NCBI RefSeq assembly: GCF_001677955.1 | Contig: NZ_LELA01000005.1 | Coordinates: forward strand, 1 to 59,287 | DNA length: 59,287 bases | Direction of reading: 5' to 3' | DNA from: Chryseobacterium sp. BGARF1 | GTDB taxonomy: Bacteria > Bacteroidota > Bacteroidia > Flavobacteriales > Weeksellaceae | Shown here: positions 1-59,287 of the stretch, piece by piece | Position numbering within the stretch: the stretch's first letter is position 1 | Layout: each line of letters starts with the position of its first letter | Position numbers and translations under genes: made by a program | Notes under the pieces: model-generated | What the model saw: the letters and a program-made list of their open reading frames with translations, nothing else | The model's database searches: none | Told to the model about the DNA's origin: nothing

Positions 1-88
<88 letters not shown>

Positions 89-286
89 GTAATTTAATCA
101 CAATTTAAAAAAATAACAAATTAACATAAAATTATGCAAAACAACAACCAAAACAAACATCTGAAACTAATTTCATAAGTGATAGAAAGATCATCAAAAA
201 CCAATCAATATTTGATGGTAAAAACATATCTTTTTTTTTGTAGCTCAATATATTAAAAATAATATTAATGATTTTTTTACAAAAAA

Positions 287-310
287 AGAGAAGCAATAAA
301 TTGCTTCTCT
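287..310 (-). terminator. Rho-independent terminator of yidC
   Basis: A perfect 10-bp stem (287-296 with 301-310) closes a TAAA loop. Read on the minus strand it is followed by a T run (A run 281-286 on plus). It starts 16 bp past the yidC stop. The rest of 89-325 holds no gene that I can see. Confidence 0.85.
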
Positions 311-325
311 TTCTGTTATAATAAG

Positions 326-2149
326 TTACTTTTTCTTGCCTTTCGTCTGCTCCTGCGCTTTCTGGGCGTCCTGAGCCTTTTCCATCATTTCTCTCATTCG
401 CTTTTGGAACTTTCCTTCCGCTTTAGGCTTTTCTTTGTTAGCCTGAATTTGAGCATGGATTTTCTTTTCATCCAGAATTACATACTTAATGACGAGGATA
501 ATCAAGATATTAATTGCATTCGATACAAAATAATACCAAGATAAACCAGATGCAGAAGTATTCAGGAAGAATAAGAATGTGATAGGGAAAATATACATAA
601 TCACTTTCATATTTGGCATCCCCTCTTGTTGTGGCTGCTGCATATTTCCTGAAGTCATTACGGTATAAATTAAAATCACAATTGTACATGCAATCGCAAA
701 AACACTTAAATGATCTCCCAAGAAAGGAATTTTAAATGGCAATTTAATCAAATCATCATATGCCGTAAGGTCTTTTGCAAACCAGAATCCTTGTCCTCTC
801 AAATCGATAAAGTTCGGGAAGAATCTAAATAATGCATAGAAAATAGGAATCTGTACCAACGCCGGAAGACATCCCGCCATTTGATTTACCCCTGCTTTTC
901 TGTAGATTTCCATGGTTGCTTGTTGCTTTTTCATAGGATCTGCATCCTTGAATTTTGCATTCGCTTCATCAATTTCAGGACGAATTACTTTCATCATCGC
1001 ACTCAATTTATGCTGCTTATACATAATTGGCGATAAAATAAGCTTCACAATAATTGTCATTAAGAAAATTACCCAACCTGCAGATATTCCCCATCCAGCT
1101 ATAACACTGTATAACCACATGAAGAAATAACGGTTCATTCCTCCAATGAAAGACCAACCTAATGGTAAAATTTCGTCAAAGTTTTTGTCGTAAGATTTTA
1201 ATAAAGGTAAATCCAATGGCATAAAATACCATGTGAAATCCTGATTAAATTCGCCTCCGTTCATGGCTACGAAACCTTCAAAATTCAGTTTCTTCAAATA
1301 TTCACCTTCTTCAATACCTTCTTGATTTCCTTTACTGTGTGTGAACCCTGTTTTAGATTCGATTACAGAAGAGAAAAACTGCTGTTTTACACCAATCCAG
1401 TTAAGGGTTTCTTTATCCTCAGTCATATCTGTTCTCCCGTCATAATCATAATCTTTATAATTATTAAATGCATAAACAAATTCTGAATGGGTCTGCTCCT
1501 GAGCTCTACCTTTTTCTAAATTTCTTACTTGGTAATCCCAAATAAAATCTGCTTTGTTATCAGAAGTTACATTGGATAAGCCTTGAGTTCTTACTTTAAA
1601 GTCTAATGTATATTGATCTTTAAGCTCTGCTTTAGGATTATTATTAATCGTATAAATAAACTGAATGGTTGCACCGTTGTAGTTTGCCGTTAACGTAACA
1701 GCATTACCATTAACAACCGGAGAGAAAACCAAATCTTTGGTATTAACCGTTTTTCCAGATTTATCTTTGAACTGAAAACCGTAGCTCGAGTTATTTTTAG
1801 TAATCAAATTAAGGGGAAGATCTGCCTTATCGGTTTTGTGATCATACGCTTTATACTTTAAAAGCTCAACTTTTGAAACCTGACCTCCCAAACTTGAAAA
1901 CTCAAGTTTCAACTCGTTGTTTGCCAAATTGGAAACCTGAATCGCATTCGGGGTTACATTGGGATTGATATCGGCTGCCGGAGTTGGTTTGGTGGCAATT
2001 TTAGCCTGTTCTGTTTTCTGTTGCTCAGCTTTCAGTTTTTCTTGTTCATCATTATTCCTTTGGAAATAAAACATGAATCCGAAAAGAACCAAACATAAAA
2101 CCGCAAAACTAATAATCTGCTTTTTATCGAGTCCGTTGTTCTGTTGCAT
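326..2149 (-). CDS. yidC: Membrane protein insertase YidC
   Basis: Inner-membrane insertase that places Sec-dependent and Sec-independent proteins in the membrane (Oxa1/Alb3 family). The 607 aa start with a single TM segment (about 11-28), followed by a large periplasmic domain and then the conserved C-terminal multi-TM insertase core. In TM2 the motif TIIVK places Lys where Escherichia coli has the functional Arg, as expected for a conserved positive charge in the groove. The C-terminus is Lys/Arg-rich (ends KGKKK), suited to ribosome contact. The length fits Gram-negative YidC. Monocistronic on the minus strand with its own terminator. Confidence 0.97.
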   Translation of the reverse strand: MQQNNGLDKKQIISFAVLCLVLFGFMFYFQRNNDEQEKLKAEQQKTEQAKIATKPTPAADINPNVTPNAIQVSNLANNELKLEFSSLGGQVSKVELLKYKAYDHKTDKADLPLNLITKNNSSYGFQFKDKSGKTVNTKDLVFSPVVNGNAVTLTANYNGATIQFIYTINNNPKAELKDQYTLDFKVRTQGLSNVTSDNKADFIWDYQVRNLEKGRAQEQTHSEFVYAFNNYKDYDYDGRTDMTEDKETLNWIGVKQQFFSSVIESKTGFTHSKGNQEGIEEGEYLKKLNFEGFVAMNGGEFNQDFTWYFMPLDLPLLKSYDKNFDEILPLGWSFIGGMNRYFFMWLYSVIAGWGISAGWVIFLMTIIVKLILSPIMYKQHKLSAMMKVIRPEIDEANAKFKDADPMKKQQATMEIYRKAGVNQMAGCLPALVQIPIFYALFRFFPNFIDLRGQGFWFAKDLTAYDDLIKLPFKIPFLGDHLSVFAIACTIVILIYTVMTSGNMQQPQQEGMPNMKVIMYIFPITFLFFLNTSASGLSWYYFVSNAINILIILVIKYVILDEKKIHAQIQANKEKPKAEGKFQKRMREMMEKAQDAQKAQEQTKGKKK

Positions 2150-2450
2150 TTTATTTTTATTAAAATTTTTAAATATATTCTACATTAAATTAACCACAAA
2201 AGATATATCTCATTTTTAAAGATCATCTATCTTTTTATCTGAAAGAACACATAATTTTTGAAAATCTTCAATTTTTCTTTTTGTGAGCTTCTTATTTTCT
2301 AAAACAAAAACATTAAACCTAAAGCTTTTGTTTCTTTTGTAGTTAGAAATTTTCAATTTAAAATGTATATCAAAATGTTATACATTTTAGAGTCGACAAA
2401 AATACTGTTTTTTTATCAAAACTCTACAGTATAATGTGTTACTATATAAT

Positions 2451-2482
2451 AAACTCAGACTGATTATTCTCAGTCTGAGTTT
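2451..2482 (-). terminator. Perfect 13-bp hairpin, likely pyrG terminator
   Basis: Arms 2451-2463 and 2470-2482 are perfectly complementary around a 6-nt loop. It lies 107 bp downstream of the pyrG stop, inside the 439-bp yidC-pyrG gap. On the minus strand the tail is TTTATTATATAG, a weak U tract, so termination is likely but not certain. I see nothing else in 2150-2588. Confidence 0.6.
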
Positions 2483-2588
2483 ATATATAACGTTTATAAT
2501 TTGATAATTACTTTAGATTCAAACTTTATCGGTTTTAAAAACCTGTAAGTCATCACCATCCAAAAGGTTTTACAAATTAAATCCCTTA

Positions 2589-4196
2589 TTATTTTTGTTC
2601 ACAAGCCTTGATAAAAGCTTTGAATAAAGGATGCGGAGTTGCCACCGTACTTTTGTATTCCGGATGATATTGTACTCCCACGTAGAAAGGATGATCTGTC
2701 ATTTCAAGTGCTTCAACCAGTCCTGTTTCAGGGTTTGTACCTGTTGCTAAGAAACCATTCTTTTCGAATTCCTGAAGATAATCACTGTTGAATTCATAAC
2801 GGTGACGGTGTCTTTCAGAAATATTTTTAGCTCCGTAAATCTCATATAACTTAGATGCATTCTTCAATGAACATTTCCAAGCACCAAGACGCATTGTACC
2901 TCCTTTATCTACAACATTTTTCTGCTCTTCCATGATAGAAATTACAGGATCCGGTGTAGACGTATCAAATTCCATAGAGTTTGCTTTTGTATGTCCAAGA
3001 ACATTTCTGGCAAATTCAATGGTCATAATCTGCATTCCTAAACAAATTCCTAACATCGGAACTTTATTTTCTCTTGCATACTGAGCAGTAAGTACTTTAC
3101 CTTCAATTCCTCTGTCACCAAAACCTGGAGCAACAAGAATACCATCAACACCTTGTAAAGTTTCTTGAATATTTTCAGCAGTAATCTCTCCACTGTATAC
3201 CCATCTTACTTTCACTTCAGTCTCAAGACTTGCCCCTGCATGTTTGAAAGCTTCAGCAATAGAAATATAAGAGTCTTGTAGAGAAATATATTTTCCTACT
3301 AAAGCAATTTCTACCGTTCTTTTAGGATTTTTGAATTTTTTAAGGAAAGTTTTCCAGTCCTTAAGATCAGCTTCTTTATCATTTTTAAGATCCAATTCTT
3401 TTAGAACGACATCATCAAAATTTTGTTTCTGAAGGTACATCGGAACTTCATAGATTGTCTCCAAATCTTTACATTCAATCACATTTTCTAAAGAAACGTT
3501 ACAGAATTGAGCTAATTTTGCTCTCTGATCTTTGGGAATAGTGTGCTCTGTTCTACATACTAAAACATCTGCCATAATTCCGCTTTCCATCAATTGACGA
3601 ACAGAATGTTGAGAAGGTTTAGTTTTTAATTCTCCACTTGACGCCAAATAAGGCAATAGAGTTAAGTGAATCACCATAGAATTTTTCTCTCCCAATTCCC
3701 ACTTCAACTGACGTACAGTTTCAATGTATGGTAAAGACTCAATATCTCCTACAGTTCCACCAATCTCTGTAATGATGATATCGTAGTTCTGCTTAGATAG
3801 CATTTTAATTCTACGTTTAATTTCGTTGGTGATATGAGGGATTACCTGCACTGTTTTCCCAAGAAAGTCTCCTTTTCTTTCTTTATCAATTACAGTTTGG
3901 TAAATCTTCCCTGTTGTAACGTTGTTATTTTGAGAAGTAGGAGCATCAAGATAACGCTCATAGTGTCCTAAATCCAGATCTGTTTCTGCGCCATCTTCGG
4001 TTACATAGCATTCTCCGTGTTCATAAGGGTTTAATGTTCCTGGGTCGATATTAATATAAGGATCCAGTTTTTGAATCGTTACATTAAAGCCGCGTGATTT
4101 TAGTAGAAGTCCCAGAGAAGCAGAAACGATTCCCTTTCCCAAAGATGAAGTTACACCTCCTGTCACAAAGATGTACTTTGTATTCTTTTTACTCAT
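2589..4196 (-). CDS. pyrG: CTP synthase (glutamine hydrolysing)
   Basis: Makes CTP from UTP, ATP and glutamine, the last step of pyrimidine nucleotide synthesis. The N-terminal synthetase domain opens with VTGGVTSSLGKG (nucleotide-binding loop). The C-terminal class I glutamine amidotransferase domain carries the nucleophile Cys in GICLGMQ and a terminal HPEYKS. I start at 4196 (MSKKNTKYIFVTGG, 535 aa) rather than at the upstream in-frame ATG at 4232, because the family begins here and a TAnnTTTG promoter box lies at 4212-4219, inside the longer reading. Monocistronic. Confidence 0.96.
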   Translation of the reverse strand: MSKKNTKYIFVTGGVTSSLGKGIVSASLGLLLKSRGFNVTIQKLDPYINIDPGTLNPYEHGECYVTEDGAETDLDLGHYERYLDAPTSQNNNVTTGKIYQTVIDKERKGDFLGKTVQVIPHITNEIKRRIKMLSKQNYDIIITEIGGTVGDIESLPYIETVRQLKWELGEKNSMVIHLTLLPYLASSGELKTKPSQHSVRQLMESGIMADVLVCRTEHTIPKDQRAKLAQFCNVSLENVIECKDLETIYEVPMYLQKQNFDDVVLKELDLKNDKEADLKDWKTFLKKFKNPKRTVEIALVGKYISLQDSYISIAEAFKHAGASLETEVKVRWVYSGEITAENIQETLQGVDGILVAPGFGDRGIEGKVLTAQYARENKVPMLGICLGMQIMTIEFARNVLGHTKANSMEFDTSTPDPVISIMEEQKNVVDKGGTMRLGAWKCSLKNASKLYEIYGAKNISERHRHRYEFNSDYLQEFEKNGFLATGTNPETGLVEALEMTDHPFYVGVQYHPEYKSTVATPHPLFKAFIKACEQK

Positions 4197-4211
4197 TAGA
4201 TTAGGTTTGTG

Positions 4212-4242
4212 CAAAGTTAGGGCAAAAAGCAAAGCAAAGCAA
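4212..4242 (-). promoter_or_regulatory. Candidate Bacteroidota promoter of pyrG
   Basis: On the minus strand a TTG (4240-4242) is followed after 20 bp by TAACTTTG (4212-4219), matching the -33 TTG / -7 TAnnTTTG pattern of the Bacteroidota primary sigma factor. The predicted transcript starts about 9 nt before the ATG at 4196, a very short leader. Confidence 0.55.
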
Positions 4243-4343
4243 TTTTGTTGGCGTTTTAAATTTTGAAATATTCATTTTTCCAGAAATAAATAATGTTTCA
4301 CACGCGAAAATTAACACTCAAGCTTCCTTGTTTAAAAAATAAA

Positions 4344-4376
4344 AAAGGTTTCTCAAAAATCATTCGAGAAACCTTT
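4344..4376 (-). terminator. Terminator of the yceI-like gene
   Basis: Arms 4344-4354 and 4366-4376 form a perfect 11-bp stem. On the minus strand it is followed by a T run (A-rich 4337-4343 on plus). It lies just past the stop of the yceI-like gene. Confidence 0.85.
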
Positions 4377-4402
4377 CACCTAAACCAAATTATATATAAA
4401 AA

Positions 4403-4971
4403 TTATTGTTTCGTTAATTCTAAAAATAGACTTACTTCAACATCTTTAGCAATACCTGCTCCTGTTGGATCAAATTTAATATTATAATCTAAACGATTAA
4501 TCGTAAATTTCGCTTGTAAACCAAGCACTTCTTTACCTTGTTGATTTTTGACAATACCACCAAAAGTTACCGGAATACTGATTTCTTTTGAAACATCTTT
4601 GATTGTTAATTCACCCTTAAGTGTGTAACTTTTATCTTTTCCCTGTGATACAGTTACTCCTTGAAATCTGATTTCTGGAAATTTTTCTGTGTCAAAAAAG
4701 TCTGCACTCTTCAGATGTTTATCTCTAGCCTCCACTCCTGTATTGATTGCTTCTGGATAAGCAGTAAAATCAAACCTAGCATTATCCAAATAACTCCTGA
4801 AGTTTCTACTTTACCTATAAATTTATCAAATCTTCCTTGCACAAAACTAATTCCCATGTGCTTGATGTTGAAATTAATAGATGAATGTGCCGGATCAACC
4901 GTCCAAGTAGTTTGGGCAAAAGTAAACATGCTTACCAAAGCAAAAGCAAAGCTTAATAGTATTTTTTTCAT
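4403..4971 (-). pseudogene. YceI-family periplasmic protein, broken by a 1-bp frameshift
   Basis: YceI proteins are secreted lipocalin-like beta-barrels that bind isoprenoid-type lipids. The first frame (from 4971) gives a signal peptide ending FAQ and TTWTVDPAHSSINFNIKH, the classic YceI opening, up to KVETSG. The second frame resumes with LDNARFDFTAYPEAINTG and runs to the stop at 4403. The frames join if one base is added near 4788-4790 (AAA on plus, TTT on minus), giving SGVILDNARFDF. Total length then fits the family (about 190 aa). Either a recent frameshift or a homopolymer sequencing error. Confidence 0.85.
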
Positions 4972-4990
4972 TTTTTTAAATTTATAATGA

Positions 4991-4998
4991 CAAATATA
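4991..4998 (-). promoter_or_regulatory. Candidate -7 box of the yceI-like gene
   Basis: On the minus strand the sequence is TATATTTG, an exact TAnnTTTG match, 19 bp before the ATG at 4971. I see no clear -33 TTG. It lies in the 100-bp divergent gap shared with radA. Confidence 0.4.
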
Positions 4999-5071
4999 GT
5001 CAGTATATTATTATTGAGTATTGACCTATGATAAGATAAAAAATTAAAGCATATTTTCATAATTTTACGGC

Positions 5072-6421
5072 ATGGCAAAACTTAAAACAGCATACTTCTG
5101 TCAAAACTGTGGTTCGCAATACCCACAATGGACCGGGCAATGTAAAAACTGTCTGGAATGGAATACTTTAGTAGAAGAAGTGGTAGAAAAAACCTCATCA
5201 AAAACACCTCCTTTTTCAAAATCAAAACAAAGCGTCATCAATATTATTGAAGTTGAAGCCATTGAAGAACCCAGAATAAAAACACCTTCCGATGAGCTAA
5301 ACCGTGTTTTAGGTGGCGGAATTGTTTTAGGATCTGTCACTTTAATAGGCGGTGAACCCGGAATTGGTAAATCCACTCTACTTCTTCAGCTTGCTTTAAA
5401 AATGAAAAAGAAAATCTTCTATGTTTCTGGGGAAGAAAGTGCTTCACAGATTAAAATGAGAGCCGACCGTTTAGCCGATGTCAAAAATCCGAACTGTTTT
5501 CTATACACCGAAACTTCTTTAGAAAAAATTCTTCATGAAGCTAAAAAACTAGAACCAGATTTCGTGATTATTGACTCTATTCAAACCTTACAATCTCAAT
5601 TGATTGAAAGCTCGCCTGGAACTGTTTCCCAAATCAGAGAATGCTCAAATGAGATTATTAAATATGCCAAAGAGAACAACGTTCCCGTATTTTTGGTTGG
5701 TCACATCACCAAAGACGGACAAATTGCCGGGCCAAAAGTTTTGGAACACATGGTCGATGTCGTTTTGAATTTCGATGGCGACAGAAATCACCTTTTCAGA
5801 TTATTAAGAGCTAATAAAAACCGTTTTGGTTCAACCGCAGAGATCGGTATCTACGAAATGGTTTCTCAAGGTTTAAAAGAAATAAAAAATCCTTCCGAAA
5901 TTTTAATTACCAAAAAATTTGAAGAACTTTCCGGAAATTCAGTAGCAGTAACTTTGGAAGGAAACCGACCGATGCTTTTGGAAATTCAGGCATTGGTAAG
6001 TACCGCAGTTTATGGAACTCCGCAAAGAAGCTGCACAGGTTTTGATTCTAAAAGATTAAATATGCTTTTGGCTGTTCTTGAAAAAAGAGCAGGTTTTCAG
6101 CTAGGTGCAAAAGATGTTTTCTTAAATATCACTGGGGGAATTAAGACTGATGATCCGGCTTTAGATTTGGCTGTTGTCGCTTCAATCCTTTCCTCGAATG
6201 AAGATATTGCCATTTCTGAACATTTTTGTTTTGCTGGAGAAATTGGGTTAAGCGGAGAAATTCGTCCAATTGCACAAGCCGAACAAAGAATTACAGAAGC
6301 TGAGAAATTGGGTTATCAGAAAATTTTCATCTCGAATTTAAATAAACTTCCAAAGAAAAAGTTTGGGATTAAGATTGAAGAAGTGAGTAAGGTTGAGGAT
6401 TTTCATGAGCGATTGTTTTAA
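5072..6421 (+). CDS. radA: DNA repair protein RadA (Sms)
   Basis: RecA-like ATPase/helicase that helps branch migration and processing of recombination intermediates. The 449 aa show an N-terminal C4 zinc finger (C10, C13, C24, C27), a Walker A motif GGEPGIGKST, the RadA-specific KNRFG motif (in NKNRFGST) and a C-terminal Lon-protease-like domain. Length is typical. Divergent from the yceI-like gene with a 100-bp gap and followed by a strong terminator, so monocistronic. Confidence 0.97.
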   Translation: MAKLKTAYFCQNCGSQYPQWTGQCKNCLEWNTLVEEVVEKTSSKTPPFSKSKQSVINIIEVEAIEEPRIKTPSDELNRVLGGGIVLGSVTLIGGEPGIGKSTLLLQLALKMKKKIFYVSGEESASQIKMRADRLADVKNPNCFLYTETSLEKILHEAKKLEPDFVIIDSIQTLQSQLIESSPGTVSQIRECSNEIIKYAKENNVPVFLVGHITKDGQIAGPKVLEHMVDVVLNFDGDRNHLFRLLRANKNRFGSTAEIGIYEMVSQGLKEIKNPSEILITKKFEELSGNSVAVTLEGNRPMLLEIQALVSTAVYGTPQRSCTGFDSKRLNMLLAVLEKRAGFQLGAKDVFLNITGGIKTDDPALDLAVVASILSSNEDIAISEHFCFAGEIGLSGEIRPIAQAEQRITEAEKLGYQKIFISNLNKLPKKKFGIKIEEVSKVEDFHERLF

Positions 6422-6486
6422 TATTAAAAAAGCATGTATATCAATATTTTACATTAATTTCTAAATTGATATTAAAATACTAACTA

Positions 6487-6514
6487 AAATCCTCAGAATT
6501 TTTTCTGAGGATTT
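6487..6514 (+). terminator. Terminator after radA
   Basis: Arms 6487-6497 and 6504-6514 form an 11-bp perfect stem with a T-rich loop, followed by GTTTTTTT. Confidence 0.85.
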
Positions 6515-6556
6515 GTTTTTTTATCTAAATTCATCTCTCGAAGAATTAAATTTAAA

Positions 6557-7228
6557 ATGATTAAAAATCAAATTCATCAATATTATAATAATCTTGCAAA
6601 AACCTATGATGAAAACAGGTTCGAAAACTCTTACGGAAAATATATTGATAGACAGGAAAGGTATTTCTTAAATTCATTTTTTAGAAATAAAAACTATTCC
6701 AACGTTTTAGATTTAGGTTGCGGAACTGGAAGATTATTAAATTTTGCAACACATGGTGTAGATTTCAGTCAGGAAATGCTGAATATTGCCCAAGCTAAAT
6801 TTCCTCAAAAAACATTAAAGATTGGTGATATTTCAAGCATTCCTTTTGAAGAAGAATTTGACTGTATTTTTAGCTTTCATGTTATTATGCATCAAACCAA
6901 ACAAGAAACAGAGAACTTCCTTAATGAATGTCACAAAAGATTAAATAATGAGGGAATTTTGATTTTTGATTTTCCAACTAAAGCAAGAAAGAAAACACCC
7001 TTAACTCAGGAAGATTGGCATGCTAATAATGCATTTAGCACAGATGAAATTTCAGAGTTATTAAAAAACAATTGGCAAATTATTGAAACAAAAGGTATTT
7101 TGTTTTTTCCTGTTCATAGAATTTCAAAAAGTTTCAGAAAAATGTTTTTACCTTTAGATATAATGATTTGCAAATCTTTTCTGAAAAAATGGGCATCTTA
7201 TCAAATCATCGTTTTGAAAAAACAATGA
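6557..7228 (+). CDS. Class I SAM-dependent methyltransferase
   Basis: Rossmann-fold methyltransferase of 223 aa with motif I at residues 50-60 (VLDLGCGTGRL), an acidic residue in GDISSIPF and the post-motif CIFSFHVIMH typical of the UbiE/Methyltransf_11 group. Substrate unknown. It is the first gene of a three-gene set: its stop TGA overlaps the ATG of the VanW gene by 4 bp (ATGA at 7225-7228), a translational coupling signal. The coupling to VanW and an ACP phosphodiesterase-like gene hints at cell-envelope or lipid modification, which is inference only. Confidence 0.85.
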   Translation: MIKNQIHQYYNNLAKTYDENRFENSYGKYIDRQERYFLNSFFRNKNYSNVLDLGCGTGRLLNFATHGVDFSQEMLNIAQAKFPQKTLKIGDISSIPFEEEFDCIFSFHVIMHQTKQETENFLNECHKRLNNEGILIFDFPTKARKKTPLTQEDWHANNAFSTDEISELLKNNWQIIETKGILFFPVHRISKSFRKMFLPLDIMICKSFLKKWASYQIIVLKKQ

Positions 7229-7932
7229 AGCAGTTTATAAAAGACTCACTTCCTTATCAATGGAAATTGCAATACCGATTATTGCAAAGATTTTTTCATG
7301 AACAAAAAAGCAATCATCTTTATTCTAAAATTTATAGCGAAAATGATATTGGCAATCACAAAATCGAGTTTAAACAAGGCATCAGAAAAGGAGATTTTCA
7401 TGAAAATAAAATACACAATTTAAAAATCGTTTGTGAAAAAATAAACAATCTGATTATTCAGCCAAATGAAGTTTTTTCTTTTTGGAAAACCGTAGGAAAG
7501 CCAAGCAAACAAAACAATTTTAAAGAAGGCAGAAATTTAATTAAAAATAATATTTCACAAGATTTTGGTGGTGGAATCTGTCAGTTTTCATCCATTTTAT
7601 ATTATTCAGCTTTACAATTCGGATTAGAAATTTTGGAAAGATATCCTCATTCTGTGGATATTTATAAAGAAGACGAACGTTTCACGCCTTTAGGTTCAGA
7701 TTCTACTGTGGTTTTTGGGTATAAAGATTTACAAATCAAGAATAATTTTCCGTTTCCTGTACAATTCCAATGTCGGGTAGATGAAAAACAACTTTGTTTC
7801 ACGATAATTTCTCAAAATGAAATAAAACTCAACACCATCAATTTCAAATACCATGAAATCAAAAACGGAGTTTGGGTAGAAACTTTAATTAATGACCGAA
7901 GTTTATTTAAAAATTTCTATATTCGTTTATGA
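7225..7932 (+). CDS. VanW family protein
   Basis: The 235-aa product (start at 7225, MKQFIKDSLPYQW) contains the VanW core: a basic N-terminal part, then FGGGICQFSSILYYSALQ and ERYPHSVDIY. VanW was first seen in vancomycin-resistance clusters, but its biochemical role is unknown and most homologues are not resistance genes. A longer reading from 7168 would overlap the methyltransferase by 60 bp. The ATGA overlap at 7225-7228 supports the shorter start. The end overlaps the next gene by 4 bp. Confidence 0.85.
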   Translation: MKQFIKDSLPYQWKLQYRLLQRFFHEQKSNHLYSKIYSENDIGNHKIEFKQGIRKGDFHENKIHNLKIVCEKINNLIIQPNEVFSFWKTVGKPSKQNNFKEGRNLIKNNISQDFGGGICQFSSILYYSALQFGLEILERYPHSVDIYKEDERFTPLGSDSTVVFGYKDLQIKNNFPFPVQFQCRVDEKQLCFTIISQNEIKLNTINFKYHEIKNGVWVETLINDRSLFKNFYIRL

Positions 7933-8522
7933 ACTTTCTCGCCCACTCTTTTCTTACTTTCAATGACGGACAAATTGTCGGGCAGTTTCTCGAAGATTTT
8001 ATTCGAAACAAAGACCGCTATTCATTCCCGAAAGACATTCAGGATGGCATTACTCTTCATCGCTCGATTGATACGTTTACCGATTCTCATCCAGCTATTC
8101 ATGAGGCAAAAAAAGTCTTCAGTCCGCTTGTAAGGCTTTACGCGGGAGCTTTTGTAGATGTTTCAATGGATTATTTTCTGGCAACAGATTTCAGTCTCAA
8201 TTCTTTGAAAGGTTGGAAAGAACATTCTTTAAAAGTCTACCGAGTACTTAATGAAAATGAGCAGTTTCTTTCAGAAAATTTCAAAAAAATGCTCGCAAAA
8301 ATGGAGCATGACGACTGGTTATTCAATTACCGTGAAGATTGGGGCATTAAATTCAGTATTCAGAATGTTTTGAATAAAGCTAAATATTTAGATAAAGATA
8401 TTCCCGTTTTCCAGGCTTTTTTAAACAACAAAGAGATTTTACAGAAATGCTATGACGATTTCTTTCCTGACCTTTTAGCTCATGCAAAAGCTGAAAATGC
8501 ATTGCTGCAACTTCAAAAATAA
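7929..8522 (+). CDS. ACP phosphodiesterase-like protein (AcpH/DUF479 family)
   Basis: The 197-aa protein begins MNFLAHSFLTF and has the family signature GITLHRSIDTFTDSHP plus a conserved Asp/His set (DGITLHR, DVSMDYFLA). Characterised AcpH removes 4'-phosphopantetheine from acyl carrier protein with a metal ion. Whether this paralogue keeps that activity is not shown. Start ATG overlaps the VanW stop (ATGA at 7929-7932). It converges on the DUF6702 gene with a 3-bp gap. Confidence 0.85.
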   Translation: MNFLAHSFLTFNDGQIVGQFLEDFIRNKDRYSFPKDIQDGITLHRSIDTFTDSHPAIHEAKKVFSPLVRLYAGAFVDVSMDYFLATDFSLNSLKGWKEHSLKVYRVLNENEQFLSENFKKMLAKMEHDDWLFNYREDWGIKFSIQNVLNKAKYLDKDIPVFQAFLNNKEILQKCYDDFFPDLLAHAKAENALLQLQK

Positions 8523-8525
8523 ATT

Positions 8526-9026
8526 TTAAAACTGTTGAAATAAGTATCGATTCGGATACGTCAGCTTTTCACTTTTACGGTTTCCATTAACGATAATATG
8601 AACGAGATTGATTTGGTCATCAAATAAATTGTAAAGAAAACTCACCGCAGCTTCTACTTTTTTTGGATTTTCCACTTTTTCAGATTCCAAATAAATATTT
8701 ACAGATTCGCTGTCTTCTTCATAACCGACGTAATTTATTTTTAAAAACTCATTATCTGTTTTGAGTTTTAAATATTCAGCACTGTAATTTTTTAAAGCCT
8801 CATTAATCTGAGCTTTATATTTCACATCATTAAAATGAAAAGGTTTTCCGTATTTTTTACTAAGACCATTTTCTAAATCATCCAAGAAAAACCTTCCGGT
8901 AATTTCAAAGGTTTTTGATTTTGAATTGTAATTGATTTCTACCGAACCAACGTGATAAGGATGTTTTACTTTAGTGAAAGAAAAAAGAAAAAATAGAATG
9001 GAGAAAAAGAAAAATATTTTTTTCAT
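8526..9026 (-). CDS. DUF6702 family secreted protein
   Basis: The 166-aa protein has a hydrophobic signal sequence (residues 3-16) then KHPYHVGSVEINYNSKSKTFEITGRFF, the typical start of the Bacteroidota DUF6702 family, which often sits near HupE/UreJ and M1 peptidase genes, as here. Function unknown. Its ATG overlaps the toxin stop by 4 bp (9023-9026), so it appears to be the third gene of the toxin-antitoxin transcript, which is odd for an envelope protein. Confidence 0.75.
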   Translation of the reverse strand: MKKIFFFFSILFFLFSFTKVKHPYHVGSVEINYNSKSKTFEITGRFFLDDLENGLSKKYGKPFHFNDVKYKAQINEALKNYSAEYLKLKTDNEFLKINYVGYEEDSESVNIYLESEKVENPKKVEAAVSFLYNLFDDQINLVHIIVNGNRKSEKLTYPNRYLFQQF

Positions 9027-9325
9027 TTTAGTAAATCAATAATTTTTTGTGGATCCTGTCGCACGTCAAAGAAAAGAAGAATCCTTATTTGTTTTTCATT
9101 TTCTTTCCTGAAAAACATTCTTACGTGTTTTTTACCGATTAAAGCTGAACGGATATCGCTAGAATATTTTTGAAACTGCCTAAATTTGCCTTGTTTTAAA
9201 TCACCAGAAACCTTTCTAATGTCTTCCAGAAAGATTACAATTTCTCGGCTACTCCAGGTCTTTTCAAGAAATTCTATTTGGTCACGTAAGGAAATTTTTG
9301 CTATTTGGGAGATTTTAATCTGCAT
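9023..9325 (-). CDS. RelE/ParE-type toxin
   Basis: A 100-aa basic protein with the ParE/RelE fold pattern: N-terminal helices (ISLRDQIEFLEKTWSSREIVIFLEDIRKV) and C-terminal strands (RSALIGKKHVRMFFRKENEKQIRILLFFDVRQDPQKI). Such toxins cleave ribosome-bound mRNA or poison gyrase; which applies here is not visible. It follows its putative antitoxin with a 25-bp overlap, the usual type II gene order. Confidence 0.75.
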   Translation of the reverse strand: MQIKISQIAKISLRDQIEFLEKTWSSREIVIFLEDIRKVSGDLKQGKFRQFQKYSSDIRSALIGKKHVRMFFRKENEKQIRILLFFDVRQDPQKIIDLLK

Positions 9326-9552
9326 ATTTCTTCATCAATATAATTAAAAAACTCTTCCTCAGAAATCATATCTTTTTCTTCTAGTCGGTCTGCATAATCT
9401 GCCAATTTCTCGATAAACCATTTTGGCGTACCATCTTCGTAAAATTCTTCATCTTCCTTTATAGAAACAGATTTAACCCCTTTTATTTTCTCTAAAAGTT
9501 GCTTGATAAAGGCAAAATCTTCCACATTTTCTAGTTCTATATTAACAATCAT
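9301..9552 (-). CDS. Putative antitoxin of the RelE/ParE pair
   Basis: An acidic 83-aa protein (MIVNIELENVEDFAFIKQLL) in the first position of the toxin-antitoxin pair. The N-terminal half looks like a beta-rich dimerising segment and the C-terminal half is helical and Glu-rich, suited to wrapping a basic toxin. I do not recognise a named DNA-binding domain. Identification rests mainly on position, size and overlap with the toxin. Confidence 0.65.
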   Translation of the reverse strand: MIVNIELENVEDFAFIKQLLEKIKGVKSVSIKEDEEFYEDGTPKWFIEKLADYADRLEEKDMISEEEFFNYIDEEICRLKSPK

Positions 9553-9618
9553 AACACTGAATTTTATACAAAGTTAAAATAAATTTTGTATCATCGCATT
9601 TCAAAAAAATATCGGAAA

Positions 9619-10197
9619 ATGCAGGACTTTTTATTTTATTTAAAACTCGGTTGGGAACACATTATTTCATTAGATGCGCTTGATCATCAGCTTTTTGTTT
9701 TGGCTTTAATTGCTGTTTACACCTTCAAAGAATGGAAAAAAATTCTGATCTTGGTAACTGCATTTACCATCGGACATTCGATAACATTGGCATTAAGTAT
9801 TCTTGATGTGGTAAGGCTTCCTTCAGATTGGGTTGAATTTTTGATTCCGTTGACGATTGTTTTAACTGCTGCCGGAAATATTGTAATGAAAAATAAAAAA
9901 CAATCTCAAAATAAAACAAATTACTACTTAGCATTATTTTTTGGGCTCATTCACGGGTTGGGATTTGCCAATACCGCAAGAGTGATGATTGCCAAAAGTC
10001 AGAGCATTGCCGTTCCGTTGTTAGGTTTTAATATTGGTTTGGAAGCGGGTCAAATTGTTATTGTTTTTGCTATTCTAATATTGCTTTTCATTCTTTTAAA
10101 CCTATTCAAGGTAAACAAAAAAGACTGGATCCTTTTTGTATCGTCGGGAGTTTTTGCATTAGCTTTAAAAATGACTTTAGAGAGAATTCCTTTTTAA
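9619..10197 (+). CDS. HupE/UreJ family membrane protein
   Basis: A 192-aa polytopic membrane protein. The first helix holds the conserved GWEHIISLDALDHQLFVLAL pattern of the HupE/UreJ family with its His/Asp cluster, and HGLGFA follows in the middle. Family members are linked to nickel or other metal uptake, but many Bacteroidota copies are unlinked to hydrogenase or urease, as here. I use ATG 9619; the 11 upstream codons from TTG 9586 do not look like the family. It overlaps the convergent MFS gene by 21 bp. Confidence 0.8.
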   Translation: MQDFLFYLKLGWEHIISLDALDHQLFVLALIAVYTFKEWKKILILVTAFTIGHSITLALSILDVVRLPSDWVEFLIPLTIVLTAAGNIVMKNKKQSQNKTNYYLALFFGLIHGLGFANTARVMIAKSQSIAVPLLGFNIGLEAGQIVIVFAILILLFILLNLFKVNKKDWILFVSSGVFALALKMTLERIPF

Positions 10198-11562
10198 TCT
10201 AAAGCCTGAAATTAAAAATATACTTATGGTAACCAACAGTAAAACAATCATTACTAAAGTTGCCATAAAGTAACCATCTTCAAAACTAAAATAAACCCTG
10301 CCTACCAAACTTACCCCAAATCCTATAGAGATCTGTTGTATCGTCAAATAAACTCCGGTTGCAAGGGAAGTAATTGAAACATGTAATTTTCTCATTGCAT
10401 TGGTAAACATAGACGGCAAAACGATTCCGCATCCTATTCCGTAAAAGAATAATACAACGCAAATAATTGGTAAGTTGATTATTGAGGTATTGATGCTATA
10501 AATATGGGCTACAAGTCCTAAGATCATGATCAGTAAACCGAAAACAATAAATTTTTCCTGATATTTATTTAAAAATCTCACGGATAAAAGAGAGGCTAAA
10601 ACATAACCGATTCCCTGGCAAGCAAACAATAATCCTGTTTTTGTAGAGCTTAAATGATGATGTTCTTCAAAAAAATTGGCATTGATGAAAAAGTAAGAAT
10701 CCTGAACGAGGTAATAAGTAACCGCCGCCAAAAGTGCAATTTTAAAACTTGGATATAAAAAAGGTTTCATATTGATTAAAACCTCTTTTCCTTTTTTAAA
10801 TTTATTTTTTTGATTTAAAATAAAAATAATCAAACCTGCTAAAGATGAAAGCAACAATAAAATATTGCTTGGACTCCACCCTTCTTCTCCGCCAATTACA
10901 ATTTCATACATCAAAACAATCAGGAGAATAATCAATATTATTTGTGGAAAGATTTGGATAGATTCTTTTCGGTTAATCTCAACTTCTTTCAAATATTTAT
11001 TCGCTAAAATAATGACCAAAATCGCAATCGGAATATTGATAAAGAAAACAAGTCGCCACGCATCAAAACTAAAATGAAAATCAGGGATTATTCCGCCTAA
11101 AACCTGTCCTATAACCGAGGCGATTCCTGCAATCGCACCATAAATCCCCAAAGCTTTTACCCTTTCTTCTTCAATTGTAAAAACATTGGAAATTAAAGCA
11201 ACACCCTGCGGAACCATAAAAGCAGCCGAGATTCCCTGGAAAAGCCGACTTACATTCAATGCTATTGCAGAAGTAGAACTTCCACAAAAAAATGAGAACA
11301 ACATAAAGCTGAACATGGAAACGATAAAAGTTTTCTTGTGCCCATATTTGTTCCCTATTTTACTTCCTGTAATCAGAAAAGCACCGTAACCAATGATGTA
11401 AAAAACAATTATAAACTGCGTTTCGGCGGTACTTGCATTGATAGAATTTTTGATGGATGGTATTGCAATATTAACAATGAAAAGATCCAGAACACATAAA
11501 AAAATCGACATCGAAATGACAATTAAACTCAGCCATTTGTTAAACTCTTGAAAATTTCTCAT
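10177..11562 (-). CDS. MFS drug-resistance-type transporter (DHA2/EmrB-QacA-like)
   Basis: A 461-aa protein with about 14 predicted TM segments. It has the N-terminal motif FLCVLDLFIVNIAIPSI (motif D1-like) and the loop motif GNKYGHKKTF, as in EmrB/QacA proton-driven efflux proteins. Substrate unknown. It is divergent from an HxlR regulator 86 bp away, the usual layout when the regulator controls the pump. Confidence 0.85.
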   Translation of the reverse strand: MRNFQEFNKWLSLIVISMSIFLCVLDLFIVNIAIPSIKNSINASTAETQFIIVFYIIGYGAFLITGSKIGNKYGHKKTFIVSMFSFMLFSFFCGSSTSAIALNVSRLFQGISAAFMVPQGVALISNVFTIEEERVKALGIYGAIAGIASVIGQVLGGIIPDFHFSFDAWRLVFFINIPIAILVIILANKYLKEVEINRKESIQIFPQIILIILLIVLMYEIVIGGEEGWSPSNILLLLSSLAGLIIFILNQKNKFKKGKEVLINMKPFLYPSFKIALLAAVTYYLVQDSYFFINANFFEEHHHLSSTKTGLLFACQGIGYVLASLLSVRFLNKYQEKFIVFGLLIMILGLVAHIYSINTSIINLPIICVVLFFYGIGCGIVLPSMFTNAMRKLHVSITSLATGVYLTIQQISIGFGVSLVGRVYFSFEDGYFMATLVMIVLLLVTISIFLISGFRLKRNSL

Positions 11563-11598
11563 TTTTATTGATAATATTTTAACTTTACGGCATCAAAA

Positions 11599-11635
11599 GT
11601 AAGAACCTCAAATCCTGCTGTCAAGTAGGTAAGAA
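11599..11635. promoter_or_regulatory. Direct repeat GTAAGAA, possible HxlR operator
   Basis: Two copies of GTAAGAA (11599-11605 and 11629-11635) are exactly 30 bp apart, about three helix turns, in the 86-bp region between the divergent MFS and HxlR genes. This is a candidate binding site only. Confidence 0.25.
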
Positions 11636-11648
11636 AAACATACTCAGT

Positions 11649-12020
11649 ATGAATTTTAATACTAATTCTGATAATGAAACCGTTAGCTGTACAGAAAATT
11701 TTCTTTTTCTGGCAAATAATTGCTACGCAGAGCACGCTTTGAAGATGATTAATGGAAAATGGAAGATCTCTCTGATAAAAATTATCGCTAATGAGTGTCC
11801 AAAAAGATTCGGAGTTCTGAAGCGGGAATTAGATAATTTAGCACAGGGAACATTAACCACGATTTTAAAAGAATTGGAAAATGATGGTCTTATTTTGAGA
11901 ATTGCTTATGCTGAAATTCCTCCGAGAGTAGAATATAAATTAACAGAAAAAGGGATTGCCTTTTTGCCTATTATAAAATCAATGGAAGACTGGTGGTTAG
12001 CTTTTCCTGAAAACAATTAA
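11649..12020 (+). CDS. HxlR family winged-helix transcriptional regulator
   Basis: A 123-aa protein with the HxlR signature: a Cys near the helix start (NNCYAEHALKMINGKWKISLI), then RFGVLKRELDNLAQGTLTTILKELENDGLI and PPRVEYKLTEKG, the beta-wing. The N-terminal Cys is often the redox or electrophile sensor in this family. Likely regulates the divergent MFS gene. The M1 peptidase starts 12 bp downstream and may be co-transcribed. Confidence 0.88.
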   Translation: MNFNTNSDNETVSCTENFLFLANNCYAEHALKMINGKWKISLIKIIANECPKRFGVLKRELDNLAQGTLTTILKELENDGLILRIAYAEIPPRVEYKLTEKGIAFLPIIKSMEDWWLAFPENN

Positions 12021-12031
12021 AAATATTAGCT

Positions 12032-14410
12032 ATGAAATTTAAAGTTGCTGCACTTTCAGTTCTATTTTATACCGGCGCTTTTGCTCAGAATATTCAAAAT
12101 AATCCGGGAAGTAACCATGGGAACAGATTTGAACAATTAGGGACCATTCTTCCTACGCCAAACGTTTACAGAACAGCATCAGGAGCTCCGGGACAGGCTT
12201 ATTGGCAAAACAGAGCTGATTACGACATTACCGCATATCTGGATGAAGATAAAAGAAATTTGAAAGGTTCGGAAACGGTTACGTATCACAACAATTCACC
12301 TGACGATTTAGATTACATTTGGCTTCAGCTAGACGAAAACCAGCAATCAACTTTAAATAAAGCAGATTATCAGTTCTCTTCTACCCTTCCAAAATCGTTG
12401 AATGACCAGCAGCTAAAAACGACAGATCTTCCTGCAAAAGATAACGGTCTTGGCGTAAATTTGGAAAAAGTAACTGATGCTTCAGGAAATCCTTTGAAAT
12501 ACACCGTCAACAAAACGATGATGCGTATTGATCTTCCTAAAGTTTTGAAAAAAGGCGAAAAATTCATTTTTAAGATCGATTGGAATTACAATATTCCAAA
12601 CCGTATAAAAATGGGTGGTCGTGGCGGTTACGAAAATTTCGCAGAAGATGGAAATGATTTGTACACCATCACGCAATGGTTCCCGAGAATGTGCGTTTAC
12701 AGTGATTTTCATGGATGGCAAAATCATCAGTTTACAGGAAGAGGTGAATTTGCTTTAGTTTTTGGAAACTATAAAGTTTCGATGAACGTTCCCGCTGATC
12801 ACATTATTGGCGGAACCGGAGAATGTAAAAATTACGAACAGGTTCTTTCATCAGAACAATTATCAAGATATAAAAAGTCTCAGACTTCAGCTGAACCTGT
12901 AGAAATTGTGACTTTGGATGAAGCTAAAAAAGCAGAAAAAAATCATTCAAAACAAAGAAAAACTTGGGTTTTTGAAGCAAAGGATGTAAGAGATTTTGCC
13001 TGGACTTCTTCAAGAAAATTTGTTTGGGACGCAATGGGAGTTACCATTCCTGAAAACAACAATAAAGTAATGGCGATGAGTTTCTACCCGAAAGAAGCTT
13101 ATGGCCTGTACAGAAAATATTCAACAAAAGCCGTTGCTCATACCATTAAAACGTATTCAGAATTTACAATTCCATATCCTTATCCGGTAGCGCAGTCTGT
13201 AGAAGCTTCAAATGGAATGGAATATCCGATGATCTGTTTCAACTTTGGAAGAACAGAAAAAGACGGAACTTATTCTGAAGGTACCAAAAACGGAATGATC
13301 GGTGTAATTATTCATGAAGTGGGGCACAACTTTTTCCCGATGATCATCAATTCAGACGAAAGACAATGGAGCTGGATGGATGAAGGTCTAAATACCTTTA
13401 CCGAATATTTAACGGAAGAAAAATGGGACAATAAATTCCCTTCAAAACGTGGTCCGGCTTGGACGATCGTGGATTACATGAAGCTTCCGAAAGACCAATT
13501 GGAACCAATTATGAGTAATTCTGAAAACATTATTCAGTTTGGACCGAATGCCTATTCAAAACCAGCAACAGGATTGAATATTCTTCGTGAAACCATTATG
13601 GGAAGAGAGCTTTTCGACAAAGCTTTTAAAACCTATTCTAAAAGATGGGCGTTCAAACATCCTGAACCTGCAGATTTTTTCAGAACAATGGAAGATGCAA
13701 GTGGTGAAGACCTAGACTGGTTCTGGAGAGGTTGGTTTTATGGAACAGACCCTGTAGACATTGCGATCGATAAAGTGACCATGGCTAGTCCGGATTTCAG
13801 CACTGTAAAAGAAGCTAATGTAACTAAATACAAAGTAGAAGAACCTTTACAAAATCCTTTTGAAGACATTTCAAAGGTCAGAAATAAAGAAGATAAAACG
13901 ATTGCATTTGAAGTAGATAAAGATAAAAATCTACAGGATTTTTATTACCGCTATGACCGTGGTCAGGAAAAAGTAGATACCAATAAAGAATACACTTTAA
14001 AAACAGAAGCAAATATCGCTTTAGACAAAAAAGAACAGGAAAAGCTTAAAAACATCAATGCTTATCAAATTGACTTTGTAAATAAAGGAGGTTTAGTAAT
14101 GCCTGTTATTCTTGAATTCACTTTTGAAGACGGTTCAAAATTAAGAGATAAATCTTCGGCTCAAATTTGGAGACACAATGAAAAGAAAATTTCAAAAACG
14201 TTCTATTTCGATAAAAAATTAAAATCAATTCAACTGGATCCTATGAGAGAAACTGCAGATATTGATACTTCAAACAATTTCTGGAGCAATGACGGAAGCT
14301 CTTCTGAAACTTCAAAATTCCATGTTTTCAAAGAAAAACAAAATGGAACTGTGAGAGGAGGCGCCAATGGAAAGGTCAATCCGATGCAGGCTGCAGGAAA
14401 GAAAAACTAA
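12032..14410 (+). CDS. M1 family metallopeptidase (secreted)
   Basis: A 792-aa zinc aminopeptidase-like enzyme. A signal peptide (residues 1-19, ending GAFAQ) directs export. The zinc site is HEVGH at 428-432 with the third ligand Glu 451 in DEGLNTF, spacing 18 residues as in gluzincins. The usual GxMEN exopeptidase motif appears as EASNGMEYP, so it belongs to the M1 branch common in Bacteroidota with altered amino-end recognition. No T9SS sorting domain at the C-terminus. Peptide substrate unknown. Confidence 0.9.
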   Translation: MKFKVAALSVLFYTGAFAQNIQNNPGSNHGNRFEQLGTILPTPNVYRTASGAPGQAYWQNRADYDITAYLDEDKRNLKGSETVTYHNNSPDDLDYIWLQLDENQQSTLNKADYQFSSTLPKSLNDQQLKTTDLPAKDNGLGVNLEKVTDASGNPLKYTVNKTMMRIDLPKVLKKGEKFIFKIDWNYNIPNRIKMGGRGGYENFAEDGNDLYTITQWFPRMCVYSDFHGWQNHQFTGRGEFALVFGNYKVSMNVPADHIIGGTGECKNYEQVLSSEQLSRYKKSQTSAEPVEIVTLDEAKKAEKNHSKQRKTWVFEAKDVRDFAWTSSRKFVWDAMGVTIPENNNKVMAMSFYPKEAYGLYRKYSTKAVAHTIKTYSEFTIPYPYPVAQSVEASNGMEYPMICFNFGRTEKDGTYSEGTKNGMIGVIIHEVGHNFFPMIINSDERQWSWMDEGLNTFTEYLTEEKWDNKFPSKRGPAWTIVDYMKLPKDQLEPIMSNSENIIQFGPNAYSKPATGLNILRETIMGRELFDKAFKTYSKRWAFKHPEPADFFRTMEDASGEDLDWFWRGWFYGTDPVDIAIDKVTMASPDFSTVKEANVTKYKVEEPLQNPFEDISKVRNKEDKTIAFEVDKDKNLQDFYYRYDRGQEKVDTNKEYTLKTEANIALDKKEQEKLKNINAYQIDFVNKGGLVMPVILEFTFEDGSKLRDKSSAQIWRHNEKKISKTFYFDKKLKSIQLDPMRETADIDTSNNFWSNDGSSSETSKFHVFKEKQNGTVRGGANGKVNPMQAAGKKN

Positions 14411-14450
14411 AATTTAATAGAAGGTTCACTGATAACAGGTGGACTTTTTT

Positions 14451-14513
14451 TCTGCCAAAATTTCACATTAACATTTCAAAAGTCTGCCAAAATTTTTAAA
14501 ACCCCTTCTTGGC
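14451..14513 (+). promoter_or_regulatory. groES upstream repeat region
   Basis: TCTGCCAAAATTT occurs twice (near 14451 and 14483), and TGGCA at about 14509 is an inverted match to the second TGCCA. Such an arrangement just upstream of a chaperonin operon could be a stress-regulator site. No CIRCE element (TTAGCACTC with an inverted partner) is visible. Confidence 0.3.
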
Positions 14514-14563
14514 ATACAATTAGAGACTTCCTACACAGAAATAATTAAAAAATAAAATATATT

Positions 14564-14842
14564 ATGTCAGTAAACTTTAAACCATTAGCAGATAGAGTTT
14601 TGATTGAGCCGATCGCTGCAGAAACTAAAACAGCTTCAGGAATTATTATTCCAGACACGGCGAAAGAAAAACCACAAGAAGGTACAGTTGTAGCAGTAGG
14701 TCCTGGTAAAAAAGATGAGCCAACAACAGTACAGGTAGGTGACAAAGTTCTTTATGGAAAATATTCAGGTTCTGAATTAAAATTAGACGGTAAAGATTTC
14801 TTAATCGTTAAGGAAGCTGATCTACTAGGAATAATTGGCTAA
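14564..14842 (+). CDS. groS: Co-chaperonin GroES
   Basis: A 92-aa lid protein of the GroEL folding chamber. Shows [10 protein letters not shown], the flexible mobile loop with [12 protein letters not shown], and the C-terminal [26 protein letters not shown]. Length is normal for Cpn10. GroEL follows on the same strand, but the usual short gap is replaced by 507 bp holding a four-helix-bundle gene. Confidence 0.98.
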
Positions 14843-14880
14843 TGGCTTTTTGCTTCTAGCTTTTTGCAATTAAGTTCAAG
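14843..14880 (+). repeat. Left AGCTTTT/TTGC-rich repeat flanking the four-helix-bundle gene
   Basis: Immediately after the groES stop comes a string of GGCTTTTTGC and TAGCTTTTTGC units. It is an imperfect inverted counterpart of the GCTAAAAGC-rich stretch at 15302-15345. Similar TTAGC/GGCTTTTAGC units occur at 57620-57672. Confidence 0.55.
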
Positions 14881-14888
14881 CTAATACT

Positions 14889-15245
14889 ATGAGAGATTTT
14901 AAGAAATTTGAAGTTTGGCAATTGAGCCATCAATTAACTTTAAAAATTTATAATTCAACCAAGAGTTTTCCTAAAGAAGAGATTTTTGGATTGACCTCTC
15001 AAATCAGAAGATCATTTGCCTCAATCGGATATAATATTTCGGAAGGAAGCGGAAGAAATTCAGATAAAGAATTTGCTAATTTCATCAATATTGCACTAGG
15101 CTCGTCAAATGAAGCTGAAAACCAATTAATACTTTCTAAAGATTTAAATTACATCAACGAAATTGATTTTCAAAATCTTTCAGAAGAACTTATAATATTA
15201 AAAAAGAAGCTTGTAACACTTTGGAACAGGCTCAATGGAAAATAG
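14889..15245 (+). CDS. Four-helix-bundle protein (23S rRNA intervening-sequence type)
   Basis: A 118-aa protein matching the TIGR02436/23S-rRNA-IVP family: FEVWQLSHQLTLKIY, FPKEEIFGLTSQIRRSFASIGYNISEGSGR and a terminal helix LKKKLVTLWNRL. Homologues are encoded inside rRNA intervening sequences, or resemble Avd of diversity-generating retroelements, and bind nucleic acid. Here it sits alone between groES and groEL, bordered by imperfect inverted repeats, with no reverse transcriptase nearby. This suggests insertion into the operon. Confidence 0.88.
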   Translation: MRDFKKFEVWQLSHQLTLKIYNSTKSFPKEEIFGLTSQIRRSFASIGYNISEGSGRNSDKEFANFINIALGSSNEAENQLILSKDLNYINEIDFQNLSEELIILKKKLVTLWNRLNGK

Positions 15246-15301
15246 CTTTTAGCAAATCGCTGATAGCTTAAAAAAAAATCAAATTATAAATTAAAACCGC
15301 G

Positions 15302-16975
<1,674 letters not shown>

Positions 16976-17007
16976 CAGCCCGGTCAGCGACCGAGGCAAA
17001 TATATTA

Positions 17008-17037
17008 AACCGTTCAGATTTTTCTGAGCGGTTTTTT
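17008..17037 (+). terminator. Terminator after groEL
   Basis: Arms 17008-17018 and 17023-17033 (11 bp with one G-T pair) close a TTTT loop and are followed by T's. It belongs to the recurring AACCGYTC...GARCGGTT terminator type of this window. Confidence 0.88.
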
Positions 17038-17109
17038 CGTTCTTTAATAGGAGGATAGACATAAATTCTAATTTTTACGTATATTTAAGTCACTAAAAAA
17101 TGTTTTGAA

Positions 17110-17700
17110 GTGAATGAAGAATTAAATAAAGAAATAATTAAAAAATATAATGAATTAAATAGACGGCAGCATATTAGAATATCTGATAAATTTGCTAAGC
17201 GGGCAATTTCCTTTAAATTAATTCTTATAGACTTAGATACAATCTTGGATTGTTTTGAAATAATTACAACTTCACAAAATAAGGAAGAACTTGTCTTAAA
17301 TAGCGTATGGAACAATATCATTATAACTTATGGTAAAATTTTTACAAAATCTAAAAATGGCTTTACATCTTTAGTAGAGCAACATTGTATCAAAACAGAA
17401 TACAAAAATATTCACAATGAGTTACGAGATTTAAGAAATAAATTTATTGCACATAGGGAAGATAATGAAATTGAAAATTGTCTCTTGCTTGTTGCAGAAA
17501 ATAGAAATAATGGAAAAGTAGGATTTGAATACCATCTTCCGGTTGTTGTGCAAGCTTCACCACTAATAAAGGATTTAAACCTATTAAAAGATTTAATACT
17601 TGATTTAAAAAACTACGCAAATGCTAGACTTCAAGAAAGCTTAAAAAAAATCGATGATCGACTTTGGAGTGAGATTGAAAAAATCAAGGGTGAAAAATAA
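17110..17700 (+). CDS. Hypothetical protein with HEPN-like RxxxxxH motif
   Basis: A 196-aa mostly helical protein starting at GTG 17110. Residues near 110-120 read ELRDLRNKFIAHRED, an RNKFIAH motif like the R-x(4-6)-H active site of HEPN domains, many of which are RNases in toxin or phage-defence systems. Other HEPN-like proteins are non-catalytic. No antitoxin-like partner is next to it. Base composition is more AT-rich than groEL. Function is not established. Confidence 0.55.
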   Translation: MNEELNKEIIKKYNELNRRQHIRISDKFAKRAISFKLILIDLDTILDCFEIITTSQNKEELVLNSVWNNIIITYGKIFTKSKNGFTSLVEQHCIKTEYKNIHNELRDLRNKFIAHREDNEIENCLLLVAENRNNGKVGFEYHLPVVVQASPLIKDLNLLKDLILDLKNYANARLQESLKKIDDRLWSEIEKIKGEK

Positions 17701-17900
17701 TTTTACTGTTCGTAACCAATAAATATTAAAGCCAACTCTACAAAATACATCACTTACAAATATTCAGAAATTTAAATCTTAGACTTTCTTATTTGGTGGG
17801 ATTTGTAATGCCAGTAGAATTTAATTGTCAGAGATACTTTAGTATATTAAACAGTTTTTTGTTTTTAGAGAAATGTATTTTTATTTGTAATACTCCAAAA

Positions 17901-18596
17901 TTAATATCCTCTATTATCTAAAGGTGTTCCCTCCAATTCTGTAAACTCTATCTCTATAAATAGATTTATTGGTGGTAAAGCATATCCTCCTAGCTTATTG
18001 GTAGTATAATCTTTGCCGTTTATAATTTCAACTTGATTAACCTTCCAAATTTTTGGATACTTTTTTAAGTTATCATAAATAGTACTTTTTGCTGTTGCTA
18101 TATATTCACCATTCACATTGTTTTCAGACACGTTAAATTTATATTGTATTATTTTATTATCCGAAACATGATTAAATTTTTTTTGTATAATTAAAGTAAC
18201 ATCTTTAAAATCATTCTTAAATTGTTCAGAATCGAAATCATATTTCCTTTTTATGGAAATCGCATACACTTTATTATTTATTAATTTTAAATTATATGAA
18301 GTTTTATCTTTACTGGAAAAATTGGTAAAACATTTATTTAAACCATATTTAAAAGAAATAGATTTTTTGGAAAATTCTTCATCTAAATAGCCATAATTTG
18401 ATTTTATATCTGGTATTTTTCTACCATCCCAACTACCATTTTCCCTTATATCAGACACTTCAGTTGATGAATATAAATAATTATTAACTTCTGAGAGCTG
18501 TTTACCCATAAGTTTCAAATTTAAGTCATCAATTGTACATTGTGAGTACGAGAATTGAATTACTAGAACGAAGAAAGGCAGTATTTTTTTCAACAT
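17901..18596 (-). CDS. Hypothetical secreted protein
   Basis: A 231-aa protein with a signal peptide (MLKKILPFFVLVIQFSYSQC). The mature part is polar and Lys/Asn-rich with no family that I recognise; the C-terminus ends TELEGTPLDNRGY. It lies alone between a HEPN-like gene (200-bp gap at 17701-17900, where I see nothing) and a repeat-rich region. Confidence 0.6.
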   Translation of the reverse strand: MLKKILPFFVLVIQFSYSQCTIDDLNLKLMGKQLSEVNNYLYSSTEVSDIRENGSWDGRKIPDIKSNYGYLDEEFSKKSISFKYGLNKCFTNFSSKDKTSYNLKLINNKVYAISIKRKYDFDSEQFKNDFKDVTLIIQKKFNHVSDNKIIQYKFNVSENNVNGEYIATAKSTIYDNLKKYPKIWKVNQVEIINGKDYTTNKLGGYALPPINLFIEIEFTELEGTPLDNRGY

Positions 18597-18630
18597 GAAA
18601 TTTTGATGTAAATTTAATTATTTTTTTAAT

Positions 18631-18692
18631 GCGAATCCCTCGCTTGTGTGAGCCCCCTTCGCTGCCGCACGAATCCCTTCGTGTGGCTTTTT
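18631..18692 (+). repeat. GC-rich hairpin sequence
   Basis: An island of GC-rich sequence in AT-rich DNA. Arms 18664-18673 and 18678-18687 form a 10-bp stem with one G-T pair around TCCC, followed by TTTTTC, so it reads like a plus-strand terminator although the neighbouring gene is on minus. The preceding 18631-18651 has its own CTCGCTTG/GTGTGAG character. Likely part of a dispersed repeat. Confidence 0.4.
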
Positions 18693-18750
18693 CATAAAAA
18701 ACATTTACTCAATAAAATTTACTTTCTTGAATTAATAATTTAGAACCCGA

Positions 18751-18934
18751 TGTCGCAGATTTCCAATCCGCCACTTTTCCCTATCTTTAAAACCAAATCC
18801 CCCGCTGCGCAAAGTCTCATGACTTTGTGCAATAATGATAAAACAAAACCGCTCCTATCTGAGCGGTTTTTCCATATCAAAACGAATTCAAGATCTCAAC
18901 TTTCCAATCCACCACTTTTCCCTATATTTAAAAC
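18751..18934 (+). repeat. Direct repeats around a hairpin and a terminator
   Basis: A 34-bp sequence occurs at 18760-18793 and again at 18901-18934 with two mismatches. Between them lie a hairpin (18807-18816 with 18821-18830) and a terminator (18845-18871). A related sequence, starting TGTCGCAGATTTGCAATCCG, follows the kelch gene at 19927-19964, so the gene is bracketed by the same repeat family. Confidence 0.65.
18845..18871 (+). terminator. Perfect 10-bp terminator hairpin
   Basis: AAAACCGCTC (18845-18854) pairs perfectly with GAGCGGTTTT (18861-18870), followed by T. No plus-strand gene precedes it closely, so it may be carried by the repeat or insulate the kelch gene. Confidence 0.6.
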
Positions 18935-18979
18935 ATATTTTTCTACACAGAAAATCAATTAAACCAAACCTCAACGTCA

Positions 18980-19906
18980 TTGAAAACAAAATTATTACTC
19001 CTTTCACTTTTCGGTTTATGTTTAGCGAACGCACAAACCCTAAATTTTAAACATCTTTCGGATATGTCTATGAAAAGAGGAGCGATAAGCAGTGCCATTG
19101 CAGTTGACAATATCTATGTAAGCAATGGGTATAAAGATACGGATGGTAATGCTACTATTATTGAAAAATACAGTATTAAAGATAACCGTTGGAGTGTCAT
19201 CAACTCTAGTCTGGTTCCTAAAAGATTCGCCAATTCGGAGACTTACAATAATAAAATCTACATTTTTAACGGTTGGGGAAACAGCAATCTTGAAATTATA
19301 GACCTTGAAACTCATAAAAAAACGAAGGGAGCTATTAATCATGCCTACACAGGAAATGCAGGTTCTGCCATTCATAACGGAAAAATATATACCTTCGGAG
19401 GAAGTGGGCTAAACAATGCCGCCACCACCGTATTTTCTGATAGATTCCAATATTACGACATCGCTTCAGACACATGGCATCCGTTGCCGAATATGCCAAC
19501 AGCCAGAGAAGCAAGGGGCAAAATTGTGAATGATAAACTCTATGTTATTGGTGGCTTTAACGGAACCTCATCACGTTTGGTCAACGTGTACGATCTCAAC
19601 AAAAATCTTTGGACTGAGCAATACACGATGTCTGCTGCGATATCCGGTCATTCATTAGCGGTGTCCGGTAATAAGATTTTTATTGCAGGTGGATATAATA
19701 ATCAAAATTTTCTGGCCTATTTTGATACAGAAACGAATAAATTATATAAGTTATCATCCAACATGATTCCCAGACGACACGCAGCTGCGGAAATATATAA
19801 CAATAAATTATACATCATAGGTGGAAGTACAGCATCCTCAACCAAATCAGCTATTAAAAGCATTCAGGTTGCAGATATTAGCGAAGAAGCACTTTCCGCT
19901 AATTAA
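18980..19906 (+). CDS. Secreted kelch-repeat protein
   Basis: A 308-aa protein read from TTG 18980, because the signal peptide (MKTKLLLLSLFGLCLANAQ) starts exactly there and no ATG is available. The mature part is a series of about six kelch repeats with the GG and W pattern (KIYTFGGSGL, KLYVIGGFNG, KIFIAGGYNN, KLYIIGGSTA), a beta-propeller for binding. No sorting domain. Ligand unknown. Confidence 0.82.
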   Translation: MKTKLLLLSLFGLCLANAQTLNFKHLSDMSMKRGAISSAIAVDNIYVSNGYKDTDGNATIIEKYSIKDNRWSVINSSLVPKRFANSETYNNKIYIFNGWGNSNLEIIDLETHKKTKGAINHAYTGNAGSAIHNGKIYTFGGSGLNNAATTVFSDRFQYYDIASDTWHPLPNMPTAREARGKIVNDKLYVIGGFNGTSSRLVNVYDLNKNLWTEQYTMSAAISGHSLAVSGNKIFIAGGYNNQNFLAYFDTETNKLYKLSSNMIPRRHAAAEIYNNKLYIIGGSTASSTKSAIKSIQVADISEEALSAN

Positions 19907-19926
19907 ACGAATGAAGATGTATCCGC

Positions 19927-19964
19927 TGTCGCAGATTTGCAATCCGTGCCTTTTAATATAAAAC
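19927..19964 (+). repeat. Third copy of the kelch-flanking repeat
   Basis: Begins TGTCGCAGATTTGCAATCCG and ends TATAAAAC; related to 18753-18793 and 18901-18934. It lies 20 bp after the kelch stop. Confidence 0.5.
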
Positions 19965-19980
19965 TTGTTTAATCTTTTTA

Positions 19981-20149
19981 TTTAACCACAAAAGAGACAA
20001 AAGATTTAGACATTTTCTATTTAAAGTTAATGAGTACAAAGAAAAAAGCACACAAAAACCTTTAAAAATCTTTGATTTTTTATTCTTTTGAAAACTTTGG
20101 TTATCTAATAATAGCTTTATAATGGTCTTTTGTTCCTTTTGTGGTTAAA
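19981..20149. repeat. MITE-like inverted-repeat element (ACCACAAAAG family)
   Basis: Terminal arms of 23 bp, 19981-20003 and 20127-20149, match as inverted repeats at 21 of 23 positions (left arm begins TTTAACCACAAAAG). The 123-bp interior is AT-rich and has no ORF. The rest of 19907-20261 holds only the repeat at 19927 and the terminator at 20206. Confidence 0.7.
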
Positions 20150-20205
20150 TTTCAAATTAGTTTAAACATCCTATATAAATTATAAATCTACGCTATCAAA
20201 AAATC

Positions 20206-20235
20206 AAAACCGTTCCTATTTCCAGAACGGTTTTT
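20206..20235 (+). terminator. Terminator-like hairpin upstream of 20262
   Basis: AAAACCGTTC (20206-20215) pairs with GAACGGTTTT (20225-20234). It sits 27 bp before the next ATG and is one of the recurring AACCGYTC terminators. Confidence 0.65.
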
Positions 20236-20261
20236 ATTAATTTTACAGTCAACAATAAATT

Positions 20262-20852
20262 ATGGGTTATATAGAAACGAAAATTGATGAAGCATTTATT
20301 ACTACTTTCCTGCTTCCGAGAGAAAAGGTAGTGACCGATTTTTTAATGAATGTTTTGAGTTCGCAATATCAATTCAGAGAAGATGACAGAAAGATAGAAG
20401 TAATCAGTTTGTATTATTACGCTACCAATCCTTTGGCTTTTTTATTTGCTTTGCCCAATTATGAATATTACGCTCCGGATAAAACCACGCAGATTGCAGA
20501 ATTGCATTTGAAAGACCATTCTTTGGAAGACTACTCCTATTTTGATGTTCAGGAATTATGTAAAACGGTTTTGGATGAAAACAATATTGATTATTCAGCC
20601 TATCTCAATGATGAAAATCACTTGGATTTTGCCAATTATTGGGAAAATCAAAACGGATTGGAAATTGATTTCATTAAAAACTGCTGGAAAAACGCAAAAG
20701 AAAATACCCGCTCAAAAACAATCGGATTTTTAGAATCATCAGACAATTCAGCCGGAATATTTGATTTAGATAATGGTTTTGAACTTCCATTTGAAATAGA
20801 AATTGATGAATATTTACAATCCAGAGGTTTTCTAATTAATAAAGAAATTTAA
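20262..20852 (+). CDS. Hypothetical cytoplasmic protein
   Basis: A 196-aa acidic protein (MGYIETKIDEAFITTFLLPREK) with no signal peptide or TM segment and rich in aromatic residues. I do not recognise the family. It stands alone between two repeat regions, 27 bp after a terminator. Composition resembles the neighbouring immunity-like small hypothetical genes, but no polymorphic toxin is nearby. Confidence 0.6.
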   Translation: MGYIETKIDEAFITTFLLPREKVVTDFLMNVLSSQYQFREDDRKIEVISLYYYATNPLAFLFALPNYEYYAPDKTTQIAELHLKDHSLEDYSYFDVQELCKTVLDENNIDYSAYLNDENHLDFANYWENQNGLEIDFIKNCWKNAKENTRSKTIGFLESSDNSAGIFDLDNGFELPFEIEIDEYLQSRGFLINKEI

Positions 20853-20903
20853 CTTGATAAAAACAATTAATGCTTATTCACAATTTCTCATATTTTACAA
20901 CTT

Positions 20904-20990
20904 CTTGTATTTCTTTACTAAATTTACGCCTTTGTATAACTTTAAAACGGTCAAATTTTAAGATTCTTTGTTTGCCTTTGCGTTAAATTA
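20904..20990 (+). repeat. Dispersed 87-bp repeat, copy A
   Basis: Contains ACGCCTTTGTA, AAAACGGTCA and TTCTTTGTTTGCCTTTGCGT in this order. The same blocks, in the same order and with the same overall length, occur at 33676-33762. No coding potential. Confidence 0.75.
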
Positions 20991-21030
20991 TGGGTCATTA
21001 GTAAAAACGGATGTATATCAATAATTTCAT

Positions 21031-21398
21031 ATTGATACGATGTAATTTTATATTATAGCAACTTAAAGTAATATTCTTCCGTCATAAAACAATCTTCTTC
21101 TGACTTAAAGTAGTATTCTTGTAACATTGTTTTAGATTGGCACGATACAATTTTATATTACAGCGACTTAGAGTAATATTCTTCCGTCATAAAACTATAT
21201 TCTTGCAACTTAAAGTAGTATTCTGGCAACATTGTTTTAGATTGGCACGATATGATTTTATATTACAGCAACTTAAAGTAATATTCTTGTGACTTAAAGT
21301 AGTATTCTGGCAACATTGTTTTAGATTGGCACGATACAATTTTATATTATAGCGACTTAGAGTAATATTCTTCCTTTATAAAACAATATTCTTCCCAG
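21031..21398 (+). repeat. 105-bp tandem repeat array, about 3.5 copies
   Basis: Copies: 21031-21135 (105 bp), 21136-21240 (105 bp), 21241-21324 (84 bp, lacking one 21-bp sub-unit) and a partial 21325-21398. Each begins ATTGGCACGATA or a variant and contains two ACTTAAAGTAgTATTCTtg-type sub-repeats about 40 bp apart. No ORF. It lies in the 665-bp gap between the hypothetical gene and the phosphotransferase and is not a CRISPR array, since copies abut without spacers. Confidence 0.85.
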
Positions 21399-21517
21399 GC
21401 TCTGGCTTGTAACCAATTAACATCTTTCGAAAATTACTTCAAAAAACAGAACTGTTTTTAAGTAAAAAAATAAACGAATAGTGATATTTTTGACAATCTT
21501 AAAATAAAAATAAAAAA

Positions 21518-22501
21518 ATGCCTACTTTTCCAGCAATAGCTTCCATATTATCAGCAACAGCATTAGCGGAATTTATAAAAACAAGATACCGCTTAGGAGA
21601 AAATGTTGATTGTAAATTGTTCAGAACAGGCGTTAACCACACTTATTTTATTTCTGATAATGAAACTAAATTTGTTGCCCGCGTTTACTGTCTTCATTGG
21701 AGAACGAAGTCTGAGATTCAGGAAGAATTAGAACTTTTACTCTTTCTAAAAGATAATAATCTTGCGGTATCATATCCAATTTCGGATGTAGAAGGCAATT
21801 TTATCCAGGAGATCAATGCTCCGGAAGGCTTACGCTATGCTGTACTCTTTACATTTGCAGAAGGTAAAAAAATGCGATTCATGAGCAATGAATCGTGTTT
21901 TGCAGTTGGCTCTTTAATGGCAAAAATTCACACTAATACAGCGGGAAAAAAAATCAATAGAGTACGTTATAATTCCGATATTCTTTTACATCAGGCTTAT
22001 CATCAGATGACCTCTTTTTTTTCTGAAGATTTGGAAGAGATGCAATACCTCAAGAAAATTGGAAATCAAATATCAAGCAGTTTCAAAGAAGCCGATTGGT
22101 CAGAAGATCAGCAAGGCATCGTTCATCTTGATATTTGGTATGATAACCTAAGTGTAAATAATGAAAATGAGATCACCATCTTCGATTTTGATAATTGTGG
22201 AAATGGGGCTTTTATTTTAGATGTAGCTTATTTTTGTAAACAGCTATTTTTTATTGAATCAGACAAAAAAGAATATGAACTTAAAGTTCAAAGCTTTCTA
22301 GAGGGCTATCAAAAAACAAGAAATTTATCTGATCAAGAAATTAAATTAGTCCCTGAAGCCGGAGCCTCAATATTTATGTTTTATCTTGGTGTTCAGGCGC
22401 AAAGATTTGATTGGTCCAACATATTTTTCACAGAAAATTATCTTAAAATGTTTGTTGGAAGAATAAAAAACTGGATGGATTATCATAAACTGAAAGATTA
22501 G
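21518..22501 (+). CDS. Phosphotransferase of the APH/choline-kinase superfamily
   Basis: A 327-aa protein with the kinase-like catalytic loop HLDIWYDN (H203, D205, N210) and the metal-binding FDFDNCG that follows. The N-terminal part has VNHTYFISD, the nucleotide loop region. The superfamily covers aminoglycoside phosphotransferases, choline and homoserine kinases. I cannot assign the substrate, and calling it a resistance gene would be unsupported. Monocistronic with a downstream terminator. Confidence 0.8.
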   Translation: MPTFPAIASILSATALAEFIKTRYRLGENVDCKLFRTGVNHTYFISDNETKFVARVYCLHWRTKSEIQEELELLLFLKDNNLAVSYPISDVEGNFIQEINAPEGLRYAVLFTFAEGKKMRFMSNESCFAVGSLMAKIHTNTAGKKINRVRYNSDILLHQAYHQMTSFFSEDLEEMQYLKKIGNQISSSFKEADWSEDQQGIVHLDIWYDNLSVNNENEITIFDFDNCGNGAFILDVAYFCKQLFFIESDKKEYELKVQSFLEGYQKTRNLSDQEIKLVPEAGASIFMFYLGVQAQRFDWSNIFFTENYLKMFVGRIKNWMDYHKLKD

Positions 22502-22555
22502 TTTTAGCATCCTCCGTTCACACACGATTACATAATTTGTTTTATCTACAAAATC

Positions 22556-22586
22556 AAAACTGCTCAATTCTTAGAGCGGTTTTTTC
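22556..22586 (+). terminator. Terminator after the phosphotransferase gene
   Basis: AAAACTGCTC (22556-22565) pairs with GAGCGGTTTT (22574-22583), with one wobble, followed by T's. Confidence 0.75.
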
Positions 22587-22637
22587 ATTTCAAAACAAAA
22601 ATATCAACCGATATGATGGTATTCAGCTAAAAATCGT

Positions 22638-22666
22638 TACGTTTGCACATTGTATACAATATGCAA
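22638..22666 (+). promoter_or_regulatory. Promoter box and palindromic operator of the GntR gene
   Basis: TACGTTTG (22638-22645) matches the TAnnTTTG -7 box. It overlaps the left end of a 24-bp palindrome at 22643-22666 whose core ATTGTATACAAT is perfect and whose outer arms are TTGCA and TGCAA, with one mismatched pair. The GT-TA-AC core fits FadR/FCD-type GntR operators. It ends 7 bp before the ATG, so autorepression is likely. Confidence 0.65.
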
Positions 22667-22673
22667 TTAGAGT

Positions 22674-23315
22674 ATGATAACACAAGAATCACTTAAGAGT
22701 CAAATCATAAAAGCATTGTGGCAACTAATCATTGATGGCAAAATAATGCCCAATGAACCGATGCGCGAAATACAATTGACCGAATTGCTCAATATCAGTA
22801 GAACACCTCTAAGAGATGCTCTTCAGCAATTGGAATGGGAAGGAATTGTAGTTTCGGAACCGAGGAAAGGATATCGGTTAGCTCAATTTTCGGAAAATGA
22901 CATTTTTGAAATTTATCCGTTAAGAGCAAAATTAGAATCGTTTGCTTTGGAGTTATCGGGTATTCCAACTCAATTAATTTTGGATGAACTCAATGCAATT
23001 AATTTAAAAATTCTCGGTTCAAAATCGCCCAAAGAAATTGTTGAATTAGATGAAAGTTGGCATTTATTACTGATTTCAAACTGTCCCAATCAAAGATTAT
23101 TAAAGTTAATAAAAACATTACACCGCCAATCTCAACGCTATGAATACGCTTATATGGCGATGAACAAAACGGTTGAAAAATCTAGCAATCAACACGAAAA
23201 CATTCTTCTTCAATTACAAAAAGGACACCTCCAAAAAGCGACAGAACTATTAGCTGAAAATAATTTAGTCGGTATGGATACAATGCTTACTTGGCTGCAA
23301 TCTCAAAATAAATAA
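22674..23315 (+). CDS. GntR family regulator, FCD subfamily
   Basis: A 213-aa regulator. The N-terminal winged helix-turn-helix shows MREIQLTELLNISRTPLRDALQQLEWEGIV, and the C-terminal all-helical FCD ligand domain follows (IFEIYPLRAKLESFALEL). FCD members sense small carboxylates or amino acids through a metal site. A near-perfect palindrome overlapping its -7 box suggests autoregulation. The GNAT gene starts 14 bp downstream and is probably co-transcribed. Confidence 0.88.
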   Translation: MITQESLKSQIIKALWQLIIDGKIMPNEPMREIQLTELLNISRTPLRDALQQLEWEGIVVSEPRKGYRLAQFSENDIFEIYPLRAKLESFALELSGIPTQLILDELNAINLKILGSKSPKEIVELDESWHLLLISNCPNQRLLKLIKTLHRQSQRYEYAYMAMNKTVEKSSNQHENILLQLQKGHLQKATELLAENNLVGMDTMLTWLQSQNK

Positions 23316-23329
23316 TATTTCAATCAAAA

Positions 23330-23878
23330 ATGAACAACAGAATTTTAAAAACAGAAAGGCTGAATTTGAGACCAATTTCAGAACAAGACGTTGAAAACAT
23401 TCACAAACTACACAGTTTACCCGAAACCGATGAATTTAATACTTTGGGAATTCCAAAAGATATAGCCGAAACAAAAACTATTGCCGAAAAATGGATTTCT
23501 GAAAATAATCTAGAAAATAACAAAAGCTATACTTTTGCCGTTGAACTCATTGAAGAAAATGAATTTATCGGATTAATGGGAATTAATTTAGGGAAAGAGA
23601 AATATAAAAATGCAGAAGTTTGGTTTAAGTTCGATTCCGCTTTTTGGAATAAAGGTTTTGCAACAGAAAGTTTGAGAAAGATAATCGATTTTGGTTTTGA
23701 AACTTTACAACTTCACAGAATTGAGGCAGGCTGTGCAATTGAAAATATTGGTTCTATAAGTGTTTTAGAAAAAGTTGGGATGTTGCGTGAAGCACATACT
23801 AGACAATTATTACCGCTGAAATCTGGTTGGTCAGACAACTATGGATACGCAATTTTATCAACCGATTTAAGAAAATAA
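23330..23878 (+). CDS. GNAT N-acetyltransferase (RimJ/RimL type)
   Basis: A 182-aa protein starting ILKTERLNLRPISEQD, the typical Acetyltransf_3 opening, with WNKGFATESLRKIIDFGF (acetyl-CoA pyrophosphate loop) and HRIEAGCAIENIGSISVLEKVGM (conserved Asn-x-x-Ser). Acetylates an amino group with acetyl-CoA; the acceptor, a protein N-terminus or a small amine, is unknown. Downstream of the GntR gene by 14 bp. Confidence 0.88.
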   Translation: MNNRILKTERLNLRPISEQDVENIHKLHSLPETDEFNTLGIPKDIAETKTIAEKWISENNLENNKSYTFAVELIEENEFIGLMGINLGKEKYKNAEVWFKFDSAFWNKGFATESLRKIIDFGFETLQLHRIEAGCAIENIGSISVLEKVGMLREAHTRQLLPLKSGWSDNYGYAILSTDLRK

Positions 23879-23951
23879 ATAAAGTAGAAATGAATCAAAA
23901 TTTCTATTCAATATTACCCATAAATTTCAAGTACTAATAAAAAAACTTATA

Positions 23952-25031
23952 ATGAAACAATTCCTTTTACTTTCTATAATCATCACTTTTTTATCTTCAA
24001 ATTTTTATACAGCACAATCTCGAACCGCGCAAACAGACACCGAATTTTTTATTCCTATTGACAAATCAAACCTTTATACAAGAGTGGTCGGTAATCCTGA
24101 CAAGCCTATCATTATCACACTTCACGGCGGACCAGGCGCTTTTAATGTAGACCATGAATTTTATAGAGATGTTTTTGAAAACGATTATTTGATGGTCTAT
24201 TTTGACCAAAGAGGAAGTGGTAAATCAGATGAATGGAAAGATAAAACAATGCTTACTACAGACCAATTTGTGAAAGATCTAGACAAAGTAGTTGAGTATA
24301 TAAAAAATAAATATCCAAACAAAAAAATAAATCTTTTAGGTTCTTCTTGGGGCGGGATGTATGGCTTTTTGTATCTGATAAAACATCAAGAAAAAATCAA
24401 TTCATTTATTAGCAATTCGGGTACTGCCAATATTCAGCATAATAATTTTGCATTAATAAAACACGAAAAACAATTAGCGAATAAGCTCATCAAGGAAACG
24501 AAAGATTCTACCAAAATCAACCGATATAAAGAAATTTTGCAGAAGTTAGACGTTATCGAAAACAGTGGGTTTAAAAGCTTTTTTGGTGACATGAATACCA
24601 TAAGGTACGTATTTCCAAAAGACTTAGGATTTGATGTATATTGGGCTCAACCCAAAAAGAAAGGAAAAATTGAGGCGCTTATAAAAGACCCTGACTTCTA
24701 TACGCGAAATAAATATACGCCCGAACTTTTAGAACAAGCCATGACTAGATTTGAATACATCAACGAAACCTTTCATGGTCAAGAAGCCTATAACAATCTC
24801 AATATTTTAAATGAAATTGGGGTTATCAAAACCCCAGTCTTGGTTCTTCAAGGGGAATTCGATTATGCAATTGGTCTAGAATCTGGCAGAATGATTTATA
24901 AAGCTCTAAAAAATGTTCCTAAAAAGGATAAAGAATTAATCTACATCAAGAATACCTCTCACAATATACCGGCCGAAGAACCAGAACAATTGTATGCCGC
25001 ATTAACAGCTTTCTTTAAAAAATATAATTAA
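23952..25031 (+). CDS. Secreted alpha/beta hydrolase (proline iminopeptidase-like)
   Basis: A 359-aa protein with a signal peptide (to about residue 23) and an alpha/beta hydrolase fold: oxyanion motif LHGGPG (58-62), DQRGSGKS, nucleophile Ser132 in GSSWGG, Asp in QGEFDYAIG and His in NTSHNIPAEEP. HGGPG and DQRGSGKS are marks of the S33 prolyl iminopeptidase family. The exact peptide or ester substrate is unknown. Confidence 0.85.
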   Translation: MKQFLLLSIIITFLSSNFYTAQSRTAQTDTEFFIPIDKSNLYTRVVGNPDKPIIITLHGGPGAFNVDHEFYRDVFENDYLMVYFDQRGSGKSDEWKDKTMLTTDQFVKDLDKVVEYIKNKYPNKKINLLGSSWGGMYGFLYLIKHQEKINSFISNSGTANIQHNNFALIKHEKQLANKLIKETKDSTKINRYKEILQKLDVIENSGFKSFFGDMNTIRYVFPKDLGFDVYWAQPKKKGKIEALIKDPDFYTRNKYTPELLEQAMTRFEYINETFHGQEAYNNLNILNEIGVIKTPVLVLQGEFDYAIGLESGRMIYKALKNVPKKDKELIYIKNTSHNIPAEEPEQLYAALTAFFKKYN

Positions 25032-25104
25032 AACAAATCAATGGCTAGCTAACATTTGCCCGGCGGCTTTAGCTTCCAAATCTCGTAGACTTATTATCTA
25101 AATT

Positions 25105-25130
25105 AAAACCGCTCATCTCAAAGCAGTTTT
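25105..25130 (+). terminator. Degenerate terminator hairpin
   Basis: AAAACCGCT (25105-25113) and AGCAGTTTT (25122-25130) pair with one mismatch, without a long T tail. It is a worn member of the AACCGYTC terminator group. Confidence 0.45.
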
Positions 25131-25189
25131 CCAATTTCAAAACAAATTCCTAAGTTTATAAGTTCTGCAAAACTCAAGATCCTTTCGTA

Positions 25190-25603
25190 ATGGAAAACAA
25201 AAAAGACGAACAAATTCTGGATAACGGTCCGTTCTACCACGGTACAAAAGCTGATCTACAAATTGGCGATCTGCTCAATCCGGGATTCGAGTCGAATTAT
25301 TATCCCGAAATTATTATGAACCACATCTACTTTACAGCATTACAAAACGGCGCCGGATTAGCTGCTGCACTCGCAAAAGGTGATAAGTCTGAAAGGATTT
25401 ACATCGTAGAGCCAACAGGAACTTTTGAAAATGACCCCAACGTCACCGATAAAAAATTTCCCGGAAACCCTACCCGTTCTTATCGAAGTACAAAACCTTT
25501 AAAGATTATTGGCGAGGTCACAGAATGGATTAAACTAACAGATGAAGAACTTCAAAACTGGAAGGAAAAGGATTGCAAAGCTTCGGGAAAATCCGGATGC
25601 TGA
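25190..25603 (+). CDS. arr: NAD+-rifampin ADP-ribosyltransferase (Arr)
   Basis: A 137-aa protein with the near-invariant Arr sequence: FYHGTKADLQIGDLL, MNHIYFTALQNGAGLAAALA, IYIVEPTGTFENDPNVTDKK and FPGNPTRSYRSTKPL. Arr transfers ADP-ribose from NAD+ to the 23-OH of rifamycins and inactivates them. Full length, with all recognisable blocks intact. No integron or IS is adjacent, so it looks like a resident chromosomal gene. Whether it gives resistance in this host is not known. Confidence 0.92.
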   Translation: MENKKDEQILDNGPFYHGTKADLQIGDLLNPGFESNYYPEIIMNHIYFTALQNGAGLAAALAKGDKSERIYIVEPTGTFENDPNVTDKKFPGNPTRSYRSTKPLKIIGEVTEWIKLTDEELQNWKEKDCKASGKSGC

Positions 25604-25688
25604 AATTATTAATTAAAATTGATCCATCAAAAATATGATCTGAAAACACCATTATTAAGTAATTTTACAAAACCACAAAAAATATAAT

Positions 25689-26207
25689 ATGGATCTAAAG
25701 ACCTTAATCACCCACACCGTTCAGTACAACAATTGGGTTGTTAATAAGTACATCGACTGGCTTTCTACAAAGTCTGACGAACAACTTGATCAGGAAGTTA
25801 TCTCAAGCTTTCCAACGATCTTAAGAACATTGCATCACATTTGGCAAACCCAGGAATATTGGTGGAGCCATATCGGAGAAAATAATGATTTCGATTTTGC
25901 TGCAGCTTCAGCAACAACCGGTAAAGAAGAAATTTTCAATGCTATCAGAAACAACTCTCGAAAACTAATGGACTATGTAGAAAGTTTATCCGAAGAAGAT
26001 TTTATAAAAAACGTAAAAATTGACTCACAATGGTTCCAGTGTGATTTTTAAAAATATGAATACATTCAGCATATCGTTTTACATGGGACTTATCACAGAG
26101 GGCAAATTGTAACGATGGGAAGAAATGGGGGAATCACCGACGCGCCAATGACCGATTATAATTTCTGGAATATCTATAAAGATTCAGACGTATCGGCTAA
26201 GAATTGA
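25689..26207 (+). pseudogene. DinB-family (YfiT-like) protein interrupted by an in-frame TAA
   Basis: The first 120 codons give a DinB-superfamily four-helix start (YNNWVVNKYIDWL, HIWQTQEYWW). TAA at 26049-26051 ends it at FQCDF, but the same frame continues with KYEYIQHIVLHGTYHRGQIV, the conserved last His-rich helix carrying the metal ligands, to TGA at 26205-26207. The full 172-codon reading matches the family. So a single sense-to-stop change, real or a sequence error, cuts off the metal site. Unrelated to DNA polymerase IV. Confidence 0.85.
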
Positions 26208-26288
26208 GCTAAGGTAAATTAAAAACATTTCGCTCCCATAATATTCAGATAAAATGTAAATTCCACACGTAAAAATTGAAAGGACAAT

Positions 26289-26756
26289 ATGACAGGTAAA
26301 AATTACAATACTGAAGGAAGACAAGTTGATTTTCAAAACTATGAAGAACCTGTAAAACCAATAATCATCGATAAGCTGGCTTGGATAGAAATAAAGAACA
26401 AAGCCATTCTCTCCACAAAAAGTTATGGAAAAGACAAATATTATATTCCGGGTGGCAAAAGAGAACTTGGGGAAACTGATGAGCAGGCTTTAATCCGTGA
26501 AATAAATGAGGAATTAAGCGTAACTCTTGATAAAAACTCTCTTCAATATATCGGTACTTTCGAAGCTCAAGCACATGGACATGCAGAAGGCATCATCGTT
26601 AAAATGACTTGCTATTCCGGAAAATATTCTGGCGAACTAAAAGCAAACTCAGAAATTGAAGAAATAAAATGGCTCAATTATTCAGATAAAGACAAAGTAT
26701 CTGAAGTTGATAAAATAATTTTCGACAGCTTACACGATGACCATTTATTAGATTAA
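26289..26756 (+). CDS. Nudix hydrolase
   Basis: A 155-aa protein with a complete Nudix box at residues 55-77 (GGKRELGETDEQ, then REINEEL), matching GX5EX7REUXEEXGU closely. Such enzymes hydrolyse nucleoside diphosphates linked to another moiety, with Mg2+. The substrate cannot be read from sequence. Stands alone between the broken DinB-family gene and the M48 gene. Confidence 0.88.
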   Translation: MTGKNYNTEGRQVDFQNYEEPVKPIIIDKLAWIEIKNKAILSTKSYGKDKYYIPGGKRELGETDEQALIREINEELSVTLDKNSLQYIGTFEAQAHGHAEGIIVKMTCYSGKYSGELKANSEIEEIKWLNYSDKDKVSEVDKIIFDSLHDDHLLD

Positions 26757-26834
26757 TATTTTAATTTAAATCTAACACAAAGGATTTTTCTTGTTCCATT
26801 AAACCAATGTATGTATTATTGTAAAAAAATACTC

Positions 26835-28892
26835 ATGCACATTCAGGTTTCACAGGATTTTAAAGAAAAGACCAAGGCGGCGGTTTCATCAATCGTCATT
26901 TTTATTTTCGTTTATATCCTTATTTTTCTTTTCACTATTGTGCTGGCTTTAGCCTGTATCGGTGGCGGAATTTGGCTTATCATTGCAAAACCGATGTTTA
27001 TTACCCTTATGGTGGGTGTAGGTTTGGCAGGAACAGGAATTTTCGTATTCTTTTTTATCATTAAATTTTTATTTAAAAAACACATCAACGACAGAAGCTA
27101 TCTCTCTGAAATAAAAAGATCAGACGAGCCTGAACTCTTTAAGATGATCGATGAGATCGTAAAAGAAGCAGAAACCAATTTTCCGAAAAAAGTCTATTTA
27201 TCTTATGATGTAAATGCAAGTGTATTCTACGATTCCAGTTTTTGGAGCATGTTTTTTCCTATTCAGAAAAATCTTACGATCGGGGTTGGGCTTATCAATA
27301 CCACCACAAAGCAGGAGCTTAAAGCAATTTTATCTCACGAATTTGGGCATTTCTCACAACGCTCAATGAAGGTTGGAAGTTATGTATACAATGTGAATCA
27401 GATTATTTTTAATTTAGTGAATGACGATACATCTTATCGTAATTCTATCGAAAAGTTTGCAAGTTTCAGCGGTTATTTTTCAATTTTCGCATCGCTTGCT
27501 ATTTTTTTTACTTCAAAAATACAGTGGGTTCTTGCCAAAATGTATTCCTACGTCAACATCCGTCACATGGCACTTTCCAGAGAAATGGAATTTCATGCAG
27601 ATGAAGTTGCAGCCAATATTTCAGGTTCTATTTCTTTGGAAGAATCTCTTTTAAGACTAGAACTTGCCAGCAATTCTTACAATAACGTGATCAATTTTTA
27701 TGAAGCGAGAATTTCGAAAAATCAATCGAGTAAAAACATTTACAGAGAACAGTTTTTTGTGATGAATTTTCTTGCAGAGCAAACCGAATTAGAAACAAAA
27801 TACAATCTTCCGCACGTAAAGCTTGCAGAATCTGGATTGTTTAATAAGTCTAAATTGAATATCGAAAATCAGTGGGCATCGCATCCCTCCACCGAAGATC
27901 GTGTTGCAAAACTTAGACAACTGAATGTCGTTAAAGAAACTGATAATCGACCTGCAAAAAATCTATTTAAAGACTTTGAAAAAACTGAAGAAAAACTCAC
28001 TGCCAAACTTTTTTCAAACGTAAAATATCAACGTGGCAGAACAGATCTAGAGTTTGAAACTTTTAAAACAGAATTTGAAGCACAATATCAAAACGATTCT
28101 TTCGATAAGATTTTTAATAATTATTACGACAACAAAAACCCAGATCCTGAGGCTAAAGAAGATGTTTCATCCGAAAACATTCAGTTTGAGAACCTTTACG
28201 ACAACGAAAAAGTGGAACTTGTCTACACATTGATCGCTTTGGAAAATGATAAGAAAACCATTGAAGCTATTGCTAATAAAGAATTTATTTTAAAAACATT
28301 CGACTACGACGGAAGAAAATACAAAGCATCTGAAGCAAAAAAACTCATTCCGGAAATAGATAGATCTATCATACAAAATAAAGATCTGATTGCTAAAAAT
28401 GATTCTGATATTTACAATTATTTTCTAAAAATTGCAGAAAACCTGAATAGGAAATCAGGGTTTATAAGTCTTTATCAAGCTTTTGCAGATTATGATAAGC
28501 AATACGAAGATAAATATAAGCTGTATATAGATCTTGTAAATGCAACTGCTTTCATTAGTGCAAGAACTCCGTTCGAGCAAATAAAACAGAATTTTATTAC
28601 TCTTAAAACTCTTGAAGAAAAATTAAAATATGAATTAAGGTTTCATCTTCAAAATTCACTTTTAACTAAAGATTTGAGCGAACAGGATGTAAAAGATTTA
28701 GAATATTATGTAGAAAAAGAACATATATATTTCAATAACAAAGAATATTTTGACCACAACCTAAAGATACTCATGAATGCAATCAATACTTTACCGTATT
28801 TCCTTCACCGAAAGTATTTTTTGAAGAAAAAAGAATTGCTTATTCTAATGAAAGACCTAGAAGAAAATCAGCGTGTAGAAAAAGTTTCTTAA
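26835..28892 (+). CDS. M48-family membrane metallopeptidase
   Basis: A 685-aa protein (from ATG 26835; an in-frame ATG at 26811 adds eight unlikely residues). Two N-terminal TM segments are followed by the zinc motif HEFGH at about 168-172 in AILSHEFGHFSQRSMKV and the later acidic ligand region EMEFHADEVAA. This is the Ste24/HtpX-like fold. A long C-terminal charged region of about 350 residues with coiled-coil character is beyond HtpX size. Likely envelope protein quality control, by analogy. Confidence 0.85.
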   Translation: MHIQVSQDFKEKTKAAVSSIVIFIFVYILIFLFTIVLALACIGGGIWLIIAKPMFITLMVGVGLAGTGIFVFFFIIKFLFKKHINDRSYLSEIKRSDEPELFKMIDEIVKEAETNFPKKVYLSYDVNASVFYDSSFWSMFFPIQKNLTIGVGLINTTTKQELKAILSHEFGHFSQRSMKVGSYVYNVNQIIFNLVNDDTSYRNSIEKFASFSGYFSIFASLAIFFTSKIQWVLAKMYSYVNIRHMALSREMEFHADEVAANISGSISLEESLLRLELASNSYNNVINFYEARISKNQSSKNIYREQFFVMNFLAEQTELETKYNLPHVKLAESGLFNKSKLNIENQWASHPSTEDRVAKLRQLNVVKETDNRPAKNLFKDFEKTEEKLTAKLFSNVKYQRGRTDLEFETFKTEFEAQYQNDSFDKIFNNYYDNKNPDPEAKEDVSSENIQFENLYDNEKVELVYTLIALENDKKTIEAIANKEFILKTFDYDGRKYKASEAKKLIPEIDRSIIQNKDLIAKNDSDIYNYFLKIAENLNRKSGFISLYQAFADYDKQYEDKYKLYIDLVNATAFISARTPFEQIKQNFITLKTLEEKLKYELRFHLQNSLLTKDLSEQDVKDLEYYVEKEHIYFNNKEYFDHNLKILMNAINTLPYFLHRKYFLKKKELLILMKDLEENQRVEKVS

Positions 28893-28901
28893 AAATTTCA
28901 T

Positions 28902-28931
28902 GAACCGTTCAAATCTTCTGAGCGGTTTTTT
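28902..28931 (+). terminator. Terminator after the M48 gene
   Basis: AACCGTTCA (28902-28910) pairs with TGAGCGGTT (28918-28926), one wobble, followed by a T run. Confidence 0.82.
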
Positions 28932-28980
28932 TGTGTAATTTAATGCTTAAAAACTGGCCTGTTTATTAAACCAATTCAAA

Positions 28981-29840
28981 ATGAAAGCCCGAGAAGAAAA
29001 ATTAAGATCAATCATTAATTGGTCAGAAAATAATGAGGATGTAAGAGCGGTTTTACTCACAAGTTCGCTTGTAAATCCTCTTGCGCCTGTTGATGAATTT
29101 AGTGATTTGGATATCGAACTTATTTTTGAAATAACTCCAAATATATTTCAGATAAGAATTGGATTCATCATTTTGGAAATCCAATTGCCATGATTGAAGA
29201 GGATGAAACCAGCTTTGACGGAAGACACGCAATGAAAATGATTTTATACGATGATTATGTAAAAGTTGATTTTAAACTATTCAGCAAAGCCAAGTTTCTG
29301 GAAGAAGTAAGGCTGAAAGAATTACCTGAAGATTGGGACATTGGTTATAAAGTTTTGATTGACAAAGAGGAGATTACAAAGGAAATGCAGAAATCGAGTT
29401 TTCAGGTTTCTATCATCAAGAAACCATCAAATGAAGAGTTCCAACATATTCTCAAAGACTTTTGGTGGGATATAACCTACGTTGCAAAATGTCTAGCAAG
29501 AGATGAAATATTTTATGCAAAATTTATGTCGGAAAGCATTATCCGAACTGAATATTTAATTCCTCTTATTGAATGGCATATAGCAAGTAAGCATCATTGG
29601 AATATAACAACCAATAAATACGGAAGGCTTTTCAAAAAATATCTAAGCACCGAAATGTGGATGAAAACAGAACAAACATTTTCAGGAAGTAACATCAAAG
29701 ATAATTGGATAGCTTTATTCGCAATGGCTGATTTAGTTTCAGAGATTGGAATAGAATTGTCGGAAAAATTAGATCATGAATATCCTTTTAAATTAGAAAA
29801 AGATATCCGGAAGTATTTGAACGAACTTCAAATGAAATAG
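28981..29840 (+). pseudogene. Aminoglycoside 6-adenylyltransferase-like gene with a 1-bp frameshift
   Basis: Frame one encodes MKAREEKLRSIINWSENNEDVRAVLLTSS... and the nucleotidyltransferase motif FSDLDIEL, the start of the AadE/AadK (streptomycin adenylyltransferase) family. It then runs off-frame. In the other frame the family continues as NSKYISDKNWIHHFGNPIAM, and MIEEDETSFDGRHAMKMILYDDYVKVDFK runs on to the stop at 29840. Restoring one base between 29130 and 29131 (GAA then AT) gives FEDNSKY and a normal length of about 286 aa. Either recent decay or a sequence error. Confidence 0.85.
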
Positions 29841-29986
29841 GATTGTTTTCTCCAGACAATATTTTCCTATTTCACATTTTTGTTTAATTTAGTTTGATTG
29901 AAAAAATATCGGCTCAAAGTGAGAATTAATCCTACAATTACAAAACCACAACTTATTAATTATAATCCGTAAACTGACTACACGAA

Positions 29987-30748
29987 ATGAAATTTAGATT
30001 ATTACTTTTAATATCATTTATATCTCAAATTTACTTTTCCCAAGGTGAAAAACTCAATGATGGTAAAATTGCCAACATCAAAAACATTATTACTCTATTC
30101 CAACAGAAAAATATTCAAAAAATATCAAACTTCGTGAATTTCCCTTTAAGAAGAGAATATCCGATTCCGGAAATTAAAAATAGAGAGCAGTTTAAACAGC
30201 GTTTCAATGAAGTTTTTGATAAAAAACTAATCGATAAAATAGCTCATTCAAAAACCGAGCAATGGTCGGAAGTTGGCTGGAGAGGAATTATGCTCGACAA
30301 TGGCGATGTCTGGATTGATAGTTATGAGGGAAAAATAATTGCAGTAAACCATCAAAGTAATTTTGAAAAAAAGCTGAGAAAAGAACTGATTAATAAAGAA
30401 AAAGAAAATGTACATCCTTCGTTAAAAACTTTCGAAAGCCCGACTTGCAAAATAAAAACTAAAAAATATCTGATTAGAATTGACAAACTGGCAAATAACA
30501 AATACAGATATGCTTCCTGGAAAATAAGTGAAAAAGAATCTTCAAAACCCGACCTCATTCTGAATAATGGAGAATTAGAATTTCAGGGAAGTGGCGGAAA
30601 TCATCTGATTACTTTTACCAATGGGAATTATATCTATAAAGTTTACAGAAATATTTTGGGCGAAGAAAATACACCCGATATCACCCTTGAAGTTGAAGAA
30701 AATGAAAAAACAATTCTGCATCAAGATGGAACTTTAATCTTAAAATAA
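29987..30748 (+). CDS. Hypothetical secreted protein
   Basis: A 253-aa protein with a signal peptide (MKFRLLLLISFISQIYFSQG). The N-terminal half (KNIITLFQQKNIQKISNFVNFPLRREYPIPEI) and a middle GWRGIMLDNGDVWID recall small secreted NTF2-like or lysozyme-inhibitor-type domains, but I cannot assign a family. A C-terminal beta-rich part follows. The DUF2200 gene starts 5 bp downstream, so they are probably co-transcribed. Confidence 0.6.
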   Translation: MKFRLLLLISFISQIYFSQGEKLNDGKIANIKNIITLFQQKNIQKISNFVNFPLRREYPIPEIKNREQFKQRFNEVFDKKLIDKIAHSKTEQWSEVGWRGIMLDNGDVWIDSYEGKIIAVNHQSNFEKKLRKELINKEKENVHPSLKTFESPTCKIKTKKYLIRIDKLANNKYRYASWKISEKESSKPDLILNNGELEFQGSGGNHLITFTNGNYIYKVYRNILGEENTPDITLEVEENEKTILHQDGTLILK

Positions 30749-30753
30749 AAAAC

Positions 30754-31092
30754 ATGAAACCCACACCTCAACATAATGAGAGAATTGCAAAAATAACCTT
30801 TTCATCAGTCTATCCACACTACATTACAAAGGTAGAGAGCAAAGGCAGAACCGTTGAAGAATTGCATCAGGTGATAGAATGGCTAACCGGTTTTGATGCT
30901 AAAAAATTGCAGGAACTCATTCACGAAAAGGTAACATTTGAAACGTTTTTTAAGAATGCAAAACTAAATCCTAAGGCTCATCTTATAACAGGAGTAATCT
31001 GTGGCTACAGAATTGAAGAAATTGAAAACCCACTGACTAAACAGACGAAAAATTTAGATAAATTAGTCGACGAATTGGCAAAAGAAAAATGA
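30754..31092 (+). CDS. DUF2200 family protein
   Basis: A 112-aa cytoplasmic protein with the DUF2200 (COG4898) pattern: HNERIAKITFSSVYPHYITKVE, RTVEELHQVIEWLTGF and LITGVICGYRIEEIENPL. Function unknown. It sits 5 bp after the secreted protein and 28 bp before a DUF1801 gene, in a run of small genes on the same strand. Confidence 0.85.
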   Translation: MKPTPQHNERIAKITFSSVYPHYITKVESKGRTVEELHQVIEWLTGFDAKKLQELIHEKVTFETFFKNAKLNPKAHLITGVICGYRIEEIENPLTKQTKNLDKLVDELAKEK

Positions 31093-31120
31093 AAAAGATT
31101 TTAAGATAATAATCAAAATC

Positions 31121-31558
31121 ATGGCAAAAACAAAGACAACTTACACAGAAATAGACGTAAAAGATTTTTTGGATTCTTATGTTGACAATGAGCAGAAAAA
31201 AACCGACAGTTTGCAATTGATAGAACTGATGAAGGAATGGTCTGATTCTGAACCCAAAATGTGGGGACCATCGATTATCGGATTTGGAAATTATCATTAT
31301 AAATACGTAAGCGGACACGAAGGCGATGCGCCGGTTATTGGGTTTTCGCCCAGAAAAGCTGCATTTTCATTGTACATTTATTCCGACACAGAAAAAAGCA
31401 AATTATTACTACCCAATTTGGGGAAATTTAAAATGAGCAAAGCCTGTATTTATATAAAAAAACTTTCGGATATTGATGTTTCTATTTTAAAGGAGCTTTG
31501 TATGGAATCAATTCAATACATCAGCGAGCATCATGAATGCTCTTGCAGAGCCAAATAA
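31121..31558 (+). CDS. DUF1801 domain protein
   Basis: A 145-aa protein with the DUF1801 (YdhG-like) fold pattern: VKDFLDSYVDNEQKKTDSLQLIELM, GPSIIGFGNYHYKY, PVIGFSPRKAAFSLYIY and a C-terminal CIYIKKLSDIDVSILKELC. Function unknown, although related proteins (Fra/YdhG type) bind small ligands. It precedes the urea transporter by 12 bp, suggesting one transcript from 29987 to 32467. Confidence 0.85.
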   Translation: MAKTKTTYTEIDVKDFLDSYVDNEQKKTDSLQLIELMKEWSDSEPKMWGPSIIGFGNYHYKYVSGHEGDAPVIGFSPRKAAFSLYIYSDTEKSKLLLPNLGKFKMSKACIYIKKLSDIDVSILKELCMESIQYISEHHECSCRAK

Positions 31559-31570
31559 AAATACATAAGT

Positions 31571-32467
31571 ATGACTCCCAACATTTTCATTAAAAATAAA
31601 TTTAGCAGAAAGGCTATTTCTTTAACAATTATTCTATTAAAAGGTCTCGGGCAAATAATGCTTCAGGGAAATTCTGTGACTGGATTTCTGTTTTTAGTTG
31701 GCATTTTCTATGGGTCATTGACAATGGGGATTGCTGCACTTTTAGCAACAATTTGTGGAACTACTACAGCCTTTTTATTGAAATACGACAAGGCAGAAAT
31801 TAATAAAGGACTTTATGGTTTCAGCGCAGCTTTGGTAGGCGTTGCCATCATGCTGTTTTTAAAACCAGTATTCATAAGCTGGATAATTTTAGTCATTGGT
31901 TCTGCTCTAGCAACGGTAATACAGCATTTTTTCATGAAACGTAAAATACCCGTATTCACACTTCCTTTTGTTGTAATAACTTGGTTAATACTGTTTTTTA
32001 CAAACAATTACTTCACAGGTTTATTATCAGAGGTATCAATAACTACTGCTTCATCAATTAATTATTTTACGGTTGGGTTTAAAGGATATGGACAGGTTAT
32101 TTTCCAGGGAAGCATTATTTCCGGAATCCTGTTTTTTATCGGGATACTTATCAGTTCCCCAATCTCTGCATTGTATGGACTTGCAGGTGCTATCATATCA
32201 GCAATTATTGCATTTATATTTTCTGCACCAGTAGAAGACATAAGTATCGGATTGTTTAGCTTTAATGCCGTATTATGCGCAATCGTATTTTCAGGGAAAC
32301 AAATGAAAGACTGCATTTGGAGTGTTATCGCAGTCATATTATCACTCTTCATTAGTTTATTACTATTGAAATTTGATATTATGCAGCTTACATTTCCTTT
32401 TGTTTTAGCTTCTTGTATTATTCTCTTTGTAAAGGAAAAATACGAGAACCGTTTTCAAAATAATTAA
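31571..32467 (+). CDS. Urea transporter (UT family)
   Basis: A 298-aa polytopic membrane protein with the internal duplication of the UT/SLC14 fold: LLKGLGQIMLQGNSVTGFLFLVG in the first half and FKGYGQVIFQGSIISGILFFIG in the second, plus GLYGFSAALVGVA and GLFSFNAVLCAIVF. These line the urea-selective pore. No urease genes are in the window. A related short-chain amide or an unlinked urease are possible explanations. Confidence 0.88.
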   Translation: MTPNIFIKNKFSRKAISLTIILLKGLGQIMLQGNSVTGFLFLVGIFYGSLTMGIAALLATICGTTTAFLLKYDKAEINKGLYGFSAALVGVAIMLFLKPVFISWIILVIGSALATVIQHFFMKRKIPVFTLPFVVITWLILFFTNNYFTGLLSEVSITTASSINYFTVGFKGYGQVIFQGSIISGILFFIGILISSPISALYGLAGAIISAIIAFIFSAPVEDISIGLFSFNAVLCAIVFSGKQMKDCIWSVIAVILSLFISLLLLKFDIMQLTFPFVLASCIILFVKEKYENRFQNN

Positions 32468-32530
32468 TATCAAAAAAAATAAAATTGTAAATTAGAATTT
32501 TATAATAACCATAAACTTTCTGAATTAATC

Positions 32531-33166
32531 ATGATTTCTACCAAAGATTACACACTCCTACCCGATGCTCAAAAATTAAAATCTATCTGTAAAGCTATTT
32601 CGGTTTTAGATGCTATACTTTCTCAGGAATGGGAATACCGTTATTATTCTTACAATAATAATTGGTCAGACCACGAAGAGTTTTTTGAAATGCGTGATGG
32701 GTCAGGAGACCAAATGCTTGTTTTATTTGCCCAAAACGATTGCGTTATCAATGGTTTCGCTAACGAATATAAGCAACAAGACAAACAAAAACTAACCGAA
32801 AATCTACCTTCTATTTTTAATGAATTTATTTTTGGCGAACCGGTTAATTCCATTGGAACAACTTTTTGCCTGTGGACTACCGAGCAAAAAAACTGGCACA
32901 CAGGAAAGCTTGAAAATGTTGACGATAATTCTGAAGAAATGCTGAATATTTTTGATGGAAATCCTCAAACTTACATCGATTGGGTGACAGAATATTTTGA
33001 AGAAAGCTACAAAGAGTCTGGAATTCCTTTAGAAACGGTGAAAAAAATTTACGCTGGTCAAATTTTGACAAAAAAAATGGTCTTATCAATTGTTGATGAA
33101 GTTGAAGATTGGGAACAGTTAGAAGCCGACCTTAAAGAAATTGGTTATCCTTACCATTTTGATTAG
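32531..33166 (+). CDS. Conserved hypothetical protein
   Basis: A 211-aa acidic, aromatic-rich cytoplasmic protein (LLPDAQKLKSICKAISVLDAILSQEWEYRYYSY, then FFEMRDGSGDQMLVLF). The pattern is seen in Bacteroidota conserved hypotheticals, but I cannot name a domain. No signal peptide. It is followed after 29 bp by a DUF1801 gene. Confidence 0.65.
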   Translation: MISTKDYTLLPDAQKLKSICKAISVLDAILSQEWEYRYYSYNNNWSDHEEFFEMRDGSGDQMLVLFAQNDCVINGFANEYKQQDKQKLTENLPSIFNEFIFGEPVNSIGTTFCLWTTEQKNWHTGKLENVDDNSEEMLNIFDGNPQTYIDWVTEYFEESYKESGIPLETVKKIYAGQILTKKMVLSIVDEVEDWEQLEADLKEIGYPYHFD

Positions 33167-33195
33167 TAAAATAACTTTAAATTTTCGCTTTTACA

Positions 33196-33609
33196 ATGAC
33201 CATTCAAAATCAAATAGAAGAATACATCACAAGCCACAAAGAACCAAAACGCAGTGATTTAGAAAATCTGCATCAGATTATTCTTGAGCTTATGCCGAAA
33301 TGTAAATTATGGTTTTTAGACGGTAAAAATGATGAAAACAAAACCGTTTCCAATCCAAATATCGGCTATGGATTTCATATCATGAAATATGCTGATGGAA
33401 AAACCAGAGACTTTTATAAAATCGGATTGAGCGCCAATACAACAGGAATTTCTGTTTACATCATGGGGATTGAAGACAAAAAATATTTAGTCAATACATT
33501 TGGAGAAAAAATAGGTAAAGCCAGCGTGACAAGCTATTGTATAAAATTCAAAAAGCTGGATGATATTAATTTGGAAGTCTTGAAAGAAGCAATACAATCT
33601 GTTCTTTGA
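33196..33609 (+). CDS. DUF1801 domain protein
   Basis: A 137-aa protein, a second DUF1801 member in this window: IEEYITSHKEPKRSDLENLHQIILELMPKCKLWFLDG and IGLSANTTGISVYIMGIEDKKYL, ending CIKFKKLDDINLEVLKEAI. Distantly related to the gene at 31121. Function unknown. It ends before a 680-bp repeat-rich gap. Confidence 0.85.
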   Translation: MTIQNQIEEYITSHKEPKRSDLENLHQIILELMPKCKLWFLDGKNDENKTVSNPNIGYGFHIMKYADGKTRDFYKIGLSANTTGISVYIMGIEDKKYLVNTFGEKIGKASVTSYCIKFKKLDDINLEVLKEAIQSVL

Positions 33610-33675
33610 AATCAATAATTTTTAGCAAAATCAAATAATTAAAACAATTATAGAATATTCTCATCATTCAAAATA

Positions 33676-33762
33676 CTTGTATTTTTTTGTTAAGTTCACG
33701 CCTTTGTACAACTTAAAAACGGTCATTATTTAAAATTCTTTGTTTGCCTTTGCGTGAAATTA
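33676..33762 (+). repeat. Dispersed 87-bp repeat, copy B
   Basis: Same order of blocks as 20904-20990 (ACGCCTTTGTA, AACGGTCA, then TTCTTTGTTTGCCTTTGCGT), with the same length of 87 bp. Differences are scattered point changes. Confidence 0.75.
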
Positions 33763-33818
33763 AGAATTATAGCAAATAGCGTATTAACATGAGTTGATTC
33801 TTAAAATTAATACTAAAT

Positions 33819-33954
33819 ATCAATAGGAATGGGCTTTAGCCCATTTTAAATAATCGTAAACTTAATTGGCTTTAGCCGAAATTTACAATAAGTTTTGGCT
33901 AAAGCCAATTGTCGTCTTCACATTTACATCGGGCTAAAGCCCGACGCTATTGAT
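33819..33954. repeat. Nested palindromic element (GGCTTTAGCC family)
   Basis: Outer arms ATCAATAG (33819-33826) and CTATTGAT (33947-33954) enclose GGGCTTTAGCCC (33831-33842) and GGGCTAAAGCCC (33931-33942). The centre holds AATTGGCTTTAGCC (33864-33877) with its inverse at 33897-33910. The whole 136 bp is symmetric and could fold as one long hairpin or three small ones. No ORF. Confidence 0.75.
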
Positions 33955-34022
33955 TAAAATGTAAAAGTTTTTATTATCAACAATTTAATATTTTATAACA
34001 ATCGAACCCAGATTATTAAATA

Positions 34023-34144
34023 AAATTCGTGCATTCGTGGCAAAAAAGCTGAACGCAAAACTTCCATCAACCACACACATTTTCACAGATGATTGAAAAT
34101 AAAATCTGCATAAAATAAATCAATCACCACGAATGCACGAATTT
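34023..34144. repeat. MITE-like element with perfect 18-bp inverted ends
   Basis: AAATTCGTGCATTCGTGG (34023-34040) is the exact inverse of 34127-34144. The 86-bp interior has no ORF. Confidence 0.75.
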
Positions 34145-34290
34145 AATTTTTAATGCAGTTAGTCTGAATTCTCATTAAAACCTCTTCTCTATTTCAAAAA
34201 ACTTCCCGAAATTTACAGTCTGTGCGTTAAACAAAAAAATTAATGAATTAAAGAACAATTAAAACAAACATACAGTAAAACTTAGCATAA

Positions 34291-34414
34291 GTTTTCTTCG
34301 GGGCAGGGTGCAATTCCCTACCGGCGGTTATAGTCCGCGACTCCTTTTTTACGAAAGGACTGATTTGGTGAAATTCCAAAACCGACAGTTACAGTCTGGA
34401 TGAGAGAAGAAAAT
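34291..34414 (+). promoter_or_regulatory. FMN riboswitch (RFN element)
   Basis: Shows the conserved aptamer blocks in order: TTCGGGGCAGGGTGCAATTC, CCTACCGGCGGT, a variable helix around 34335-34365, then GATTTGGTGAAATTCC, AAACCGACAGTTACAGTCTG and GATGAGAGAAGA. FMN binding lowers expression of riboflavin genes. It lies about 90 bp before ribB, the only gene it can control here. Confidence 0.95.
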
Positions 34415-34465
34415 GAAACAATCAATAAGACTATTTTGATAGACTTATTGTGTTGTATTTCATTT
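34411..34465 (+). promoter_or_regulatory. Probable expression-platform hairpin of the FMN riboswitch
   Basis: Right after the aptamer, CAATAAGACTAT and ATAGACTTATTG pair with one A-A mismatch around TTTG. The flanking GAAATGAAA and TTTCATTTC extend the stem. No strong U tract follows, so control may be by anti-terminator exchange or another route. Confidence 0.5.
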
Positions 34466-34505
34466 CCATGTACCGAAGTGTATTTTAACTTAAAATTAAA
34501 ATAAC

Positions 34506-35153
34506 ATGGAAAAATTATTAGAAAAATTCGGAGCTACTTCGAGAGAACGTGTAGAAAATGCACTTCTAAAATTGCAACAAGGAAAAGGCATCCTTTTAGT
34601 AGATGATGAAAACCGCGAAAACGAAGGCGATATCATCTTTCCCGCCTCCACCATTACAGAAAAAGACATGGCACTTTTAATTCGCGAATGCAGCGGAATC
34701 GTTTGTCTGTGTATTTCGGAAGAGAAAAGTAAACATCTTAATCTTCGTCCGATGGTGGAAGCCAACAATTCAAAAAATCAAACCGCATTTACTATTTCCA
34801 TTGAAGCTAAAGAAGGTGTTGAATCCGGAGTTTCTGCGAAAGACCGCGTTACAACCATCCGAACAGCCATTGCCGAAAATGCTTTGGCAGAACACATCGC
34901 AAGTCCGGGACATGTTTTCCCTTTAATTGCCAGAAAAAATGGAGTTTTCGAAAGAAGAGGTCACACAGAAGGAAGTGTAGATTTGGTAAAAATGGCAAAT
35001 TTGGGCGATGATGCCGTTCTTTGTGAATTGACCAACGAAGACGGAAGTATGGCAAGGCTTCCCGAAATTGTAGATTTTGCAGAAAAAAGAAATATGACCG
35101 TAGTAACTATAGAAGATATTTACGCTTATCGTAAAATGATTTTGAGTAACTAA
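34506..35153 (+). CDS. ribB: 3,4-dihydroxy-2-butanone-4-phosphate synthase
   Basis: Converts ribulose 5-phosphate to formate and the four-carbon precursor of riboflavin. The 215 aa are the RibB domain alone, without fused GTP cyclohydrolase [17 protein letters not shown] (metal-binding acidic loop), [11 protein letters not shown], and [19 protein letters not shown] with the catalytic His. Preceded by an FMN riboswitch and followed by a perfect terminator, so it is regulated as a single gene. Confidence 0.95.
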
Positions 35154-35175
35154 AAACATAGGTTTAACGCACATC

Positions 35176-35209
35176 AACAGTCCACTTAAGTAATCTTAAG
35201 TGGACTGTT
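35176..35209 (+). terminator. Perfect 15-bp terminator after ribB
   Basis: Arms 35176-35190 and 35195-35209 are fully complementary around TAAT. The tail is TTCATT, a short U tract. Confidence 0.8.
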
Positions 35210-35274
35210 TCATTCAGAATCAAATAATTATGTAAAATATTTCACAAATAATATATCTTTATTAAAAATAAAAA

Positions 35275-36250
35275 ATGAAAAAAAACTCTACTTATTTTAA
35301 TTTCTTCAACAGGTTTCTTATCTGCTCAAACTACGATTACAAAAGCATTTAATGACCCTATTATCGGTGAAACAATCAACAATGTTAATATCAACGGAAC
35401 GGTTGATAATTCTTCAACAGGTAATAATGTGACCTTTACCAATACAAGCTTAACAGCGGGTTCGGCATCTTCAGCAAATTATTCTGCACCAAGTTCAACT
35501 GAAATTTCTACTTTTCCTGGATCGACTATTAAAATGACAGGGGGCGGAAGTACTGCTTACTACAAACAGACCGCAACGAAACTTGAGATCACAGGATTGG
35601 TAACTCCTGATGCTACGCTGAATTTTTCTGCCAACAACGGAACTTTCATCGGCTATCCAGCAGCTTTTGGTTATTCGGATAGTGATACAGCAGCCGGAAC
35701 ATTTAGTGCAACCGCAGGATCGGGGAATTTTTCGGGAACAATCAATATTTCAGCGGATGCTTATGGAACTCTTCTCATCGGAACTAAAACATACCCTAAT
35801 GTTTTAAGAATAAAATCAATACAGAATTTCACATTGACTGTATTTAGTTTTCCGGTAGGAACCATTGTCAATACAACCTATGCTTATTATGATAATTTAC
35901 ATAAAGCACCATTATTAAGTACTACTAATGCTGTAATTACCGTTCAGGGAACTCCACAAAACACCAATATAGCGCAAGGTTTAAATGAGACTTTCCTGGC
36001 TGTTTCAGATTTAAAATTAAGAGAAAAACTAAGCATTTACCCTAATCCGGCGCAGAATTTTATTCAATTAAAAGGGAATGTTTCAAAAGATTCTAAAATT
36101 AAAATCTATAGTTTGGATGGAAAATTAATTAAAACTACAGATTTAAAATCAGAAAAAATTGAAATTTCAGAATTATCTCCAAGTTCCTATTTTATTGAAG
36201 TTTCAGACTCAAAAAACCTTAAAGAAACTACTAAATTCATAAAGAAATAA
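35275..36250 (+). pseudogene. T9SS type A sorting-domain protein, frameshifted in an A8 tract
   Basis: The ATG at 35275 is followed by eight A's (35278-35285). As read, the frame soon stops. With seven A's it gives MKKTLLILISSTGFLSAQTT, a clear signal peptide, in frame with the long ORF to 36250. The C-terminus (LREKLSIYPNPAQNF...SYFIEVSDSKNLKETTKFIKK) is a typical type A sorting domain for outer-membrane export by type IX secretion. The passenger is Ser/Thr/Asn-rich beta structure. Slippage at A8 could switch the gene, or the extra A may be a sequence error. Confidence 0.82.
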
Positions 36251-36271
36251 AATTATTTTTATAAAACTTTC

Positions 36272-36301
36272 AACCGTTCTAAGATTTTAGAACGGTTTTT
36301 G
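36272..36301 (+). terminator. Terminator after the T9SS cargo gene
   Basis: AACCGTTCTAA (36272-36282) pairs perfectly with TTAGAACGGTT (36287-36297), followed by TTTT. Confidence 0.85.
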
Positions 36302-36386
36302 ATTTAACGTTTTTATAAACTTTTGTTCTTTCATTCGTGAACTTACCCAGATGCTTTTCTCTTATTTTAATTAAAATTGTAAAGCC

Positions 36387-37148
36387 ATGAAAAAACTACT
36401 TCTTATTATCCCCTACTTCATTATTTCTGAAGCAACGGCACAGGGAATTATGAATAACGAACCATCGCTTCCGGAAGATAAAATGAATATTATTAAAACC
36501 AATGTTACAGGTTACGCTTTCAGAAATATCAATTTATCATACGAAAGATCAATTAACCGCTGGTTTGCCGTAAATGTAGGCTTTGGAACCGTTGCAGAAG
36601 GCAAAGTTCCTTTTATGAATGCTTTTCTGGATGAAGAGGATGAGAAAAAATTTCAAAATATTAAAATCAAAGCAACCAATTTTACCATAGAGCCTAGATT
36701 TTACATTGGCGAAGGCTATGGCAAAGGATTTTATTTTGCACCTTATTACCGATATTCAAAAGTCTCTACCAATACTTTTGATTTTACTTTCGATTACAAT
36801 GCTTTTGAAACCACATATCCTGTTCCGCTAAAAGGTTTGGGTGATGCCAATGGTAACAGTGGCGGATTGATGATAGGTGCACAGTTTTTTCTGAATACGC
36901 AACACAGCTTTATCTTAGATTTCTGGATTGCCGGTGCACACTACGGTTCAGGAAAAGGAGACTTCACGCTGACAAGTGATGTTATTCTAACTCCTGAAAT
37001 GCAGGCACAGCTGAAAAAAGAAATTCAAAATCTGGATGTTCCCTTTGTAGATTACACTGTAGAAACTAATGCAAACGGAGCTCGTATTAAAGTAGATGGT
37101 CCTTGGGCAGGATTTAGAAGCGGTTTTTCGCTAGGGTATAGATTCTAA
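36387..37148 (+). CDS. Outer-membrane beta-barrel-like protein
   Basis: A 253-aa protein with a signal peptide (to about residue 19, ATAQG). Alternating hydrophobic strands follow, from NIIKTNVTGYAFRNINLSYERSINRWFAVNVGFG to a C-terminal GFRSGFSLGYRF ending in Phe, as usual for outer-membrane barrels. It resembles DUF3575-type barrels, but the exact family is unsure. Ends before a bidirectional terminator. Confidence 0.7.
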   Translation: MKKLLLIIPYFIISEATAQGIMNNEPSLPEDKMNIIKTNVTGYAFRNINLSYERSINRWFAVNVGFGTVAEGKVPFMNAFLDEEDEKKFQNIKIKATNFTIEPRFYIGEGYGKGFYFAPYYRYSKVSTNTFDFTFDYNAFETTYPVPLKGLGDANGNSGGLMIGAQFFLNTQHSFILDFWIAGAHYGSGKGDFTLTSDVILTPEMQAQLKKEIQNLDVPFVDYTVETNANGARIKVDGPWAGFRSGFSLGYRF

Positions 37149-37155
37149 TAATATA

Positions 37156-37189
37156 AAATGCGCCTTAGAAAGTTTTCTGAGGCGCATTT
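37156..37189. terminator. Bidirectional terminator between convergent genes
   Basis: Arms 37156-37171 and 37174-37189 pair over 16 bp with one wobble. Flanked by A's and T's on both sides, it serves the barrel gene (plus) and the small gene at 37196 (minus). Confidence 0.82.
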
Positions 37190-37195
37190 AATATT

Positions 37196-37408
37196 TTAAC
37201 TGTAACATTCTTTAAATCTAGAAATCAAGTTATCCATCGTATGTCTCTGTACATAAACTGTTTTTACATCTTCATATCTTGGAGATTTGTAAAACACTTC
37301 ATGGAAATCCATACTACCATTACCTACTTTTACAATTTTTTGAACATCAATGTTCAATTTTTTCAATTCATCTTTTAAGACCTGAAATTCGTCTTGAATA
37401 TTATTCAT
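37196..37408 (-). CDS. Small hypothetical protein
   Basis: A 70-aa charged protein (MNNIQDEFQVLKDELKKLNIDVQKIVKVG) with a helical N-terminus. No family recognised. Support comes from the adjacent bidirectional terminator and plausible coding composition. The 377 bp beyond its start (37409-37785) hold no feature that I can support. Confidence 0.55.
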   Translation of the reverse strand: MNNIQDEFQVLKDELKKLNIDVQKIVKVGNGSMDFHEVFYKSPRYEDVKTVYVQRHTMDNLISRFKECYS

Positions 37409-37785
37409 CTTTACATTTTGTTTTAAGTTATAAAATCATCATTTGTTTCACTATTTACCCCTATAAAAATCAACATAAGGTTAAATTTTTAATAAATTTA
37501 GCAAATATATTTAACTCAGCAAAGGGGTTGGGTCAATTTTTAATGATTTATATTAATTGCAAAAACTATACCTAACTGAATAGTTATTAATGAAAGATGA
37601 ATTTAACATGAACCAAATGTTAACAAATACGGATTTGATCGGACTTTTCATAATTGATTCTTATTGAATCATTTAGTAAAATAAGGTTTAAAATAAATTT
37701 CATTAACTAATAAAATTTTAATGAAAAATGAAAAAAAAATTTAACCTTAAGCAATTTCAAACATCAAAAAGGGAAATATATCACC

Positions 37786-38136
37786 ATGAATATCTTCACA
37801 ACTGTTTCTCTTATAGTTTTTACTGCAACTTCAGTATGCATTTCTGCACAAAAATATGAGCCCGTAATTTTAGAAGCTAAAAAAGGAAATGAAAAGCAAA
37901 ATGCCTCGGCTAAAAAAGAAGAGATAAAGCATTTTCTACAGTTCGGAATGATGTCACGAAACCACGACAGTTTTAAACAAAAATATGGAGTACATGTACT
38001 TTACGAAAACTGCGTTATCACTCCATTTATGTCTGAGAAGGCAAAAAAGAATAATCAGGAAGTTGCCCAATATTTAAACAAAAAATATGGTGAAAGCTGG
38101 AAAAAAGATTTAGAAATCATTCCTTACGGTTTATAA
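37786..38136 (+). CDS. Small secreted hypothetical protein, FEKKY-like
   Basis: A 116-aa protein with a signal peptide (to about residue 21, CISAQ). The mature part has SFKQKYGVHVLYENCVITPFMSEKAKKNNQEVAQYLNKKYGESWKKDL, a pattern recurring in Chryseobacterium secreted proteins and resembling the FEKKY domain, with one conserved Cys. Function unknown. Overlaps the convergent ABC transporter gene by 6 bp. Confidence 0.65.
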   Translation: MNIFTTVSLIVFTATSVCISAQKYEPVILEAKKGNEKQNASAKKEEIKHFLQFGMMSRNHDSFKQKYGVHVLYENCVITPFMSEKAKKNNQEVAQYLNKKYGESWKKDLEIIPYGL

Positions 38137-39888
38137 ACTCTGCTTTTCTTCTACTTCAACTTCGTGTCTCAACTGTGCTTTATATAATGTAGAGTAATAT
38201 CCGTTTTTATCTAAAAGTTCCAGATGTTTACCTTCTTCAACGATTTTACCATGCTCCATCACAATAATTTTGTCGGCTTTCTCAATAGTTGAAAGTCTGT
38301 GTGCAATGATAATTGATGTTCTGTTTTGGGTAATTTTCTCTGTCGCTCTTTGGATCAATTTTTCACTTTCGTGGTCAATTGACGAAGTCGCCTCATCTAA
38401 AATTAAGATTTTAGGATCTGACAAATATGCTCTTAAGAAAGAAAGCAACTGTCTCTGTCCTAATGAAATAGACGAACCTCTTTCGCTCACCACAAATTCG
38501 TAACCACCAGGAAGACTTTCAATAAAGTCATCAACTTCAATTTCTCTTGCACCGGCTTTTATTTTCTCTAAAGTTACCTCATCGTCACCAAATGCAAGGT
38601 TTTCGTAAATACTTCCGTGGAACAGGAATACATCCTGCAAAACTACACCAATATGACTTCTCAGGTTATACAGTTCATAATCTTTAAGTTCAACATCATC
38701 AATATAAATTTCACCCGAGTTGATATCATACAATCTCGTAATTAAGCTGATAATTGTAGATTTTCCAGCTCCGGTTGCACCAACAATAGCCACAGTTTCT
38801 CCAGGATTTACTTTAAAATCAATTCCTTTTAAAACTTCCTGTTTCTCATCATACGCAAAACGAACGTCTTTGAATTCTATCTTTCCGTCGAAATGATCTT
38901 TCTTTACGGTCCCTGTATTTGGCATCGCGTAATCTTCATCCATCACACCCAAAACTCTTTCTGCACCTACAATTCCACGCTGAATATTGTTGAAACGATC
39001 TGCAATCTGTCGTAAAGGACGAATCAACATCGAAATAAACTGAATAAACGCAATCACAACACCCGCACTGATGGTAATATAACCTCCATAAAACAGGACA
39101 AAACCAATGAAAAGGGATGAAATCAATTCAACAACAGGGAAAAATAAGGAGAAGATAAAAACTGTTCTCAACAAAGCACTTTTTAAAGTGATATTAATAT
39201 CATCAAACTTTTTAAACTCTGCCTTTTGCCTGTTGAATACCTGAATAATCGGCATTCCCGCCAATCTTTCCTGCACAAAAGAGTTTTGATTGGAAGTCCA
39301 GGTTCTTTCATCACCAAATGCTTTCTTCAGCCTTTTCTGGAAAAATCGTGTAATCACAACCATTAAAGGTAAAATGGCAAGAGAAATATAACTCAGATGC
39401 ACATCAACCTGAAACATCATAAATAAAACGAAGACAATTCTCAAAACATCTCCGAAAACCATTAGAAAACCGTCTGTATAAACCGTTGCAATGGTTTCTA
39501 CATCACCCACCGCTCTAGTCACCAACTGACCAATTGGAGTTTTATCAAAAAAAGCAGTTCTGAAATAAATCAATTTGTTATAAAGTCTTTCACGAATATC
39601 TCTGATAACATTCTGCGAAATGTAGTTTGAGAAGTAAACCAAAAAGAAATTTAAAATCGTTTCGGCAAATACCAACCCAACCAAAACATAAATATGCTTC
39701 ATCATGAGCGCTTTATCTTTCAGCTTCGTGATGTCATTATCTACAATCTGCATTGTAAGATAAGGTCTGTACGTAGAAACAACCGATAATATGATGGAAA
39801 TAATCAAGGTAAAAATAAACCAGGAACGAAACTTCATACCGATGAAGAAAAGCCTTTTTACAATTGCCCAGGTATCTTGTTTTTTCAT
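38131..39888 (-). CDS. ABC exporter, fused permease and ATPase (MsbA-like)
   Basis: A 585-aa half-transporter. Six TM helices in the N-terminal half are followed by an ATPase domain with Walker A GATGAGKST, the signature SISLGQRQ (variant of LSGGQ), Walker B ILILDEATSSID and the switch His in IIIAHRLST. Works as a dimer to export lipids, peptides or drugs; substrate unknown. Monocistronic, with no partner ABC gene adjacent, so probably a homodimer. Confidence 0.9.
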   Translation of the reverse strand: MKKQDTWAIVKRLFFIGMKFRSWFIFTLIISIILSVVSTYRPYLTMQIVDNDITKLKDKALMMKHIYVLVGLVFAETILNFFLVYFSNYISQNVIRDIRERLYNKLIYFRTAFFDKTPIGQLVTRAVGDVETIATVYTDGFLMVFGDVLRIVFVLFMMFQVDVHLSYISLAILPLMVVITRFFQKRLKKAFGDERTWTSNQNSFVQERLAGMPIIQVFNRQKAEFKKFDDINITLKSALLRTVFIFSLFFPVVELISSLFIGFVLFYGGYITISAGVVIAFIQFISMLIRPLRQIADRFNNIQRGIVGAERVLGVMDEDYAMPNTGTVKKDHFDGKIEFKDVRFAYDEKQEVLKGIDFKVNPGETVAIVGATGAGKSTIISLITRLYDINSGEIYIDDVELKDYELYNLRSHIGVVLQDVFLFHGSIYENLAFGDDEVTLEKIKAGAREIEVDDFIESLPGGYEFVVSERGSSISLGQRQLLSFLRAYLSDPKILILDEATSSIDHESEKLIQRATEKITQNRTSIIIAHRLSTIEKADKIIVMEHGKIVEEGKHLELLDKNGYYSTLYKAQLRHEVEVEEKQSL

Positions 39889-40011
39889 TATAGAAATTGA
39901 CGTAAAGAATTATTTTGAAAAAATTCTCTGCAAAAATACGGCTTTAAAATTTTACAGCTCGAAGAATTGAGATAGAAAATTAAAGATATCTGTTATTTAC
40001 CAAATGTATAT

Positions 40012-40365
40012 TTAATGAAGATCTTTTGTATGCTCGGTTCCGATTTCTTCAATCTCCCAAACCGGACTTTGAATATTTTCTTTTTTAAATCTGTTCTCAA
40101 GAATTCTATAAACTCCATAAACAGCACCAATTGCAAAAAGCCAACTGATAATATTAATACCGGAAAAACCTGCATAATTATTATCATTCAAAGAATTAGG
40201 ATCTGTAAAAGCAACGTACATTCCATAGGAAAACAAAAATAATAGTTGAAATCCCAAATAAATCCCAATTGCCAAAAGCCCGAAATGCCATTTGGTTTTA
40301 CCAAATCTCTCGGCCAAACCTGCATAATAACGATATGCGCCCACAAGAATAATTATTGACATCAT
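40012..40365 (-). CDS. Hypothetical membrane protein
   Basis: A 117-aa protein with three likely TM segments (MMSIIILVGAYRYYAG, WHFGLLAIGIYLGFQLLFLFSYG, IISWLFAIGAVYGVYRILENRF) and a polar acidic C-terminal tail. No family recognised. It lies between the ABC exporter (123-bp gap) and an inverted-repeat element. Confidence 0.65.
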   Translation of the reverse strand: MMSIIILVGAYRYYAGLAERFGKTKWHFGLLAIGIYLGFQLLFLFSYGMYVAFTDPNSLNDNNYAGFSGINIISWLFAIGAVYGVYRILENRFKKENIQSPVWEIEEIGTEHTKDLH

Positions 40366-40395
40366 AGTTTTTAGTTTTTTAATATGTTTTTTGAA

Positions 40396-40493
40396 TTAAA
40401 CACAAATTACACAAATATTTTTCACAAATTAGCACAAAAGCACGAAAATTATTTGTGAAGATTAGTGTTGATATTCGTGAAATTTGTGTTTAA
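40396..40493. repeat. MITE-like inverted-repeat element (ACACAAATT family)
   Basis: Arms 40396-40418 and 40471-40493 are inverted repeats matching at 21 of 23 bp; the left begins TTAAACACAAATTACAC. It fills the gap before the truA stop (40497). No ORF inside. Confidence 0.7.
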
Positions 40494-40496
40494 ATA

Positions 40497-41231
40497 TCAA
40501 TCAAATTCATAGCCTACATCCACCAAAAACAATGCATGAGCCGGTGCAGAAGTTCCTGCAGAATTTCGGTTTTTATTTTCTATTACTTTTCGGATATCTT
40601 CCGGTTGTATCTTCCCGGAGCCTACTTCTACCATTGTCCCTACAATTGCTCTTACCATATTTCTCAGAAAACGGTTTGCTGAAACGGTGAATTTCAATTC
40701 GGTTCCGTTTTGCTCCCATTCTGCTTTATACATTTTGCAGAGATTGGTTTTGTTGTCGGTATGCAGTTTTGCAAAGCTTGTAAAATCTTCGTATTCAAAT
40801 AAAATCTTACAGGCTTCATTCATTTTATTGATATCTAAAGGTTTTCTCCAATGTTGCCAAGCCAAATCCTGCGTAAACGGATCTTTTTCCAAAGAAATAT
40901 AATATTCATAGGTTCTGAAAGTGGCATCAAAACGAGCATGAAAATCATTTTTAACTTCAAAAATTCGTTTTATCGAAATATCAGCAGGTAAAAAACTATT
41001 CAGCTTATGAGTAAGCTGATCGCTTAAAACCTGATCCGTCTCAAAATGGGCAAACATTTTCTTGGCATGTACTCCGGTATCTGTTCTTCCCGCTCCAGTT
41101 GTTTTAATTTTTTCTTGTAAAATTGTAGAAAGCGCTCGTTCCAGTTCTTCCTGTACGGAAATATCTTTCGGTTGGATCTGGTAACCAAAATAATTTTTTC
41201 CGTTGTATGAAAATTCTATAAAATATCTCAA
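40497..41231 (-). CDS. truA: tRNA pseudouridine(38-40) synthase
   Basis: Isomerises U38-U40 in the anticodon stem of many tRNAs. The 244 aa contain GAGRTDTGVHA with catalytic Asp51, and the RNA-binding FTVSANRFLRNMVRAIVG. The start is TTG at 41231: the family begins MRYFIEFSYNG exactly there and an in-frame stop lies upstream. The Bacteroidota enzyme is of normal length. Its substrates include the anticodon arm region that is unusual in the tRNA array of this window. Confidence 0.95.
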   Translation of the reverse strand: MRYFIEFSYNGKNYFGYQIQPKDISVQEELERALSTILQEKIKTTGAGRTDTGVHAKKMFAHFETDQVLSDQLTHKLNSFLPADISIKRIFEVKNDFHARFDATFRTYEYYISLEKDPFTQDLAWQHWRKPLDINKMNEACKILFEYEDFTSFAKLHTDNKTNLCKMYKAEWEQNGTELKFTVSANRFLRNMVRAIVGTMVEVGSGKIQPEDIRKVIENKNRNSAGTSAPAHALFLVDVGYEFD

Positions 41232-41416
41232 AATCGATCAATATTAAATTTCAGAAATAAAATGGAAGATAAATTCCCATCAAAATGATAAAATATTGTC
41301 ATTTGTTTTTTACTTCTTAAACGTTCCTGCAAAAATACTTTAATTTGATGGCAAAAAAAATTGTTAATTTATTTCGAAAACTGATTAAAAACATCCATTA
41401 ACGGTTTTAAAATTCT

Positions 41417-41424
41417 TATTTTTG
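41417..41424 (+). promoter_or_regulatory. Candidate -7 box of lpxK
   Basis: TATTTTTG matches TAnnTTTG and ends 7 bp before the lpxK ATG (41432). If used, the mRNA would be almost leaderless. No clear -33 TTG. Confidence 0.35.
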
Positions 41425-41431
41425 CCAGTGT

Positions 41432-42460
41432 ATGAAAAGATGGTACCTCTACCCTTTTTCCTTGGGTTATCATATGGTTACGGGCATCCGAAACACCATG
41501 TATGACTTAGGAATTTTTAAGTCTACAGAATTTAAGACACCGATCATCAATGTCGGCAATCTTTCTGTGGGCGGAAGCGGAAAATCTCCAATGGTAATGT
41601 ATTTGGCTAAATCTTTATCTAAACATTACAGAACAGGCGTTCTTTCCAGAGGTTACGGAAGATTAACCAAAGGATATGACGTTACCAACTACGACAGCAA
41701 TTATAAAACTGTGGGTGATGAAGCGATGCAGCTTTTTGAGCGTTTCAAAAACCGTTTTGTGATTGCAGTTTCTGAAGACCGAGTTCCCGGCGCAAAAAAA
41801 GTAATCGATGATATGGATCTTGATGTGTTGATTCTTGATGATGCAATGCAGCACAGAGCCATCAAAGCAGGATTCAATATTTTGATGACCGATTTTAATG
41901 ATCCTTACTTTAAAGATCATCTTCTTCCGGCTGGAGATTTAAGAGAATCTAGAGCTGGAGCAAAAAGAGCAGACATTATCATGGTCAGCAAATGCCCTGA
42001 TGAACTGACTGAGGAAACCAAGCAATATTATATTTCAAGGATAAAACCAGAGCGCAGTCAAAAAGTGTTTTTCTCATCTATTGGATATGACGAAAATGTT
42101 TATTCAAGAGAGAAAATGCTTCCAGATAATAACCTGAATTATTACGACATTCTTTTGATCACAGGAATTGCCAATCCGAAACCTTTATTGGCACATTTAG
42201 CAAAGTTTTCGCAGCGTGTAAAGCACCTGAAATTCAGAGATCATCATAATTTCACTGATGCGGATATTAAAAATATCATCGAAGAATACAAAAAAATGGG
42301 CGAATACAAATTAATCTTAACGACTGAAAAAGATTATGTACGCCTGAAAACTTTCGACTATCTTAGAGATATGGTCTATTACTGGCCAATCAATGTGGTG
42401 ATTGATAAAAAGGAAGAATTCAATCAAATGATTATGAATTATGTAAGTAAAAAACAATAG
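41432..42460 (+). CDS. lpxK: Tetraacyldisaccharide 4'-kinase
   Basis: Phosphorylates the 4' position of the tetraacyl disaccharide to form lipid IVA in lipid A synthesis, at the inner membrane. The 342 aa show VGNLSVGGSGKSPM (P-loop), GVLSRGYGR, VLILDDAMQHR (metal-binding Asp/His) and LLPAGDLRES, all marks of LpxK. Length is normal. Followed by a terminator. Confidence 0.95.
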   Translation: MKRWYLYPFSLGYHMVTGIRNTMYDLGIFKSTEFKTPIINVGNLSVGGSGKSPMVMYLAKSLSKHYRTGVLSRGYGRLTKGYDVTNYDSNYKTVGDEAMQLFERFKNRFVIAVSEDRVPGAKKVIDDMDLDVLILDDAMQHRAIKAGFNILMTDFNDPYFKDHLLPAGDLRESRAGAKRADIIMVSKCPDELTEETKQYYISRIKPERSQKVFFSSIGYDENVYSREKMLPDNNLNYYDILLITGIANPKPLLAHLAKFSQRVKHLKFRDHHNFTDADIKNIIEEYKKMGEYKLILTTEKDYVRLKTFDYLRDMVYYWPINVVIDKKEEFNQMIMNYVSKKQ

Positions 42461-42489
42461 AAAATCTGCGGCGAAAGTTGCAGATTTTT
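42461..42489 (+). terminator. Terminator after lpxK
   Basis: AAAATCTGC (42461-42469) pairs with GCAGATTTT (42480-42488), followed by T. Confidence 0.75.
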
Positions 42490-42593
42490 CATTTACTATA
42501 GATTGTTTCAATTCTTAAATTTAAGCCAATTCATATATTTTCATTTCTAAATTACGTTTCAATGTTTAGATTTGTAAAAATAAATATCTGCAT

Positions 42594-43109
42594 ATGAAAC
42601 AGCTGTTAACTTTTATGATGTTGAGCATTTTCACTCTGGGTTGTGCACAAAAAACACCTGAAGTTTCCAAAACTCAATTTTCAAAAGAAGCATTAAATCA
42701 GAAACTGGAAGATGAAAATGGAAAAAACATCAGCGTTCAGGAAATATTAAATCAACATAAAGGAAAAGTTTTGGTCATTGATTTCTGGGCTGGTTGGTGC
42801 AGAGACTGCCTTCAAGCATTACCAAAAGCTGAAGAATTGGAGAAAAATAATCCGAACATCGATTTCGTTTTCTTTTCACTTGAAAGATCAAAAGAAAAAT
42901 TTGACAGCAGCCTGGAAAGATTTAATATGAAAGAAAAAGAAAATTACTGGTTTGCTTCAGGCTGGAAAAATGATTTTAATAATTATATTGACCTTAACTG
43001 GATCCCGCGATATATGGTGATTGATCAAAAATCTGCGATTGCAAAATATTACGCCATTTCTCCCGAAGATCCTGAAATACAAAAGACAATTGATAGACTT
43101 TTAAAATAA
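42594..43109 (+). CDS. TlpA-like thioredoxin lipoprotein
   Basis: A 171-aa protein with a lipoprotein signal (lipobox LGC, Cys17) and a thioredoxin fold with the active-site pair in FWAGWCRDC (Cys69, Cys72). Likely tethered to a membrane on the periplasmic side and involved in disulphide reduction or exchange. The redox partner is unknown. Confidence 0.87.
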   Translation: MKQLLTFMMLSIFTLGCAQKTPEVSKTQFSKEALNQKLEDENGKNISVQEILNQHKGKVLVIDFWAGWCRDCLQALPKAEELEKNNPNIDFVFFSLERSKEKFDSSLERFNMKEKENYWFASGWKNDFNNYIDLNWIPRYMVIDQKSAIAKYYAISPEDPEIQKTIDRLLK

Positions 43110-43175
43110 AGTTGAGGTTAAAATTTAGGCTAAATTTTAAATCTTAAACACAGAACTTTTCAACAAAAACCATAG

Positions 43176-43200
43176 AATCCATATCTTTGTGATATGGATT
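43176..43200 (+). promoter_or_regulatory. dinB: Palindrome spanning the dinB -7 box and start codon
   Basis: AATCCATATC (43176-43185) and GATATGGATT (43191-43200) are perfect inverted repeats around TTTGT. TATCTTTG (43182-43189) within it matches TAnnTTTG, and the ATG of dinB (43194) lies in the right arm. It could be an SOS or other repressor operator, or an RNA hairpin masking the start. Confidence 0.5.
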
Positions 43201-44288
43201 TTTCTTTTCCACTCCGCAAAATAATTCATGTTGATATGGATGCATTTTATGCTTCTGTGGAGCAGTATGATAATCCTGAATTACGAGGAAAAGCGATTGC
43301 AGTTGGCGGTGGTCATCGTGGAGTCGTTTCGGCGGCGAGCTATGAAGCAAGAAAATTTGGAGTCCGTTCTGCGATGCCCAGTAAAACTGCGAAAGAAAAA
43401 TGTCCGCATTTAATTTTCGTTCCGCCTAGATTTGCACGGTACAAAGAAATTTCCAGAAAAATCCGCGAAATTTTCTACGAATACACCGATTTGGTAGAAC
43501 CACTTTCTCTGGATGAAGCCTATCTTGATGTTACCGAAAATAAAAAAGGGATTGAATCTGCGAATCAGATTGCCAAAGAAATCCGTCAGAAAATATTTGA
43601 AGAAACCGGTTTAACCGCTTCAGCAGGAATTTCAATTAATAAATTTTTAGCAAAAGTAGCTTCAGACATTAATAAACCAAACGGACAAAAAACTATTCAC
43701 CCCGAAAAAATAGAAAAATTTCTGGAAGAATTGCCTGTTGAAAAGTTTTACGGCGTCGGAAAAGTTACCGCCAACAAAATGTTTAGCCTCGCAATTTATA
43801 AAGGAAAAGATTTAAAAAACAGATCTCTTGAAGATTTAACGAGACTTTTCGGAAAATCGGGGAAATATTATTACAATGTTGTTCGTGGAATTCATCATTC
43901 TGAGGTAAAACCCAACCGCATCCAAAAAAGCGTTGCCGTAGAACGTACGTTCTTCGAAGATCTTTTTGATGAACAGCAGATCAACGAAAAATTAGAAAAT
44001 CTTAGCCAAGAACTTCATCAGCGTTTACAGAAACATCAAATTCTAGGAAGATCTTTAACATTGAAGATTAAATACAAAGATTTTTCATTATTTACCCGAA
44101 GTTTTACGAAGGATGAATATTTTACATCTCCCGAACAATATTTTTCAACTTCAAAAAAACTTTGGGAGCTCCGTCCTTTTGATAAAGCGGTACGATTATT
44201 GGGACTATCATTGTCACACCTCAACACCGAAGAAAAAAAGCAGGTTTCAGTACAGCTTAAAATTCCGTTTGAGGAGTTTGAAAATTAA
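43194..44288 (+). CDS. dinB: DNA polymerase IV (Y-family)
   Basis: Error-prone translesion polymerase of 364 aa. Catalytic motifs are HVDMDAFYASVE (metal-binding Asp) and PLSLDEAYLDVT (Asp-Glu pair). A steric-gate aromatic (Phe/Tyr) follows in DAFYA, then helix-hairpin-helix and little-finger domains with VERTFFEDL. It ends QVSVQLKIPFEEFEN without an obvious extended clamp-binding tail. A candidate leaderless start coincides with a palindrome, possibly damage-regulated. Confidence 0.95.
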   Translation: MDFSFPLRKIIHVDMDAFYASVEQYDNPELRGKAIAVGGGHRGVVSAASYEARKFGVRSAMPSKTAKEKCPHLIFVPPRFARYKEISRKIREIFYEYTDLVEPLSLDEAYLDVTENKKGIESANQIAKEIRQKIFEETGLTASAGISINKFLAKVASDINKPNGQKTIHPEKIEKFLEELPVEKFYGVGKVTANKMFSLAIYKGKDLKNRSLEDLTRLFGKSGKYYYNVVRGIHHSEVKPNRIQKSVAVERTFFEDLFDEQQINEKLENLSQELHQRLQKHQILGRSLTLKIKYKDFSLFTRSFTKDEYFTSPEQYFSTSKKLWELRPFDKAVRLLGLSLSHLNTEEKKQVSVQLKIPFEEFEN

Positions 44289-44330
44289 AAGATTGATTTT
44301 CAATACATAATCTCACCTAAAACATTAACT

Positions 44331-45803
44331 ATGAACCAAACCATGATTCAGTTTTTCCACTGGTATACAGAAGGAAATGGGAAACTATGGAAGCAGGCAG
44401 AAAAACAGGCAAAATATTTATCCGAATTCGGTATTACATCAGTATGGTTTCCTCCGGCTTATAAAGGAACGAATGGTGGATATTCTGTAGGATACGATGC
44501 TTACGATCTTTTTGACCTTGGAGAATTTGACCAAAAAAATTCAACTGCAACAAAATACGGAACCAAAAACGATTATAAAAAAGCCATTCAAAGCTTAAAG
44601 AAAAATAATATTGAGGTTATTGTAGATGTGGTTTTAGGTCATAAAGCTGGTGGAGATGAATTAGAAAAATTTAAAGTAGTAAAAGTTGATGAAAACAACC
44701 GTGAAAAAGTCATTTCTTCAGAAATTGAAATAGAATCTTATACAAAATTTACTTTTCCGGGACGAGGAAAAAAATATTCAGATTTTGAATGGAATTTCAC
44801 TTGCTTCAGCGGTGTAGATTATGCAGAAGGCAAAGAATCACATATCTATAAAATCAAATCTGAATATGGTGATGACTGGGAAGAAATGATCGATGATGAA
44901 AAAGGAAATTACGATTATCTGATGTTTAATGACATTGAACACCGAAATCCTCATGTGCGTGAAGAGCTGAATAAATGGGCAAAATGGTATTTTGATGAAA
45001 CAGATTTTGATGGAGTAAGACTGGATGCTTTAAAGCATATTTCATTTGATTTTTATAAAGAATGGTTAACGATGCTCCGTTCTAATTCCGGAAAAAATAT
45101 TTTTGCGGTTGGTGAATATTGGGCTCCCGGACAATTGAATTTATTGCAAAAATATATTGAAGCTACAGAAGGTTGTATGAGTCTTTTCGACAGTTCGCTT
45201 CAAAATAATTTTCACACCGCATCCAAAGAAGGTGATTCTTATGATTTAAGAAATATTTTGTCTGAAACTTTAACAGAAGCTGACCCGATGCATTCTGTAA
45301 GTTTAGTTGATAATCATGACACCCAACCTTTGCAGGATTTGGAAGCGCCTGTTGAAGCATGGTTTAAACCTCTTGCCTATGCCCTTATTTTATTAAGAGA
45401 AAAAGGATATCCTTGCGTTTTTTATCCGGATTTGTTTGGAGCTCATTATAAAGATAACGATCGTGAAGGAAACGAACAGGAAATATTTTTAGATAAAGTA
45501 GACGGTATTGAGGAACTTTTAAAAGCCAGAAAAGAAAATGCTTACGGAATTCAAAGAGATTATTTTGAAGATGCCAATTGTTTAGGCTGGATTCGTGAAG
45601 GAGATGAAGAACATCAAGGTTGTGCCGTTGTTTTGAGCAATAAAGATGCTTATGAAAAACCTATGGAAATGGGCGAAAAATACATTGGAAAAATCTTTTA
45701 CGATGCCTTGGGAAGATTTCAGGAAAAAATAGAAATACGAGAAGACGGTTGGGGAGATTTTCCTGTTCCTGCAGGAAATGTAAGTGTTTGGATTCCTGAA
45801 TAA
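44331..45803 (+). CDS. Cytoplasmic alpha-amylase (GH13)
   Basis: A 490-aa glycoside hydrolase family 13 enzyme without a signal peptide, like AmyA-type cytoplasmic amylases. Motifs: VIVDVVLGHKAG, the nucleophile Asp in FDGVRLDALKHI, the acid/base Glu in FAVGEYW and the third acid in VDNHDTQP. Likely hydrolyses internal alpha-1,4-glucans or maltodextrins. Starts 42 bp after dinB, so co-transcription is possible. Confidence 0.92.
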   Translation: MNQTMIQFFHWYTEGNGKLWKQAEKQAKYLSEFGITSVWFPPAYKGTNGGYSVGYDAYDLFDLGEFDQKNSTATKYGTKNDYKKAIQSLKKNNIEVIVDVVLGHKAGGDELEKFKVVKVDENNREKVISSEIEIESYTKFTFPGRGKKYSDFEWNFTCFSGVDYAEGKESHIYKIKSEYGDDWEEMIDDEKGNYDYLMFNDIEHRNPHVREELNKWAKWYFDETDFDGVRLDALKHISFDFYKEWLTMLRSNSGKNIFAVGEYWAPGQLNLLQKYIEATEGCMSLFDSSLQNNFHTASKEGDSYDLRNILSETLTEADPMHSVSLVDNHDTQPLQDLEAPVEAWFKPLAYALILLREKGYPCVFYPDLFGAHYKDNDREGNEQEIFLDKVDGIEELLKARKENAYGIQRDYFEDANCLGWIREGDEEHQGCAVVLSNKDAYEKPMEMGEKYIGKIFYDALGRFQEKIEIREDGWGDFPVPAGNVSVWIPE

Positions 45804-45817
45804 GATTCTTTCTAAAA

Positions 45818-45884
45818 CTCTCGCAGATTGAGCAGATTTTAAGAATATTAAATAAATCTGCGTAATCTACAAAATCTGCGAGAG
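45818..45884. repeat. Small inverted-repeat element (CTCTCGCAGATT ends)
   Basis: CTCTCGCAGATT (45818-45829) is the exact inverse of 45873-45884. The 43-bp interior includes more CAGATT / AATCTGCG half sites. No ORF. It follows the amylase stop by 14 bp. Confidence 0.65.
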
Positions 45885-45956
45885 ATTAATATTCTAAAGC
45901 ATTTATTGATCAAAAAAAAATTGGATAAAGCCCGTTTATATTGATATTTAAACAAA

Positions 45957-45984
45957 AAATCCAGCCTTTTTCAAGACTGGATTT
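45957..45984 (-). terminator. Terminator of the S9 peptidase gene
   Basis: AAATCCAG (45957-45964) and CTGGATTT (45977-45984) form an 8-bp stem. On the minus strand it is followed by TTTGTTT. It lies just beyond the stop at 45993. Confidence 0.75.
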
Positions 45985-45992
45985 CGTTTTTA

Positions 45993-48134
45993 TTATTTTT
46001 TTAAATACAAATCAAAATAATCGGTCACTTTTTGCATCAAATGTACTCTGTCTTTCCCAACCACATTATGCGGATGTCCCGGATAAACAAAATAATCCAT
46101 CTGAACTCCGTGATCTACTGCAGACTTGATAAATTTCATTGAATGTTGCCAAACTACCACATCATCCTGCGCTCCATGAATCATTAATAATTTACCTTGT
46201 AAGTTCTGAACTTTATCCAATAGATTCGAAGTAGCATAACCTTGAGGATTTTCCTGTGGAGTATCCATATATCTTTCACCGTACATGATCTCGTACATGC
46301 TCCAGTCAATCACAGGACCACCTGCAACACCTACTTTGAAAACATCAGGCTTGCGAAGCATAAAACTTGTTGTCATAAATCCACCAAAACTCCATCCGTG
46401 AATTCCCATTCTTTCGGAATCTACATAAGGAAGTGATTTCAGATAATTAACGCCTTTCATTTGATCTTCCATCTCTGTCGTTCCTAAGTTTCTAAAAACA
46501 GCCTGCTCAAATTTAAGCCCACGGTTTGAAGAACCTCTTCCATCCATTGTGAAAATAATGTATCCGTTTTGAGCCATATATTCATACCAAAGATTTCCTG
46601 AAGCAGGGAAAGTATTGGTTACAAGCTGCAAATGCGGACCGTTGTACAAATAAACAATGGCAGGATATTTCTTATTTGGGTCGAAATTGGTTGGAAGAAT
46701 GACTTTTCCATATAAGATTGTTCCGTCATCTGCTTTCAGATTAATATTTTTAATTTCCGGACGGTCATAGTTTTTCAACGGGTTGTCGGATTTCAAAAGA
46801 TTAGTCGCCTTTAAAGTCGTTGTGTTAAGAATATCTGCAACTCTAGGTGTCGTTGCATTGCTGTAAGTATCATATAAATAATTACCATCGCTGCTCAAAA
46901 CTCCTGAATGCACTCCTTCTGCGTTGTCCATTCTCTGGGTTTTGAACGTATTCCAGTTGATTCTGTACAGATGTTTTTCGGTAGGATTATCTTGGGTAGA
47001 AACATAATAAATTTCTTTTTTCTTTTCGTTAAACCCTAAAATATCGGTAACCAACCAATCGCCTTTTGTAATTTGAGCAATGAGTCCTTTTTCTAAACTG
47101 TAGTGGAACAAATGATTATACCCTGATCTCTGACTTTGCCAGATGAAATCTGTATTTGAATTCGGGAAAAACGTCAACGGATGCTGTGGTTCAACATATT
47201 TATCACTCGTTTCTTCGAACAATGTATTGATGAAGTTTCCTGTAACAGCATCATATTTATTCATTTTTAAATGATTCTGACCTCTGTTTAAAACCCCAAC
47301 GAAAATAAATTTAGAATCCGGGCTCCAGGTAACTGCTGTTAAATACTGATCTTTTTCACCTTCTACTTTAAGAAAAGTGGTAGACTGGTTTTTAATATTA
47401 TAAACTCCCAATGTCACTTCATGAGAAGTTTTTCCAGCCATCGGATATTTAATATTGGTATTCACTGCCGGAGTTACAGACCAGTCAATTACAGGATAAT
47501 CTGCAACCATGGTCTGATCCATTCTGTAAAACGCTACATTTTCAGAATTGGGAGACGGAAAAATTCCTGTGTCAATTCCAAATTCGTTTCTGTGAACATT
47601 AGAAGCTCCATTCAAAATATTTTCGTTAGAATCATTCGTTATCGCAACTTCTTTTCCGTTTTTATTGATGAATAGGTTATTGTTTTTTGTATAAACCAAA
47701 GTCTGATTATCTGCCAACGTTTTTACATTAGAAGGATTATCTCCTAAAGTTACCGAACGCTTTACTTTCCAATCACTACCCGATTTTTCTAACCAATACA
47801 TTTGATTATTAGCTGTCAAATAAGCTTCAGAATTGGTGATAAATTTTACAGGAGGAAGACCTTTCAACTTTTTATCTGCAAAATTTTTGTTCAATTGAGA
47901 TAAAGAGATTAAAGTATCCTGCTTATTCGTTTTAATATCCGTAGTCAAATATCCGCCTTTTACCGCCTGAATATAAGATTTACTGTCGCTTGACCATGAA
48001 AATTGCGAGATATTTTTTACCGCAAGATTAGTTCTCATCCCGTTTACAGCTTCCGCCATGGTAAATTTCTGGGTTTGTGCAAAAGCTGTTCCACCCAAAA
48101 CAACCATCAATAAAGAAAATTTATATAATTTCAT
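45993..48134 (-). CDS. Secreted S9 prolyl oligopeptidase (DPP-IV-type)
   Basis: A 713-aa protein with a signal peptide (to about residue 19, GTAFAQ), an N-terminal beta-propeller (DPPIV_N) and a C-terminal alpha/beta hydrolase domain with Ser in HGWSFGGFMTTS, Asp in HGAQDDVVVW and His in YPGHPHNV. DPP-IV enzymes cut Xaa-Pro dipeptides from peptide N-termini in the periplasm. The propeller's Glu pair may be in RNEFGIDTG. Monocistronic. Confidence 0.92.
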   Translation of the reverse strand: MKLYKFSLLMVVLGGTAFAQTQKFTMAEAVNGMRTNLAVKNISQFSWSSDSKSYIQAVKGGYLTTDIKTNKQDTLISLSQLNKNFADKKLKGLPPVKFITNSEAYLTANNQMYWLEKSGSDWKVKRSVTLGDNPSNVKTLADNQTLVYTKNNNLFINKNGKEVAITNDSNENILNGASNVHRNEFGIDTGIFPSPNSENVAFYRMDQTMVADYPVIDWSVTPAVNTNIKYPMAGKTSHEVTLGVYNIKNQSTTFLKVEGEKDQYLTAVTWSPDSKFIFVGVLNRGQNHLKMNKYDAVTGNFINTLFEETSDKYVEPQHPLTFFPNSNTDFIWQSQRSGYNHLFHYSLEKGLIAQITKGDWLVTDILGFNEKKKEIYYVSTQDNPTEKHLYRINWNTFKTQRMDNAEGVHSGVLSSDGNYLYDTYSNATTPRVADILNTTTLKATNLLKSDNPLKNYDRPEIKNINLKADDGTILYGKVILPTNFDPNKKYPAIVYLYNGPHLQLVTNTFPASGNLWYEYMAQNGYIIFTMDGRGSSNRGLKFEQAVFRNLGTTEMEDQMKGVNYLKSLPYVDSERMGIHGWSFGGFMTTSFMLRKPDVFKVGVAGGPVIDWSMYEIMYGERYMDTPQENPQGYATSNLLDKVQNLQGKLLMIHGAQDDVVVWQHSMKFIKSAVDHGVQMDYFVYPGHPHNVVGKDRVHLMQKVTDYFDLYLKK

Positions 48135-48300
48135 TGTATAAAATTGAATCCGTCAAAAATAAGAAATAAAAACCACCCGTTAAGAAATGTTAAAATAAAA
48201 AGATTGTGAAAATGCATTTTAAACTTTAAAAAGAATTATACATTATAATTTGAAAAGTTCCTGAATAATATCATTTTACTGTTCTCAATCTACAAATTGT

Positions 48301-48308
48301 TATCTTTG
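48301..48308 (+). promoter_or_regulatory. Candidate -7 box of deoD
   Basis: TATCTTTG matches TAnnTTTG and lies 21 bp before the deoD ATG. No clear -33 TTG is seen in the 195-bp divergent gap. Confidence 0.45.
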
Positions 48309-48329
48309 TAAAAAATTTAAAACAAAAAT

Positions 48330-49040
48330 ATGAGCGTACACATCAGTGCAAAAAAGGGAGAGATCGCCAAAGTTGTTTTGCAACCGGGAGATCCGCTTCG
48401 TGCAAAATATATAGCAGAAAATTTTCTTGAAAACGCAAAATTAGTAAGCCAAACAAGAGGTATTTTTTATTATACCGGAACTTACAAAGGAAAAGAAATC
48501 TCTGTAGGAGCAAGTGGAATGGGTTTCCCAAGTATCGGAATTTATTCTTTCGAGCTGTACACAGAATATGAAGTTGATACGATCATCAGAATCGGAACTT
48601 GCGGCGGATATTCGAGTGATGTGAAATTATTCGATATTTTAAATGTAGAAAATGCAGCCAGCGAAAGCACGTATGCAAAATATGCTTGGGGATTTGAAGA
48701 AGAGATTTTTTCTCACCAGGGAAACATTTATGATATCATCAACGAAACAGCTGAAGAATTAGGGTTAAAAGCTAAAGCAACCAACATTCACAGCAGTGAT
48801 ATTTTTTACAGAAAAGATCCTGCAACTCCTGCAATTGCTACAAAATACAATTGTCCTGCAGTAGAAATGGAGGCTTTTGGATTGTTTGCCAATGCCAAAC
48901 ATTTAGGTAAAAATGCAGCGACTATTCTTACGGTTTCTGATATTATTCCAACCCAGGAATTTATTTCAGCAGACGAAAGAGAGACCGCTTTGAAACCAAT
49001 GATCGAATTGGCTTTAGAAGCTGCTTTGAAAGTAATTTAA
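48330..49040 (+). CDS. deoD: Purine nucleoside phosphorylase
   Basis: Cleaves purine (deoxy)ribonucleosides with phosphate in salvage. The 236 aa have VVLQPGDPLRAKYIAE, the family signature GMGFPSIGIYSFEL, RIGTCGGYSSD and VEMEAFGLF with the ribose-binding Met-Glu pair, as in hexameric DeoD. The purine-binding Asp is in TVSDIIPT. Terminates at a hairpin shared with tatD on the other strand. Confidence 0.95.
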   Translation: MSVHISAKKGEIAKVVLQPGDPLRAKYIAENFLENAKLVSQTRGIFYYTGTYKGKEISVGASGMGFPSIGIYSFELYTEYEVDTIIRIGTCGGYSSDVKLFDILNVENAASESTYAKYAWGFEEEIFSHQGNIYDIINETAEELGLKAKATNIHSSDIFYRKDPATPAIATKYNCPAVEMEAFGLFANAKHLGKNAATILTVSDIIPTQEFISADERETALKPMIELALEAALKVI

Positions 49041-49059
49041 TAAAAATCAGTTGATCAAT

Positions 49060-49094
49060 AAAAAGAGCTTTACTTTGTGAGTAGAGCTCTTTTT
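49060..49094. terminator. Bidirectional terminator between deoD and tatD
   Basis: Arms 49060-49074 and 49080-49094 pair over 15 bp with one wobble around TTGTG, with A and T runs at the ends. It overlaps the end of tatD. Confidence 0.85.
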
Positions 49095-49879
49095 TATATT
49101 CTGAAAAAATTTCTGGCGACTTCTGTAGTTTCATCGGCAACTTCAGAAATATTTATTTTTTTGAGATGTGCGATTGTCTGTGCTACATAAGGCAAAAATG
49201 ACGGTTCATTTCTGCGGTTTTGCATTCTCGGTATATTTTTCGGAAGCATAAAAGGCGCATCGGTTTCAATCATCATTCTATCGAGTGGAACATATTTGAT
49301 GACTTCTTCCAAATGTTTAAATCTGTTTGTATCACTTATGGCTCCGGTGAATCCTAAATAAAATCCTTTATCCAGATAAATTTTCGCCTCTTCTAAAGTT
49401 CCCGTAAAACAATGAACCACTGCTTTCGGAAGTTTTGATAAATATTCGTCTGTGATTTCGTTGAATCTTTTGAAAGCGGCTCTTTCATGAAGAAAAAGAG
49501 GTTTGTTAATTTCAATTGATAATTCTAGTTGAGCGCGATAACATTTTTCCTGAATGGGTCTTGGTGAAAAATCTCTGTCAAAATCTAATCCACATTCTCC
49601 AACCGAAACGACATGATCTTGCTTTAAAAGTTTTCTTAATTCATTAATACTTTCGTTGTTGAAAGATTTTGCATCGTGCGGATGAATTCCTGCTGTAGAA
49701 AATAAAATTTCGGGATAATCTTTTGCGATTTCCGCTGACTCTTTGCTTCCACGGACGCTCGTTCCAGTAAGAATCATTTGTTCAACTCCATTGTCGAGAG
49801 CTCGGTTGATGATTTCTTCTTGCTCATTGTAAAATTGTTTATTGGTCAGATTGATGCCAATATCGATAAATATGTTCAT
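49094..49879 (-). CDS. tatD: TatD family metal-dependent nuclease
   Basis: A 261-aa TIM-barrel amidohydrolase-type nuclease: metal ligands in the opening FIDIGINLTNKQF (HxH replaced by D-x-G-x-N), STAGIHPHDAK, SVGECGLDFDRD, FLHERAAF, VHCFTGTLEEA and METDAPFMLP. Known TatD proteins act as 3'-5' exonucleases on DNA or RNA. The opening motif differs from the usual DxHxH, so catalysis may be altered. Its ATG overlaps the stop of the 106-aa gene by 4 bp, placing it at the end of the tRNA-containing operon. Confidence 0.88.
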   Translation of the reverse strand: MNIFIDIGINLTNKQFYNEQEEIINRALDNGVEQMILTGTSVRGSKESAEIAKDYPEILFSTAGIHPHDAKSFNNESINELRKLLKQDHVVSVGECGLDFDRDFSPRPIQEKCYRAQLELSIEINKPLFLHERAAFKRFNEITDEYLSKLPKAVVHCFTGTLEEAKIYLDKGFYLGFTGAISDTNRFKHLEEVIKYVPLDRMMIETDAPFMLPKNIPRMQNRRNEPSFLPYVAQTIAHLKKINISEVADETTEVARNFFRI

Positions 49880-50196
49880 TTTTTGTTTGTTTTATTATTT
49901 ATTAAAAAATATCTCGTTACATGTGCTCTGTTGATTGAGCTTTTGAAGGCTTTTTCAGAATAGAAACTTCTGTAATCAGAATCAGTTGTTCCGTTGATTT
50001 CTCTTGTGATTTTAACCCAGATTAATTTGTGTCTTTTTCTCCTTTGCTTAAAAAATTTAATGGTTTCACTAAGCTGGTCTTCGATTTCAGATTTTTCAGT
50101 TCTCCTCCATTTCTTATTGCCATGCTTTTTTAAATAAGGTCCAATCTTACCATATTCGAAGCTTCTGAAAGTTCCTTTATTGTAAATGTTTTTCAT
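49876..50196 (-). CDS. Small basic hypothetical protein
   Basis: A 106-aa, strongly Lys/Arg-rich protein (LKKHGNKKWRRTEKSEIEDQ, FKQRRKRHKLIWVKITREING). The composition suits RNA binding, but this is inference. No family recognised. It lies 20 bp after the sixth tRNA-like sequence and overlaps tatD by 4 bp, so the three are probably one transcript. Confidence 0.6.
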   Translation of the reverse strand: MKNIYNKGTFRSFEYGKIGPYLKKHGNKKWRRTEKSEIEDQLSETIKFFKQRRKRHKLIWVKITREINGTTDSDYRSFYSEKAFKSSINRAHVTRYFLINNKTNKK

Positions 50197-50216
50197 ATTG
50201 ATTTAAATTATAAAAG

Positions 50217-50286
50217 GGAAACAGGCAAGATTTGAACTCGCAATTTCTCGAGGTTTGAGACATTTTTCCATTTAAATTACTGCTTC
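50217..50286 (-). tRNA. tRNA-like gene F (atypical, anticodon position ACC)
   Basis: Minus strand, 5' end at 50286. Acceptor GAAGCAG pairs with CTGTTTC (one wobble); TA at 8-9; D stem ATTT/AAAT with loop AAATGGAA; T arm GCGAG-TTCAAAT-CTTGC. The anticodon stem has only 4 bp (TCTC/GAGA) and the loop AAACCTC lacks U33. Total 70 nt. No encoded CCA. Isolated between two protein genes. It may be a degenerate tRNA or a specialised RNA. Confidence 0.6.
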
Positions 50287-50294
50287 GATATTTT

Positions 50295-52229
50295 TCAGGT
50301 CTCAACTTCTAAAAGACTGAAATATTCTTCCGCTGTAAGCGGTCTTGGAAAGCCTTGCGGAATAATTTCTTTTGTTAATTCACAAATTAATAGATCTCCT
50401 TGCCTTTTAAGACATTTGATGTATGGAATAATATTTTCATGAACTCTAAATGTTGAAGCAATCGCCATTAAAGCATTATCTTTATATTCTTCCTCTATCC
50501 ATAACCAATGTTCTTTTTCTGTAGAGGGGCACCAGCATCTTATGGCATAAGAATATGGTGACGTTCTTCTGGTAAACAATCTAAGTTTTTCATTTTTAAT
50601 CCCGTGAACTTCATAGCGGTTAATCTTTTTAATCAGAACTTTGTTTTTATTTTCGTTATATTTATAATAATTAACTTCAATTTCCGCTTCATTAATTTTC
50701 TCCGCTCCGAGTTTTTCCATTAAATTTTCTACTCCAAAATAACTGAAACAGAAAAGTCTAAAGTTTCTGTTTTTAGCATTAAAAAACTCTTCATATTTCA
50801 TAGGTTCGACTTCGTTCCACAGCTTTTCAATTTTATTTAAAATTTTCGTAAAAAACGGAGTTTCATACCTCTCCCATTCTCTTTCATATTCGCGAGTAAT
50901 AAAGTTCTCAAAATTATGATGTCGCAGTTTTAAAACAGATACCAATTTACTGATATGATAGCTCGGGAAATGAAAAACCTCATAGAAAGGTAGTTTGCAA
51001 ATAATAAATTTATTCTTTGTAACATAAAGATTATCATTGACTTTAAAATAAATATTTTTTGCTTTATGCTCAAATCCTTCATTTTTGTCGTACAAATAAT
51101 GTTCTATTTCTTTTAATGAAGGAAACGTATAATCTTTGTAATTTGATTTTATTCGTTCATCTCCCCATTTCCCAAGATATTCTAAAGTATCAAAATTAGT
51201 TTTATGAGAATATGACACCTTTCCGTTAATCCTTTTTAAATGTCTAAAATCATAGACAACTCCCATATTCATTAATAAATCTCCCACTTCTGTAAGATTC
51301 GGACTGTTTGTTTTAAAAACACAAAAACGATTTTTTACTTTCTCAAGCTTATCTAAGTAACAGGTTTCAAAACCATAATTATTAAAACTTCCGTTTATTT
51401 CTTTCAACTCAGAAAGCTTTGCCCCGCAATTATGCCTGATTATTATATTCCCAGATTTTTCCATGATGTGAAAAACTGCATACGAAGATATAATCAAGTC
51501 AATAGTTCCATTTATTTCCTTAAGTTGAGGAAGAGATAATTTTGTTTTGATAAGTTTCAAATTTCCCTTCATTTTTTTCAGCATCGGAAAGTCGTAGCTG
51601 AACTGAGGTTCTAATTCATCACGGCTTTCTATTTTCAGCAAACCATGAATGAACTCCAGATTAGGGAAGGATGTATTTTTACCATAAATATTAACTTCAC
51701 CATGAATTTCCTGATGTGGAATAATAATATTGTCTCCAAAGATATCTATATTGAAAATTCCTTTTTCTGAAAGACTTTCTACTTCATCCTGATGATTGAC
51801 GGGTATTACTTTTTTTATTTTCGTCAACGCTTTGTTAAATGCTGTAACTAAAGCATTTTTCACAGATATATTTCCACTGATTGTTACCAGATTCTTAAAG
51901 TTGAAATCTACTATACATTTAAAATTTCCATCCACTTTTTCAAGCTGATCCAATACTGCTGTACAATGCATCGTAAGGTTTCCTCCGACTTTTTTGAGTT
52001 TAGGAAACTCTCCATTTTCGGCATCAATGGAAAGGTTCCCTTTTATACTAATAAGATTTGGAAAAGCACAACCCCTTCCGCGTAAAAGTAAATTCCCTTC
52101 AATGACTTCGAAATCAAAAATCATATTATTAGCATAAATTTCTATTGATGTATTATCATCAAAAATATTCTCCGCCAAATCTTTTTCGGAGAATATTTTA
52201 TACTGTTTTATATAATTAATCGTATGCAT
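50295..52229 (-). CDS. Large repeat protein with LRR-like solenoid, tRNA-operon associated
   Basis: A 644-aa cytoplasmic protein. Residues 1-370 are repeats of about 20-24 residues in the style FPNL..I.GNL.I and FPKLKKVGGNLTM, a leucine-rich or beta-solenoid array. The C-terminal 250 residues are different, with a conserved-looking block RRTSPYSYAIRCWCPSTEKEHW and a Cys pair. No signal peptide. The start overlaps the previous gene by 14 bp, and the stop is 8 bp from tRNA F. Function unknown; the position suggests a role linked to the tRNAs. Confidence 0.75.
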   Translation of the reverse strand: MHTINYIKQYKIFSEKDLAENIFDDNTSIEIYANNMIFDFEVIEGNLLLRGRGCAFPNLISIKGNLSIDAENGEFPKLKKVGGNLTMHCTAVLDQLEKVDGNFKCIVDFNFKNLVTISGNISVKNALVTAFNKALTKIKKVIPVNHQDEVESLSEKGIFNIDIFGDNIIIPHQEIHGEVNIYGKNTSFPNLEFIHGLLKIESRDELEPQFSYDFPMLKKMKGNLKLIKTKLSLPQLKEINGTIDLIISSYAVFHIMEKSGNIIIRHNCGAKLSELKEINGSFNNYGFETCYLDKLEKVKNRFCVFKTNSPNLTEVGDLLMNMGVVYDFRHLKRINGKVSYSHKTNFDTLEYLGKWGDERIKSNYKDYTFPSLKEIEHYLYDKNEGFEHKAKNIYFKVNDNLYVTKNKFIICKLPFYEVFHFPSYHISKLVSVLKLRHHNFENFITREYEREWERYETPFFTKILNKIEKLWNEVEPMKYEEFFNAKNRNFRLFCFSYFGVENLMEKLGAEKINEAEIEVNYYKYNENKNKVLIKKINRYEVHGIKNEKLRLFTRRTSPYSYAIRCWCPSTEKEHWLWIEEEYKDNALMAIASTFRVHENIIPYIKCLKRQGDLLICELTKEIIPQGFPRPLTAEEYFSLLEVET

Positions 52230-52602
52230 TTTCTATCGTTTGTGTTATCGGATTATATTCCTGCTGAATATATTTTATGAAATATTCACTGTCTATTTGA
52301 AGCGTTTCATGTTCATTATGTGTTATAAAGCCGTTTTCTGAAATAAAGAATGTTTCTGTTGTTCCTTTTTTATCCAAAACTTCATAGTTCAAAGTCCTTA
52401 AAACATGTGGATTTCCTGTTTTCTCAAGAAAATATTCTTTTTTCTCCTTATCCTTTACAGTATTTTTTTCTTCTTTAAAAAAAATAATATCTTGCTGTAC
52501 TTTGCATTCTTTTTCCACAGAAATTCTTACATGCCCTTTTACAGATAAGAAAATCTGAGGCTTATTTATAATTTTGAAAAAATTTAATATTTTTTTTAAC
52601 AT
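52216..52602 (-). CDS. Hypothetical protein between the tRNA array and the repeat protein
   Basis: A 128-aa charged protein (MLKKILNFFKIINKPQIFLSV, then HVRISVEKECKVQQDIIFFKE). I start at 52602, since the longer reading from 52680 would run through tRNA A. It begins 22 bp after the 3' end of tRNA A and overlaps the next gene by 14 bp, which argues that the protein genes and tRNAs share a transcript. No family recognised. Confidence 0.65.
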   Translation of the reverse strand: MLKKILNFFKIINKPQIFLSVKGHVRISVEKECKVQQDIIFFKEEKNTVKDKEKKEYFLEKTGNPHVLRTLNYEVLDKKGTTETFFISENGFITHNEHETLQIDSEYFIKYIQQEYNPITQTIENAYD

Positions 52603-52623
52603 GACATAATATTTATTTAAAAC

Positions 52624-52696
52624 AAAAGAAGGTCGGGATTGAACCGACAACTTATTCCTGATAGAATACCATTTTTCCAAATTAAACTACTTCTTT
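52624..52696 (-). tRNA. tRNA-like gene A (atypical, anticodon position AUC)
   Basis: Minus strand, 5' end 52696. Acceptor AAAGAAG/CTTCTTT perfect; TA at 8-9; D stem GTTT/AAAT with GG in the loop; T arm GTCGG-TTCAATC-CCGAC perfect. The best anticodon hairpin is TATTC-TATCAG-GAATA, 5 bp with a 6-nt loop instead of 7. By position the anticodon reads ATC. No encoded CCA. Last of five tandem tRNAs. Confidence 0.68.
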
Positions 52697-52705
52697 TATT
52701 TTTTG

Positions 52706-52779
52706 GGAGTACAGCGGGAGTCGAACCCGCAACCTCTAATCAGTGAAGTCAGTGTTCTTCCAATTAGAACTATGTACTC
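52706..52779 (-). tRNA. tRNA-like gene B (anticodon position CAC, imperfect anticodon stem)
   Basis: Minus strand, 5' end 52779. Acceptor GAGTACA/TGTACTC perfect; TA; D stem GTTC/GAAC; T arm GCGGG-TTCGACT-CCCGC perfect; segment lengths canonical (74 nt). The anticodon arm CTGAC-TTCACTG-ATTAG has a C-A mismatch at 31-39 and a G-T pair. The anticodon would be CAC (Val), with U at 37 rather than a purine. Not a standard bacterial tRNA-Val. Confidence 0.72.
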
Positions 52780-52783
52780 CTTT

Positions 52784-52855
52784 CGAAACGCATGGGACTT
52801 GAACCCACAACCTCTGACTTGGAGGGTCAGCGCTCTTCCTTTGAGCTAACGTTTC
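52784..52855 (-). tRNA. tRNA-Gly-like gene C (TCC) with C at position 33
   Basis: Minus strand, 5' end 52855. Acceptor GAAACGT/GCGTTTC (one wobble), D stem GCTC/GAGC with GG in the loop, anticodon stem CTGAC/GTCAG perfect, variable AGGTT, T arm GTGGG-TTCAAGT-CCCAT. Loop CCTCCAA gives anticodon TCC (Gly), but U33, which is nearly universal, is replaced by C. No encoded CCA. Confidence 0.82.
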
Positions 52856-52861
52856 TGTTTG

Positions 52862-52931
52862 GGAGATAAGCAGGAATCGAACCTGCAACTCATCTTAGCA
52901 GGATGTATTTTTCCTTTTAAACTATTATCTC
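52862..52931 (-). tRNA. tRNA-like gene D (anticodon position GCT, short anticodon stem)
   Basis: Minus strand, 5' end 52931. Acceptor GAGATAA/TTATCTC perfect, with an optional extra G-C pair; D stem GTTT/AAAT; T arm GCAGG-TTCGATT-CCTGC perfect. The anticodon stem has 4 bp (CATC/GATG) with loop CTGCTAA, so the anticodon is GCT (Ser). Yet the variable region is only 4 nt, whereas bacterial tRNA-Ser needs a long variable arm. Total 70 nt. Confidence 0.74.
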
Positions 52932-52938
52932 CGTTTTG

Positions 52939-53012
52939 GAAAGCGTGTGGGACTCGAACCCACGACCTCCGCCGTGATATGGCGGCATTCTTCGCTGCTG
53001 AACTAACGCTTC
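52939..53012 (-). tRNA. tRNA-Asp-like gene E with A34 (anticodon ATC)
   Basis: Minus strand, 5' end 53012 (or 53013 with an extra G). Strong likeness to bacterial tRNA-Asp: TA-GTTC-loop-GAAT, anticodon stem CCGCC/GGCGG, variable AGGTC, T arm GTGGG-TTCGAGT-CCCAC. The loop is ATATCAC instead of CTGTCAC, giving anticodon AUC with A at the wobble position, and the D loop lacks the GG pair (AGCAGCGAA). It starts 9 bp after the SDR stop. No encoded CCA. Confidence 0.82.
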
Positions 53013-53021
53013 CTTTATATT

Positions 53022-54386
53022 TTACCAGTTATTAACTTTATAATTTTTCAATAAAACTCCACTAAAACAATTTCCGTTGATCCCTTCCACGATCGGATGC
53101 AAAATTCTCGCAGCTCCGTCCACAGAATCCAACGGTGGGATATATCCCTGTTCAAATTGTTTTTTTCTCAAACTTTCTTTTGCTCCTGTAGAGATCCACC
53201 CTACATCAACTGCGGTCATATAAATTTGGTCTTTTTCAAATTCTTTTGCAGAAGTCAGAGTCATCATATTTAAAGCAGCTTTCGTCATATTGGTGTGAGG
53301 ATGAAACATTGTTTTGTTATCATAACTGAAGATCCCTTCCGAAGAAGTCACATTAATGATAAATCTCTCTTTAAAAGATGAGTCTTTCAATAATTGTTTT
53401 AGTTCTTTAATTAGGAAATACGGAGCAATATGATTGATTAAGTTCACCTCAACCAATTCATACATCGAGACTTCTTCCAAGGTAGAATTCCAGCTTGTTT
53501 TATCTCTATTGTCAACGGGTTGTCCAAAACGTGTTAAAGCAACATTGGTTTCTTCGTTCTGAGCATATTCAAGCTTTCCAACTTCAGTTGAAATTTCTGT
53601 TTTATTCGGAATTAATTTCTTGTAATTTTTAAATTCTACCAACATTTCGTTTTCACGTTTAATGATCGGCAAATAGTATTCATCAGGATATTTGATGGTT
53701 TGAGCTGCATTATTGATCAAAATATCAAGCGTTTCAAAATTTGATCTATAAAAATCTATAAACTCCTGAATTGCTTTTAAATTTCTCAAATCCAGACCAT
53801 ACACCCAAAGTCTATCTTTCCAATCTTCATAATCAACTTCCTGTTGCAAAGTTTCTAACGCTAAAGCGGGAAAACGAGTTGTTAAAACCAAATTAGCTCC
53901 ATTTCTTAATAATTTCAATGCTGCCGCAAAACCTACTTTTACACGTCCTCCTGTCAAGATCGCATTTCGTCCTGATAGATCTGTTGATAAAAACCGTTTT
54001 TCATAATTTTCATCGGCACATTTCGGGCACAATCTTGTATAAAAAGAATGAGCGTATTGATAGCTTTGATTACAGCTGTAGCAGTTTTTGGGTATTTGTA
54101 ATTTTGTAAGTTGAGTATCATTTTTTTCGTCATCATAAAAATCAGAAACTCCAGCCAAAGCTTTTTTCATCAAAACAGATTCAGAATTGACTTCCAAATC
54201 ATGGTTTTTCATTTCAGAATAACTTTCCTGACGGTTTTGCTTTTTAGCATTCTTATGAATTTTTGTAATTAATCCGGAGAACGTTTTATTATCGGGATTC
54301 AGAAATGGCTCATCTTTCAAGGCATTCAAAACCTTAAGACATGACTCCCATTCGTTTTGTGAAAAATTTTCATTAGAAAAATCCAT
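53022..54386 (-). CDS. Zinc-ribbon SDR-fold protein, tRNA-operon associated
   Basis: A 454-aa protein. After a helical N-terminus comes a Cys4 ribbon (CYSCNQ...LCPKCAD, about residues 103-124), then a short-chain dehydrogenase domain: ILTGGRVKVGFAAALKLL (nucleotide loop), DILINNAAQ and INVTSSEG. The usual YxxxK reads TNMTK, so the catalytic Tyr appears absent although Lys remains. An NAD(P)-binding role without classic reductase chemistry is possible. It directly precedes the tRNA array. Confidence 0.78.
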   Translation of the reverse strand: MDFSNENFSQNEWESCLKVLNALKDEPFLNPDNKTFSGLITKIHKNAKKQNRQESYSEMKNHDLEVNSESVLMKKALAGVSDFYDDEKNDTQLTKLQIPKNCYSCNQSYQYAHSFYTRLCPKCADENYEKRFLSTDLSGRNAILTGGRVKVGFAAALKLLRNGANLVLTTRFPALALETLQQEVDYEDWKDRLWVYGLDLRNLKAIQEFIDFYRSNFETLDILINNAAQTIKYPDEYYLPIIKRENEMLVEFKNYKKLIPNKTEISTEVGKLEYAQNEETNVALTRFGQPVDNRDKTSWNSTLEEVSMYELVEVNLINHIAPYFLIKELKQLLKDSSFKERFIINVTSSEGIFSYDNKTMFHPHTNMTKAALNMMTLTSAKEFEKDQIYMTAVDVGWISTGAKESLRKKQFEQGYIPPLDSVDGAARILHPIVEGINGNCFSGVLLKNYKVNNW

Positions 54387-54475
54387 TGCTTTTATTTTAT
54401 GTTGACAAAATTAGCTGCGTAATACGCAATCTTTTTACGCAGTATTTTTTATTTAAAATTAATTTTAATTTTTCG

Positions 54476-55126
54476 TTACTCATTTATAAAACCTTCCAAA
54501 AAACCAATCAGATTTTTTCCGCCGTGGCTCCAACGAATTCCGTGGCCGTCTTTTTCTCTGACCTCAAAAACCAATTCGTGTTTGTAATGAAAGAACACAT
54601 TCCACCACGTTTTATTTTCTAAAACAAAATTGATTTTCTGCATGACGATTTGCTGTTTTTGATGATTATTTCCTTTTATTTCACCCCAAAACTGGTCTTC
54701 CATTCTTCCGACGTGCTTTTCCCAAGCTCTCTGTGCAATGCTAATTTCTTTATTGAAAGATCTTTCACAAGCTTCTATCAATAAACTTTTCAAAGGAGGA
54801 ATTGCATTTTCGTCTCGCAAACTTGCTGAAGTCAGTCTTTGTCCCAAAATATTCAACCAATGTTCAAAAGAAATTTCTTCCAGTTGTTTTACTTTAACTG
54901 TATCTGAATTTTCAGAATGTAAAATATGAGTAAATAAATTGAAACTGTCATCACGATTAATTTTAATTTCATCGTTAAAAAATGGAAAATCGAGATCTAA
55001 AGTTTGGTCTTTAAATTTTTGAATATTCAGACTCAAATTTTTAAGATGTTCTTCAGCTAAAATTCCCTGATATTTTTCTTTCCAGTCTTTTGAAAATAAT
55101 GGAATATAGTCTTCAAATAAGTTCAT
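54476..55126 (-). CDS. Hypothetical protein of the tRNA operon
   Basis: A 216-aa cytoplasmic protein (MNLFEDYIPLFSKDWKEKYQG), mostly helical in the first part, with conserved-looking WWNVFFHYKHELVFEVREKDGHGIRWSHGG near the end. No family recognised. Its ATG lies 2 bp after the DUF434 stop, so the two are translationally close. 89 bp separate it from the SDR gene. Confidence 0.65.
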   Translation of the reverse strand: MNLFEDYIPLFSKDWKEKYQGILAEEHLKNLSLNIQKFKDQTLDLDFPFFNDEIKINRDDSFNLFTHILHSENSDTVKVKQLEEISFEHWLNILGQRLTSASLRDENAIPPLKSLLIEACERSFNKEISIAQRAWEKHVGRMEDQFWGEIKGNNHQKQQIVMQKINFVLENKTWWNVFFHYKHELVFEVREKDGHGIRWSHGGKNLIGFLEGFINE

Positions 55127-55128
55127 GA

Positions 55129-55848
55129 TTAAAACATTTTCACAAGATTAACATACAATTTTTCTTCGTTAATCAAATACTTAACAAGATTAAACCAATT
55201 TTTAGAATAATCTAAAATCCAGGCATCAGAAGAAACTATTATTTCTGCATTTTCAACTAAAAATCTATCCGGATTAAATTCCAGTTGAACATTCCAATCA
55301 AAATTATTTTCTTGAGCAAGATCTAAAATTTTTTCTTTGATCCTTCCACTGTTTGAAACAGGTTTATCAAAAATCCAGATTAGCTTTTGTACCTGAGATT
55401 TCTGAAAAAATGTAGCAACCAATTCAATCGCTTTTTGTGTTTGATTGACTCTTTTGTAAGTTCCATGAACACCGGAAAGATCACGAAAGCAACCGTCGAT
55501 TCCTTCAAAAATATAAGCTTCAGAAAGTAAACTTTCCAATAAAATTAATACATTAAAGCCATCCAGGTAAATCGTTTTATCTTTTAAATCTGAAATTAGA
55601 AGTTCTATATTTTTTCTGCTCTGAATCTGATTTTCAGAAGCCGAAGCTCCACGCAAAGCCTGAATTTGTCGGGCTTTCAGTCGGTAATGATTACCCACTA
55701 ATTCGGAGGACGCTTTTTCTGCATAATTCCGACTCAGCAAATATTTCATATCCTGAATGGATAATTTCAGTTTATCAATCTGCTTTTGTGAAGAAAATAA
55801 GGTGTCGTCGCCTGTGTTTTTTCCACGATTTCTATTGTTCATATTCAA
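55129..55848 (-). CDS. DUF434/DUF5616 protein (predicted PIN/NYN-like)
   Basis: A 239-aa protein. The N-terminal DUF434 part (DMKYLLSRNYAEKASSELVG, LKARQIQALRGASAS) is followed by the DUF5616 part: TIYLDGFNVLILLESLLS, DGCFRDLSGVHGTYKRVNQTQKAIE, LIWIFDKPVSNSGRIKEKI and IVSSDAWILDY. The spaced acidic residues and the LDGFNVLI strand recall PIN/NYN nucleases, but activity is not proven. First gene of the minus-strand block ending at tatD, divergent from xylB. Confidence 0.78.
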   Translation of the reverse strand: MNMNNRNRGKNTGDDTLFSSQKQIDKLKLSIQDMKYLLSRNYAEKASSELVGNHYRLKARQIQALRGASASENQIQSRKNIELLISDLKDKTIYLDGFNVLILLESLLSEAYIFEGIDGCFRDLSGVHGTYKRVNQTQKAIELVATFFQKSQVQKLIWIFDKPVSNSGRIKEKILDLAQENNFDWNVQLEFNPDRFLVENAEIIVSSDAWILDYSKNWFNLVKYLINEEKLYVNLVKMF

Positions 55849-55904
55849 AAATATAATTTTTGAAGCAAATCATACTATTTTCATTTAAAATCACATATTT
55901 GCGC

Positions 55905-55912
55905 AATCGATT
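55905..55912. promoter_or_regulatory. AATCGATT palindrome upstream of xylB
   Basis: AATCGATT in the context GCGCAATCGATTACTC lies in the 287-bp region between the DUF434 and xylB genes. LacI-type regulators often bind ATCGAT-centred sites, so it is a weak operator candidate. Nothing else is recognisable in 55849-56135. Confidence 0.2.
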
Positions 55913-56135
55913 ACTCAAAATTACATTTTAGAGCTTGTTTTTGGGGAAAATGTTTTTCCTATAATCAAAATAATTTAAGTTTAAAATCAAATAATACAAA
56001 TTCAAAATATACTTAAGACACTGAAAATAAAGGCTTAATATTAAATCCGTTATTTCAAATTCACATATTCTTAAAAATTTACTGAGTATTGCCTAAAATT
56101 ATTACATTTAAAGGTTAACAATTATTAATTCATTA

Positions 56136-57626
56136 ATGAAGTTTATAGGATATGATGTTGGAAGCTCATCGATAAAGGCTTCTGTCGTAGATGAACAGGG
56201 TAAAGTGATTGCCCATGCAAAATATCCGGAAACAGAAATGCCTATTGATTCTCCAAAAATTGGTTGGGCAGAACAAGATCCGGAACAATGGTGGCAAAAT
56301 CTCAGAATTCTTACTCAAAAAGTAATTGCAGAAAGCCATATCGATAAAAACGAAATCAAAGGAATTGGTATTTCTTACCAAATGCACGGTTTGGTTTTGG
56401 TGGGAAAAGATAAACAGGTTCTTCGTCCATCAATTATTTGGTGCGACAGTCGTGCCGTAGAAACTGGCGACCAGGCTTTCAATGATTTGGGTGAAGAAGT
56501 TTGTATGAATAAACTCCTTAATTCTCCAGGAAATTTCACTGCTTCAAAATTAAAATGGGTAAAAGAGAACGAGCCCGAAGTGTATGAAAAGATCTGGAAA
56601 TTTATGCTTCCCGGAGATTTTATTGCTTTAAAATTAAGCGGTGAAGCAACAACAACGGTTACCGGACTTTCTGAAGGTGTACTTTGGGATTTCCAGAAAC
56701 ATCAGCCTTCAAAAACATTATTAAATTATTGGGGAATTGATAAATCATTGGTTTCAAAAGTGGTTGATAATTTTACGGAGCAATGTGTCGTTTCGAAGCA
56801 AGGCGCTGAAGAAAGTGGCTTACCCGAAGGAATTCCTATTCTGTACAGAGCGGGAGATCAACCGAATAACGCTTTGTCTTTAAACGTAATGAATCCCGGA
56901 GAAATTGCCGCAACGGGTGGAACTTCCGGAGTAGTTTACGGTGTGACCGATAATATTCATTCTAAAGAATCTGTGCGAGTAAACAATTTTGCACACATTA
57001 ACCATACTCAGGAAAAGCCAAGAATCGGGAAAATGCTTTGCTTAAATGGGGCAGGAATTCAGTACAGCTGGTTGAGACATCAGGTTGACCAGAAAAGACA
57101 TTCTTATCAGGAACTGAATGATTTAGCATCGCAAATTCCAATCGGATCAGATGGAATCATCGTTTTACCATTTGGAAATGGAGCCGAAAGAGTTTTAAAA
57201 AATAAAGATATTGGTTCTTCTACTTACAACGTAAATTTTAACCGTCACAAAAGCGTTCATCTTTTCAGAGCCGGATTGGAAGGCATCGCCTACTCTTTCG
57301 TTTATGGAACTGAAATTCTTATGAATGATGGTCTTCAAAAAGGAATCATTAAAGCTGGAGGTGACAATTTATTTCGTTCTTCTTTGTTTGCGCAATCGAT
57401 TGCATCTTTGCTAGATACTGAAATTAGAATTTTTGATACTACCGGTTCTACAGGAGCGGCAAGAGCAGCAGCAATCGGAGCAGGAGCATTTGATACACTC
57501 AACGATATTTTAACAGAAAAAGATATTACCACAACTTATATTCCTGATTTTAAAAATATGAATCAGTACAGAGAAAGTTATGCAAAGTGGAAAACAAAAC
57601 TGGAGCAAGTAATTACTAGCTATTAG
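56136..57626 (+). CDS. xylB: Xylulokinase
   Basis: Phosphorylates D-xylulose to xylulose 5-phosphate for the pentose phosphate pathway. The 496-aa FGGY kinase opens FIGYDVGSSSIKASVVD (phosphate loop) and has ISYQMHGLVLVG, IIWCDSRAVETG, GDFIALKLSGE and a second-domain ATP site IIKAGGDNLFRSSLFAQ. MHG and WCDSR are typical of xylulokinase. xylA lies 200 bp downstream on the same strand. Confidence 0.94.
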   Translation: MKFIGYDVGSSSIKASVVDEQGKVIAHAKYPETEMPIDSPKIGWAEQDPEQWWQNLRILTQKVIAESHIDKNEIKGIGISYQMHGLVLVGKDKQVLRPSIIWCDSRAVETGDQAFNDLGEEVCMNKLLNSPGNFTASKLKWVKENEPEVYEKIWKFMLPGDFIALKLSGEATTTVTGLSEGVLWDFQKHQPSKTLLNYWGIDKSLVSKVVDNFTEQCVVSKQGAEESGLPEGIPILYRAGDQPNNALSLNVMNPGEIAATGGTSGVVYGVTDNIHSKESVRVNNFAHINHTQEKPRIGKMLCLNGAGIQYSWLRHQVDQKRHSYQELNDLASQIPIGSDGIIVLPFGNGAERVLKNKDIGSSTYNVNFNRHKSVHLFRAGLEGIAYSFVYGTEILMNDGLQKGIIKAGGDNLFRSSLFAQSIASLLDTEIRIFDTTGSTGAARAAAIGAGAFDTLNDILTEKDITTTYIPDFKNMNQYRESYAKWKTKLEQVITSY

Positions 57627-57672
57627 CGAATGGCAATTGGCTTTTAGCTTTACATTCAATTGTTAGCGATTC
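57627..57672 (+). repeat. Solo copy of the GGCTTTTAGC-type repeat
   Basis: After the xylB stop, TAGCTATTAGCG, GGCAATTGGCTTTTAGC and TTGTTAGCGATT follow each other. The units resemble those bracketing the four-helix-bundle gene at 14889, but no such gene is present here. Confidence 0.45.
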
Positions 57673-57692
57673 ATTTAAACGATGACAAACTC

Positions 57693-57771
57693 GCAGCCCG
57701 ACTTGAACGAAAATCCTTTTGAGAGGAGGAACAACGAACAAAAGATTGGGAGTGGAAGGCGGAATAGCTGC
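57693..57771 (+). ncRNA. Putative structured RNA element before xylA
   Basis: Nested stems can form: GCAGC/GCTGC (57693-57697, 57767-57771), CCGACTT/AAGGCGG with one mismatch, and AATCCTTTT/AAAAGATT with one bulge, with internal loops GAACGA and GGGAGTGG. It is purine-rich and untypical of the AT-rich surroundings. It lies 55 bp before the xylA ATG and could be a 5' UTR element or a dispersed structured repeat. Confidence 0.45.
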
Positions 57772-57826
57772 CCAAATAAAAACTCAACGATAAATTCAAA
57801 AATCAATAAAAATTAAAATATATAAT

Positions 57827-59155
57827 ATGTCAGTTACATTAGGAAACAAAGAATATTTCAAAGGAATAGAAAAAATCAAATTTGAAGGAAGAGAATCAGA
57901 CAACCCGTTAGCGTTCAAATTTTATGATGAGAATTTGGTGGTTCGTGGAAAAACAATGAAAGAATATTTCAAATTTGCCTCAGCTTACTGGCACACGTTC
58001 TGCGCAACCGGTGGAGATCCATTCGGAGCTGGAACTCAGCAATTTGACTGGTTAACCGCTTCTGATGCAAAACAAAGAGCGATTGAAAAAATGGATGCTG
58101 CATTCGAATTTTTCACAAAGCTGGGCGTTCCTTATTACTGTTTCCACGATTATGATTTGATCGACGAGGCAGATAATTTTACAGAATCTACAAAAAGATT
58201 AGAATTCATCACCGATTACGCTAAAGAGAAACAAGCTGCTTCCGGCATAAAATTACTTTGGGGAACTTCGAACTGTTTTTCAAACCCAAGATTTATGAAC
58301 GGGGCAGCAACCAATCCTTCATTTGATGTTTTGGCTTACGCAGGAGGCCAGGTGAAAAATGCTTTGGATGCAACGATTAAATTAGGTGGAGAAAACTATG
58401 TATTCTGGGGCGGTCGTGAAGGTTATATGTCTTTACTGAACACCAATATGAAACGTGAGCAGGAACATATGGCGAAGTTTTTACATATGGCGAAAGACTA
58501 TGCAAGAGCTCAAGGTTTTAAAGGAACCTTCTTCATCGAACCAAAACCTATGGAACCTACAAAACACCAGTATGATTTTGATGCAGCAACTTGCTTAAAC
58601 TTCCTTCGTCAGTACGATCTATTGAATGATTTTAAATTAAATCTTGAAGTCAACCACGCGACTTTAGCACAACATACTTTTGAACACGAACTTCAGGTTG
58701 CTGCTGACAATAATGTTTTGGGAAGCATCGATGCGAACCGAGGAGATTATCAAAACGGTTGGGATACAGACCAGTTCCCGGTTGATCTATATGAAATGAC
58801 TCAGGCGATGTTGGTGATTATTCAGGCTGGAGGTTTCCAAGGTGGAGGTGTGAATTTCGATGCGAAAATCAGAAGAAATTCTACAGATCGTGAAGATATT
58901 TTCATCGCTCACATCAGCGGAATGGACAATTTTACAAGAGCTTTCCTTGCTGCTGATAAAATTTTAGAAAAATCAAAATATTCTGAAATCAGAACCAACA
59001 GATATGCTTCTTTCGACAGTGGAAAAGGAAAGGATTTCGAAGACGGAAATCTTTCTTTAACAGATCTTTCAACTTATGCTCAAGGTTTGGGAGAAGTAGG
59101 TAGAGAAAGCGGAAAACAGGAATATTTGGAAAGCTTAATTAATCAGTATTTATAA
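57827..59155 (+). CDS. xylA: Xylose isomerase
   Basis: Converts D-xylose to D-xylulose. The 442 aa show the family's class II features: [10 protein letters not shown] (catalytic His), [29 protein letters not shown] (metal-binding Glu and Lys), [15 protein letters not shown] and [17 protein letters not shown] (metal ligands). Length fits Bacteroides-type enzymes. Probably transcribed with xylB although the gap carries repeats and a structured element. No xylose transporter in the window. Confidence 0.96.
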
Positions 59156-59164
59156 TATTGGTTA

Positions 59165-59287
59165 ATCGCAAAGGCGCAAGTTTTTTTACTTTGAAAATAT
59201 TTTAAGGCGCAAGAGAATCTAAGATTCTCAGCAAGGACTATTTTCGATATTAATTATATTAAATTTTATCTGAGATAAAATCTTTGC
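59165..59287 (+). repeat. Repeat-like tail with CGCAAAGGCGCAAG
   Basis: After xylA the sequence AATCGCAAAGGCGCAAG and then AAGGCGCAAGAGAATC appear. These are loosely like the reverse complement of the 87-bp repeat (20904, 33676), which holds ACGCAAAGGCAAAC. The element is cut by the window end. Confidence 0.35.

Follow-up and report, generated by a model that had tools for sequence, protein, structure and literature searches.

A putative accessory cassette of tRNA-like RNAs and an SDR-like protein behind an RNA-repair motif in Chryseobacterium

Gene Content and Boundaries of the Locus

The window considered here is the whole stretch of 59,287 nucleotides from Chryseobacterium sp. BGARF1 (contig NZ_LELA01000005.1). 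An accessory cassette of about 4.2 kb lies in it between a DUF434–216-aa gene pair and a 106-aa–TatD gene pair, and all features described below are on the minus strand. The cassette contains, in this order, an SDR-like gene, five tRNA-like RNAs (tRLs), a 128-aa gene, a 644-aa repeat gene and a sixth tRL. The SDR-like protein (454 aa, 53022..54386) carries a Cys4 zinc-ribbon-like segment and is devoid of the catalytic YxxxK tyrosine. Behind its gene come tRL A (52939..53012), with the Asp-like anticodon arm CCGCC(ATATCAC)GGCGG, tRL B (52862..52931), with a 4-bp anticodon stem and the Ser GCU-like loop CTGCTAA, tRL C (52784..52855), with the Gly UCC-like loop CCTCCAA, tRL D (52706..52779), which is Val-like with a 4-bp stem and a 9-nt loop, and tRL E (52624..52696), with a 6-nt anticodon loop. 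The 128-aa gene (52216..52602), whose product matched no family above its cut-off in the domain and family search, stands directly before the gene of a 644-aa beta-solenoid (receptor-L-domain-like) protein with a C-terminal alpha/beta part (50295..52229). The last element is tRL F (50217..50286), with a 4-bp anticodon stem and the loop AAACCTC, which has no U33. The neighbours outside the cassette are the 216-aa gene (54476..55126) and a DUF434 + DUF5616 gene (55129..55848) on one side, and the genes of a 106-aa basic protein (49876..50196) and of a TatD-family nuclease (49094..49879) on the other.

The protein genes and the six tRNA-like genes were all found where an earlier note on this DNA had placed them, with the small overlaps (14 bp between the 128-aa and 644-aa genes, 4 bp between the 106-aa and TatD genes) and the small gaps (2, 8–9 and about 20 bp) that it had described. 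The proposal that they form a single 6.7 kb operon from DUF434 on is contradicted by a promoter-like element in the gap before the SDR gene, and also by near relatives, where DUF434, 216-aa, 106-aa and TatD genes stand together in the same order, with neither SDR nor tRNAs. At the level of sequence, comparison with sister genomes identifies the cassette as inserted DNA. Where the cassette is present in relatives, its gene order is kept, as the earlier note had asked to be verified. The suggestion that DUF434 (PIN/NYN-like) and TatD process the tRLs is not supported, because both occur in genomes without these RNAs; the DUF434/DUF5616 gene moreover lies upstream of the motif described below.

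A Motif Common to RNA-Repair Genes

The 89 bp between the 216-aa and SDR genes hold a conserved promoter-like element. It comprises an operator-like motif, TGCGTAAAAAGATTGCGTA (54423..54441; consensus TRCGYAAAAANAYTRCGYA), common to RNA-repair genes, and a TAnnTTTG box, TAATTTTG (54406..54413), which starts 27 nt before the SDR start. Such a box, a -7-type promoter box of Bacteroidota, was present at 23 of the 24 loci. Among the 14 TROVE-bearing genomes chosen, every one has the operator-like motif 41–63 nt before the TROVE (Ro60) match and 13 have it in the 216aa-SDR/106aa slot, with a total of 77 sites, versus 4 for the reversed pattern. The consensus TRCGYAAAAANAYTRCGYA is also encountered in front of RtcB and RlaP genes, and one motif site is located upstream of a YrlA-like RNA. 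A WYL-domain protein is encoded beside rtcB. By this common motif, the cassette slot would belong to the same putative regulon as TROVE, RtcB and RlaP.

Of 20 genomes that lack the SDR, 11 also have the motif behind the 216-aa gene, and the 106-aa gene is the first gene behind it in the nearest empty-site relatives. It therefore belongs to the chromosomal slot, and the cassette would be co-regulated by position. The motif patterns gave no site before the SDR genes of other genera. A TROVE match was present in 32/37 SDR-positive genomes versus 50/81 others (Fisher p 0.009, kinship ignored), a modest association; 5 of the 37 had no TROVE match at E <= 1e-60. No TROVE protein was found among the proteins of the window, and in the genomes where both are on one contig it sits elsewhere, at a median of 30.5 kb from the 216-aa gene.

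Association of SDR Genes with tRLs

Close SDR copies were found in 37/118 Chryseobacterium and 10/199 Flavobacterium genomes, and in a few other Bacteroidota. Of the 54 loci examined, 49 have a tRL start no more than 60 nt past the SDR stop (38/43 counted by hand and 11/11 in further Flavobacteriaceae). SDR cousins of 33–41% identity gave no match to the tRL model at 18 loci. SDR, 644-aa and SIR2 genes commonly have a tRNA-like RNA 4–15 nt downstream: with the scanner, a tRL was detected within 60 nt after 21/44 SDR, 17/30 644-aa and 7/19 SIR2 genes, and after none of the neighbour genes (0/62, 0/60, 0/23, 0/61 and 0/60). Matches to the D-arm signature averaged 4.14 per genome (control 1.38) in 37 SDR-positive genomes and 1.21 (control 1.07) in 73 without SDR.

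Structure and Diversification of the tRLs

All six tRNA-like genes are genuine: scanned alone, the region gives six Rfam RF00005 matches, with 58.6, 53.0, 50.8, 43.0, 40.8 and 40.0 bits for a gathering score of 29. Five of the six were retrieved when the whole window was scanned, and ARAGORN also reported five. Their anticodon arms had been described as all abnormal. This does not apply to tRL A, with its 5-bp anticodon stem, 7-nt loop and U33, and holds for the five others, each of which departs from this decoding geometry in at least one point, tRL C only through C33 in an arm of otherwise normal geometry. Odd features common to tRLs, which set them apart from decoding tRNAs, extend beyond the anticodon arm, with a GGAA-type D-loop, A2-U71, and C73 with G at -1; the resulting extra -1:73 pair is usual in tRLs.

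In the larger collection, the 5-bp stem with a 7-nt loop was obtained for 43/143 tRLs, in a folding that gives only 16/31 for canonical tRNAs. With the same folding, U33 occupies 60/87 seven-nucleotide tRL loops versus 22/22 canonical ones, and C73 is observed in 89/143 tRLs versus 1/31 canonical tRNAs. In 56/149 tRLs the anticodon segment is shortened to 20 nt and its stem has 4 bp; U occupies the 33 position in only 29 of these 56. In the 5-bp class, C36 is nearly fixed (45/46) and U33 common (37/46), a pattern suggestive of some part in decoding or aminoacylation. The tRLs occur in runs of up to about nine, and near-canonical tRNAs form a separate array with highly conserved loops. The YrlA family gave at best a 26.9-bit match overlapping the window tRLs, below its gathering score of 69.

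Compensatory changes were observed in 15 of the 16 pairs of the RNAalifold consensus of 61 chosen tRLs, a consensus which contains no anticodon stem. That stem was analysed in two classes taking in 102/149 tRLs, with a null obtained by shuffling the 3' arms 2000 times. In the 5-bp class (24 distinct arm pairs), 93.3% of cells are paired versus 67.7 +/- 3.2% after shuffling (maximum 80.0%), and in the 4-bp class (25 distinct arm pairs) 86.0% versus 54.7 +/- 3.8% (maximum 67.0%). These alignments show the acceptor, D, T and anticodon stems to be maintained by compensatory changes.

Among 90 tRL pairs with a body identity of at least 95%, a filter in which neither the anticodon loop and stem nor the D-loop and variable loop are used, the share of differing sites is 30.8% in the anticodon loop, 23.1% in its stem, 11.4% in the D-loop, 9.5% in the variable loop and 1.6% in the acceptor. 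The corresponding value for the anticodon loop of near-canonical array tRNAs is 2.0% (29 pairs). Judged from these pairs, the anticodon loop is shown to be the fastest-changing part of the tRLs in Chryseobacterium; relaxed constraint or anticodon-arm exchange could account for it instead of an arms race. Of 61 distinct 7-nt tRL loops, 5 have the exact sequence of a canonical loop (10/2000 shuffles reach this; null 1.14) and 20 differ from one by at most a single change (1/2000; null 10.9). The resemblance of the anticodon arm to real tRNAs, and its diversification on a conserved body, are what a decoy would show; common descent may be another source of the likeness to canonical tRNAs.

The SDR-Like Protein

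The SDR-like protein has a Rossmann nucleotide-binding fold (Foldseek E down to 1.5e-12) and, as in classical short-chain dehydrogenases, keeps the NNA motif and a TGxxxxxG-like loop. Unlike them, it has no tyrosine at the YxxxK position: this residue is absent in 37 aligned relatives, which show an invariant HPHTNM-x-K there instead. The zinc-ribbon-like segment is formed by C102, C105, C120 and C123, and the protein is not basic (pI 5.8). Purifying selection is evident in 5 pairs, with dN of 0.05–0.12 and dS of 0.75–2.5.

Possible Functions of the Cassette

Bacterial toxins and anti-phage defence widely use tRNA cleavage as a weapon, to which the known responses are repair, by RtcB or Rnl, and spare tRNAs. 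The preferred, still tentative reading of this accessory cassette, made up of the SDR, the six tRLs and the 128/644-aa pair and placed behind an RNA-repair motif, is that the tRLs would serve as sacrificial anticodon-loop decoys. tRNA damage would turn the regulon on via the motif, and the tRLs would be excised from one cassette transcript by the tRNA-processing enzymes of the cell itself. The SDR, its Rossmann fold kept and its catalytic tyrosine lost, would bind them as an RNA-binding platform. The tRLs, mostly unfit for decoding, would offer many anticodon-arm variants to be cut or bound in place of real tRNAs, and their loop diversity would track the shifting targets of attackers. The idea of a dedicated RNA module, made of nuclease decoys or repair substrates, had already been put forward; it fits the covarying, hypervariable anticodon arms and the motif common to Ro60/TROVE, RtcB and RlaP, its whole-operon and DUF434/TatD processing parts are not supported. 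The decoy model leaves the 128-aa, 644-aa and SIR2 proteins without explanation. A broader version, proposed from the same sequence comparisons, looks rather doubtful as a whole: a new RNA module where catalysis-less SDRs bind non-decoding tRNA arrays, whose hairpins diversify like antigen-facing surfaces to provide a decoy shield in the RNA-repair response, and where gene units travel with their own tRL.

The tRLs might instead be partner RNAs of the SDR (or of Ro60) in an RNP scaffold or sensor, their cleavage or occupancy reporting tRNA damage with no absorption. This is unlikely, even if at almost every locus the tRL gene comes right after that of the SDR, the motif is common with TROVE and also found upstream of a YrlA-like RNA, and the Salmonella RNA-repair operon is, according to an excerpt of one report, regulated by damaged tRNAs (PMC7790460). 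Hypervariable anticodon loops would be superfluous in scaffold RNAs, SDR and tRLs occur without a TROVE match in four genomes that were inspected (G017, G033, G038 and G071), and the YrlA score over the window tRLs is far from its threshold. A role as nuclease-resistant spare tRNAs, sustaining translation during tRNA damage in the manner of phage tRNAs with changed anticodon loops, is improbable. It would agree with the usual retention of U33 and C36 in 5-bp-stem tRLs, with the several tRL loops that equal canonical ones (Asp, Val and Gly for instance), and with the phage tRNAs whose altered anticodon loops are proposed, in a section of PMC10264068, to make them insensitive to anticodon nucleases; the 4-bp-stem segment, the deficit of U33, the frequent C73 and the separate array of near-canonical tRNAs all argue against it.

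The alternation of genes and tRLs, and their close spacing behind SDR, 644-aa and SIR2 genes and not behind neighbour genes, could also mean that tRLs are cut points where a long transcript is divided into mRNAs, or sites of recombination that shuffled gene units. There is a precedent for cutting, since human mitochondrial mRNAs are flanked by tRNAs excised by the SDR5C1-containing RNase P, as stated in parts of PMC8437803 and PMC10602865. Strings of as many as about nine consecutive tRLs, and the covarying, hypervariable anticodon arms, are left unexplained, and no recombinase gene was seen in the cassette; punctuation or exchange is a poor candidate too. As to a graveyard of pseudo-tRNAs beside unrelated genes, the alternative raised by the earlier note, some tRLs are indeed poor as tRNAs and the SDR gene is broken or a remnant in four genomes. 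It is nevertheless very improbable, being contradicted by the conserved order and the compensatory base changes, as well as by the selection on the SDR and the excess of D-arm signatures in SDR-positive genomes.

Relation to Known Systems

Among the closest parallels to the cassette is the Rsr(Ro60)-YrlA-RtcBA operon, which also joins RNA-repair genes with small RNA genes having tRNA-like parts, and whose counterparts TROVE, RtcB and RlaP share the motif here, with the YrlA-like RNA downstream of one site. The cassette differs by an SDR replacing Ro60 and several full cloverleaf RNAs replacing the Y RNA. Phage and plasmid tRNA arrays, proposed in PMC10264068 and PMC12803027 to counter anticodon nucleases, resemble it in their tRNA clusters and altered anticodon loops. 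Most tRLs, in contrast to these arrays, have arms that do not suit decoding; they carry distinctive features in the acceptor and the D-loop and alternate with protein genes, behind a repair motif that belongs to the chromosome. The human mitochondrial RNase P (TRMT10C-SDR5C1-PRORP) similarly ties an SDR-fold protein to gene-separating tRNAs, and one passage of PMC10602865 indicates that its subunits matter, not their enzymatic activities. The cassette SDR is a distinct 454-aa family, with its zinc-ribbon segment and without the catalytic tyrosine, and no Pfam domain of TRMT10 or of a PRORP/NYN nuclease, as a mitochondrial-type RNase P would have, was found in the cassette genes.

If the decoy model is true, tRNA cleavage would meet a third response, absorption, by a regulated set of tRNAs that do not decode and whose anticodon hairpins change fast, and from their loops one could read which nucleases a lineage has met. 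A family labelled oxidoreductase in databases would moreover gain an RNA-related role. The cassette is small, found in cultured genera and amenable to direct testing. Burroughs and Aravind (2016) reportedly catalogued RNA-repair systems, with TROVE, RNA ligase, RlaP and R2K neighbourhoods resembling those seen here. Similar neighbourhoods with TROVE, RNA ligases, RlaP and R2K appear in a portion of PMC7824862. An SDR paralogue is found in RNA-repair islands, and in the Flavobacterium locus L083 the SDR and tRLs lie inside such an island, between ligase/exonuclease genes and TROVE.

Core Genes and Inserted Cassette

The window spans one entire contig (C5), and the genome to which it belongs measures 4.7 Mb. 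Its minus strand carries, in order, genes for DUF434+DUF5616, a 216-aa protein, a 454-aa SDR-like protein (SDR), the tRNA-like RNAs (tRLs) A to E, a 128-aa protein, a 644-aa repeat protein, tRL F, a 106-aa basic protein and TatD. All six tRLs match the Rfam tRNA model (40–58.6 bits), tRL F having been missed by the whole-window scan. An earlier note described a single operon-like block. This description is not supported: the DUF434–216aa–106aa–TatD order stands without SDR, 644-aa gene or tRL in four relatives (L153, L154, L155 and L172; the sequence of the flanks was inspected at L153 and L154). Judged from sequence comparison, the block is a set of core genes plus an inserted cassette, not one operon. 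No tRL was found at the site in 16 of 20 SDR-less genomes fetched, and the remaining four (L156, L157, L159, L160) hold the 128/644-aa pair with tRLs. The 216-aa gene occurs in 98 of 118 Chryseobacterium genomes and TatD (E <= 1e-80) in 93, whereas intact close SDR copies (at least 81% identity) are found in 37, plus three broken and one remnant. Together with the empty sites, this contrast places the cassette of the window (SDR, tRLs A–E, 128-aa and 644-aa genes, tRL F) at about 50.2–54.4 kb. The broken or remnant copies lie at the same site (G013, G014, G062, G099; L098–L102), which suggests that the cassette is undergoing loss in places. Elsewhere in the window, an FMN riboswitch (122 bits) lies at 34290–34415 on the plus strand.

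Many loci contain a further unit, a 275-aa SIR2-family gene located between the cassette genes and TatD in 16 loci (L001, L002, L003, L005, L006, L008, L009, L013, L014, L105, L106, L115, L120, L121, L160, L161); it adjoins tRLs in all but L161, which has none. The 644-aa protein is predicted to form a beta-solenoid with a C-terminal part; a receptor L domain was matched in two of three scanned relatives and not in the window's own protein. The domain scan gave no family above cut-off for the 128-aa protein.

The SDR Protein and Its tRNA-Like Neighbors

A structure model (mean pLDDT 80.6) and Foldseek point to an SDR fold. Four cysteines are invariant among aligned relatives, and no tyrosine occupies the catalytic tyrosine position in 37/37. 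In five pairs dN is far below dS, the latter being partly near saturation. Among 16 named SDR-holding loci, 14 are from Chryseobacterium and two from Crocinitomix assemblies. Close relatives were found in 10/199 Flavobacterium genomes, in 3/199 genomes sampled from the family of that genus (mostly one genome per genus) and in 6/395 of a phylum sample, where 18 more have an SDR cousin alone.

With a covariance model trained on 61 chosen tRLs and counting by hand, a tRL begins no more than 60 nt after the end of the SDR gene at 38 of 43 loci (the window, L001–L016, L083–L086, L092, L099, L103–L122) and within 100 nt in 42. The sole exception is L004, with an intervening 258-aa gene of no Pfam family (L004:8389–9165). 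The 60-nt spacing also holds in 11/11 further Flavobacteriaceae loci (L173–L183). At the 18 loci that hold SDR cousins with 33–41% identity, the model found no tRL (22 sources, four being longer stretches of the same loci). In a second count with a stricter Python scanner, a tRL follows within 60 nt after SDR (21/44), 644-aa (17/30) and SIR2 (7/19) genes, with gaps of 4–15 nt in 44 of 45 cases and 51 nt in the other; none follows the 128-aa (0/30), 216-aa (0/62), DUF434 (0/60), 106-aa (0/23), TatD (0/61) or PNP (0/60) genes. A D-arm signature averages 4.14 hits per genome with SDR (n=37; control 1.38) versus 1.21 without (n=73; control 1.07), uncorrected for kinship.

Features of the tRLs

Compared with the 31 canonical tRNAs of the window's genome, the 143 distinct tRLs stand apart by a GGAA-type D-loop (139 versus 0), A2-U71 (138 versus 3) and C73 (89 versus 1). 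Covariation is seen in the D stem, T stem and acceptor, and also in the anticodon stem. In 90 tRL pairs with at least 95% identity over the parts used in the filter (anticodon stem and the loops named here lie outside it), differing sites amount to 30.8% in the anticodon loop, 11.4% in the D-loop and 9.5% in the variable loop; the anticodon loop of near-canonical array tRNAs shows 2.0% (29 pairs). The first tRL of Flavobacterium has a like pattern by eye, one pair only passing the filter for the figure. The tRL loops are closer to canonical loops than column-shuffled loops are, a likeness that would fit mimicry or common descent.

A Motif Shared with RNA-Repair Genes

Each of the 39 Chryseobacterium SDR loci scanned, whether its copy is intact or broken, has a 19-bp operator-like motif immediately ahead of the SDR gene; among 20 SDR-less genomes, 11 carry the motif behind the 216-aa gene. 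A TAnnTTTG box precedes the SDR start by 26–28 nt in 23/24 loci. In 14 genomes chosen among TROVE-bearing ones, the motif, one mismatch allowed, was matched at 77 sites and the reversed pattern at 4. A site lies 41–63 nt before the TROVE match in 14/14 and in the cassette slot, next to the 216-aa gene, in 13/14; the pattern had been widened after the TROVE site of the window's genome was seen, and 13 genomes are thus independent. An extra site, about 0.9 kb beyond TROVE, lies upstream of a YrlA-like RNA (L193:733–845 in stretch 600–1480, minus strand, about 1.5 kb beyond TROVE), which scores 34.7 bits, below the 69-bit threshold.

TROVE (E <= 1e-60) is present in 82/118 genomes: 32/37 with SDR versus 50/81 without intact SDR. 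For 68 of the 82 genomes entered in the distance count (14 left out), TROVE and the 216-aa gene are at most 60 kb apart in 62 of 63 having both on the same contig, the lone exception (G105) being a 56%-identical copy elsewhere. They lie on different contigs in five entered and 12 left-out genomes, the other two lacking the 216-aa gene.

The TROVE island of the window's genome (L193 = G000:C43:137000–156900) encodes two RNA ligases (Rnl2 and RLIG1-like), exonucleases, a phosphoesterase, cREC, R2K/ATP-grasp and an odd tRNA array (C43:149544–151705). In other genomes the array reaches about 15 near-canonical tRNAs and adjoins an SDR paralogue (51–55%), which in eight loci, one copy broken, sits between such an array and a MoxR–vWA–beta-propeller system. 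In Flavobacterium L083, exonuclease, phosphoesterase and ligase genes flank SDR and tRLs on one side and TROVE on the other; at L173 (a 4.4 kb stretch), SDR and tRLs have an exonuclease gene and a tRNA array as neighbors. The motif also precedes an RtcB and a RlaP gene (Pfam) of the window's genome. This second locus (L194, G000:C18, 3070–15509; likewise L195 and L198) has a WYL-domain regulator near RtcB, two RlaP-family genes and R2K ATP-grasp. In G114 and G077 it precedes like genes, assigned by likeness only.

Possible Roles

The position near repair genes, the motif shared with them, the preserved tRNA stems and the diversification of the anticodon hairpins are consistent with a set of decoys made upon tRNA attack, in which tRLs would be made, bound by SDR and cut. 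Whether they would act as decoys or rather as scaffold or sensor is the main doubt. Some room is left for a decoding role by the constancy of position 36, which, taking all loci together, is C in 45/46 tRLs with a 23-nt arm segment while 34 and 35 vary, giving NNC anticodons (GNN codons). TROVE together with a tRNA-like partner has been described as an RNA-repair platform (PMC7824862). Outside the most relevant catalogue of RNA-repair systems (Burroughs and Aravind 2016), no SDR-tRL cassette appeared among the papers that literature searches listed.

Three genomes (G096:C2:17810, G040:C3:31995, G109:C11:350176) carry a GGAA D-arm signature (TAGCTTAAAAGGAAAAGC) roughly 1 kb ahead of TROVE, perhaps part of another tRL. 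G-1:C73, a mark of tRNA-His, is found in 82/149 tRLs, and A-1:U73 in 26/149; a Thg1 family gene lies near the second locus in one genome, G077 (L198), and the two may be linked.
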